IMG/VR virus record: IMGVR_UViG_3300042923_000970
Span: 1-36,928 of that record
Direction: 5' to 3' (one strand)
Length of the DNA stretch: 36,928 nt
Source of the DNA: a virus
Each line of letters begins with the position of its first letter. Position 1 is the first letter of the stretch. Shown one piece after another: positions 1 through 36,928 of the stretch. Below the pieces are notes generated by a model that saw only the letters and a list, made by a program, of their open reading frames with translations, was not told the origin of the DNA and ran no database searches. The position numbers and the translations under genes are program-made.

Positions 1-106
1 CTTCTTTTGATAAAGGCGCCAAATCTTTGCCATGTCCTATATATCCTCTTTCATCACATGGGCTATAATCTGGTTGTCCATGTCTAACTAAATAAAATTG
101 TGCCAT
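1..106 (-). CDS. Histidine phosphatase family protein, N-terminal fragment
   Basis: The minus strand encodes the first 35 residues of a protein that continues past the left edge. It begins MAQFYLVRHGQ. The beta strand followed by RHG is the hallmark of the histidine phosphatase (phosphoglycerate mutase-like) superfamily, whose RHG histidine takes the phosphoryl group during hydrolysis or transfer. The start is supported by GGAGG a few bases upstream (complement of 114-118). The substrate cannot be told from this fragment. It may be a host gene next to an insertion boundary or cargo of the element; the sequence does not decide. Confidence 0.8.
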   Translation of the reverse strand, partial: MAQFYLVRHGQPDYSPCDERGYIGHGKDLAPLSKE

Positions 107-175
107 ATAACATCCTCCATTTAATTCACAATATTATACAGTTGTGCTACAAACTAATAAAACTAGGAATTAAAG

Positions 176-328
176 TTATTTTCGATCTTTAATGAAACAA
201 CCTATAATTGAAGTAACTAAACCAATGAATGAAATATCAAAACCAAATGTCCTTGCGCTTCCGCCAGATACCAGTATATAAGCTATTCCAAAAAGGATAA
301 TTGAAATTCCTAAAAGAATAATTTTCAT
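176..328 (-). CDS. Small two-TM membrane protein
   Basis: A 50-aa protein starting MKIILLGISI. The ATG at 328 is preferred over one at 358 because a GTGAGG site lies just before it. Residues 2-20 and about 29-45 are hydrophobic, giving a likely two-helix hairpin in the membrane, and the end is basic (KDRK). No family is recognised. It sits with two other tiny minus-strand membrane genes (624-782, 926-1189) in what looks like an accessory block. Confidence 0.6.
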   Translation of the reverse strand: MKIILLGISIILFGIAYILVSGGSARTFGFDISFIGLVTSIIGCFIKDRK

Positions 329-430
329 ATCTTTCCTCACCCTTACATTATCATACAAATTAGTACTATTATTATTCTCCGGTTGTTTCTATTATCCTTC
401 TTTTGTCAATAATTTCATTGAGGTGATATT

Positions 431-580
431 TTGGATTCAATAGGTGTTAAAGCTTTTATTTGGATAAATGAAAAAAATGAAAAACAAGTTAGGTATTTAA
501 TTGAGAAGTTAGCTGAAGTGGAAGGCATTAGTAAGATTGATAGAGATTCTATAAAAGATATGGCTAAGGCTTTTGAGTAA
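431..580 (+). CDS. Small hypothetical protein (49 aa)
   Basis: TTG start preceded by GAGGTGAT at the right distance. The product is 49 aa, mixed-charge and helical (about residues 14-48, KNEKQVRYLIEKLAEVEG...), soluble and without cysteines. No family is recognised. It is monocistronic: a bidirectional hairpin at 590-615 follows directly and is shared with the convergent gene at 624-782. Confidence 0.6.
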   Translation: MDSIGVKAFIWINEKNEKQVRYLIEKLAEVEGISKIDRDSIKDMAKAFE

Positions 581-589
581 TAAAAAAAG

Positions 590-615
590 AGGTAGCCTCA
601 ATTAAGAGACTACCT
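590..615. terminator. Bidirectional hairpin between convergent genes
   Basis: AGGTAG at 590-595 pairs with CTACCT at 610-615, and an inner CTC/GAG adds to the stem. An A-run before it gives a T-run on the minus strand, so it is best as the terminator of the minus-strand gene at 624-782. Confidence 0.6.
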
Positions 616-623
616 TCAATATA

Positions 624-782
624 TTAGTGTATATCTTCAATTGCTGAAATGATAAAATACCCCATAATAGCTATTGATAAAATCACACCTAAATAGCCTT
701 GAAGATTTAGAAATGCACCTAAATAAATACCTATAAAACCCGATATAAAGGTTACTATCAAAGCTTTAAGAGACTTCTTCAT
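624..782 (-). CDS. Small membrane protein (52 aa)
   Basis: A 52-aa protein starting MKKSLKALIV, preceded by GAGGAGGGG. Hydrophobic stretches at about residues 6-24 and 28-46 predict two membrane helices with a short NLQGY turn. No family is recognised. It ends against the hairpin at 590-615. Its size and topology resemble the neighbours at 176 and 926, but sequence identity is not obvious. Confidence 0.6.
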   Translation of the reverse strand: MKKSLKALIVTFISGFIGIYLGAFLNLQGYLGVILSIAIMGYFIISAIEDIH

Positions 783-878
783 ATTACCCCTCCTCTATTA
801 AAACACTATAATCTACAAATTTGTATTTATAGTTATATTCTATTTACTGCCTATAAATCCTTCAAAAAATAAAAAAAG

Positions 879-902
879 CCTAGAAGAATTTCTCCCTCTA
901 GG
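879..902 (-). terminator. Terminator of the 926-1189 gene
   Basis: CCTAGA (879-884) pairs with TCTAGG (897-902). On the minus strand the stem is followed by seven Ts (complement of 871-877), a standard intrinsic terminator just past the gene's stop. Confidence 0.7.
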
Positions 903-925
903 TCTAATGTCATCTTATAAGAATA

Positions 926-1189
926 TTACTTAGTATCTTCTTTTTTAATATCGTTATATTTTCTTTCAAGTATTGCTTCTACAAAATAGCCTACAAATCC
1001 AAATAAAGAAACTAATAAATATGCAGTTCTTTTATCTGTAGCTATGGATACTCCTGTTAAATTATCAAATCCAACAGTATTAATCATAGATGCTGTTGTA
1101 TTAAAAATTAGTATAATTCCTACGATAAATAACACTAAAAATACAAATCTACGAACCCTCGACCAATATTTAAAATCCGTTTCTTTCAT
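926..1189 (-). CDS. Two-TM membrane protein (87 aa)
   Basis: An 87-aa protein preceded by GGAGTG. Two hydrophobic segments, about residues 15-33 and 55-73, flank a short extracytoplasmic loop (NTTASMINTVGFDNLTGVSI). The tail is charged (ERKYNDIKKEDTK). It is not recognised; phages often carry such lysogenic-conversion membrane proteins, but no function is claimed. It has its own terminator at 879-902. Confidence 0.65.
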   Translation of the reverse strand: MKETDFKYWSRVRRFVFLVLFIVGIILIFNTTASMINTVGFDNLTGVSIATDKRTAYLLVSLFGFVGYFVEAILERKYNDIKKEDTK

Positions 1190-1475
1190 AACTTAACACT
1201 CCTAAATTCATAAGTCTTTATACACAATATTTTACTAATGTGAACTAACACATTAAATATATTATACCAAATTGTTACATTACGCCAAAGAATATTGATC
1301 ATTAATAAATAAGCTTGTGCAGAATTAAATTCTAGTACTAAAGAATATACTCTTACAACTGGAATTTACTTTTTTATTCTACAGATATTAAATTAGGAGA
1401 ATATAATACTATTGACGTGCAAACATATGTTCCTGTATAATTAATTTAAAATTGAATCAAAAAGGAATGAGAAAT
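1190..1475. other. AT-rich intergenic region with a possible coding relic
   Basis: No intact gene is seen. An open stretch at about 1350-1440 translates to YNWNLLFYSTDIKLGEY and ends DVQTYVPV then a stop. It has no start codon or ribosome binding site and could be the 3' end of a lost gene. The region must also hold promoters for the divergent genes at 926 and 1476, but no consensus promoter stands out. Confidence 0.35.
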
Positions 1476-1739
1476 ATGAGAATATTAGCTGATCCAGTTG
1501 AGATGGTTGCATGGTTTGATAGAAAAGGAATACCACATCCAGTAAGATTTAGAATTACTTCTGCTGAAAAGTTTTTATTAACTATAAAGGTTGATAAAGT
1601 TATCAGTATGGAGAAAGAAAGATTAGCTGGAAATGAAATGTATATTTTTAAATGCCATAGTGTTGTGCATGGTGCTCAGGCTAACTATGAGTTGAAATAT
1701 GAGCTAAGCACTTGTAAATGGATGTTATGGAAAATGTAA
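1476..1739 (+). CDS. Conserved hypothetical protein (87 aa)
   Basis: Starts MRILADPVEMVAWFD. ATG 1476 has AAAAGGAATGAG upstream, better than the earlier in-frame codon at 1452. The protein is soluble and mostly beta-like, with PHPVRFRI near residue 22 and a tryptophan-rich end (CKWMLWKM). I recall similar short proteins as common uncharacterised Clostridium proteins, but I cannot name a domain. It opens a run of small plus-strand genes, with no strong terminator after it. Confidence 0.7.
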   Translation: MRILADPVEMVAWFDRKGIPHPVRFRITSAEKFLLTIKVDKVISMEKERLAGNEMYIFKCHSVVHGAQANYELKYELSTCKWMLWKM

Positions 1740-1828
1740 TTACTATGATATAAATATATACTTACTTAAGCTATAAAGTAAAAAACTCACGCATAAAATG
1801 AATTATAAATTATGTGAGGGGATGTCAA

Positions 1829-2020
1829 ATGTTCATATTGTATATTTCTTCTATTATTATAGCTTTTATATGGTTTATAGCACGTTTAATTGAAATTGAG
1901 AAAGAATATCCTTCCAATAACTATTTTCATAATAGTGCTAAAGATAAAAAAGAAAAGACTGAAAAAGAAAAGCAAGAAGACGAACATATGGATTGGCTTA
2001 ATAAATACGGAAAGCGTTAA
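1829..2020 (+). CDS. Small membrane-anchored protein (63 aa)
   Basis: One N-terminal membrane helix (MFILYISSIIIAFIWFIARL) is followed by a highly charged lysine/glutamate-rich tail, likely cytoplasmic and helical. ATG 1829 is chosen because GAGGGGATG sits before it; the longer reading from 1814 lacks a site. Not recognised. Confidence 0.6.
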   Translation: MFILYISSIIIAFIWFIARLIEIEKEYPSNNYFHNSAKDKKEKTEKEKQEDEHMDWLNKYGKR

Positions 2021-2046
2021 AATGTTAATTCTGAGGAGAAGAACAA

Positions 2047-2310
2047 ATGTTTAACTTATTTGATTATGAAGGAAATGAAATAAATACTGAGGACATCATC
2101 CAATATAAGCAGTTAATAACTGGTAAGACATATTACTATTTATGTGGGAAGAAAATGCTTTATAGATATGACGAAAATGGTTCATTTAATACTCATAGTT
2201 TTGATAACATTAAAATAGATCAGGGACTTACATTGGTTAATGATGAGACATCCGTTTGGACTAGAATAGGTACAGAATCGGAAGTTTATGATGAGATATT
2301 CTATAATTAA
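2047..2310 (+). CDS. Hypothetical protein (87 aa)
   Basis: Preceded by GAGGAGAAG. Soluble, acidic, tyrosine-rich (ITGKTYYYLCGKKMLYRYDENG), with a predicted beta-rich fold. No known motif is visible. It lies between a membrane peptide gene and an XRE regulator, all on the plus strand with short gaps, so it may be co-transcribed with them. Confidence 0.6.
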   Translation: MFNLFDYEGNEINTEDIIQYKQLITGKTYYYLCGKKMLYRYDENGSFNTHSFDNIKIDQGLTLVNDETSVWTRIGTESEVYDEIFYN

Positions 2311-2376
2311 ATTTTGTAATAAAAAGGGAAAATATAAACCTTTATCGAATTATAACCATATGCTGAAGATAAGAGG

Positions 2377-2592
2377 GTGATGAGTACGATAAATAATAGA
2401 TTACTGCAAATTAGGCTTGAGTTAGGTTATAGATTTCAGAAAGATTTCGCTCAATTCTTAGGGATGTCTACATATCAATATAATAGATATGAAAAGAATG
2501 CAGTGCAACCAAGTTTAGAAGTTTTGTATAATATATCGAAGAAAATAGACAAAAAAATAGAAGATATAATTTTTGAAGTGCCAGAGAATTAG
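2377..2592 (+). CDS. XRE-family helix-turn-helix regulator
   Basis: About 70 aa, GTG 2377 or ATG 2380, with AGAGGG just before. The core has the Cro/CI helix-turn-helix pattern: LRLELGY, FAQFLGMSTYQYNRYEKN (helices 2 and 3) and PSLEVLYNISKKIDKKIEDI. A single-domain DNA-binding protein of this kind usually represses its own or a neighbouring promoter. The end of the gene overlaps its terminator. It lies upstream of the FtsK-like cassette and may control it; that is inference. Confidence 0.85.
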   Translation: MMSTINNRLLQIRLELGYRFQKDFAQFLGMSTYQYNRYEKNAVQPSLEVLYNISKKIDKKIEDIIFEVPEN

Positions 2593-2602
2593 GCACTTTT
2601 TT
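2578..2602 (+). terminator. Intrinsic terminator overlapping the XRE gene end
   Basis: GTGCC (2578-2582) pairs with GGCAC (2592-2596), followed by six Ts. The stop codon of the regulator lies inside the hairpin. Confidence 0.8.
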
Positions 2603-2713
2603 ATTTGAAAGTATTTAAGTACATACGCAATAATTTTAAGTGGACAGGCAATAAAACAGATTACTTGAATACAATGTTTAATATACAGAGCAATACAAGT
2701 AGGAGGATTTAAA

Positions 2714-2863
2714 ATGTTGAGTTTAGGATTTACTTTAATTGGTGCTGGTTTGGGTGGTTTAGTTTCATATTGTTACTTTGTACCTAAAATACACGCTTTA
2801 GCAAGAGAAGCAGAGAGACAGATTAAAATGGCTACAAAAAATCAACCTAGTATTAATAGATAG
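2714..2863 (+). CDS. Small membrane peptide (49 aa)
   Basis: AGGAGG precedes ATG 2714. The N-terminal half (LSLGFTLIGAGLGGLVSYCY) is a glycine-rich membrane helix; the rest is a basic amphipathic tail (LAREAERQIKMATKNQ). It is the first gene of the FtsK-like cassette, 13 bases before the next gene. Small membrane peptides at this position suggest accessory subunits of a DNA-transfer or partition machine, but no homology is recognised. Confidence 0.65.
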   Translation: MLSLGFTLIGAGLGGLVSYCYFVPKIHALAREAERQIKMATKNQPSINR

Positions 2864-2876
2864 GGGGTGGTGTTTT

Positions 2877-3032
2877 ATGGATTTATTTGCATTGGATACA
2901 CTTATTGTTACTTTTGTAAAAAGACTAATGACAGACTCAATGCTTCAATTTTCGATAATGGCAGCTATAGGGGCTGTAGTAGGTGGATTGTTTCCTGATA
3001 GCAAGAGTAGTAAGGGGAGTAAAAAATGGTAA
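2877..3032 (+). CDS. Small membrane peptide (51 aa)
   Basis: GGGGGTGG precedes ATG 2877. The product has a hydrophobic segment (FSIMAAIGAVVGGLF) and ends PDSKSSKGSKKW. The gene overlaps the FtsK-like gene by 7 bases, so the two are translationally coupled. No family is recognised. Confidence 0.65.
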   Translation: MDLFALDTLIVTFVKRLMTDSMLQFSIMAAIGAVVGGLFPDSKSSKGSKKW

Positions 3033-4264
3033 TTGAATTAGTTTTAGTTGGTATAGCTTATTCAACTTACAAATATTTAAAGGTTACTGGATTCCGATAC
3101 AAAAAAGAGTTTAGGGAATTAGTTGAAAAGGCGGGGCTTTATAATAAAAAAGAGCAAACATTAAGAGTTCATAAAGTAACTCAATTAGAATACGGATATA
3201 GGCTCAATTGTGGCGTACCTTATGGAATAGGGCTAGAGGATATACAACAGTTAGAGGATACCTTTAAAACCAATTTGGAAGCCACAGAGGTGCGAATAGA
3301 GAGGGCAAAGGGGAAAAGCATGGTGAATATAACTGTTATTACAAAGCCTTTAACAGAACTGGTATATGAGCCAGTAAATACAGAGCCTTATGAGATTTAT
3401 CCAGGTTTCAATCATACAGAAAATAGAAGGATATCATTAAATAAGCAACCTCATGTATTAGTTGGCGGAAGTACGGGTAGCGGTAAGAGCCGATTGATGT
3501 TGTGTATTCTCACAAACCTTATAACAAACCATAGAAACATTGATTTATATATTTTGCAATTGAGGAAAGGTGATTTAAAGGTATTTAGTAGGTGTAAACA
3601 GGTTAAATACTTCGCTGATAAGCTTCAAAAAGCTAGAGACGTTCTATCACACATAAATAACCTCTGTATAGAGCGTGATGGGACAATAGATAAATATATC
3701 TTTGAAGGAATTTACAATATAGAAGACTATAATAAGCGGTTTAAAACTAATCAGTTAAGTTATGTTCATGTAGTTACAGATGAATTTGCTTTTTTTATAC
3801 CATCAAAAGCCGATCAATCAGATGAAAAGAAACTAAAACAAGAGTGTTTAGCTTATATAAAAAATATAATTTTGACAGGACGCTCAGTAGGAGTATTCAT
3901 ATATACTTCACTTCAAAGACCTGATAAGAGTTCTATACCAGCTGATATAAAAGCACAACTTAATGTTAGAATAAGTTTTAAACAAAGAGATGATAGCAGT
4001 AGTATTGCAATTTTAGGAAACGGAAATGCAACTAATTTAAAGGAAAGAGAAGCTATTTTGCAACTTACAGATGAGGAAATTATAAGAGTGCCCTTTATAG
4101 ATGATGGTGTTATTAAAAAATATATATCTGATAGCATTGAACCTAATCACCAGTATATAACCTTAACTGAAAATAAAGAGTTTAGAATTGATGAAGTAAT
4201 TTGTAATGAGAATCAAGCAATTGACAGTGAGGTGCTAAAAAATGTTGACTTTGAGGGATTTTGA
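3026..4264 (+). CDS. FtsK/SpoIIIE-like DNA translocase (412 aa)
   Basis: N-terminal membrane helix (about residues 3-20). The motor domain has Walker A GGSTGSGKSR (147-156), Walker B YVHVVTDEFAFF (246-257) and a sensor-like stretch (ILTGRSVGVFIYTSLQRPD). This is the pattern of FtsK/SpoIIIE/TraB-type hexameric motors that move double-stranded DNA. At 412 aa it is much shorter than chromosomal FtsK and lacks an obvious C-terminal gamma domain. It resembles the translocases of plasmids, ICEs and phage-plasmids. It overlaps the gene before it and the replication-relaxation gene after it, so it probably acts with that protein. GGGGAG precedes the start. Confidence 0.88.
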   Translation: MVIELVLVGIAYSTYKYLKVTGFRYKKEFRELVEKAGLYNKKEQTLRVHKVTQLEYGYRLNCGVPYGIGLEDIQQLEDTFKTNLEATEVRIERAKGKSMVNITVITKPLTELVYEPVNTEPYEIYPGFNHTENRRISLNKQPHVLVGGSTGSGKSRLMLCILTNLITNHRNIDLYILQLRKGDLKVFSRCKQVKYFADKLQKARDVLSHINNLCIERDGTIDKYIFEGIYNIEDYNKRFKTNQLSYVHVVTDEFAFFIPSKADQSDEKKLKQECLAYIKNIILTGRSVGVFIYTSLQRPDKSSIPADIKAQLNVRISFKQRDDSSSIAILGNGNATNLKEREAILQLTDEEIIRVPFIDDGVIKKYISDSIEPNHQYITLTENKEFRIDEVICNENQAIDSEVLKNVDFEGF

Positions 4265-4811
4265 TTTAGTAAAATTTGTTATAGATAACAGCTGTATTAC
4301 AGCAAAACAGGCTCATAAAATATTTTTTAAACATGCTAATAGAGGGTTGCTAATAGCAAGAAGAAGATTAAAGATGTTAGCAGATTCCAAGGAGCTTTTG
4401 GTAACAGAAGACTGGAAGACAAATCAAAAAATATATTATCTGAAGAAAAAACCATCGATGCATACTTTAAAATGCTTAGATTTCTATGCAGAATTAATAT
4501 ATCAAGGTGCGGAGATACTTCAATTCAAAAGGGAATTAAAGCTTTTAAAATGCACACCTGATGCGTTTATAGCTTTTAAAATTAATGATAAGGGGAAAAT
4601 GATTTTTTTGGAGGTCGATTTATATAATAGGAGCAACCCTAATAAATATAAAATTCTTTATGAAAGCCAAGAGTTTCAGAAGAAATATGGTATATTTCCA
4701 CTGATAGTAATTGTATCAAAATATTCAAATGATAAGGTTAATACACCTTACAAAATCAAGTATATAGATTTAAATCTTCAGGATCTAAAAGAAAAGCTAT
4801 TTGTAAATTAG
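4242..4811 (+). CDS. Replication-relaxation family protein (189 aa)
   Basis: The N-terminal ~75 residues look like a winged helix (LRDFDLVKFVIDNSCITAKQ, ARRRLKMLADSKELLV). The C-terminal part has TPDAFIAF followed by GKMIFLEVDL, a PD...ExD pattern like the PD-(D/E)XK nuclease fold and typical of the replication-relaxation family found on Firmicute plasmids and mobile elements. The family is often encoded beside an FtsK-like ATPase, as here, with a 23-base overlap. A role in recognising or nicking DNA for the translocase is inference. GAGGTG precedes ATG 4242. Confidence 0.75.
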   Translation: MLTLRDFDLVKFVIDNSCITAKQAHKIFFKHANRGLLIARRRLKMLADSKELLVTEDWKTNQKIYYLKKKPSMHTLKCLDFYAELIYQGAEILQFKRELKLLKCTPDAFIAFKINDKGKMIFLEVDLYNRSNPNKYKILYESQEFQKKYGIFPLIVIVSKYSNDKVNTPYKIKYIDLNLQDLKEKLFVN

Positions 4812-4820
4812 AGGTGGACT

Positions 4821-5231
4821 ATGTTTCACGTAATAAATTTATCTAGACCAAGGAAGTATATCCAACATAGAATTAAAGGAAAGTACGATGATTTAATGCT
4901 AGGGCATAAGCTAAACCCTACAAAGATAAAAAAGACTTTAATAATTGTAGCTACTGTTGAGATTATAATATTAGTAACAAATACAGTATTGGCTTCAGGT
5001 AAGTTTGATAATATACAGTATAATTACTTGTTAGATTACTATATAAATACTCTTCACTATCCTAAAGAATTGGCAACTAAATTTATAGATAAACTTACAT
5101 TGGAAGATTTTAAAGAACTTTATGATAGGGCGAAAAATCATGAAGTGTTCATGAACGATGTGAGTCCTATTCTGGATATAGAGGTGGGGAAAAAGTTAAT
5201 TAATGTGGTTAAATTCATTATCGGGAGCTGA
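4821..5231 (+). CDS. Membrane protein of the FtsK-like cassette (136 aa)
   Basis: GAGGTG precedes the start, 10 bases after the previous gene. A single strong membrane helix (about residues 40-58, LIIVATVEIIILVTNTVLAS) separates a basic N-terminus from an 80-residue helical domain that includes YPKELATKFIDKLTLEDFKE. Not recognised. As last gene of the cassette with its own terminator, it may be a membrane partner of the translocase. Confidence 0.65.
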   Translation: MFHVINLSRPRKYIQHRIKGKYDDLMLGHKLNPTKIKKTLIIVATVEIIILVTNTVLASGKFDNIQYNYLLDYYINTLHYPKELATKFIDKLTLEDFKELYDRAKNHEVFMNDVSPILDIEVGKKLINVVKFIIGS

Positions 5232-5245
5232 GAAGCTCTTTTTTT
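5225..5245 (+). terminator. Terminator of the FtsK-like cassette
   Basis: GAGCT (5225-5229) pairs with AGCTC (5234-5238), then seven Ts. The stop codon of the preceding gene is in the hairpin. Confidence 0.75.
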
Positions 5246-5302
5246 ATTGTATTTATAGTTATATTTATGACTATGTTTTTATGGTATACAACTGAATTAC
5301 TT

Positions 5303-5323
5303 CCAAACTATTGATATGACTAA
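5303..5323 (+). repeat. TTGATAT-family repeat, outlying copy
   Basis: CCAAACTATTGATATGACTA matches the consensus of the repeats at 10-13.6 kb (core TTGATATnnCTA) but lies 4.7 kb from the main cluster. Confidence 0.55.
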
Positions 5324-5369
5324 TGTAGTAATTAAACTTATACTTATAGATTTATAAATAAATAAAAAA

Positions 5370-5391
5370 ATGACGTTGCTATTTTCGTCAT
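5370..5391 (-). terminator. Minus-strand hairpin terminator
   Basis: ATGACG (5370-5375) pairs with CGTCAT (5386-5391). Read on the minus strand it is followed by seven Ts. The only candidate gene it could end is the 40-codon open stretch at 5485-5607. Confidence 0.6.
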
Positions 5392-5484
5392 CACTAAATT
5401 TCTACCATTAAATTTTTCTTTTTTCTTCTTTTCTTGATTATTAATAGTATGCCCTTTAAAAATAATTTTATGTAGAAATGATTT

Positions 5485-5607
5485 TTAGTTTTTAGGAGCA
5501 TTTAAGTATTGTTTATATTTTTTTATATCTTCAAAATTATTTATCATAACTAAAGTAATATTTTTTTTAGTTAATACATATATTTTATTAACTTTTTGTT
5601 TATTCAA
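5485..5607 (-). pseudogene. Possible gene remnant or tiny gene (40 codons)
   Basis: Minus-strand open stretch from a TTG, reading NKQKVNKIYVLTKKNITLVM and ending YLNAPKN. The composition looks protein-like and a minus-strand terminator follows, but there is no ribosome binding site. It may be the 3' end of a lost gene. Confidence 0.35.
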
Positions 5608-5672
5608 AGTATGGAGAAGTACTAGGTTTCGGGTAATATATTACAAATCAATAAGTATCAGGGGGGATTTCA

Positions 5673-6845
5673 ATGTCATCTATACCTAATATGGATTTAA
5701 AAGAGTTTAACAAATGGGAATGCAAAGTAAAGAAAAATGTATATTCATTTGAGGTTCTATGTAATCTGATTAAAGATGGAGAACATAGAAAACATGGAGG
5801 GATAGTTTTACAACCTGACTATCAGCGTGAGTATAAATTTGATAGGAAGAAAGAATCAAGTATAATAGAGTCGCTTCTACTAAATATCCCCATACCTGTT
5901 ATATATTTATCTAAAGATACTGAACAGGAGAAAGTCCTATTAAATGTTATAGATGGTCATCACAGATTGAAAGCCATGTATAGATATAAAAATAATTTAT
6001 TTCCTTTAGCACAACTAACTAAGCTTACAAAACTTGATGGATTGTCTTTTGACCAACTTCCTCCAAACGTAAAAAACCGTTTAGAAATGGATAGTCAAAT
6101 TAATGTCGAAAGTATCGATGTTTCTATGAATGAAGAGTTAGAATATGAGGTGTTTGCAAGATTTAATCAAGCTACAAACCCATTAACTAAGCAAGAGTTA
6201 AATGAAGTGATATATCGCTCTGAGTTTTCACTTTGGTTAAGAAATACTTTACTTAAAGATTTAAGTAAAAGTATTAAGTTCAAAGAGATGTTTAAATGTA
6301 ACAAAACTAGAGAAATAGATAAAACTATAAATTATGATTTATATGCCTGTCTCGGCTATTCCTATTCTGGACTAGTTGAAGGAAAAAATGATACTCCATA
6401 CTATGTTGAACGATTTATGAAGGAAATGAAGAAATTACCCATTGATAAATTAGAGATACAAAAAGTAAAAATTGAAAATTACTTTAATAAATTTTTGATG
6501 TTTTATCATAAAATATCGTGTATCGAAGGAATAGAAAATATATTTTCTAAAGAATTCGTTACTAAAGTAACTCCTAAGGGCAATCATAATTTTCTTATAA
6601 GTTTTCTAATACCATTAACGCTGGCTTATGATTATTTATCACTCAAGGGGTATTTTGTTAATAGACAATTGAATGATTCTGATTACCACATAGCTTATAA
6701 GGCTATTGTGAGAGGAATGAATTCAGCCAATTTTATTGATTTCGGTGGAGTTTCTTCTACAAGCTATCGTTTCCAAAAAAAATGTATTGATTGTATTAAA
6801 GAATCTATTGATCAAATGTTAGTAAAACAGACCGTTAAACTTTGA
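5673..6845 (+). CDS. Stand-alone DUF262 domain protein (390 aa)
   Basis: Motifs of the ParB-like DUF262 (GmrS N-terminal) family: QPDYQREYKFD (47-57), ESLLLNIPIPVIYL (66-79) and DGHHR (94-98). DUF262 domains bind or hydrolyse nucleotides, and the DGxxR motif is essential in restriction proteins such as GmrSD and SspE. The C-terminal ~200 residues are helical and match nothing I know; there is no DUF1524 HNH nuclease, so this is not a complete GmrSD. GGGGGG precedes the ATG. The gene stands alone, with a strong terminator after it and a promoter-size gap before it, as expected of an independently expressed cargo or defence gene. Function unproven. Confidence 0.8.
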   Translation: MSSIPNMDLKEFNKWECKVKKNVYSFEVLCNLIKDGEHRKHGGIVLQPDYQREYKFDRKKESSIIESLLLNIPIPVIYLSKDTEQEKVLLNVIDGHHRLKAMYRYKNNLFPLAQLTKLTKLDGLSFDQLPPNVKNRLEMDSQINVESIDVSMNEELEYEVFARFNQATNPLTKQELNEVIYRSEFSLWLRNTLLKDLSKSIKFKEMFKCNKTREIDKTINYDLYACLGYSYSGLVEGKNDTPYYVERFMKEMKKLPIDKLEIQKVKIENYFNKFLMFYHKISCIEGIENIFSKEFVTKVTPKGNHNFLISFLIPLTLAYDYLSLKGYFVNRQLNDSDYHIAYKAIVRGMNSANFIDFGGVSSTSYRFQKKCIDCIKESIDQMLVKQTVKL

Positions 6846-6860
6846 ATGTAAATAATAAGC

Positions 6861-6892
6861 AAAAAAACAGGAGATTTAAACTCCTGTTTTTG
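6861..6892. terminator. Strong bidirectional terminator
   Basis: ACAGGAG and CTCCTGT form a perfect stem around ATTTAAA, flanked by A-runs on the left and T-runs on the right. It serves both the DUF262 gene and the convergent remnant at 6907-7103. Confidence 0.85.
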
Positions 6893-6906
6893 ATTAATAT
6901 CATACC

Positions 6907-7103
6907 CTAGTCGTTTTCTACATATCTGTCAGACACTCTAGTCCATGTACTACACTTACGGTTAACAGTCTTTTAAATGCTCTAAATAATGCATACTCAT
7001 CGATATTACTACTGGGCGATACTTCTTTTATAGCATCCCTAAGTGCTCGTCGTATATCACTATCCATATCTTCGAGAATGCCTTCAATTTTTATCCTTGC
7101 CAT
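6907..7103 (-). pseudogene. Small conserved phage protein gene, frameshifted
   Basis: The first ~49 codons read MARIKIEGILEDMDSDIRRA... FRAFKR, after a perfect AAAGGAGG. Uninterrupted, the frame then gives an unrelated tail (LLTVSVV...). Shifting frame by one base near 6966-6969 restores VNRKCSTWTRVSDRYVEND then a stop at 6907. I recall this ending as that of the widespread MARI(K/R)IEG small phage protein family (FRAFxRAVxRKCSTW). One base appears to be missing in what would be AGA GCT GTT. The gene is either broken, misread in sequencing, or less likely translated by frameshifting. Confidence 0.75.
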
Positions 7104-7177
7104 TTTAATGTGACCTCCTTTCGTTATTCTAGGTAAGTAATTCTACATTTGCATATATTGTCCTTCTAATAAACTGA

Positions 7178-7408
7178 TTATTAGAGAATGTCCAAAGAGA
7201 AAAAACTAATTATCAAAAAGCTAAAGAGGGCGAGATATGGGAAGAAATTGAAAAAGAAAAATCAAAAATAAGGAGTTTATCAAACTTAAGAAATAATAAC
7301 ATCGACATGGACAATAGTCCAACTCGAGAAGATGTTGGTACGTCAAGAGACATAATAGCCGAAAAAGTCCAATTTGGTTCGGGGCGTACATATAACGAAG
7401 AAATGTAG
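7178..7408 (+). pseudogene. ParB-like gene remnant
   Basis: A 76-codon open stretch without a start codon, between two stops. It reads LLENVQREKTNYQKAKEGEI ..., and its end, GTSRDIIAEKVQFGSGRTYNEEM, is the DNA-binding motif of ParB-like proteins of clostridial phages and plasmids ((T/S)RDI(I/V)AEKVGFGSGRTYE). The N-terminal ParB nuclease fold and the C-terminus are missing. It implies an ancestor with a ParB-type partition or modification gene. Confidence 0.7.
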
Positions 7409-7466
7409 TTAATAACGAAAGAATGTAGACATTAACGAAAAACAAGGATTTATTGTATCAACGAAG
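7394..7466 (+). repeat. AACGAA direct repeats, 20-bp spacing
   Basis: AACGAA occurs at 7394, 7414, 7434 and 7460, three of them exactly 20 bp apart. The first two units extend to AACGAAGAAATGTAG and AACGAAAGAATGTAG. They begin within the last codons of the ParB remnant. Confidence 0.5.
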
Positions 7467-7477
7467 AAATTAAAAAT

Positions 7478-7508
7478 AGGTTAGTTGTAATTTTAAAACA
7501 ACTAACCT
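7478..7508. terminator. Strong terminator with an 11-bp perfect stem
   Basis: AGGTTAGTTGT (7478-7488) pairs perfectly with ACAACTAACCT (7498-7508) around a 9-base loop. On the minus strand a T-rich stretch follows, so it ends the two-gene unit at 7520-8452. Confidence 0.85.
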
Positions 7509-7519
7509 CACTATAAATA

Positions 7520-7927
7520 CTATTTTTCTACATTTTCAAATACATAGCCCCTTTCAATTAAACTTTTAATATACTCTTTCATTGTTTTTTCTGTGAATGG
7601 TTCGTGATTAGGATATTTATTTAAAAATGTCTCTTGGTCTTCGTATGAAAGGGTTTCAAAATCTATATTTTTATACATTCTGATGCTTTCTTCATTTTTT
7701 ATGTCCAGATTATAAGGTAGATGTTCCAATAAATAATCAATTTTACATTCTTGATTATTTTGTTCATCTGCTAAAATTTCAAATAATATAAATGCTTCAC
7801 TTTGAGTAAAGATATTCTGTGTATTATTTCTTAGCATTGCATTATCAAGTTCAGGTGGCATAATAACGTCTGATTTATTATGTCTTTCATATAATTTCAA
7901 GCTATTCCACTTCGTTGTATAGTACAT
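7520..7927 (-). CDS. Hypothetical protein (135 aa), second gene of minus unit
   Basis: Acidic soluble protein without cysteine motifs or membrane segments apart from a short hydrophobic stretch (EAFILFEILAD, near residue 45). The C-terminal half is charged and helical (EKTMKEYIKSLIERGYVFEN). Not recognised. It lies 36 bases downstream of the 165-aa gene on the same strand with a weak ribosome binding site (GAAGTGAGTG), and the pair shares one promoter and one terminator. The two-gene, self-contained layout fits a toxin-antitoxin, defence or immunity pair, but nothing in the sequence proves it. Confidence 0.7.
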   Translation of the reverse strand: MYYTTKWNSLKLYERHNKSDVIMPPELDNAMLRNNTQNIFTQSEAFILFEILADEQNNQECKIDYLLEHLPYNLDIKNEESIRMYKNIDFETLSYEDQETFLNKYPNHEPFTEKTMKEYIKSLIERGYVFENVEK

Positions 7928-7963
7928 AACTTCACACTCACTTCTAATTTAGTATAGGAAGAC

Positions 7964-8452
7964 CTATTCATCTACGCTTTTATCAAGAACTGTAGATTTT
8001 ATAACACTTTCTAAAACAAGATAATCAATACGTCTATGGTTTGATATTTCTTTTTTACAGTATTTGTTAGCTATTTCAATTATTTTATTAGTTCGCATAT
8101 AACTAAATAACTTTCTATCAAAAACTACAGTCTTATTTTCCTCGTACCACGATAGCAGATTAATGGATTCATCATTATTAATCAATTTGATACTTTCTAA
8201 ACACTTAATATCCTTAATATCAATTTCTTCAGTATGTACTTTTACATAAACTAAATCTTTAGTTCTTTTTCGATTATTGTCAGTAACTAAGTCTTTTAAT
8301 AACTGTAGAGTTATATCAGTAAAAATATGAGAATCAACCTTTATAGCTAATATTTTTGTATCAGATGAGATTTGAATAAAATTGGAATTGCATACTGCTG
8401 CACTTACAAACATTTGTAACCAATCCCATTTATCTTCTTTTTGAAAAATCAA
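7964..8452 (-). CDS. Hypothetical protein (~162 aa), first gene of minus unit
   Basis: TTG 8452 with AGAGGTG six bases upstream is preferred; the GTG at 8461 is part of that site. The N-terminus reads IFQKEDKWDWLQMFVSAAVC. The protein alternates beta and helix (TKILAIKVDSHIFTDITLQL, LVYVKVHTEEIDIKDIKCLE), ends in a basic region (EISNHRRIDYLVLESVIKS), and has no recognised motif. It is transcribed from a near-consensus minus-strand promoter at 8516-8544. Confidence 0.7.
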   Translation of the reverse strand: MIFQKEDKWDWLQMFVSAAVCNSNFIQISSDTKILAIKVDSHIFTDITLQLLKDLVTDNNRKRTKDLVYVKVHTEEIDIKDIKCLESIKLINNDESINLLSWYEENKTVVFDRKLFSYMRTNKIIEIANKYCKKEISNHRRIDYLVLESVIKSTVLDKSVDE

Positions 8453-8515
8453 TTTAATCACCTCTAAAATATAATAGTGATTAATGAATTACCGCGGAAA
8501 ACATTTATCATAATT

Positions 8516-8544
8516 AGTATAACTAGAATTAAATCAAATGTAAA
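8516..8544 (-). promoter_or_regulatory. Promoter of the minus two-gene unit
   Basis: On the minus strand TTTACA (8544-8539), a 17-base spacer and TATACT (8521-8516) make a near-consensus sigma-A promoter about 65 bases before the start codon. Confidence 0.7.
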
Positions 8545-8758
8545 ATTTTAGAATAAAGAAGATAATTAAATACACTATCCAGATAAAGTATCATTAGTAA
8601 AATAAAGTTATAAAAATAGTGAGTATTTACTAACTTTTACATGGCGAAAGTTCAATATGAAATAGCATTAACAATCTATCATTAAAATGATGGTAGGTTT
8701 GAGAATTTAATATTTAAAATAAATAAAATTTAGTAGTCATATATTAAATAATTAAAAA
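8545..8758. other. AT-rich spacer
   Basis: No gene seen. An imperfect inverted repeat at about 8681-8698 (CTATCATT... AATGATGGTAG) is the only structure noticed. Confidence 0.4.
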
Positions 8759-8782
8759 GGCAGTAGGAATTATTCCTCTGCC
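8759..8782 (-). terminator. Terminator of the repressor gene
   Basis: GGCAG and AGGAA pair with TTCCT and CTGCC with one bulged base. On the minus strand the stem is followed by five Ts. The last codons of the repressor lie in the stem. Confidence 0.8.
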
Positions 8783-8988
8783 TTTTCTTCTTGCACAAAT
8801 TCAACTAAGTCGTTAACACTACAGTTAAAATACTTACACAGAATATCTAAATGCTCCTTTGGTATCATTACAAAGGTATCATTACAATAAGCAGATATTG
8901 TTGGTTGTCTAATTCCAGTTAATTGCGATAATTCTCTTTGCGATAGTTTTCTTTCAGCCATTCTGATATGAAGTTTCATTTTTATCAA
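8770..8988 (-). CDS. XRE-family repressor (Cro/CI type)
   Basis: About 72 aa. TTG 8988 has AGAGGTG six bases upstream; ATG 8979 is the alternative. The helix-turn-helix is clear: RKLSQRELSQLTGIRQPTIS with recognition helix residues around RQPTISAYCND, then HLDILCKYFNCSVNDLVEF as in the HTH_26/YozG-like group. It diverges from a strong plus-strand promoter that carries two copies of TGATACGAAAA, its probable operators. This is the layout of a phage lysogeny switch: the protein should repress the early genes from 9221 onward and its own synthesis. It lacks the C-terminal cleavage domain of classical CI, so induction must work differently. Confidence 0.87.
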   Translation of the reverse strand: MIKMKLHIRMAERKLSQRELSQLTGIRQPTISAYCNDTFVMIPKEHLDILCKYFNCSVNDLVEFVQEEKAEE

Positions 8989-9020
8989 TATAATCACCTC
9001 TAGGAATATTGTACCATAAA

Positions 9021-9031
9021 TGATACGAAAA
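9021..9031. promoter_or_regulatory. Probable repressor operator 1
   Basis: TGATACGAAAA, identical to the copy at 9065-9075 and 44 bp (about four helical turns) away. It is nearer the repressor gene and should act on the repressor's own promoter. Flanking bases extend it into an imperfect palindrome (TTGTACCAT / ATGATACGAA). Confidence 0.65.
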
Positions 9032-9056
9032 ACAAATAAAAATTACGGAATTAGTA

Positions 9057-9084
9057 TTGACAAGTGATACGAAAAGCGTATAAT
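9057..9084 (+). promoter_or_regulatory. Early promoter with embedded operator 2
   Basis: TTGACA (9057-9062), 16-base spacer, TATAAT (9079-9084): a full sigma-A consensus. The spacer contains TGATACGAAAA, and ATACG/CGTAT form an inverted repeat reaching into the -10, so a bound repressor would block RNA polymerase. Confidence 0.85.
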
Positions 9085-9220
9085 AAAATTATAGGACAAA
9101 CAATTTAAGAGAGGTGATAATCTAAAAACGAATATTAAACTTATGTTGCACATCTATTGTTCAGTTTTTATTTTTGCAATTTTTAAAAAAATTAATTATT
9201 ATGAATGTGGGGGTATTATT

Positions 9221-9493
9221 ATGTTAAAAAATCAATTGCTAGACGTATTAAGAAAACTAGGAAATTTATCTCTGTCAGGTGATGTCGTACAAGTTAAGGT
9301 GCTATCTGATATCACTGTAAGTGATAATGAAAATTCAATCATTATTATAGGAACAGGCTTAAACGAGTATGAGGAAGAAGTAAAGAATGATAGTTTTAGT
9401 ATTGACCTAAATAGTATTGATTATATAAGAAGCTACTTGGATGAAATTGAATTACATACAAATAAGGGACTTATTCTAATAGAAGAGTTTTGA
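9221..9493 (+). CDS. Early hypothetical protein (90 aa)
   Basis: ATG 9221 follows GTGGGGG and is preferred over an upstream in-frame ATG at 9143 that has no site and would add a cysteine-rich hydrophobic stretch. The protein is acidic, with a beta pattern (DVVQVKVLSDITV, SIIIIGTG) and a helical end (SIDYIRSYLDEIELHTNKG). Not recognised. It is the first gene after the repressor-controlled promoter, the usual place of an antirepressor or early regulator; this is positional inference only. Confidence 0.6.
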   Translation: MLKNQLLDVLRKLGNLSLSGDVVQVKVLSDITVSDNENSIIIIGTGLNEYEEEVKNDSFSIDLNSIDYIRSYLDEIELHTNKGLILIEEF

Positions 9494-9510
9494 TTAAGGA
9501 GGTCTTGGCT

Positions 9511-9687
9511 GTGAAAGTAAAAAAAGATCAACTTAAGAAAAAGATAGGAGTGATAGTTTCATTAGACAGAAATATTCCAGGAGAAAATTATGTAATTGCT
9601 TATCTTTGGGGGTTAGCACCCATTAAGATAAAAACAAAATTGACACAGGTTGAATTTGATAGGCTGTGTGGAGAAAGGATCTTATAG
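9511..9687 (+). CDS. Early hypothetical protein (58 aa)
   Basis: GTG 9511 lies 8 bases after AAGGAGG; an upstream TTG at 9490 is too close to that site. The product is basic and beta-rich (KIGVIVSLDRNIPGENYVIA) and ends EFDRLCGERIL. It follows the 90-aa gene by 17 bases, so they share the early promoter. Not recognised. Confidence 0.6.
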   Translation: MKVKKDQLKKKIGVIVSLDRNIPGENYVIAYLWGLAPIKIKTKLTQVEFDRLCGERIL

Positions 9688-9720
9688 AGAAAAAGTTGAA
9701 AAATAAGCCTATTTAAAGCT

Positions 9721-9780
9721 CTTAGCCCTTAATTAGCCCTAATCACCTTTTTAGCAAAACAATCAAAATTAGGGGCTATA
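9721..9780. repeat. AGCCCTAAT inverted repeat
   Basis: TTAGCCCTTAATTAGCCCT is followed about 30 bases later by ATTAGGGGCT, which can pair with the second AGCCC-TAAT with one bulged base. TTAGCCC itself is repeated directly within it. Confidence 0.45.
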
Positions 9781-9792
9781 TAAGCATTTTAA

Positions 9793-9845
9793 CCTTATAA
9801 TAAAGTGATATATTAAATCTCTTTATTATAAGGCTTTATTATAAG
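9793..9845. repeat. Perfect 13-bp inverted repeat plus a third direct copy
   Basis: CCTTATAATAAAG (9793-9805) is exactly complementary to CTTTATTATAAGG (9821-9833) across a 15-base loop, and CTTTATTATAAG recurs at once at 9834-9845. It begins with the same CCTTATAA that opens several TTGATAT repeats. Confidence 0.7.
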
Positions 9846-9878
9846 TTTATTGATGTTTAAACTTAAAATGTATTTTAA

Positions 9879-10040
9879 ACCGCTGATAGTAATAGTCTTT
9901 GTGATATTTGTGGCAAGAGAATTGAGGATGTAATGAATAATAGAAAATATTGTTCAGATTGTGCAAAAGAAATTGACAGAGCAAAAGCAAAAGAACGTAT
10001 GAAAAAAATAAGGGGTGTTCGAAAGTCTCAAAGCTTGTAA
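9879..10040 (+). pseudogene. Zinc-ribbon gene remnant, copy a
   Basis: 53 open codons without a start codon. They read CDICGKRIEDVMNNRKYCSD CAKE then a basic tail rich in K and R (AKAKERMKKIRGVRKSQSL) before TAA at 10038. C-x2-C ... KYC-x2-C is a zinc ribbon. The TAA is followed after three bases by TTGATAT. Copy b at 10628 aligns without gaps over about 38 residues. Whether any start exists upstream in another frame is unclear. Confidence 0.55.
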
Positions 10041-10058
10041 CTCTTGATATATCTAATA
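10029..10058 (+). repeat. TTGATAT-family repeat A
   Basis: CTTGTAACTCTTGATATATC, core 10044-10050, directly after the stop of zinc-ribbon remnant a. It faces repeat B about 55 bases away. Confidence 0.6.
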
Positions 10059-10103
10059 TTCACAATTTTAAAAATAAATCTCATAGTATAAAAATACCGA
10101 TAA

Positions 10104-10130
10104 ACCTAGTAATATCAATGCTTTGAAGCT
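10104..10130 (-). repeat. TTGATAT-family repeat B (inverted)
   Basis: Minus strand reads CTTCAAAGCATTGATATTAC then TAGG; core 10112-10118. It converges with repeat A. Confidence 0.7.
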
Positions 10131-10228
10131 ATTTACCATTAATAGTCTACTAGGGAAGAGTATCTATATTTACAAATTCCAAGAGGTATAAAACTTCCCA
10201 CCATAAAGGGCTACAAACTTACAGAATC

Positions 10229-10402
10229 ATGCTTACACTACAACTTCTATATAATAGTCACCAATTAAATACATTATCTGTGTTTAGAAATAGTAACAAT
10301 AAAAACGAAAATGTATTAATTAGAGATAACAACGGAAATATAGATATATTTGGTTATAAATACACATTATCAAAAAGAAATAAGTTACATAGAGAAGTAT
10401 GA
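10229..10402 (+). CDS. Possible small gene (57 aa)
   Basis: ATG to TGA, protein-like composition (KNENVLIRDNNGNIDIFGYK) and a basic end (TLSKRNKLHREV). No ribosome binding site is visible, so it may be a decayed coding stretch in this degenerate region. The downstream end lies about 25 bases before repeat C. Confidence 0.3.
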   Translation: MLTLQLLYNSHQLNTLSVFRNSNNKNENVLIRDNNGNIDIFGYKYTLSKRNKLHREV

Positions 10403-10427
10403 CAAATGTATAACTTTTTAAAACATA

Positions 10428-10463
10428 CACCCTTCAAAGCCAGTTATATCAATGCTTTAAAGA
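10428..10463 (-). repeat. TTGATAT-family repeat C (inverted)
   Basis: Minus strand reads TTTAAAGCATTGATATAACT, then GGCTTTGAAGGGTGTATG; core 10446-10452. It matches repeat H beyond the core, through AAAGGGTGTAT. Confidence 0.75.
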
Positions 10464-10555
10464 CTTGCTCTTATAAGACTATATAGAATATATAATAAAA
10501 TATGTTCTATAAATTATTATGGAGGGAGTGAATCCCTATTAATAATATATCTATA

Positions 10556-10589
10556 AGGACAATAGCTAGCCTAATATCTAAATTGTCCT
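10556..10589. repeat. 8-bp inverted repeat
   Basis: AGGACAAT (10556-10563) and ATTGTCCT (10582-10589) with an 18-base loop. The match extends to TATAAGGACAAT with one missing base. No T-run follows. Confidence 0.5.
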
Positions 10590-10627
10590 ATAAAATTAAA
10601 AGGACTACCTCAAACACATGATGGTGA

Positions 10628-10762
10628 AAGAATATAAATGATACTATACATAACAAAAAATATTGTACTATATGTAGTAGAAATGTAAAAATGCAAAAAT
10701 ACAGAAATAGAATGAAAATGTACAGAGATAGTCGAAAGCAACAATATCCTTATAACTATTGA
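10628..10762 (+). pseudogene. Zinc-ribbon gene remnant, copy b
   Basis: 44 open codons without a start, reading INDTIHNKKYCTICSRNVKM then QKYRNRMKMYRDSRKQQ. It aligns gap-free with copy a (KYCxxC, then K..RM..R..RK.Q). The first CxxC of the ribbon is lost. Its TGA stop is inside repeat D. Confidence 0.5.
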
Positions 10763-10772
10763 TATAACATGG
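10748..10772 (+). repeat. TTGATAT-family repeat D
   Basis: CCTTATAACTATTGATATAA, core 10759-10765, overlapping the end of zinc-ribbon remnant b. Confidence 0.7.
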
Positions 10773-10962
10773 TTTGCAGTAACGGAGTGTTATTTTCCTT
10801 TTTATGAATACATAAAAATAATTAAAAATATACACACTTTTTACAACGTAATTTTGAAGGTGTTGAAACTACTATGTTTGTAAGATATGTTTTAAAAGTT
10901 GCCTTAGTTATTTAGGTAGAAAGATATATTAATAATTCTACATTTAATAATTTAAAACAAGA

Positions 10963-10990
10963 CCTTGAAAGCATTGATATTACTAAGGTT
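10963..10990 (+). repeat. TTGATAT-family repeat E
   Basis: CCTTGAAAGCATTGATATTA then CTAAGGTTTAAGG; core 10974-10980. Confidence 0.75.
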
Positions 10991-11041
10991 TAAGGACTTT
11001 ATTTTAAAGAGTGGGAAAAAATCCTAGGGAGATAGAATTAA

Positions 11042-11104
11042 ATTCCAAATGATAAAAAATATAAAGAAAATCGAAAAAAGTTTGAAATAGAAGAAACCTT
11101 ATAA
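11042..11104 (+). pseudogene. Zinc-ribbon gene remnant, copy c (tail only)
   Basis: 20 codons, IPNDKKYKENRKKFEIEETL, then TAA. Only the basic tail resembles copies a and b (K-x-Y/I-R/K-x-x-RK). As in copy a, the TAA is followed by three bases and TTGATAT (repeat F). Confidence 0.4.
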
Positions 11105-11122
11105 GCATTGATATGACTAGCC
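11097..11122 (+). repeat. TTGATAT-family repeat F
   Basis: CCTTATAAGCATTGATATGA then CTAGCCTT; core 11108-11114. A TATAAT stands about 22 bases beyond the TTGATA. Confidence 0.75.
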
Positions 11123-11185
11123 TTACAGTCCATTATATAATAATTTTACCATTTTCTATTATGTAGTATATGAAACAAACTCACC

Positions 11186-11240
11186 AGCACTTTTAAAGAG
11201 GGCTTACTAATTAGTAAACCTTGTTTAAAGGTGCTTTTTT
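11186..11240 (+). terminator. Very long hairpin terminator or attenuator before the helicase operon
   Basis: Two 25-base arms (11186-11210 and 11211-11235) pair at 21 positions plus two G-U pairs, with the palindrome TTACTAATTAGTAA at the tip and TTTTTT at 11235-11240. It would end any transcript from the gene-poor region. It lies 75 bases before the next gene with no clear promoter between, so it may attenuate helicase expression. Confidence 0.8.
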
Positions 11241-11313
11241 AATGCACTTTTTTAGGTAGTGATGATACTACTTCCATTACATGGACGACTAAAAAATGAA
11301 AGGATTTGATAGT

Positions 11314-11490
11314 ATGAGTAAACAAGAATTCGCATGGGTTTATAACCCAAAACAAGCTACATTCCTATTGCAAAATGGAATAACAGCTATTGAGTTTGGC
11401 ACAGGAGCCAAAGGAGATAGATACGTAAAGTTTGTCAAAGATGATAATTATAAAAAGGTCTTTGATGAATGGTGCAACAGAAAATATTAA
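11314..11490 (+). CDS. Small conserved phage protein (58 aa)
   Basis: ATG 11314 has AAAGGATTTGAT before it, the same leader as the helicase gene; the ATG at 11296 has none. The protein reads MSKQEFAWVYNPKQATFLLQ, then GITAIEFGTGAKGDRYVKFV and a C-terminal EWCNRKY. I recall similar short proteins from clostridial phages (FAW.YNPKQA...), possibly of the DUF5659 type. No function is known. It lies 33 bases before the helicase gene and is probably co-transcribed. Confidence 0.7.
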   Translation: MSKQEFAWVYNPKQATFLLQNGITAIEFGTGAKGDRYVKFVKDDNYKKVFDEWCNRKY

Positions 11491-11523
11491 TTAAAATTTG
11501 ATGTGAGAAAGGATTTGATTTGA

Positions 11524-13329
11524 TTGAAAATTTATAATTGTAATGAAGTTAAACTTAATAACCAGAAGGAATATTTAAAAAAAGAAATATGGGACGGTTA
11601 TAATCAAAATATATTTAAAGTTTTAGATCATGAATGTGGTACTGGAAAATCTAGAACCGTTGAGGAAGCATTTGCAGAATATGAAACAACAGAATTTGCC
11701 TGCTATAATTTTAAAGTGTTATTTGTAAGAGAGAGAATAGAAGATTGTATAAATAGTGCAAAGAGAATAAATGAATTAGCAGGGAAAACTATTGCAATAG
11801 CAGTCAATACAAAAACTTATAATACTAAAGAGTTTAATAAGATTAAGAAGACATTAAAGGATTTTAGAATAGTAATAATTACTCATGAAAAATATAAATC
11901 ACTATGCACTGATAAAGAAAATAAAAAGTATTTTGAAGAAAAAAGAGATACATTAGTAATTGATGAGTTTTTAAACATGTGCAAAGGTAACGAATTAACC
12001 ATCAATCAAAAATGGATTAGTAACATAGAAACCATGTTAGGACATAGAACATTAAGAAATCAATTTGTAGATTGTGTGGCTGAGATAGAAGATTATTTAC
12101 TTTCAGAAAAGCCTATACAATCTTTTTTTAATGCTAAAATACCTTTAAAAACAATAACTACAAGGATTAACGCATTAAAAAAGTCTATAAAGAATGCTCT
12201 TACAAAAGAATATCTTAATGAGCAGGGATATACTAAAAGGCAATTAATAGAAGATATTGAAAACATAAAGCAGTTTTATATTCAAACCTGTGTATGCGAG
12301 GGAAATACAATATATTGTACAAATAGACGTTATCAATATTGGTTTCTATCAATGAACAATATAATACTTGATGCTAGTGCTACTTTAAATATGGCTTATA
12401 AATTAAGTCCTAATTTTGTAGTGCAGCATCAATCACCAGTGTTAGACCATTCAAAGTGGTCTTTTTTAATTTACAAAACAAATAGTTGTAAGAGTGCTAA
12501 AGAACGAGCTATCAATTATTATCAAGAGCTTAATAAGATTGTTGAACAAAATAATATTGATAATACTTTAGTCATTGGCAATAAAGAAGATGAAGCATTT
12601 ACAAAGGCTAATTATAAAAATCATTTTGGAAACATCACAGGAAGTAATGATTATAAGCAGTTAACCAATTGTGTTATAACTCATAATCCTAATATGCCAT
12701 TTCGTCAATACGTGCTAGAGTACCTTTATTATTCCAATAAGAAACTAGATAATAGAAATTCTTGGTCTGGTCTTAATAATGGTAAAGGCGATGAAAAAGT
12801 ATATAGGTTCAAAGAAGATAAATTTGAAGAATATAGACAATGCAAAAATGCAAATGAGATATACCAAGCAATTAAACGTGTTAACAGAACAATGGAAAAA
12901 GAATCTAAAATATATATCTTTAACAATGATAGTGAAACTATAGATAGAGTATTAAAGATGTTTAAAGGCAATAAAAAGGTTGCTGAGTATGAAAACTTTA
13001 TTGAATTTGGAAAGACAGACATGGATAAATACAACGAAGAACGCCAAGAGAATAGACATGCAATGAAGTTTATTACCTTATGCAAAGAAATAATACAGCT
13101 AAGACATATTGATTTACAAGCAACTAAAAAAAATAGAAAAGGTGAAGAAGAACAATTAATAGGTACATATAAGAAGTCTACATTAAGAGAATGTTTAGGT
13201 ATTAAAGATAAGGGGCAATTCAAAAGAGATATTCTTGACGATGTAGATGTTATAGGATTTTGTGCTAGACATAGTATTAAATTATCTGGTCAAACATTGG
13301 ATTTTAATAACGCCAAGTTAGTTGTATAA
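11524..13329 (+). CDS. SF2 helicase-like ATPase, probable replication protein (601 aa)
   Basis: Start TTG 11524 after GAAAGGA. Walker A ECGTGKSR (37-44), a motif Ia-like THEKY (120-124), Walker B LVIDEF (144-149), a motif III-like DASAT (about 282-286) and a motif VI-like QAIKRVNR, where the arginines would be the ATP-sensing fingers. This is the order of superfamily 2 helicases. The C-terminal ~100 residues (KSTLRECLGIKDKGQFKRDI...) look like a DNA-binding helical domain. No separate initiator, polymerase or primase is present in the window, so this is the best candidate for the replication protein, and the TTGATAT repeats flank it on both sides. Exact family not recognised. Confidence 0.75.
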   Translation: MKIYNCNEVKLNNQKEYLKKEIWDGYNQNIFKVLDHECGTGKSRTVEEAFAEYETTEFACYNFKVLFVRERIEDCINSAKRINELAGKTIAIAVNTKTYNTKEFNKIKKTLKDFRIVIITHEKYKSLCTDKENKKYFEEKRDTLVIDEFLNMCKGNELTINQKWISNIETMLGHRTLRNQFVDCVAEIEDYLLSEKPIQSFFNAKIPLKTITTRINALKKSIKNALTKEYLNEQGYTKRQLIEDIENIKQFYIQTCVCEGNTIYCTNRRYQYWFLSMNNIILDASATLNMAYKLSPNFVVQHQSPVLDHSKWSFLIYKTNSCKSAKERAINYYQELNKIVEQNNIDNTLVIGNKEDEAFTKANYKNHFGNITGSNDYKQLTNCVITHNPNMPFRQYVLEYLYYSNKKLDNRNSWSGLNNGKGDEKVYRFKEDKFEEYRQCKNANEIYQAIKRVNRTMEKESKIYIFNNDSETIDRVLKMFKGNKKVAEYENFIEFGKTDMDKYNEERQENRHAMKFITLCKEIIQLRHIDLQATKKNRKGEEEQLIGTYKKSTLRECLGIKDKGQFKRDILDDVDVIGFCARHSIKLSGQTLDFNNAKLVV

Positions 13330-13362
13330 GCACTACTGTAAGCAGGTCGCTTAGTATAACCC

Positions 13363-13417
13363 GAGGGGAAACCCCTCTAGTTGTCTTTCCACTACGTGTA
13401 AAGGACTTTTATATTTT
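13363..13417 (+). terminator. Tandem hairpins ending the helicase gene
   Basis: GAGGGG/CCCCTC (13363-13377), extended by AAC/GTT, then a second hairpin GTC...GAC (13383-13406) with AAAG/CTTT pairing, followed by CTTTTATATTTT. Confidence 0.65.
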
Positions 13418-13435
13418 AATTTATTATTATATGTA

Positions 13436-13460
13436 TAAAAAGTTGATATGACTTCTTAAT
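13436..13460 (+). repeat. TTGATAT-family repeat G
   Basis: AAAAAGTTGATATGACTTCT, core 13443-13449, a weaker match (the AAAGCA part is reduced). Confidence 0.5.
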
Positions 13461-13495
13461 AATATATATCTATTAAAAGATGGGGTCAACTTTCT

Positions 13496-13533
13496 TTACA
13501 AAGCATTGATATATCTACGTTTAAAGGGTGTAT
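13496..13533 (+). repeat. TTGATAT-family repeat H
   Basis: TTACAAAGCATTGATATATC then TACGTTTAAAGGGTGTATA; core 13506-13512. It shares a long match with inverted repeat C. Confidence 0.75.
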
Positions 13534-13589
13534 ATAATGATATATGAATTTTTATAGTAAAAGGTTTATAAATAGTTAAATAGGCTAGA

Positions 13590-13617
13590 GCATAGTGTTA
13601 TCAATGGTTATAAGGGT
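13590..13617 (-). repeat. TTGATA-family repeat L (inverted, diverged)
   Basis: Minus strand reads CCCTTATAACCATTGATAAC then ACTATG. The core is TTGATAA rather than TTGATAT, but the CCTTATAAC lead matches repeat D. Confidence 0.5.
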
Positions 13618-13647
13618 TATCAGTAAATAAATATAAATAAAGAGTAC

Positions 13648-13930
13648 ATTTCTTTTCATGTTATGAAAGAAGACTTATAGCGTTAGCTATAGGTCACACT
13701 AGATCTTACCTACAGATGTGCTGATATAGATTATGTCTCGTCATCAAGTACGAGTCGGTAAAAAGAGGTCACGCTAAGTGGCTACAAAATAAATTGTTAT
13801 CGATAGAAACGATAGCAAAAATAAATTAAAAAAGATGGAATGTATTAAAATGGACATGAATTTTAAACTATTTACAGGAGAAACAATAAAGTTAATCAGA
13901 GGTTGGGATATAAAGTCCTGACCTCTTTTT
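13648..13930 (+). ncRNA. Candidate structured non-coding RNA
   Basis: Five or six hairpins in about 280 bases. TTTCAT/ATGAAA (around 13651-13668); GACTTATAGC/GCTATAGGTC with GTTA loop (13672-13695, 10 bp, one G-U); CTCGT/ACGAG (13737-13754); GTCAC/GTGGC (13768-13782, one G-U); TTGTTATCG/CGATAGCAA (13794-13818, 9 bp, one G-U); then a 10-bp hairpin 13899-13925 with two G-U pairs and five Ts as terminator. The frequent G-U pairs keep stems intact despite base changes, as expected for RNA. No known RNA class is recognised, and strand is inferred from the terminator. Confidence 0.45.
13899..13930 (+). terminator. Intrinsic terminator
   Basis: GAGGTTGGGA (13899-13908) pairs with TCCTGACCTC (13916-13925) including two G-U pairs, followed by TTTTT. 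Confidence 0.8.
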
Positions 13931-13937
13931 ATATTTC

Positions 13938-13960
13938 CGTTAGTTCTATTATGGCTAACG
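13938..13960. repeat. CGTTAG/CTAACG hairpin
   Basis: Perfect 6-bp stem with 11-base loop. Two further short inverted repeats follow it up to the HNH gene (GGCT/AGCC, and CTTTC...GAAAG around the palindrome ATTTATATAAAT). Confidence 0.5.
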
Positions 13961-14015
13961 CTAGTGGCTAAAAAATAAGCCTTTCAAATTTATATAAATG
14001 AAAGGGAGTATGTTA

Positions 14016-14594
14016 ATGAGAAAAAATGGTGTAAAAAACATGTATGAATTAAAAGGAGATGTAGCATATCTGTACGTTACAAATAAGAATTACTCAAATA
14101 AAAGTATAGTGTTTAGTTCAGAGCACTTGGATGAGGTTAGAAGATTTAAGTGGACTATTAACAGTAAGGGATACTGTATTAGTACAACTAAATTTGACCA
14201 GAGAGTTATATTTTTACATAGGTTAGTTACTAAATGTCCTGAAGATTTGGTCGTAGATCATATAAACCATGATACCTTTAATAACGTGGATGATAACCTA
14301 AGAATCTGTACCGATAGAGAGAATTCTTTCAATAAAGGTATAAGGAAAGATAATAAATGTGGTTATAGAGGAGTATCATTTCACAAAGCTTCATGTAAGT
14401 GGAGATGTGAACTAAGAGTTGATGGAAAAAAGAAATGGATAGGACTTTATAATACGCCAGAAGAAGCTTATCAAGCTAGGTTAAAAGCTGAAAAAGAGTA
14501 TTTTGGAGAATTTAGATATTTGGAAAAAGAAAAAGTTGTACCTACTGCAATAGATACAACCCCCTTGAACACTCTGCAAAGTGTTCCAATGTAA
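14016..14594 (+). CDS. HNH endonuclease with AP2 DNA-binding domain (192 aa)
   Basis: ATG 14016 lies 7 bases after AAAGGGAG; the longer reading from 13998 lacks a site. Numbered from 14016, the HNH nuclease is at about 45-107, with LHRLV, VVDHINHD (79-86) and DNLRICTDRENSFN, the order H...DHxNxxxxNN...N of HNH homing enzymes. An AP2 domain follows (about 116-169, GYRGVSF... WRCELRVDGKKKWIGLYNTP... EEAYQARLKAEKEYFG). HNH-AP2 proteins are mostly free-standing homing endonucleases of phages that nick DNA and spread their own gene. No intron was recognised around it. It may target the neighbouring replication locus. Confidence 0.92.
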   Translation: MRKNGVKNMYELKGDVAYLYVTNKNYSNKSIVFSSEHLDEVRRFKWTINSKGYCISTTKFDQRVIFLHRLVTKCPEDLVVDHINHDTFNNVDDNLRICTDRENSFNKGIRKDNKCGYRGVSFHKASCKWRCELRVDGKKKWIGLYNTPEEAYQARLKAEKEYFGEFRYLEKEKVVPTAIDTTPLNTLQSVPM

Positions 14595-14639
14595 TTTATA
14601 CACATTAATATTATAGTACATAATTTAAAGATTATTCAA

Positions 14640-14668
14640 GGGCTCGTCATTAAGTATGAGCCCTTTTA
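14640..14668 (+). terminator. Terminator of the HNH gene
   Basis: GGGCTC (14640-14645) pairs with GAGCCC (14658-14663), then TTTTATT. Its CTCGTCATTAAGTATGAG resembles the hairpin at 13737-13754 (two substitutions). Confidence 0.8.
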
Positions 14669-14689
14669 TTATTACTGGAGGTGTCAAAG

Positions 14690-15097
14690 GTGGAAGATAA
14701 GAAGCGGACGTATTCTCTTAACCAAGGAAGTTATTTAATAATGCTCGGCTATCCATACGAAATTAAATTTGATGAAGAAACAGCCAGATTTTATTTGGTG
14801 TTTCCTCAAGAAGATGAGGTTAAAAAAGCTATACAACTATATAAGAGCAGGCAGGTAGAAGTTAATTTATTTGATTTTACTAAAGCTTATAAGAAGCTAA
14901 GAGATGAAATTAGAAGCATCAGATTTAGTAGTGATGGGTTTGCTGTTAAATATTCTTTATGTAAGATTAAATCAATAAGTAAAAATGAAAAAACAAATAA
15001 AGAGTTTGTAGAGCAAAGGAATAAATTTTTAGAGGAATATTATGAGGAAAATTATTTTGATGGTGTAAGGGTGGTGGATGAAGATGAATTTAATTAA
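14690..15097 (+). CDS. Conserved phage hypothetical protein, possibly DUF5659-like (135 aa)
   Basis: GTG 14690 lies 8 bases after GGAGG; the GTG at 14681 is part of that site. The N-terminal part (RTYSLNQGSYLIMLGYPYEI, then ARFYLVFPQEDEVKKAIQLY) has the pattern of short phage proteins I know as DUF5659. The C-terminal half is helical and charged and ends YFDGVRVVDEDEFN. It overlaps the next gene by 20 bases. Function unknown. Confidence 0.65.
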   Translation: MEDKKRTYSLNQGSYLIMLGYPYEIKFDEETARFYLVFPQEDEVKKAIQLYKSRQVEVNLFDFTKAYKKLRDEIRSIRFSSDGFAVKYSLCKIKSISKNEKTNKEFVEQRNKFLEEYYEENYFDGVRVVDEDEFN

Positions 15098-15422
15098 ATT
15101 ACATAAAATATTATCAAATACTACAGGTATACTATGGGGCATGGCTACTGGTTTTTCAATAGTTAACTTTGTAGAAAAACCAAGTCTAGTAACTGCTCTA
15201 GGCGTTGTTATAATTTTTGGTGCATGTTGTTATTTAAATAAAGATGAAAATAAGCAAGTGGATGATAGTAATGATAAGGACTTGGAACTAGAGAATGCAT
15301 TCCTAAAGCTTGAAAATGCTAACCTTAAGGCAATAGTTAAGTGTGGAGAGTTGGTTGAAAAGAGTAGTGATGTTGTTATAAGGGATTTGCAGGAACAAAT
15401 TAATAGACTTAAGAGTAAATAG
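15078..15422 (+). CDS. Membrane protein with coiled-coil tail (114 aa)
   Basis: Starts within the previous gene, after AAGGGTGGTGG. Two hydrophobic segments (about residues 14-30 and 37-53) are followed by an acidic linker and a coiled coil (LELENAFLKLENANLKAIVK... LQEQINRLKSK). Topology resembles small phage membrane or holin-like proteins, but the location outside the lysis module and the long coiled coil argue against a holin. Not recognised. Confidence 0.65.
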   Translation: MKMNLIKLHKILSNTTGILWGMATGFSIVNFVEKPSLVTALGVVIIFGACCYLNKDENKQVDDSNDKDLELENAFLKLENANLKAIVKCGELVEKSSDVVIRDLQEQINRLKSK

Positions 15423-15423
15423 C

Positions 15424-15573
15424 ATGGATGTTTCAAACGCTATATTGCCAGTTATTGATGAAGCTACGGGCAAGAGGATGCTTAATACTAAGGCTGAGTT
15501 GAATAAGGCGTATATGGAAGAGTGTTTGAAGCTAAGGGATATTTTTAGAATTGTAAAGGTCGAAAATGAGTAG
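15424..15573 (+). CDS. Small hypothetical protein (49 aa)
   Basis: ATG directly after the previous stop, so translation is probably coupled; AAGAGT is a weak site. The product is helical and soluble (LNTKAELNKAYMEECLKLRD). No family is recognised. The next ~90 bases are non-coding. Confidence 0.55.
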   Translation: MDVSNAILPVIDEATGKRMLNTKAELNKAYMEECLKLRDIFRIVKVENE

Positions 15574-15665
15574 AATTTAGAAGATGATTGTTGAAGAAAT
15601 ATGGCAGGATTTCACTGTTCTCTGGCGAAAAGTAATTAAGAATATGTAGAGGATGGTGAAATTGT

Positions 15666-15872
15666 ATGCCTAATTTTAAAAATGGAGATGACTTGATCAA
15701 ATACATAAAATCTAACACAAAAAAAGTAATAGCAGAAAGCAATGCTGGTGAAACAATTGATTATGAATGCCCATACTGTAAGGTAACGACAAATATTATT
15801 ATTTTAAAAGATGGTAATGGGAGATGTAAGAAATGCAATAATGTAATTAATATAACGTGGGAATATAAATAG
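15666..15872 (+). CDS. Small zinc-ribbon phage protein (68 aa)
   Basis: GAGGATGGTG precedes the ATG. N-terminal helix (MPNFKNGDDLIKYIKSNTKK), then a zinc ribbon CPYCK...CKKCN with about 18 residues between the pairs and a short beta ending (NVINITWEYK). I recall similar proteins in clostridial phages, all uncharacterised. It may bind nucleic acid or protein. Confidence 0.7.
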   Translation: MPNFKNGDDLIKYIKSNTKKVIAESNAGETIDYECPYCKVTTNIIILKDGNGRCKKCNNVINITWEYK

Positions 15873-15890
15873 TGGAAAGGATGAATATCT

Positions 15891-16118
15891 ATGGAGATTA
15901 ATATTCCAATAAAAATTGAAATTGAGTTAGATAAATTTTTAGAAGAAACTAATTTACAAAATCAAGAGACAATTGATAAGTTAGAAATTATTGCTTATGG
16001 AGAATTACCTCAACTAGATGAATACCTAAAAGAATTTCTAAAAGGTAATCAGAATATGATTATTGAGTTAATTAGAGTAAATATGGCATATGAAATTGGT
16101 AAAGGATATTTAAAATAA
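15891..16118 (+). CDS. Hypothetical protein (75 aa)
   Basis: GGAAAGGATG precedes the ATG. Acidic, begins with a beta strand (MEINIPIKIEIELDKFLEE) and is then helical. It ends AYEIGKGYLK. Not recognised. It follows the zinc-ribbon gene by 18 bases and closes that pair with a terminator. Confidence 0.6.
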   Translation: MEINIPIKIEIELDKFLEETNLQNQETIDKLEIIAYGELPQLDEYLKEFLKGNQNMIIELIRVNMAYEIGKGYLK

Positions 16119-16125
16119 TAAGTTT

Positions 16126-16154
16126 AAGAGTATCTGAAAAGGTACTCTTTTTAT
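16126..16154 (+). terminator. Intrinsic terminator
   Basis: AAGAGTA (16126-16132) pairs with TACTCTT (16143-16149), followed by a T-rich run. Confidence 0.8.
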
Positions 16155-16204
16155 TTTGTAATAAAACTATCATATAACCTATATGATTATATGGGGGTGG
16201 TTTA

Positions 16205-16447
16205 ATGAGCCTGTCAGAGTTAAAAAAAGAGATTAAACGAATTAAAGATAGAGAAGCTGAATTGCTAGAAGAGAAAGAAAACGTTGAAAGAGAATTAAAA
16301 CCTGGACACTGGTTTGAAGAGTTTAGGCTACTAGAAATCGAAGGTAGGCTGAAGTATGTTAGAGAAAGACTAGAGAAAGCATTAGATAAAGAAGCTGAAT
16401 TAGAGCTTAAACAGGCTAGAGATAAAAGTGATGAATTAGAAAGGTAA
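16205..16447 (+). CDS. Coiled-coil protein (80 aa)
   Basis: GGGGGTGG precedes the ATG. Almost entirely a charged heptad-repeat coiled coil (LKKEIKRIKDREAELLEEKE and LRLEKALDKEAELELKQAR-like second helix), broken by KPGHWFEEFR near residues 32-41. This suggests an antiparallel helical hairpin or dimer. Monocistronic, with a terminator after it. Not recognised. Confidence 0.65.
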   Translation: MSLSELKKEIKRIKDREAELLEEKENVERELKPGHWFEEFRLLEIEGRLKYVRERLEKALDKEAELELKQARDKSDELER

Positions 16448-16461
16448 GTATATGGATTGCT

Positions 16462-16485
16462 AGAGCATGTAGCATGGCTCTTTTC
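16462..16485 (+). terminator. Intrinsic terminator
   Basis: AGAGC-ATG pairs with CAT-GCTCT with one bulged G, then TTTTC. Confidence 0.65.
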
Positions 16486-16537
16486 TTATGATTAAATAAA
16501 TCTTCAGATGGTAAAAATACAACTGTAGGTGTATTGA

Positions 16538-16714
16538 ATGTCAGAACTAGAGGAACTACTAAAGGATGTTGAAATTTTAAGAAGTAATTTAGAGTATTTA
16601 ATAAATCAAAAACAAGGCAATTTAATTGATCCAGAAGTGGTTGCAGCTAGTAAAATATTAAATGCTGCTTTAAATCAATATAATAAATTCATCAATGAAA
16701 AGTATAAGAGGTAG
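16538..16714 (+). CDS. Spo0E-like sporulation regulatory protein (58 aa)
   Basis: Length and pattern of the Spo0E family of aspartyl-phosphate phosphatases, which dephosphorylate Spo0A-P and delay sporulation: LEELLKDVEILRSNLEYLI, then GNLIDPEVVAASKILNAALN QY. The family's SQELD signature reads SKILN here (38-42), so the conserved aspartate is asparagine. That may weaken catalysis, leaving a protein that binds Spo0A without dephosphorylating it, or shift its target. GTAGGTGT precedes the ATG. A phage copy would let the virus affect host sporulation. Confidence 0.78.
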   Translation: MSELEELLKDVEILRSNLEYLINQKQGNLIDPEVVAASKILNAALNQYNKFINEKYKR

Positions 16715-16803
16715 TGTGTAAAATGGATAATTACTTTTTCTTCCTTTGACAAATTATGTAGAAAGAACTAAGATATTTGTATAATTATGTCGAGGAGGCT
16801 TAC

Positions 16804-17103
16804 ATGAGTAAAGCATACATAAATACATTAGAGTACATAAAAGATAGGATTAATGCCTTGTCTTTAGAAACACAAGAGAAGTATTTTATAGAGAAACTTG
16901 ATTTGTTGTTAAAATATATAAATGAAAAAGTTGAGGCCTATAATGATAGCAAGGTTTTAGCTAATACATATATTGCACTTGTTAACGAATTTAAAAGTGT
17001 TTTAAAAAAAGTTACTGACCAGGGTAATAATGAATTATTATTTAATATATGTTCGGATTTAGAAGATGAAATTGAAAAATTAGTTACAAAGTATGTAAGT
17101 TAA
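16804..17103 (+). CDS. Hypothetical helical protein (99 aa)
   Basis: ATG 16804 follows GAGGAGG; the longer reading from 16777 has no site. All-helical and acidic (SKAYINTLEYIKDRINALSL, then ELLFNICSDLEDEIEKLVTK). No motif recognised. Monocistronic, with its own terminator. Confidence 0.65.
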   Translation: MSKAYINTLEYIKDRINALSLETQEKYFIEKLDLLLKYINEKVEAYNDSKVLANTYIALVNEFKSVLKKVTDQGNNELLFNICSDLEDEIEKLVTKYVS

Positions 17104-17126
17104 GGCACTCAGAGGAGTGTCTTTTT
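17104..17126 (+). terminator. Intrinsic terminator
   Basis: GGCACTC (17104-17110) pairs with GAGTGTC (17115-17121, one G-U), then TTTTT. Confidence 0.8.
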
Positions 17127-17279
17127 ATATTGTAGTTTTTATGAGATTGCCTATATTTTCTATAAAGTTATAATATAGTTTTGATATGATTTTATTGGTA
17201 TTTTAATATGAAATATATTGAGGCTATATAGAAGGATTTTGATTCCATTTGTAGAATAAAATACATAGAGGTGAGAGAT

Positions 17280-17603
17280 ATGGACAATTTTAAAGTGATA
17301 TATAAAATCCTAAAGAAATTAGAAGAAGCAATGGATAAGGAAGGATTTGATATTAAAACAATAAATCATGAGGCTATGGAAATATCTGAAATGCGCTGGA
17401 ATCGTATATTGAGTATGATGATTTCAAATGGTCTTATTGGTGGGGCTAGATTTTTAGCAGCAGATGACAATCCATTCTATAGATTCAATGGTTATAATAT
17501 ACACATAACATTACAAGGATTACAGTATTTGGAAGAAAATTCAACTATGAAGAAAATTTCAAACACTCTTAAGACTATAAAAGATATTACCCCAATGATT
17601 TAA
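17280..17603 (+). CDS. yjcQ: YjcQ family protein (107 aa)
   Basis: ATG 17280 after GAGGTGAGAG. MDNFKVIYKILKKLEEAMD, then EISEMRWNRILSMMISNGLI and HITLQGLQYLEENSTMKKI match the YjcQ family of Firmicute chromosomes and prophages, a winged-helix-like protein of unknown role. The fold suggests DNA or protein binding. It stands alone between terminators. A diverged TTGATATGA stands about 90 bases upstream. Confidence 0.85.
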   Translation: MDNFKVIYKILKKLEEAMDKEGFDIKTINHEAMEISEMRWNRILSMMISNGLIGGARFLAADDNPFYRFNGYNIHITLQGLQYLEENSTMKKISNTLKTIKDITPMI

Positions 17604-17608
17604 GTTAA

Positions 17609-17634
17609 AAGATGCTATTGAGGACATCTTTTTT
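17609..17634 (+). terminator. Intrinsic terminator
   Basis: AAGATG (17609-17614) pairs with CATCTT (17625-17630), then a T-run. Confidence 0.75.
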
Positions 17635-17711
17635 ATACTATTTACTAATATATTGGGCACAAGAAGGAAATCACTTAAGCATGTAGAAGTAATAAAATAC
17701 AATGGGGTGAT

Positions 17712-18287
17712 ATGATGGATAAATTATTAGTAACTAGCTTATATGATTATTATCATACATTAGCATTAGAGCATTATCAAAAATACTGTGTAGCAAATGA
17801 TGAATATAATAAAGTGTGTAATAATAATCAAAGCTTTGATTATTGGTCTCATAGTAAAGAAGAGCAACATATTTATATTTCAAGCTGGAGGGAAAAACAA
17901 AAGAATTGTATTATATCAGTAGTATTTGAAGCTATGGCAGTAGAAGCTTTTATTAATTATATTATTGTGAAGACTTATAGTGTAGATGTTTTTGAGAAAG
18001 AATACATTTACAAATCTATTTGGCAGAAGTATAAGATCATAATTAAAAATAATACAGGTAAAGAGTTTGAAGATTATAAGATAGAATATAACATGTTTAG
18101 TAAACTTATTACTATTAGAAATACTATGGTACATAGTAAATCCGAAGTATTTGATATATATACCATAGACCAACAAGAGTTTTTAAACAGAATGTCTGGT
18201 ATGTTTGGTGGAGTTGACGATAATATATTTAACTCTATCGATATAGTAATTAATACTTTTGATGTATTAAATAAAATATTAAAATGA
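17712..18287 (+). CDS. HEPN-like domain protein (191 aa)
   Basis: All-helical. VVFEAMAVEAFINYIIVKTY (about 70-89) followed by ITIRNTMVHSKSE, with R136-x4-H141, matches the RX4-6H catalytic motif of HEPN domains and the upstream conserved glutamate helix of AbiF/RiboL-like HEPN families. HEPN proteins are frequently metal-independent RNases in toxin-antitoxin and abortive-infection systems, though some are inactive adaptors. GGGGTGAT precedes the ATG. It is followed by a terminator and then a two-TM protein gene. A role in superinfection exclusion is inference. Confidence 0.6.
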   Translation: MMDKLLVTSLYDYYHTLALEHYQKYCVANDEYNKVCNNNQSFDYWSHSKEEQHIYISSWREKQKNCIISVVFEAMAVEAFINYIIVKTYSVDVFEKEYIYKSIWQKYKIIIKNNTGKEFEDYKIEYNMFSKLITIRNTMVHSKSEVFDIYTIDQQEFLNRMSGMFGGVDDNIFNSIDIVINTFDVLNKILK

Positions 18288-18295
18288 AGATGAAG

Positions 18296-18319
18296 CACCT
18301 ATTAACATAGGTGTTTTTT
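18296..18319 (+). terminator. Intrinsic terminator
   Basis: CACCTAT (18296-18302) pairs perfectly with ATAGGTG (18307-18313), then six Ts. Confidence 0.85.
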
Positions 18320-18423
18320 GTTTAGTTTAGAGCTTTTATATAAATTTGCATCAAATAAAAGCACCTTTCTGTAAGCAGGAAATTACCTAAATATGGCGAA
18401 TATGGTTATATTGAGGTGAGTAT

Positions 18424-19146
18424 ATGAAAAACAGTTTTTTACGTTATTTAGAAAAATCAACTAGAGAAGTTCAATTTGAGAATCTAGAAGGACATATTGA
18501 ACTTTTTAAGTATTACTTTAAACCAAAAAATAATCATATAGAAAATATCAAAGATTTAATCGAAGAGATTAAAAAAACATATATAGGTGAGTTTGATAAT
18601 GATATTTATAAATTAAGAACAGAAAAAATATACATGAAAAATATGCATGATAGCGTATATACATATGATTCATACTCGATTTTTTATTCAGTTATAGCAA
18701 TTATAATTTCATGTGTAGCTGCAATATTGTCAGTAAACTCAATCTTACCTTCTTTAGGGGGAAATGTTTCAAAAGATTTAGTAAATTTTTTAATAATAAT
18801 TTCAATAGTTATTCCATTTTTATCTATAAGATTTATTAATGGAAACAGAGTATCGAATCAAGTCTCTTCAACCAAGAAAGCATTTTTTAATTTGTGTGTT
18901 AACATATTAGATGATATAGAGACAGATATAAAAGTTGAATCTGAGAAAACACTATCAAATAATGAAGTTGCAGCTACTGTAAATCAAGAAGAACAACCCA
19001 GGGAGATTGTAAGAACTATTCCTAACCAAGCTAATGGTAACTGGAATGTTCAAATATCAACTCTTTCTATTATAGATACTATTGAGTGTGTATATAGAGC
19101 TGGAAAGCTTTTAAGAAAGATGTTTAGAAAGAAAAGTAGGAAATGA
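18424..19146 (+). CDS. Two-TM membrane protein with cytoplasmic tails (240 aa)
   Basis: GAGGTGAG precedes the ATG. An 80-residue charged helical N-terminal domain, two membrane helices (about 84-106 and 118-136), then a long cytoplasmic C-terminus with a low-complexity segment (NNEVAATVNQEEQPREIVRT) and a basic end (RKMFRKKSRK). No family recognised. The build, a cytoplasmic domain plus a two-helix hairpin, is common among membrane effectors of phage defence and exclusion genes, which is suggestive only. Confidence 0.65.
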   Translation: MKNSFLRYLEKSTREVQFENLEGHIELFKYYFKPKNNHIENIKDLIEEIKKTYIGEFDNDIYKLRTEKIYMKNMHDSVYTYDSYSIFYSVIAIIISCVAAILSVNSILPSLGGNVSKDLVNFLIIISIVIPFLSIRFINGNRVSNQVSSTKKAFFNLCVNILDDIETDIKVESEKTLSNNEVAATVNQEEQPREIVRTIPNQANGNWNVQISTLSIIDTIECVYRAGKLLRKMFRKKSRK

Positions 19147-19235
19147 TTAAATAAATATTAAAGAAATGTCGAAAAGTTTTCCATATAATATCCATTTAAA
19201 TTGTGGAAATGTATGTTCTATATACAATATGTTGT

Positions 19236-19243
19236 GGTATAAT
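19236..19243 (+). promoter_or_regulatory. Extended -10 promoter
   Basis: TGGTATAAT is an extended -10 element 35 bases before the gene at 19278; the -35 region is weak (TTCTAT-like). Confidence 0.55.
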
Positions 19244-19277
19244 ACTCTTGTAACAAAATTACAGGAGATGATAGTTA

Positions 19278-20654
19278 TTGGAAAAAGCTGTTCATGAAAA
19301 GCATTTGAATTTGTTGATTCATTGTGAGGTAACAAAGAATCATGATGTATTATTAGATGTTATTAATAATAACCCTAATATAACAAAAGATGAACTAAGA
19401 GAAATATCTCCCAGACATCATCAATTTTTTGAGACTATTTATCCTCAAGTATTGCTGATAGCATACGCAGAATGGAGAGGTTCATTAGAAAATGACATTG
19501 AGGAACATAAAAAGAGTGAGCATATCAAATGTGATATTTGCAATCATGACTTAGAATATGTTTGTAAAATCCATAACAAATATAACGAAAAAACCTTAAG
19601 AATCGGAAGAGACTGTAATAGGCATTTTAGTATTTATAATGATGAAGATTTAGCTAAGGCAATTGAGAAACGAAAGCAACTTTCTAGATTGGAAAAATTA
19701 GATTTAGCACATCCTTATATACAGAATAGATTAGTAAATTGGGATGATTTTATTAATAAAGAAAAAAAACATATTTTTTTAAAGATTAAAGAAAGATATC
19801 TAGATATTAGAGATGAAATTGCATCTTTATATGACGAATATGTTAAGAGTAAAAGTATAACAATTGAAAGAGAAGACTTAATTATTTGTCTGATTGATAA
19901 ATTGTTCAACGAAGCAGATATAGAAAGGAAAAAAATTATTATATATATTGAAAAGAATAGAAATAATATCTTAATTCCATCAAAAAAAATGATTATGAGT
20001 TTAGGAACAACTAATAATACAGACATAGGAATAAAATGGCTAGAAGAAGATGCTATTATTAAAGCAAGGACTTTACATAGATTTAGGGACGAAGAATTTT
20101 CAAAAGAAATAATACCCAAATATAACGAGTTACTTAATCATAAAAATATAATAATACATAAGTTTAACAGATATAGAAATGATATTGGCTACGATATCGT
20201 TTTTGAAAAAAATAAAGATGTTGTATTATTTCAAAAGTATACAAATTTATGTGATTTGTGCGGGATGTTTGTTACTCAGGAATATAATATTGAAGAAGCA
20301 ATAGAGGAATTGGATAATGACAGTTTATATAATTCAAGTGAGTTAATTGATGCAAAATCTATTGAATATGCACTAGGATTGATGGAGAATAAACTTAACA
20401 ATAACCTGATAGAAATAGAACAATATTACCATTCGTTTAATGATGTAATCTGGAAAAAATTGAAGAGTGGTGACAGTGATAAACCAAAATTCTATTATAT
20501 TACAAAGATTGATAAAATTAGAGATAAATTAAAGGATATTTTATATAATTTCAAGAAATATACTGAAAAAGATATTTACGAATTGCTTATTAATAATAGT
20601 GTTAAAGTAACTAATTCTGATGCCTATGATACTATTAAATTAAGAAATAGATAA
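19278..20654 (+). CDS. Zinc-binding hypothetical protein (458 aa)
   Basis: TTG start after GGAG, spaced about ten bases. Residues 83-116 hold a treble-clef-like zinc site: CDIC (85-88), C96, then IGRDCNRHF with C113. This C-x2-C...N.....(I/V)G.(D/E)C pattern occurs in phage proteins that bind nucleic acid. A second CDLC is at 325-328. The rest is a long, charged, helical body without recognised catalytic motifs. Expressed from its own promoter and ended by its own terminator, so it acts as a separate unit. The role is unknown. Confidence 0.65.
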   Translation: MEKAVHEKHLNLLIHCEVTKNHDVLLDVINNNPNITKDELREISPRHHQFFETIYPQVLLIAYAEWRGSLENDIEEHKKSEHIKCDICNHDLEYVCKIHNKYNEKTLRIGRDCNRHFSIYNDEDLAKAIEKRKQLSRLEKLDLAHPYIQNRLVNWDDFINKEKKHIFLKIKERYLDIRDEIASLYDEYVKSKSITIEREDLIICLIDKLFNEADIERKKIIIYIEKNRNNILIPSKKMIMSLGTTNNTDIGIKWLEEDAIIKARTLHRFRDEEFSKEIIPKYNELLNHKNIIIHKFNRYRNDIGYDIVFEKNKDVVLFQKYTNLCDLCGMFVTQEYNIEEAIEELDNDSLYNSSELIDAKSIEYALGLMENKLNNNLIEIEQYYHSFNDVIWKKLKSGDSDKPKFYYITKIDKIRDKLKDILYNFKKYTEKDIYELLINNSVKVTNSDAYDTIKLRNR

Positions 20655-20667
20655 TTAAATCTTTTAG

Positions 20668-20694
20668 GAGCTATAAATCATAGCTCTTTTTATT
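20668..20694 (+). terminator. Intrinsic terminator
   Basis: GAGCTAT (20668-20674) pairs with ATAGCTC (20680-20686), then TTTTTATTTT. Confidence 0.85.
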
Positions 20695-20755
20695 TTACTT
20701 ATGTATAGTGTCAATTACTTTATGTTAACAAAATTAATGGTTTGGAGGTGTGAAA

Positions 20756-21163
20756 ATGTTAGATGAAACTAAGATAAATTGCATTGAATATTTGATTGCA
20801 GGTGTTGAAAAAACAGAGATTGCAAAGCTTATAGGTAAGAGTAGGCAGGCTATATATGATTGGATTAATAAAGATGAAGAATTTAAGGCTGAACTTGCCA
20901 AACGTTTACGGGAACGTAAAACCGAGGCTACAAGGAAGATAAATAATAAATTACCTCAAGCTATAGATAAAGTGTGGTATTTAATAGAGAATGCACAGTC
21001 TGAAAAGGTTAAGAGTGATTTATTAAAGTATTGGATTGATAGAGAGATGGGAACACCAACAAGTAAGGTTGCTGACGTTACTGAAGAAACTAAAGACAAT
21101 ATAAACACTGGTGATCTAGAGCAAGAGTTCAATAAGTTTAAAGTAATTAAAAAGGCTGAATAG
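20756..21163 (+). CDS. terS: Terminase small subunit
   Basis: ATG 20756 after GGAGGTG. N-terminal helix-turn-helix (IEYLIAGVEKTEIAKLIGKS, RQAIYDWINKDEEF), then a helical oligomerisation region and acidic tail. This is the layout of small terminases of the phBC6A51-like group, which recognise the packaging site and deliver DNA to the large subunit. It is separated from the large subunit by a 325-base non-coding stretch and a recombinase gene, unlike the usual adjacent pair. Confidence 0.78.
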   Translation: MLDETKINCIEYLIAGVEKTEIAKLIGKSRQAIYDWINKDEEFKAELAKRLRERKTEATRKINNKLPQAIDKVWYLIENAQSEKVKSDLLKYWIDREMGTPTSKVADVTEETKDNINTGDLEQEFNKFKVIKKAE

Positions 21164-21488
21164 AATATATTACAATAAAATTTTTATTTCATAGAACGTA
21201 TATTTGTAAGCGAAAACATTTCTTTTGGTGAACATAAAAGTTGTTCAGGAATCAGTGTTAATTGCACTATGAAAGCGTTAAAAATGACCATAAATAATAT
21301 AAAAGTGTTCAATAAATTATTTAATACCATTTCGTTGACACTTAGCCGATAATAACATATAATAATAGTAGAGGTAAAAAATAACAGGGGTAGGCTTCTA
21401 TTTTAGAAAATTGAAAATTGCCACCGTTAGACTATAAAAATTTTTTATATATTTTTTAACCTCTAGGAATTATATAAGAGGTGTTACT
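21164..21488. other. Non-coding region before the recombinase
   Basis: 325 bases with no gene. They contain a full-consensus promoter, a near-duplicate AAAAGTTGTTCA / AAAAGTGTTCA (21236 and 21301) and short inverted repeats (AGTG...CACT), which could be recombinase sites or the packaging site. Confidence 0.5.
21335..21363 (+). promoter_or_regulatory. Consensus sigma-A promoter
   Basis: TTGACA (21335-21340), exactly 17 bases, TATAAT (21358-21363). It drives the recombinase and, past a terminator, probably the late genes. CCTCT near 21463 can pair with AGAGG of the recombinase ribosome binding site and may limit its translation. Confidence 0.88.
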
Positions 21489-22085
21489 ATGGGTATAATT
21501 TATGGTTACGCAAGATGTTCTACAGATGAATCGAAACAAGATATATCAAGGCAAACTAGAGAACTTAAAGCTATGGGAGCAACAGAAAAGACAATATATT
21601 TTGAGTATCAAAGTGGAACTAAAGCCGATAGAATAGAACTTAAAAAGCTTATGGATAGAGTGGTTTCAGGTGATACAATAATTGCAACAGAAGTTAGCAG
21701 AATAACAAGAAGTACAAAACAATTATGTGAAATAATAGATTTTGCTAAAGAACGTAAGATAAAATTAATATTAGGTAATTTAGTAGTAGATTGCACTAAG
21801 CAATTAGACGCAATGACAGAGGGTATGTTAAAAATGATTGGTGTATTCTCTGAAATGGAAAGAAACATGATTTCTGAACGTGTTAAGTCTGGTATGGCTA
21901 ATGCTGTGGCTAAAGGTAAAAGAATTGGTAGACCTATTACAACAGAAGATAGTATACCAAGCTTATTTTATAAACATTATCCAATGTATAAGAGTAAAAA
22001 AATTAATGCCAGTGAGTTTAGTAGATTATGTGATATAAGTAGAACTACAATATATAAATATTTAAAAATGGTTGAGAATGAGTAG
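21489..22085 (+). CDS. Small serine recombinase (resolvase/invertase type, 198 aa)
   Basis: Resolvase-type catalytic domain with YARCSTDESKQDISRQ (nucleophile S11, R9), VSRITRSTKQL and the long E helix GVFSEMERNMISERVKSGMA. The C-terminal helix-turn-helix is ASEFSRLCDISRTTIYKYLK. At 198 aa it is the size of Tn3 resolvases and Hin-type invertases, not of phage large serine integrases. Likely roles are resolving multimers of a circular prophage or inverting a segment; integration is unlikely. Its TAG lies in frame with the large terminase and is followed by a terminator. Confidence 0.92.
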   Translation: MGIIYGYARCSTDESKQDISRQTRELKAMGATEKTIYFEYQSGTKADRIELKKLMDRVVSGDTIIATEVSRITRSTKQLCEIIDFAKERKIKLILGNLVVDCTKQLDAMTEGMLKMIGVFSEMERNMISERVKSGMANAVAKGKRIGRPITTEDSIPSLFYKHYPMYKSKKINASEFSRLCDISRTTIYKYLKMVENE

Positions 22086-22106
22086 GTAAAACGCCTACTC
22101 TTTTTT
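22080..22106 (+). terminator. Terminator between recombinase and large terminase
   Basis: GAGTAGG (22080-22086) pairs with CCTACTC (22094-22100), then six Ts. No promoter fits in the 25 bases before the terminase, so late transcription must read through. Confidence 0.85.
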
Positions 22107-22130
22107 ATTACCCAAAAGGGAGGTGAGAAT

Positions 22131-23837
22131 ATAGTCTACGATAATAATATCCAATTTGAATCCAACGAACAATTTAATAGATACTTATTATATAAATATC
22201 TTAAACAAGAATACATTTTACATGGAGCAACTGAAGAACAAGCTGATAAAGCAACGCAGGAGTTAATATTAAAACATAAAGATAATTTATTTAATCTTCA
22301 TGGATTAGCTTATGTTTTAGGCTCTAGAAACCTTGAATACTTTTCATTATATTTTCTTAGTAATATCTTTATTGGTGAAGATAAAGCTGATATATCACAA
22401 ATACATAGGGATATATGGAACGAAATTCAAGGTATGATTTTAGAAGATACCCATGACAAACAAGAATATATTCTCCCTAGAGGAACAGGAAAAAGTACTT
22501 TTGTTAGCCTAGCAACTGCAATTTGGTGCAGTTTATATAAATATAAAAGATATACAGTGATTGCTTCTGCTATAGGGGATACGGCTTCTACATTCATTAG
22601 AAATATTAAATTAGCACTAGAAAATAACGATAGAATTGAAAAAGCATTTGGGAAACTCTATGATACAAAAAAATGTATCGTCAATAGTGAACAAATAGAG
22701 TTAACTAACAGAACAATGATCCAAAGCATATCTGCTTCATCAACGCTCAGGGGAAAATCCTACGGTAATGTAAGAATTGAATTGCTATTACTGGATGATT
22801 ATCAAAAGGATGATGAGGTTGCAACTAGTGATCAGAGAGAAAAGAAGTGGAAAAGGTTCTCTGATGACGTTAAATTTGCAGTGCAAAAGGGTAATTCTAC
22901 TATTATTGCAGTAGGAACACTACAACATAATGAATGTTTCTATAGTAGACTTAAAAACTTACCTACATGGAAAAATAGGCTTGAAAAAGGCGTTTTAGTT
23001 GATAATGTTGATGAATTATTTAGTAGTGGCTTATGGCTAGAATTTAAAAATATACTATTCAATTCAAAAGATGAATTCAGGCTTGATAATGCTAAAGAAT
23101 TTTACTTGCAGCATAAAAAAGAAATGCAATTTCCTTTATTGTGGCAGGAATATTGGAATTGTTTAGATATGGCTTTATCCTACTATGAAAATCCAGCTTC
23201 ATTTAAACAAGAAGTACAAGGTGATACTTCAGCAATAGGTGAGAAAAGATTTAAAACTATAGTTACTGAGAGTAATGAGACTATAAATTCACATGATTTC
23301 TCGGTCACTATGCTTACAATAGACCCAGCAAGTAGTACAGGTAAGAGTAGTGACTTCTCAGCTTTCATTACAGGTTCCAAGAGTACAAATAATATTAAAT
23401 ATTGTCGTAAAGGTGAAATATTAAAGTTAAGTTTTGATGACTATATAAAGCATACTATAGAATTACTAAAGCGTTACGATGATATTAGTCATATTTATAT
23501 AGAGAAAAATTTATATATGGGCGCTGATGTTATAAAACTGAAAGAGCTTATTGCACAGGATACAGAATTAAAGGGTAGAAGATTTGAATTTATAAATGAA
23601 ATGCAAAAGAAGAATAAGTTTGACAAAATTGACTCTATTGTGGGTGATGTAAACTTCGGTAGGGTTATTTTTAATGAGGAAGATACTGAAGCATTGGAGC
23701 AACTAAAGGATTATCAAGGTGAGAGAAGTTTGCACGATGACTTTCCAGACTGTCTGTCTGAATGTGTAATAAGATTAGATACAATTAAAAAGATAGGTAA
23801 ACTTGAAATAATAAACATAAGAGAATTAGGACTTTAG
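22131..23837 (+). CDS. terL: Terminase large subunit, apparent AUA start (568 aa)
   Basis: ATPase motor and nuclease that packages DNA into the prohead. Numbered from 22131: Walker A PRGTGKST (116-123), Walker B LLLLDD (218-223), IIAVGT coupling motif, and an RNase H-like nuclease with LTIDPASSTGKSSDFSAFI, YIEKNLYMGAD and HDDFPD. The first in-frame ATG is at 22434, too close to Walker A and without a ribosome binding site. The frame is open upstream with terminase-like N-terminal sequence (NEQFNRYLLYKYLKQEYILH), and GGAGGTG lies five bases before AUA 22131. No ATG, GTG or TTG occurs between. Confidence 0.9.
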   Translation: MVYDNNIQFESNEQFNRYLLYKYLKQEYILHGATEEQADKATQELILKHKDNLFNLHGLAYVLGSRNLEYFSLYFLSNIFIGEDKADISQIHRDIWNEIQGMILEDTHDKQEYILPRGTGKSTFVSLATAIWCSLYKYKRYTVIASAIGDTASTFIRNIKLALENNDRIEKAFGKLYDTKKCIVNSEQIELTNRTMIQSISASSTLRGKSYGNVRIELLLLDDYQKDDEVATSDQREKKWKRFSDDVKFAVQKGNSTIIAVGTLQHNECFYSRLKNLPTWKNRLEKGVLVDNVDELFSSGLWLEFKNILFNSKDEFRLDNAKEFYLQHKKEMQFPLLWQEYWNCLDMALSYYENPASFKQEVQGDTSAIGEKRFKTIVTESNETINSHDFSVTMLTIDPASSTGKSSDFSAFITGSKSTNNIKYCRKGEILKLSFDDYIKHTIELLKRYDDISHIYIEKNLYMGADVIKLKELIAQDTELKGRRFEFINEMQKKNKFDKIDSIVGDVNFGRVIFNEEDTEALEQLKDYQGERSLHDDFPDCLSECVIRLDTIKKIGKLEIINIRELGL

Positions 23838-23851
23838 AGAGGGGTGAAAAT

Positions 23852-25135
23852 TTGGATATAAAATTATTAAAGAAATGCTATGAAGACTTTACTATAAATA
23901 AATCTAAATTTGAGGATATGTATAACTACTATTGTGGCAATTCAAAAGCAATGAAGAATTATTCTGCTATGGAATATCAAGAGAGTCATAAAGCAAACTT
24001 TAATTTTATTAAAAAAATGCTTAAGGAAGAAGTGGCATGGTCGGTTGCAACTCCTGTAAGTTATACATCTAAAACTAATGATAAAGATATAGTGCAAGAA
24101 ATAGACTATTATTTGTATCATTGGAATAAAAATCATGATAGTGAGTTGTTAAAGAATCTTTTAATATATTCTATGAGTTATGAACTCTATTATATTGATA
24201 AAGATGGTCAATTTAGTGCTAAGATAATAACACCTAGAAATGGATATGCTTATATAGATGACTTTGAGAATGTTTTATTGTTTATGCATGTTTTCAATCT
24301 TAAGTTTGATGATAGAACATACATTGATGTTTATATGGATAATCTAATCTACCACTTTGACAGTGATTTTAAAGAGGTAAAAGAACCAACTCCACATATT
24401 TTCAATAGAGTTCCTGTGAGCATTGGAATTATAAGTGAAGAAAAAGAAAAGGATACATTATACAGTGACTTAAAAGATATTCAAGATAGTTATTCTATTA
24501 TAAATTCTGATGGGGTAAATGAAATTACTAATACAAGACAAGCTATTATGGTTGGCAAGGGTATCCAATTAGATGAGGAAACCAAAACTAATTTAAAACA
24601 ATATAGATTTGCAAATTTACCTGGAGATAAAGAAGCATCTTTGGATTGGTTGATTAAAAATCTTAATCCAGAATATCAAAGATTAATGATTGAAAATCTT
24701 AAAGAAGATATGTATGAATTAAGTTTTCATGTCAATAGTTCAGAAAAATTACAATCGAACACTAGTAGCCTTGCATTACGTACTCGATTAATCAATCTTG
24801 AATCTAAAACAAAGCTTAATAATAAAGCATTAACTAATATACTTATTAATAGAATAAAGTTCTTATTCTTATATTTAAAGATACTTAAAAATAGAGAATA
24901 TGACTTTAGAAGCATAGGAATTAAATTCAATTCAGTAATTCCAAGTGACGATCTTGTTATTGCTAATATTTTAAGCCAACTTCAAGATAAGGTATCTTTA
25001 AGGACTGGCTTAAAGCAATTATCTTTTATTGAAGATGCAGACGCAGAAATTAAGCAAATTAAGCAAGAGCAAGAAGAATTTCTACAAGGACAATCCATCT
25101 TAGACAACGTTGGTGATGATGATGGAACTGAATAA
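23852..25135 (+). CDS. Portal protein (SPP1 gp6-like, 427 aa)
   Basis: TTG start after GAGAGGGGTG, 14 bases past the terminase. Twelve copies of this protein form the ring through which DNA enters the head. The N-terminal YEDFTINKSKFEDMYNYYCG and the mid-part (NRVPVSIGI, DVNEITNTRQAIMV-like region, LSFHVNSSEKLQSNTSSLAL) fit the SPP1 gp6 portal family. The acidic end (ILDNVGDDDGTE) overlaps the next gene by 26 bases. Slightly shorter than SPP1 gp6. Confidence 0.85.
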   Translation: MDIKLLKKCYEDFTINKSKFEDMYNYYCGNSKAMKNYSAMEYQESHKANFNFIKKMLKEEVAWSVATPVSYTSKTNDKDIVQEIDYYLYHWNKNHDSELLKNLLIYSMSYELYYIDKDGQFSAKIITPRNGYAYIDDFENVLLFMHVFNLKFDDRTYIDVYMDNLIYHFDSDFKEVKEPTPHIFNRVPVSIGIISEEKEKDTLYSDLKDIQDSYSIINSDGVNEITNTRQAIMVGKGIQLDEETKTNLKQYRFANLPGDKEASLDWLIKNLNPEYQRLMIENLKEDMYELSFHVNSSEKLQSNTSSLALRTRLINLESKTKLNNKALTNILINRIKFLFLYLKILKNREYDFRSIGIKFNSVIPSDDLVIANILSQLQDKVSLRTGLKQLSFIEDADAEIKQIKQEQEEFLQGQSILDNVGDDDGTE

Positions 25136-26003
25136 GTTATATGGGGACTTATCACTTCAATTTACTGAAGAGGGCTTTAATAAAGCTGATGATAAGTCTA
25201 AAACTATATATAAGCAGCAAGCAAAACATAGAGATGAATTATTAGATGTAATTGCAAGAATACTACTAACTTATACTATTTTAGATAATGTATTATCTTT
25301 ATCTACTACAGAAAAGAATGTATTAAAAAAAGATTTAAGCAATGTTATATCTAATATTTCTGCAAATGAATTTAAGCAGGAAAAAGAAATAATTAATAAA
25401 ATTCTAGAAGGCAGTGTTATTGACAAATACTATTCCGATGCTTATGCACTTAGTATAGGAATAGATTTTAAACTGCAAAAACTTACTGACGAACAGATTA
25501 AAAAGATAGTTAATCAGGAACTTAAAAATGAACTATGGTCTAATAGGCTATGGAAGAATAAAAAAGAACTTGAAAACACATTAAAGCAAGAAATTGAAAG
25601 GTTTCTTACTGGAAAAACTAACGTTAATAAAATTAAAAAGGTTGTGACCGATAGGTTCAACCAAAGTGCCTACAATACGAGGAGATTAGTTCAAACCGAA
25701 GTTGCTAGATGCCAAAACTCTGTAAATGATGTATTTGCAGAGGAACATGGAGTTGAAGAACAAATGTTTACTGCAACTTTAGATAATAGAACAAGTGATT
25801 TTTGTAGGGAGCATGATGGAAAGGTTTATAAAATTGATGATCCTAATAAGCCTTATTTACCACATCATCCTTTTGAAAGGTCTTGTTATATAAATGTACC
25901 ATTTAAAGGCTATAAGCCAAAAGTTAGAAAAGATAATATAACTAAAGAATTAATTCCTTATATAACTTATGAGGAATGGAAACAAACCAAAGGCATTGAA
26001 TAG
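25110..26003 (+). CDS. Head morphogenesis protein (SPP1 gp7/Mu F family, ~297 aa)
   Basis: Starts inside the portal gene; a GTG followed by three ATG codons offers several starts, with ATG GAA CTG most likely. The C-terminal module carries the signature TEVARCQNSVNDVFAEEHGV, then TATLDNRTSDFCREHDGKVY and LPHHPFERSCYINV, the LD.RT..FC...DG...P.HP..R pattern of minor head proteins. These join portal and capsid assembly. A weak hairpin with six Ts follows the stop. Confidence 0.85.
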   Translation: MVMMMELNKLYGDLSLQFTEEGFNKADDKSKTIYKQQAKHRDELLDVIARILLTYTILDNVLSLSTTEKNVLKKDLSNVISNISANEFKQEKEIINKILEGSVIDKYYSDAYALSIGIDFKLQKLTDEQIKKIVNQELKNELWSNRLWKNKKELENTLKQEIERFLTGKTNVNKIKKVVTDRFNQSAYNTRRLVQTEVARCQNSVNDVFAEEHGVEEQMFTATLDNRTSDFCREHDGKVYKIDDPNKPYLPHHPFERSCYINVPFKGYKPKVRKDNITKELIPYITYEEWKQTKGIE

Positions 26004-26083
26004 ATGTCTTTTTTATTTTATAAAAATTTAATTGCGTTCTTAGTCTATAAAGGTTAAGAGGGCGAAAAGGAGAGAATGAATTT

Positions 26084-26656
26084 ATGTTAAAAAAAGAATT
26101 ATTAAAACTAATAGAAAAAATAGAGGACGAAGGCTCAATTGATGAGGTTTTATCTTCAAACATAACACTGGAAACATTTAAAGAAAAGGTTAAGGGTGAT
26201 AAGGATTTTAAAGCATTTTTAGATAGTTCCAATGATAAGCACGCAGAAAAATATTTAAGTACATGGAAGCAAAATAATTTACAAAAGTTAATTGATGAAG
26301 CAGTTGCAAAAGCTAATCCACAGGAGACACCTGAGCAAAAACAAATTAGAGAATTAACTCTAAAATACGAAAACATGCAAAAGGAGAGCCTTAGAAAAGA
26401 CCTTACAAATAAGGCTATTAAGATAGCTACAGATAAAAAAATCCCTGTTGAATTAGTAGATTATTTAATAGGAGAGAATGAAGAAACAACAACTAAAAAT
26501 CTTGAAAAACTTGAGTCTGTATTTGGTACTCATATAGAATCTGTAGTTGCTGACCGTTTAAAAGGTTCAAGCTATACACCACCAAAAGGTGACAATACAA
26601 ATACTGGTTCGGGAAACTTTATTGACATTATTAAAGAAAATCAAGCTAAAAGATAA
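26084..26656 (+). CDS. Scaffold protein (DUF4355/GP20-like, 190 aa)
   Basis: AAGGAGAG precedes the ATG. Acidic helical protein with a central coiled coil (PEQKQIRELTLKYENMQKES) and a conserved region (KKIPVELVDYLIGENEETTTKNLEKL), typical of the scaffolding proteins encoded just before the major capsid gene. It would fill the prohead during assembly and leave afterwards. Confidence 0.82.
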   Translation: MLKKELLKLIEKIEDEGSIDEVLSSNITLETFKEKVKGDKDFKAFLDSSNDKHAEKYLSTWKQNNLQKLIDEAVAKANPQETPEQKQIRELTLKYENMQKESLRKDLTNKAIKIATDKKIPVELVDYLIGENEETTTKNLEKLESVFGTHIESVVADRLKGSSYTPPKGDNTNTGSGNFIDIIKENQAKR

Positions 26657-26678
26657 GACCTTTAAAGGGTCTTTTTAT
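26656..26678 (+). terminator. Terminator between scaffold and capsid genes
   Basis: AGACC pairs with GGGTCT around TTTAAA, then TTTTTA. Confidence 0.7.
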
Positions 26679-26748
26679 TGTATTAAAAATTGGTTTCGGG
26701 CTTCCATATAAAAAGCACTATTTAATTAAAAGAAAGAGGTAATAAATT

Positions 26749-27648
26749 ATGGCAGATACAACATTTTTAAAGGATAACTTAGTAGGATTTGTTCCTACAC
26801 AACAGGCAGGAGAAATAATGAAAGAAATTGCAAGAGGTTCAAGCGTTTTAAGACTTTCTAAAGTTGAACCAATGACAAGTGACAAGAAGAGATTTTCAGT
26901 TATGACAGAGGGCGCAGGAGCTTACTGGGTAGGTGAAACAGAAAGAATTCAAACTTCAAAGGCTTCATGGATATTCCCAGAAATGGAAGCTAAGAAATTA
27001 GCAGTAATTATTCCAGTAACAAAAGAAAAGGTGAATGATACTACTATTAATGTTTTTGAGGAATTAAAACCTACTATAGCTGAAGCGTTTTATAAAGCAA
27101 TAGATGCAGCATGTTTATTTGGTACAAACTCACCATTTGCTAAGAACATATTTGGAGTTGCTGACACAGCTGGAAACAAAATTGCACTAGAAACAAATGG
27201 AGTAGGAAAAATTGATCTTGATGTTTCTGACGTTATGGCACTTATAGAAGATGCAGGTTTAGATGTTAATGGTTTTGCTGGACACTACGGATTAAAGAAC
27301 ACGCTTAGAAAGTTAAGAGATGCTAATGGAAATGCTTTATTTGTTCCAGGAGTTGATCAAAGCGAATTTTATAGCAATCCAATAGAGTTTGTTAGAAATG
27401 GTGCGTTTGATAAGACTAAAGCTGAATTAATAGCAGGTAACTTTAATTATTCTCTTGTTGGCATTAGAGAAGGAATTGAATATCAAATTCTAACTGAAGC
27501 AACATTACAATCTGTTACTATGGCAGATGGTAAACCTTTATCACTTGCTGAAAATGATATGGTTGCTATAAAGGCTACTATGAGATTAGGTTTCTTACCA
27601 ATTAAGGACGATGCATTCGCTCTTTTAACTCCTAAAGTAGTGGGTTAA
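26749..27648 (+). CDS. Major capsid protein (HK97 fold, 299 aa)
   Basis: AAAGAGGTAA precedes the ATG. EIARGSSVLRLSKVEPMTSD, KKRFSVMTEGAGAYWVGETE, KKLAVIIPVTKEKVND and a C-terminal AIKATMRLGFLPIKDDAFAL are the N-arm, E-loop, spine helix and P-domain pattern of the HK97 capsid family. At 299 aa without a fused protease or delta domain, it relies on the separate scaffold upstream. Flanked by terminators on both sides, which would give a discrete abundant transcript. Confidence 0.92.
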   Translation: MADTTFLKDNLVGFVPTQQAGEIMKEIARGSSVLRLSKVEPMTSDKKRFSVMTEGAGAYWVGETERIQTSKASWIFPEMEAKKLAVIIPVTKEKVNDTTINVFEELKPTIAEAFYKAIDAACLFGTNSPFAKNIFGVADTAGNKIALETNGVGKIDLDVSDVMALIEDAGLDVNGFAGHYGLKNTLRKLRDANGNALFVPGVDQSEFYSNPIEFVRNGAFDKTKAELIAGNFNYSLVGIREGIEYQILTEATLQSVTMADGKPLSLAENDMVAIKATMRLGFLPIKDDAFALLTPKVVG

Positions 27649-27655
27649 TAGTATA

Positions 27656-27682
27656 GAGGGGAATACTCCCCTCGTTTTTTAT
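27656..27682 (+). terminator. Terminator after the capsid gene
   Basis: GAGGGG (27656-27661) pairs with CCCCTC (27668-27673), then GTTTTTT. Confidence 0.88.
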
Positions 27683-27701
27683 TACAAGGATGGTGATTAT
27701 A

Positions 27702-27830
27702 TTGAAGAAATATTCAGATGGAAATAGGGTGATATATGCTACAGAAAAAGCATATGAATTAATCTATCAAAAACAAGGTTTTAAAGAAATAGAAGTTAAG
27801 AAGTCCTCTAAAAAGGCAGGGGATAAATAA
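27702..27830 (+). CDS. Small head-region protein (42 aa)
   Basis: TTG start after AAGGATGGTG. A short basic protein, KKYSDGNRVIYATEKAYELI YQKQGFKEI, then lysine-rich. The pattern matches the short ORF often found between capsid and connector genes in Firmicute siphophages (YATEKAYELLYKEQGF...). Its TAA overlaps the next ATG. Function unknown. Confidence 0.75.
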   Translation: MKKYSDGNRVIYATEKAYELIYQKQGFKEIEVKKSSKKAGDK

Positions 27831-28156
27831 TGCTTATACAAGATATAGAAACAATTTTAGGTAAATCCATAGAATTTACGGACGAAGAAAATGCTTTTAT
27901 ATTATACATCAGAAGAGCAGTAACATTAATTAAAAACTATTTAAACAATGATAGTTTTACTAATGAATATATAGAAGCTAATTTTCAGGATGCAATAATT
28001 GAAATTGTCATATTTGCTTATAAAAATAAGGGTAAAGAAAATATTAAGTCTACTACTCAAGGCTCAAGGTCAGTTACATATAGTGATGGAACTATTTTTG
28101 CAATTGCAGAAACAGTGAAACAGCTACTTCCTATACCCTATCTTAAAATGTGTTAA
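27830..28156 (+). CDS. Head-tail connector protein (108 aa)
   Basis: ATG overlaps the previous stop (TAATG). Helical N-terminus and TQGSRSVTYSD near residue 75 are characteristic of the gp6/gp15-like adaptor family that extends the portal. Gene position after the capsid and before three more connectors supports this. Confidence 0.8.
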   Translation: MLIQDIETILGKSIEFTDEENAFILYIRRAVTLIKNYLNNDSFTNEYIEANFQDAIIEIVIFAYKNKGKENIKSTTQGSRSVTYSDGTIFAIAETVKQLLPIPYLKMC

Positions 28157-28171
28157 GGAGAATGGTGGAAA

Positions 28172-28474
28172 ATGTTTTATGATAAATCAATAGAAATATG
28201 GAAAAAAGGTGCTACATCTAAAAATACCATAGGTCAAATGATTAGTGGTTCACCTGTATTTATAAAAAATATGATGGTTGATATTCAGCCTTATAGCACT
28301 GAAGAAGCAAAAAAAGAATATGGTTTTAGCATAGAATGTACAAAAAGAATGTTTTGTGATATTGAAGACATAAATATTAATACTAATATTGTTAAATACA
28401 AAAACAAGGACTATGATATAACAAAAATCATAGAATGGGACGACTATCTAGAGGTGATGATTAATGCAAAATAA
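28172..28474 (+). CDS. Head closure/head-tail joining protein (100 aa)
   Basis: AGGAGAATGG precedes the ATG. Beta-rich small protein (MFYDKSIEIWKKG, VDIQPYSTEEAKKEYGFSIE, YKNKDYDITKIIEWDDYLEV) like SPP1 gp16 stoppers, which close the head after packaging. It overlaps the next gene by 11 bases. Confidence 0.75.
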   Translation: MFYDKSIEIWKKGATSKNTIGQMISGSPVFIKNMMVDIQPYSTEEAKKEYGFSIECTKRMFCDIEDININTNIVKYKNKDYDITKIIEWDDYLEVMINAK

Positions 28475-28793
28475 AAAGAATTTTGATAAGGCTAAAGATA
28501 AGATTCAATTAGCTATAAAAAATGCTTTAAACGAAATAGGCTTATTTGTTGTAGCAGAGTCCCAACTTAGGACACCTGTAGATACCAGTACATTAAGACG
28601 TAGTGAGACATTTAAAGTTGATGATGATAAAAATACTGTTTTTGTTGGCTCAAATGTTGAATATGACCAATATGTTGAAATGGGTACTTCTAAGCAAAAA
28701 GCACAACCACACTGGACACCTGCCGTAATGGATAATGTCGAGGATATTAATAACATAGCTAAAAAACACCTTGAAAAAGTGGGTGAAGAATAA
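28464..28793 (+). CDS. HK97 gp10-like tail completion protein (109 aa)
   Basis: GAGGTGATG precedes ATG 28464. Contains ESQLRTPVDTSTLRRSETF and YDQYVEMGTSKQKAQPHWTP, the standard signature (tPvdtG.Lr.S... YA.yvE.GT....aqPfl.pA) of the HK97 gp10 family. Needed to finish tails so they join heads. Confidence 0.88.
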   Translation: MQNKKNFDKAKDKIQLAIKNALNEIGLFVVAESQLRTPVDTSTLRRSETFKVDDDKNTVFVGSNVEYDQYVEMGTSKQKAQPHWTPAVMDNVEDINNIAKKHLEKVGEE

Positions 28794-29179
28794 TGCAAGA
28801 GTTAATGGAGTGGATATACTCTAAACTTAGTATTCATAGTAAAGTTTATTTTGAAGATTTGGAGAGGAATGAAGAGGGAGAAGCAGTTATCGATGATATA
28901 AAAATAGTCTATAATATTCCTAACATCCTGCAATCCCTCAGCAATAAAATCAGAAAAGATATACCATTTTATATTGATATTTGGGGGAGAAAAGACCAAG
29001 TACTTGATATAGAAAACCTAGTTGAACAATTAGATAAAAGCATTAATGAAGAAGTGTACAGAAGTGATACACTCTTTTTTATTGTCCAAAAACAGAATAA
29101 TTGGGTTGTAAATATAACAGATGAAGATAAGAACATCAGGAGAAAAAGACTTAATTATACAATTAGATTTTATAAATAA
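28793..29179 (+). CDS. Tail terminator/completion protein (128 aa)
   Basis: ATG overlaps the previous stop. Small alpha-beta protein (IPFYIDIWGRKDQVLDIENL, FFIVQKQNNWV, RKRLNYTIRFYK), the size and place of the SPP1 gp17-like terminator that caps the tail tube. Assigned mostly by position and predicted fold. Confidence 0.65.
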   Translation: MQELMEWIYSKLSIHSKVYFEDLERNEEGEAVIDDIKIVYNIPNILQSLSNKIRKDIPFYIDIWGRKDQVLDIENLVEQLDKSINEEVYRSDTLFFIVQKQNNWVVNITDEDKNIRRKRLNYTIRFYK

Positions 29180-29203
29180 AAATAATGAAAGTGAGGTAAT
29201 TTT

Positions 29204-29788
29204 ATGAAGACTTATTCAGGCGTAAGTGATAAAACTCCTAAAAATTTGTTGCTAGGAACTGGATGTTTTTTTGTTGGGTTTGATGTAAATACTGACACAT
29301 ACGAATCAGCTAAAGCCAAGTTATTAGGTGCAACATCAGGTGGGGGGAAATTTGTTTTTAAACCTACCTTTCGACAACCCAAAGTCGACGGCTTAAAATC
29401 TCCGATGAAAGGTATGAAATTCCTTGAATCTTGGGAAGTTACAATGGGTGCAGGAATGTTGGAATTGAAAGAAGAAGTACTTAAAAATGCTTTGGCAGTA
29501 TGTAAGTGCACTACAACTACTATAAATACTAAAAATTACACAAAAATTGAGGGTTCTAATGTACTTGAGGACAGTATGTATTTAGATAACCTCACCTGGA
29601 TTGGCACTCTTTCAGGCTCAGATGAACCAGTTATAATTCAAGTGTTTAATGCACTTAATGAAGATGGTATATCGCTTGAACCCAAGGATTCTGATGATAT
29701 AGTTTGCGAATTAAATTTTGTTGGACACTCTACAACTGCAACTTTAGACAAACCACCATTCGCAATTTATTATCCAACAATAGCATAG
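29204..29788 (+). CDS. Major tail tube protein (194 aa)
   Basis: GTGAGG precedes the ATG. Starts TYSGVSDKTPKNLLLGTGCF, with the glycine-rich insert ATSGGGKFVFKPTFR, and is mostly beta as in siphovirus tube proteins. Its place directly before the frameshifted tail chaperones, and a terminator of its own, agree with the most abundant tail subunit. Confidence 0.8.
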   Translation: MKTYSGVSDKTPKNLLLGTGCFFVGFDVNTDTYESAKAKLLGATSGGGKFVFKPTFRQPKVDGLKSPMKGMKFLESWEVTMGAGMLELKEEVLKNALAVCKCTTTTINTKNYTKIEGSNVLEDSMYLDNLTWIGTLSGSDEPVIIQVFNALNEDGISLEPKDSDDIVCELNFVGHSTTATLDKPPFAIYYPTIA

Positions 29789-29792
29789 TATA

Positions 29793-29814
29793 GGGCTTTA
29801 GTTAGCCCTTTTTT
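29793..29814 (+). terminator. Terminator after the tail tube gene
   Basis: GGGCT (29793-29797) pairs with AGCCC (29804-29808), then six Ts. Confidence 0.82.
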
Positions 29815-29841
29815 AATTAATAGAGGAGTTGAATTTATATA

Positions 29842-30174
29842 ATGAAATTAAAAACAGAATTAATGTTTAAATTATTAAAATTAGTAAAGAAAATAGGTAT
29901 TTTACAAGATGTAAAAAGTCTATTTAAAAATGTAAGTACTAAGAATAAAGAAGAATTGGAATCATTACAAGAAGAAGTAGGTATGGATTTAATAATAAAA
30001 TTAATATCTAATTTAGATCAAGCAGAAAATGAATTTTATGATGTTATAGCATCTGTTAAAGAAATAGATGTAAAACAAGCAAAAGAATTAGAATTTGAAG
30101 AGACAATAGAAATTTTAAAAGCAATATTCGCTAGTGAGGTATTTAAGGGTTTTTTATCCTCACTCAGCAAGTAG
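29842..30174 (+). CDS. Tail assembly chaperone, short form (gpG-like, 110 aa)
   Basis: GAGGAG lies some 13 bases before the ATG. All-helical acidic protein (LLKLVKKIGILQDVKSLFKN, VKQAKELEFEETIEILKAIF). It sits between tail tube and tape measure, and codons 103-104 form a -1 slippery site. The short form ends normally at 30174. With the long form it coats the tape measure during tail assembly, as lambda gpG/gpGT do. Confidence 0.85.
   Translation: MKLKTELMFKLLKLVKKIGILQDVKSLFKNVSTKNKEELESLQEEVGMDLIIKLISNLDQAENEFYDVIASVKEIDVKQAKELEFEETIEILKAIFASEVFKGFLSSLSK
30147..30153 (+). other. Programmed -1 frameshift site
   Basis: G_GGT_TTT in the zero frame of the chaperone gene fits the X_XXY_YYZ rule exactly. 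A perfect 8-bp stem, CTCAGCAA (30163-30170) with TTGCTGAG (30198-30205), starts nine bases downstream as a stimulator. The -1 frame then stays open to 30464. Confidence 0.88.
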
Positions 30175-30464
30175 ACGAATATGAAGTATACGACTTATTG
30201 CTGAGCAGATACAACAATATAGAATACATAATGAATATGGATATTGAAGATGGATTAAATATTATAATTAAAGCATTTAAAAATGATACTAAGGATAAAT
30301 TGTACCAGATGTATGTTGTACATAGTGCCTTTATGGAAAAAGATAATTATATTAGTTTTGACCAGTATTATAATAATTGCACAAAGCAAGTTAAAAAAGA
30401 AAATAAAGAAGAAGTTTATAATAAAGTTAATAATATTTTGGAAGCAGTATGTAAAAAAGATTAA
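30147..30464 (+). CDS. Tail assembly chaperone extension (gpT-like, made by frameshift)
   Basis: The -1 frame continues GFFILTQQVDEYEVYDLLLS from the slippery site and gives about 105 further residues, for a fusion near 207 aa. Helical, with FDQYYNNCTKQVKKENKEEV near the end. A TTG at 30198 could be taken as a separate start, but it has no ribosome binding site and lies inside the stimulatory stem, so expression by frameshift is favoured. Confidence 0.82.
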   Translation, partial: GFFILTQQVDEYEVYDLLLSRYNNIEYIMNMDIEDGLNIIIKAFKNDTKDKLYQMYVVHSAFMEKDNYISFDQYYNNCTKQVKKENKEEVYNKVNNILEAVCKKD

Positions 30465-30507
30465 TTTGCATACTGCTTTATTTTTGAGGAGAGGAGGGGA
30501 TTAATAG

Positions 30508-32382
30508 ATGGAATTATTTCGTCTTTGGGGATCGATTTTTGTAAAAGATGAAGCTACCAAAGAGATTGATAAAATAGAGAGAAAGAGTGATGATGCTAGT
30601 AATAAGATGTCGAGTGCTTTTGGGAAACTAGGTAAGGCAATTATAACGGCTTTTAGCATAACAGCAATTTTAGCCTTTGGTAAAGGTATGGTTGAAACTA
30701 CTGCAAAAATACAAGCATTAGATAGCCAATTTACTCAAACATTTAAAGATAGTGGCACTAATGCAATGGAGTTAATTAATAAACAAGCTCAAGATCAGAA
30801 TATCCACGTGGATCGCTTACGTGGAACATGGTCTAGTTTTTATTCTACTTTTAAGGGAAATGGCGCAGACGCAAATAAAAGTTTAGAATTAACGTCAAAA
30901 TACATGCAGTTGGCAGGGGATGGAGCTGCTTATTATGATACTTCATTAGAAGACATGACGAGTAGGCTTAAATCAATCACTATGGGTAATTATGAAGCTG
31001 GAGATGCTATAGGTATAAATATTAATGCAACAAAACTTGATACTATTGCCAAGGAAAAATATGGTAAGAAGTTGCAAGAGTTAACTGATACTGAAAAAGA
31101 ATATTTAATCTTGAATGTGGCTGAAAAGATATATGAGCAAAGTGGGGCTATGGGTCAAGGAGCAAGAGAAGCTAATAATTTAAGCAATGTTACAGCTAAT
31201 TTAAAAGCCACGTGGGAAAGAGTTTTGGCTACTTTTGGATCTCCTATATTAGGTGGGGTAGTAACAGTAATTCAAAATTTAACTAATGGAATCATAAATT
31301 TTGCAACAATGGTGCAACAAAATCAAAGTGTTTTTACTGCTTTAGGAGTCCTTTTAGGTGCTTTGGCAATTGCTATAGGTGCATATAATATTGCTTTAAA
31401 TTGGGCTACTATTTCAACTACCATAGCCACTACAGCAACTTCGGCTTTTGCTTCGATGTTAGCGTTTATTACAAGTCCAATAGCACTCGTAGTGCTTGGT
31501 ACTGGTGCATTGATAGCGATATTTATATTGCTATGGGATAAGTGTGAGGGTTTTAGAAATTTCTTTATATCAATGTGGGAGAATATTAAGACTGTATTTT
31601 CTCAAGTTTTAGAGGGATACATAATACCATTCATTCAAACACAATTAGTTCCTATATTCCAAAAGGCATTTGCTACAATAGGAGACGTTGTTAAAGGTTC
31701 ATTTGATGTTATAAAATGGGCTTGGGATAATATTTTAAGTCCTTTATTTAATGGTGCAATATTACCTTTTATTCAAAATGTTTTACTACCAATTTGGAGC
31801 GTTATTTTTAGTGGAATTAGTGGAGCAGTAGATTCAGCATTTAATACAATTAAAGATTTATGGAATAATTCGTTAAAACCTATCTTTAACGGAATTTTAG
31901 ACTTTATATCTGGTGTTTTCACTGGTAATTGGCGTAAGGCTTGGGAAGGCATTAAGTCAATATTTGGTGGTGTTTTTGAGGGTATGAAGACTCTCTTTAA
32001 AGCACCTATTAACTTTATAATTAGTGGTTTAAATGGATTTATCAAAGGAATAAACAGAATTAAAATTCCTGATTGGGTTCCTTCGGTCGGTGGAAAGGGT
32101 ATAAATATACCACAAATACCTATGCTTGCGAATGGTGGGAGTTTAGTAGATGGTGATGCAATCGTTGGTGAAGCAGGAGCAGAGTTATTAAGAGTTCGTA
32201 ATGGTAAAACAACAGTAACTCCATTAACTAATTCTGAGAAACAACAAGGGAATGCAGCTCAAAGAAAAATAATTGAAATACCATTAAATTTTGATGGAAG
32301 AGAACTAGCAAGATTAATAGTTGATCCTATTAGCGAGGAATTAGCATGGAAAAATAATAAATCAAATTTTATGGTTGATTAG
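30508..32382 (+). CDS. Tape measure protein (624 aa)
   Basis: GAGGAGAGGAGGGG precedes the ATG. N-terminal helical region, then MVETTAKIQALDSQFTQTFK and long hydrophobic stretches (about 265-345, including LGVLLGALAIAIGAYNIALN). Repeated W-containing helices follow (WENIKTVF, WDNILSPLFN, WNNSLKPIFN), then GGSLVDGDAIVGEAGAELLR near the end. This is typical of siphovirus tape measures, which set tail length. At 624 aa a short tail, very roughly 90-95 nm at 1.5 A per residue, is expected. No lysozyme or peptidase domain seen. Confidence 0.92.
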   Translation: MELFRLWGSIFVKDEATKEIDKIERKSDDASNKMSSAFGKLGKAIITAFSITAILAFGKGMVETTAKIQALDSQFTQTFKDSGTNAMELINKQAQDQNIHVDRLRGTWSSFYSTFKGNGADANKSLELTSKYMQLAGDGAAYYDTSLEDMTSRLKSITMGNYEAGDAIGININATKLDTIAKEKYGKKLQELTDTEKEYLILNVAEKIYEQSGAMGQGAREANNLSNVTANLKATWERVLATFGSPILGGVVTVIQNLTNGIINFATMVQQNQSVFTALGVLLGALAIAIGAYNIALNWATISTTIATTATSAFASMLAFITSPIALVVLGTGALIAIFILLWDKCEGFRNFFISMWENIKTVFSQVLEGYIIPFIQTQLVPIFQKAFATIGDVVKGSFDVIKWAWDNILSPLFNGAILPFIQNVLLPIWSVIFSGISGAVDSAFNTIKDLWNNSLKPIFNGILDFISGVFTGNWRKAWEGIKSIFGGVFEGMKTLFKAPINFIISGLNGFIKGINRIKIPDWVPSVGGKGINIPQIPMLANGGSLVDGDAIVGEAGAELLRVRNGKTTVTPLTNSEKQQGNAAQRKIIEIPLNFDGRELARLIVDPISEELAWKNNKSNFMVD

Positions 32383-32394
32383 GAGGTGCAGCAA

Positions 32395-33114
32395 TTGATA
32401 AGTTTTAATTTTAAAAATAATAGTGGAATCGAATATAATTCTCTTGATGATTTCGGAATATATTTATCTGAAAGACCTGCACTTCCTAGACCTAACAGAA
32501 AATTTAGATATACAGAGGTTGAGGGCAGAAAAAACGGTGCTTTAACCGAAGATTTAAACACTTATGATGATATAGAAATAAAATTATCGTGTTTTATGCT
32601 AAATACTGATATATCGAACAATATACTAGATAATTTAAATATTTGGCTTAATGGAGAGGGTGGAATATTAACATTCTCTTTTTTATTTGATAAATATTAT
32701 AAAGTTAAAGAAGTAAAAGGCTATCAAATAAAGGAAAGTAGCGGTATTTTAGGAGAATTTGAAATTTCTTTTTTATGTGAACCTTTTAGATATTTAAATA
32801 ATGGTCAAGACAATGTAACTATTATATCTCCCACCACAATCTATAATCAAGGCACATATAAAAGTAAGCCTGAATTAAAGATTTATGGTTCAGGTAATGT
32901 AGTTATAACCATTAATAATGAAGCTTTTATTATTAATAATCTTGACGAGTATATAATTGTCGATACTGAGTTAATGGATTGTTATAAAAATACTCAATTT
33001 TTAAATGATAATATGATCGGAAATTTTCCAGAGTTTGAAATAGGAGAAAATACGATTTCGTGGAGTGGTAATATAAATAAAATTGAAATAAATGGACGTT
33101 GGTGTTTTTTGTAA
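32395..33114 (+). CDS. Distal tail protein (Dit, ~239 aa)
   Basis: TTG 32395 lies eight bases after GGAGG; the GTG at 32386 is part of that site. SFNFKNNSGIEYNSLDDFGI, RYTEVEGRKNGALTEDLNTY and YKVKEVKGYQIKESS fit Dit proteins, whose N-terminal domain forms the hexameric hub at the tail tip. The C-terminal half (from about residue 140) is a beta galectin-like domain (PELKIYGSGNVVITINNEAF). Confidence 0.87.
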   Translation: MISFNFKNNSGIEYNSLDDFGIYLSERPALPRPNRKFRYTEVEGRKNGALTEDLNTYDDIEIKLSCFMLNTDISNNILDNLNIWLNGEGGILTFSFLFDKYYKVKEVKGYQIKESSGILGEFEISFLCEPFRYLNNGQDNVTIISPTTIYNQGTYKSKPELKIYGSGNVVITINNEAFIINNLDEYIIVDTELMDCYKNTQFLNDNMIGNFPEFEIGENTISWSGNINKIEINGRWCFL

Positions 33115-33160
33115 ATATTGCGTCCATTTATTTTTGAATATTAAACAAGAGGTGATAGCA

Positions 33161-34993
33161 TTGCAGATAACGAAAAAAATTATTTTGGATATAGATAAAA
33201 ACATTTATACAAAAATAGATGCAAAACAAAACGATGTAAATAGTAGATTCATAGAAATTACACTAATTAATAATGGACTACCTTTAAATTTAACAGGTAA
33301 TACGGTTAAAATATTTGCTATTAAGTCTGACAACACAATCATTTTTAATAATGTAGAAATAATTGATTATTCATTAGGCAGGATAAAAGTAGAATTAACA
33401 AGTCAAGCTCTTGCAGTAATAGGTAATTTAGAATGCGAATTAGTAGTATATGGATTAAATTCAAGTATTTTAAGTTCCAAAGCATTTATTATTAATGTTA
33501 TTAAAAGCATAAGAAATGATGAGGCCGTGGAGAGTGCAGATGAATTTACTGCCTTAACAAATGCTTTAAATACTGTGCAACAATATGATAGTAAAATTAT
33601 TAATTTAGAAGAAGTAACAGGGGAACATAATACTGATATACAAGGGCTGGAAGAACAATCACAACAACTTTCCGATAAAATTGGAGATTTAGTTGAAGAT
33701 ATAGAAAATAATGAGATACTTCTAAATGAAGTTGAACAATCAACAAAACCTTACAATAGCGACAAAGAAGTTGTATTTGGAAAAGAATACTTATCTACTA
33801 TACATAAAGCAATAATGAATACTATTCCATTTACAACGGTTATTTCTGGTGATAGTACTACTGAAAATTTAACTGTAGTAGATAAATATAAAGTTCATAA
33901 TATTTTAAAATCATTATTTGATATTAATGGATTACCCTTTACAACAGTATTAAATCATGGGCATAGTGGACAAGGTACATTTCAATGGAGTCAAAGTTAT
34001 GTAAATGATGATATAGCTTCTAATCCTAAATTATTAATCTTACGTTGGGGCTTAAATGACCCTGCAGGTGGAGCAAGCATTGCTGATACTGAATTCGCAC
34101 TAAGAGATGGTTTGACTAAATTTAGAAATGCGAAACCTTATAACCAATGTTCTATTATACTTATGACACCCAACTCAACAAATAATGATGCAAATGGAAG
34201 GGGTCAAGCGTGGCATAAAGCTATAAATTCTATGTTTAGAAAAGTTGCTAGAGATTTTCAATGTTGCTTTATAGATACATATGCACTATTGCAAGATAGT
34301 TTTAGTTCTATAGCTAGTGAATATATGGATAATGTTGCAGGAGTTCATGTTCACCCTCAAGATGTAATGAATATAGGAATCATATCTAAATTATTTGATG
34401 TGATAGTTCCGAATGCATTACACATGAGCAGTACAAATAATTTTATAAATGACACTTACATTGGCTTGTTAAGTGCAAATGGATTACCTAGTTTTTTCAA
34501 TAGAGGATTAAGTATCTATAAAGCAGATACAAACTTTCCTTATCCTAATAGTCCCGTGTATACAATAAAATCTATGGATGATGTTGCAATGCAAATAAAC
34601 TATTCTCTTGACAAATCAAAATATGCAATGAGGACAGGACAGCAAAGTACAAATCTATGGAGTAAATGGATATATGTTGGTGGTTCACCTGCTACTAATC
34701 TAACTCTAATAAATGGTTGGTTAAGCTTTGGAGCTCCAGGTAAGATACCAAAATACTGGGTTAATTCTGATAATGAGCTATGCCTTGAAGGATTAGTTAA
34801 ATCTGGCACTATAGGAACATCTATAGCTACTTTACCTGCATCAGTATCCCCTTTAGGAAATGAATATTTTAGAATAGGGACATCGACAGGTTCGGCTATG
34901 ATAGTTGTACAAGGAGACGGAAATATCATTTGTCAAAGTGCAAGTGATAATGCTTGGATTTCTTTATCCGGCATTAGGTGTAGATTGGATTAA
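33161..34993 (+). CDS. Baseplate upper protein (BppU-like) with SGNH esterase domain (610 aa)
   Basis: TTG 33161 after AGAGGTGATAG. Residues 1-120 match the BppU baseplate domain (RFIEITLINNGLPLNLTGNT), then a coiled coil (about 140-190). The SGNH/GDSL hydrolase has GDST with nucleophile S232, the GHSGQG block (267-272), GLND (297-300) and VAGVHVHP with the catalytic histidine (396 or 398). These enzymes deacetylate surface glycans, so it probably trims host wall polymers during adsorption. A C-terminal beta region (about 420-610) includes the phage-tail pattern WSKWIYVGG and is the likely receptor-binding part. Confidence 0.88.
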   Translation: MQITKKIILDIDKNIYTKIDAKQNDVNSRFIEITLINNGLPLNLTGNTVKIFAIKSDNTIIFNNVEIIDYSLGRIKVELTSQALAVIGNLECELVVYGLNSSILSSKAFIINVIKSIRNDEAVESADEFTALTNALNTVQQYDSKIINLEEVTGEHNTDIQGLEEQSQQLSDKIGDLVEDIENNEILLNEVEQSTKPYNSDKEVVFGKEYLSTIHKAIMNTIPFTTVISGDSTTENLTVVDKYKVHNILKSLFDINGLPFTTVLNHGHSGQGTFQWSQSYVNDDIASNPKLLILRWGLNDPAGGASIADTEFALRDGLTKFRNAKPYNQCSIILMTPNSTNNDANGRGQAWHKAINSMFRKVARDFQCCFIDTYALLQDSFSSIASEYMDNVAGVHVHPQDVMNIGIISKLFDVIVPNALHMSSTNNFINDTYIGLLSANGLPSFFNRGLSIYKADTNFPYPNSPVYTIKSMDDVAMQINYSLDKSKYAMRTGQQSTNLWSKWIYVGGSPATNLTLINGWLSFGAPGKIPKYWVNSDNELCLEGLVKSGTIGTSIATLPASVSPLGNEYFRIGTSTGSAMIVVQGDGNIICQSASDNAWISLSGIRCRLD

Positions 34994-35145
34994 TATATTA
35001 AAATGCATATTTTATGCTACAATATTTTCTATATATTGTGGTTTTTTTTTAAGATACAATATGCAGTTTGTAAGAGGTACAGATTTGTACCTCTTTTTGT
35101 ATTTTTTTGAAATGAATAAATCGAACTGAAAGGAGGTTATAAGTA
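34994..35145. other. Spacer with terminator between tail genes
   Basis: About 150 bases without a gene. They hold an inverted AT-rich element (ATATTTTCTATATATTGTGG) and the strong terminator at 35073-35098. Confidence 0.5.
35073..35099 (+). terminator. Strong intrinsic terminator
   Basis: AGAGGTAC (35073-35080) pairs perfectly with GTACCTCT (35087-35094), then TTTTTG. Confidence 0.9.
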
Positions 35146-36801
35146 ATGATTGTTTTATATAATTCAAAAGAAACTGACTTTACTCATAATGGTATTTGTG
35201 TACTGGATAATATTATAAAGTATTGTAAAATAACTGAAGTTTTAAATGGAGAATATTTTTTAGATATAGAAGTCATTAAAGATGAACAAGAAAAATATAA
35301 AAATATAACTGAATTTTGTATCATCAAAGCAGATGACCAATTATTTAGATTATATAACAAGACTAATTTGCAAGATAAAGGATTATATGTAAGAGCTGAG
35401 TTGTATCATATATCATCAGATATCGATACAGATTTTATAGAAGACAATAGGGCAGAAAATACAACTGTAGATATTGCTTTAAAAAAGGTTGTGGTCGATC
35501 CAAGATTTACTGTAGTAGCAACTGACATCACTAATACAAATACTGCTTACTTTGTAAAAGATAAACCAGTTTCATCAATATTTAAAACAATAATTCCTAG
35601 ATGGGGTGGAGAATTATATAGAGATAATTTCAATATAGGATTATTTTCCAGGGTAGGCTCTGATACAGGTTTAAGTATTGAGTACGCTAAAAATATTATA
35701 GGTTTTGAACAAAATTTAGATTATACACAAATGATCACAAGGATGATGCCCACCGGAAAAGATGGAATAGATATATCGTTATTTAATAATGGTTCTAAAT
35801 GGTTGACAAGTCCTAGGGTAAATGAGTATTTTAAAATATTTTCAAATGAAATTAAATTTAGTAATATTGAAGATTCATCACAATTAAAAACTACAGCTGA
35901 ATCACTTTGGGGAACAATAGATTTACCAAAAATTAATTATAAGATTAATTTTATGCAACTTGAAAGAACAGAGCAATATAAAAATATTCCTGCATATGCT
36001 CAATTACATGGTTTAAAAATAGGGGATAGTGTGATAATTAAGCATAAAATTTTTAATGTAAATCTTACTGCCAGAGTAATAAAAATTGTAAAAGATGTAT
36101 TAACTGGAAAGCTTTTAGAGATAGAGTTGGGTGAATTTAGAGATAATATTTTAAAGTCTTTTAATACAATTAATAGTAAAGTGGAAAATGTATCAGAGGA
36201 TTTATCAAATACTAAAGTTGCGATACAAGAAACTGTTAATGGCCTACAGATTGAAGTTAGTGGAAAAATAGACGAAGAAGATTGTAAAAGCATTATAAGT
36301 CAAAGTCCAGATGAAATAAGGTTAGGATTAAATAATACACATTATAGTTTTACAGAGGATAGTTTTAACATTGGAAGCAATGTAAATGGAGATGTAGCGG
36401 AACACACACCTGTATACTCTAAATGGAAACATTCTGATGGTAGTTATAGTAAGATAAGTGCTGATGGAATACAAAGACACGTAGGCACTACAGATAAGAA
36501 TTATCATTATTTGATGAAAGCTGGAGAAGGCACAACTTATCCTAATGATGATAGGTTTGTTACCGTTCAATTACCGGAGGAATTTAAAGGGAAAAACTTT
36601 GAAATTTCAGTCAGTATGCAGAGAATAATTCCTAATGCTACAAATAATTTAATTAAATATTTTGAGTGTAGTTTATATAGTAAGGATGTTGCAAATGGTA
36701 GGTTTACTGTTTATGGTTCATGTGATTATACTACTACAACTAATGTAACAGGTCTTACTAGTAAAGGCTGGATAGATTTTGCTTACGTTGCAATTGCATA
36801 A
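35146..36801 (+). CDS. Tail-associated protein (Tal, prophage tail endopeptidase family, 551 aa)
   Basis: AAAGGAGG precedes the ATG. The N-terminal 340 residues (IVLYNSKETDFTHNGICVLD, KITEVLNGEYFLDIEVIKDE, FCIIKADDQLFRLYN, IGFEQNLDYTQMITRMMPTG, LHGLKIGDSVII) are the gp27-like hub of the Prophage_tail/Tal family. A coiled coil (about 345-370, INSKVENVSEDLSNTKVAIQ) and a C-terminal beta region follow. The C-terminus has no recognised peptidase motif, so cleavage activity is uncertain. It lies after, not before, the BppU/esterase gene. Confidence 0.85.
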   Translation: MIVLYNSKETDFTHNGICVLDNIIKYCKITEVLNGEYFLDIEVIKDEQEKYKNITEFCIIKADDQLFRLYNKTNLQDKGLYVRAELYHISSDIDTDFIEDNRAENTTVDIALKKVVVDPRFTVVATDITNTNTAYFVKDKPVSSIFKTIIPRWGGELYRDNFNIGLFSRVGSDTGLSIEYAKNIIGFEQNLDYTQMITRMMPTGKDGIDISLFNNGSKWLTSPRVNEYFKIFSNEIKFSNIEDSSQLKTTAESLWGTIDLPKINYKINFMQLERTEQYKNIPAYAQLHGLKIGDSVIIKHKIFNVNLTARVIKIVKDVLTGKLLEIELGEFRDNILKSFNTINSKVENVSEDLSNTKVAIQETVNGLQIEVSGKIDEEDCKSIISQSPDEIRLGLNNTHYSFTEDSFNIGSNVNGDVAEHTPVYSKWKHSDGSYSKISADGIQRHVGTTDKNYHYLMKAGEGTTYPNDDRFVTVQLPEEFKGKNFEISVSMQRIIPNATNNLIKYFECSLYSKDVANGRFTVYGSCDYTTTTNVTGLTSKGWIDFAYVAIA

Positions 36802-36823
36802 TACAGGTTTAGTTTTTTGCAAT

Positions 36824-36850
36824 AGTATCTCAATAATGAGGTGCTTTTAT
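36824..36850 (+). terminator. Intrinsic terminator
   Basis: AGTATCTC (36824-36831) pairs with GAGGTGCT (36838-36845) with two G-U pairs, then TTTTATTATT. Confidence 0.65.
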
Positions 36851-36870
36851 TATTTTTTGGAGGTGATAGA

Positions 36871-36928
36871 TTGGACGGGACAATGCAGGAAATTTTAGAA
36901 CGAATTGTGAGAATTGAAACAAAAATTG
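36871..36928 (+). CDS. XhlA/hemolysin-like protein, N-terminal fragment
   Basis: TTG 36871 after GGAGGTGATAGA. The visible residues, MDGTMQEILERIVRIETKI, match the start of XhlA-family proteins, small membrane-anchored proteins beside holin and endolysin genes. The gene runs past the right edge and marks the start of the lysis region. Confidence 0.8.
   Translation, partial: MDGTMQEILERIVRIETKI

Follow-up and report, generated by a model that had tools for sequence, protein, structure and literature searches.

Large phage-associated noncoding RNAs such as GOLLD and ROOL are several hundred bases long. In T4 I-TevI and segB, as well as in Aeh1 mobE, single RNA hairpins that control the homing endonuclease gene cover the ribosome site of the endonuclease itself (PMC2988022). 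The locus considered here belongs to a 36.9-kb virus record (IMG/VR IMGVR_UViG_3300042923_000970) whose genes include those for capsid, terminase, portal and tail; the nearest terminase relatives that were found come from Clostridia, related bacteria and their phages. We call the window the whole stretch of DNA that was analysed, 36,928 nucleotides. Elsewhere in it, an FtsK-like gene with a weak Replic_Relax match after it (3026-4811) suggests a plasmid-like replication or transfer module, and 5673-6845 encodes a protein with a GmrSD N-terminal domain, possibly a phage-carried defence gene. Between its helicase and HNH endonuclease genes the window carries a cluster of hairpins, and the most likely reading of this cluster is that it is the control region of a gene now mostly lost, rather than a free-standing RNA.

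Folded as RNA, the + strand of positions 13640-13852 (213 nt) reaches -57.1 kcal/mol, against a mean of -35.8 kcal/mol for shuffled sequences (z -5.67), with none of 200 shuffles as stable. The minus strand reaches z -1.51, and the same stretch folded as single-stranded DNA reaches z -2.39. The RNA lies 21 kcal below its shuffles, while the top 200-nt stretch in a coarse scan of both strands lies 17.5 kcal below, a comparison somewhat favourable to the former, which was picked with known ends. Computed folding confirms in this manner a predicted stable hairpin cluster of about 200 bases on the + strand of this phage genome. The whole folded RNA (13643-13846; all features of the cluster are on the + strand) is shut by a closing helix, 13643-13652/13837-13846, which has no support from the homologue described below. 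Inside lie hp1 (13653-13669), present in the fold only and not kept in that homologue, and hp2 (13672-13695, GACTTATAGC-GTTA-GCTATAGGTC), a fold prediction not conserved there in place. A third region follows, which pairs over 13706-13761 in the minimum-energy fold or else forms a hairpin at 13737-13754 (CTCGT-CATCAAGT-ACGAG). Then come hp4 (13767-13783) and hp5 (13794-13818). Several of the stems hold G-U pairs. Farther on, an intrinsic terminator occupies 13898-13930 (+), with a 12-pair stem (13898-13926) followed by four to five T. Hairpins, G-U pairs and terminator are thus all present, as the original prediction had it.

One homologue of the RNA was found, in L054. This sequence belongs to a viral contig of 24 kb, and the metagenome it comes from also yielded L015, a viral contig carrying a relative of the window's helicase. 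L054 came from a search with the gene located 3′ of the HNH gene (14681-15097), and the RNA model scores 62.6 bits on it (E 1.6e-16). Window positions 13735-13819 are 86% identical to L054 1497-1580, and 13819-13849 (+), the ribosome-site region of the downstream gene, are 94% identical to L054 1661-1691. The portion conserved in L054 is that from 13735 to 13849, terminator not included. Some 80 additional bases separate the two blocks in L054, including an extra hairpin (GCTAACG..CGTTAGC), and the spacing of core and start codon is not the same in the two phages, the difference being about 80 nt. An exact extended -10 motif, TGGTATAAT, is found in L054 at 1404, about 90 nt upstream of the core; directly upstream of the RNA in the window we saw no clear sigma-70 promoter. 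Genes farther downstream are common to both sequences.

Twelve of the 85 aligned columns have changed, eight of them among the 45 unpaired positions of the aligned core and four among the 40 positions that make the stems of the three core hairpins, and these four all preserve pairing. In hp5, a G-C pair of the window is replaced by A-U through changes on both sides; two wobble pairs have become Watson-Crick pairs, one in hp4 (G-U to A-U) and one in hp5 (U-G to U-A), and no stem pair is broken. The original prediction had named compensatory changes as one way to check it, and the single homologue shows one such double change beside the two wobble changes. The loop of hp5 has changed, and so has that of hairpin 13737-13754, on an identical stem. 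In the window this hairpin competes with the long stem 13706-13761 of the minimum-energy fold, and we infer from its retention in L054 that the hairpin is the functional form. Sliding the partner in the two-sequence alignment abolishes pairing; a shuffle control for covariation is uninformative because there are two sequences only. For the core alone, the fold z-score is -3.97 (window) and -5.46 (L054). Taking these two sequences together, the hairpin core is quite probably a genuinely conserved one.

What stands behind the RNA suggests what it may be for. In L054 it lies directly upstream of an intact gene of 220 amino acids (MSKFKLYTGETI..., with protein start MSKFKLYTGETIEG), and no terminator comes between the core and this gene. 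The window retains a truncated gene, 13850-13921 (+), of 23 codons (MDMNFKLFTGETIKLIRGWDIKS), about 10 of which are homologous to the L054 gene: the 94% block is followed by MDMNFKLFTGETIK, then by unrelated sequence with a stop at 13921, and the body of the 220-aa gene is absent from the window. In the ten matching codons, differences at codon positions 1/2/3 number 1/1/7, a pattern which argues that 13850-13921 was a real coding start. The window terminator overlaps this vestige. The approximately 280 bases had been described as gene-free; to judge from the alignment, they are instead a conserved structured leader followed by a truncated gene. The terminator and the HNH gene lie outside the conserved arrangement and occur in the window alone. 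The 220-aa protein has no relatives in Pfam, in PHROGs, or among phages and plasmids.

With the same gene start downstream of the RNA in the window and in its one homologue, we put at about even the chance that this structured RNA serves as the 5′ leader of the MSKFKLYTGETI gene, the body of which was lost in the window. The conserved core would comprise three short hairpins joined by A-rich linkers, some 30-110 nt upstream of the gene start, and would probably act in cis on expression of the gene, with ribosome access, mRNA stability or protein binding as candidate mechanisms. A translational leader hiding the ribosome site via the closing helix gains no support beyond chance: hiding was no stronger than with shuffled leaders, fractions of which (0.21 and 0.11) reached the same. 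Both phages would have inherited the leader, and that of the window would then have lost most of the gene, with a few first codons, a terminator and the HNH endonuclease gene now standing behind the leader. The window transcript would measure about 0.3 kb and be nearly non-coding. Points against this reading are the sample of two sequences, the unequal spacing of core and start codon, the chance-level hiding of the ribosome site and the lack of a clear sigma-70 promoter directly upstream of the RNA in the window. A broader view, rather unlikely, is that of a new family of phage regulatory RNAs built on a core of three hairpins, which in this phage, once its own gene was lost, may work in trans or switch a terminator.

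Other explanations must be weighed against this leader. A separate trans-acting small RNA, about 0.3 kb long and running to the terminator at 13930, with the short ORF as an incident, would agree with the strong fold, the good terminator and an ORF of 23 codons only. However, L054 has no terminator separating the core from an intact gene, and the vestige shows the codon pattern of a real gene, making this account rather unlikely. Less probable still is an attenuator of the HNH gene, where the terminator would alternate with a helix 13759-13771/13919-13931, antitermination resulting in read-through into the HNH gene. Positions 13759-13771 (+) are indeed a 13-nt perfect complement to the terminator 3′ arm and T tract (13919-13931), a match reached by none of 400 shuffles and by no other stretch of the window; the alternative fold exists (-68.5 vs -76.5 kcal/mol), and no promoter-like site is seen on the + strand from the terminator to the HNH start. 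Yet this alternative is 8 kcal/mol weaker than the terminator form, it engages the 3′ arm and T tract where typical attenuators use the 5′ arm, and the relatives of the HNH gene have no such leader. L054 lacks this complement, which makes it a local adaptation or a coincidence.

The hairpins might also work as DNA, be it in rolling-circle replication, where they would form a single-strand origin (sso), or as a DNA hairpin site of another kind. Several hairpins in one stretch would fit, as would the TAGCGT of hp2, which we take to be the ssoA CS-6 motif, and the FtsK-like and weak Replic_Relax genes at 3026-4811. TAGCGT, however, has seven copies in the window, the number that chance would give, the stretch is far less exceptional as single-stranded DNA than as RNA, the stems hold G-U pairs and changes run from G-U to A-U, so that such a site is quite improbable. 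Finally, a remnant of a small protein gene with incidental hairpins is about as improbable: an ORF of L054 (1447-1671, 74 codons) overlaps the core, and 19 residues match at 63%, but substitutions of 6/2/3 by codon position, without third-position bias, together with a frame-breaking indel in the window make coding by the core unlikely, while no protein family matches and it is the loops that change and the stems that are kept.

The RNA was first noticed between helicase and HNH genes, and it is not tied to either neighbour. Relatives of the helicase are found in the viral contig L003/L015 (61%) and in the Clostridiaceae genomes L048 (51%), L049 (31%), L050 (29%) and L051 (25%); L015, L048, L049 and L050 are without the RNA. 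As for the HNH gene, three phage relatives have almost no upstream gap, the HNH relatives examined have no such companion RNA, and the RNA of L054 does not adjoin an HNH gene. The endonuclease gene found before the shared downstream genes is of the HNH type in the window, where L054 and L037 have a GIY-YIG gene. The window HNH gene and the L037 GIY-YIG gene have the same C-terminal tail (IDT..NTLQS..M) and the same 3′ flank (window 14523-14694; L037 5779-5946) despite unrelated nuclease domains, suggesting that endonuclease genes are swapped at one site. Several details of this region deserve mention. A hairpin at 13980-14005 extends over the HNH gene's ribosome site, an arrangement reported for several homing endonuclease genes of T4 type. 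There are two copies of the hairpin CTCGTCATYAAGTAYGAG, one in the RNA core (13737-13754), the other forming the stem of the terminator that follows the HNH gene (14643-14660), with 0.03 expected by chance for this pattern. An imperfect direct repeat, CGCTA(A)GTGGCTAMAAAATAA, at 13772-13793 and 13959-13980, might serve as a protein site or be no more than a scar, and three of the seven window copies of ACGCTA/TAGCGT cluster near 13772-13980.

A different hairpin, 52-55 nt long, sits 110-190 nt downstream of the helicase gene end in four mobile elements: in the window (13439-13493), L003 (7897-7948), L048 (12141-12194) and L049 (6157-6210). Its base, AAAGT/ACTTT, is invariant, and the outer stems vary in sequence with compensatory changes that keep the pairing; when arms are mixed between genomes, most variable pairs are broken. 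A model of this hairpin, run against 206 Clostridiaceae genomes, matched only behind two helicase relatives, both of them part of the model. This hairpin may belong to the replication origin of these elements. Directly 3′ of the helicase stop (13330-13400) lie GCACTACTG, one or two hairpins and CCACTACG, an arrangement common to L003 7780-7860, and L003 also has an inverted copy of the GCACTACTG/CCACTACG segment at 8150-8225. The sequence AAAGCATTGATATNACTA, which reads SIDIT, is a motif some 28 nt long that recurs in both orientations at 9900-11140, a mostly gene-free stretch, and at 13500-13527; it is also found in L015 upstream of the helicase and in L054 at 1616-1640, and in places it follows remnants of zinc-ribbon-like ORFs.

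Relatives of the RNA were looked for widely. The original prediction recognised no known class, and Rfam, searched at two thresholds, agrees, with neither a curated nor a plausible sub-threshold match (group I/II introns, T-box, GOLLD, ROOL, OLE, HEARO and others). A structured RNA outside the Rfam families is hence supported; the roles proposed for it (replication control, an antisense regulator or a noncoding phage RNA) are not. DNA searches of phage and plasmid collections with the window region, and of phages with that of L054, gave nothing of note. When exact core patterns were sought in viral contigs, two had no match and the CTCGT pattern appeared in five contigs, close to the number estimated by chance. 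A single-sequence covariance model (R1) found nothing credible in the loci and about 800 Clostridia genomes: its match in L038 is put down to chance (one weak match in 391 genomes), that in L039 likewise (an unrelated terminator), and a minus-strand match at 13216-13415 folds no better than shuffles. The two-sequence model (R3), run over one draw of 206 genomes and another of 391, had no match. L054 nevertheless defines a core of three hairpins with a gene conserved beside it, and offers a natural case of gene loss, making the role of the RNA directly testable; should the core prove regulatory, it would stand for an RNA family absent from Rfam. More generally, a structured stretch that seems gene-free can be the remnant leader of a lost gene.

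How, then, does this locus compare with described systems? Like GOLLD and ROOL, it is a structured RNA in a phage-like element (PMC12286853), but, unlike them, the window RNA has no match in Rfam. It shares with sso1 of ICEBs1 (PMC4595007) several intergenic hairpins in an element whose genes include FtsK-like and replication ones; in contrast to sso1, the window stretch folds unusually well only as RNA, and TAGCGT is the sso sequence that was compared. Leaders and riboswitch candidates obtained by comparative genomics (for example PMC2864571) have in common with it multiple hairpins upstream of a gene, pair-preserving changes and lack of a coding signal, although here there are two sequences only, with no ligand and no conserved expression platform. 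As with the RNAs of phage homing endonucleases (PMC2988022), a stable leader structure is found near an endonuclease gene, and the HNH gene of the window has its own hairpin at 13980-14005; unlike those cases, the hairpin cluster of the window would be the leader of another gene, already in place before the HNH gene arrived.
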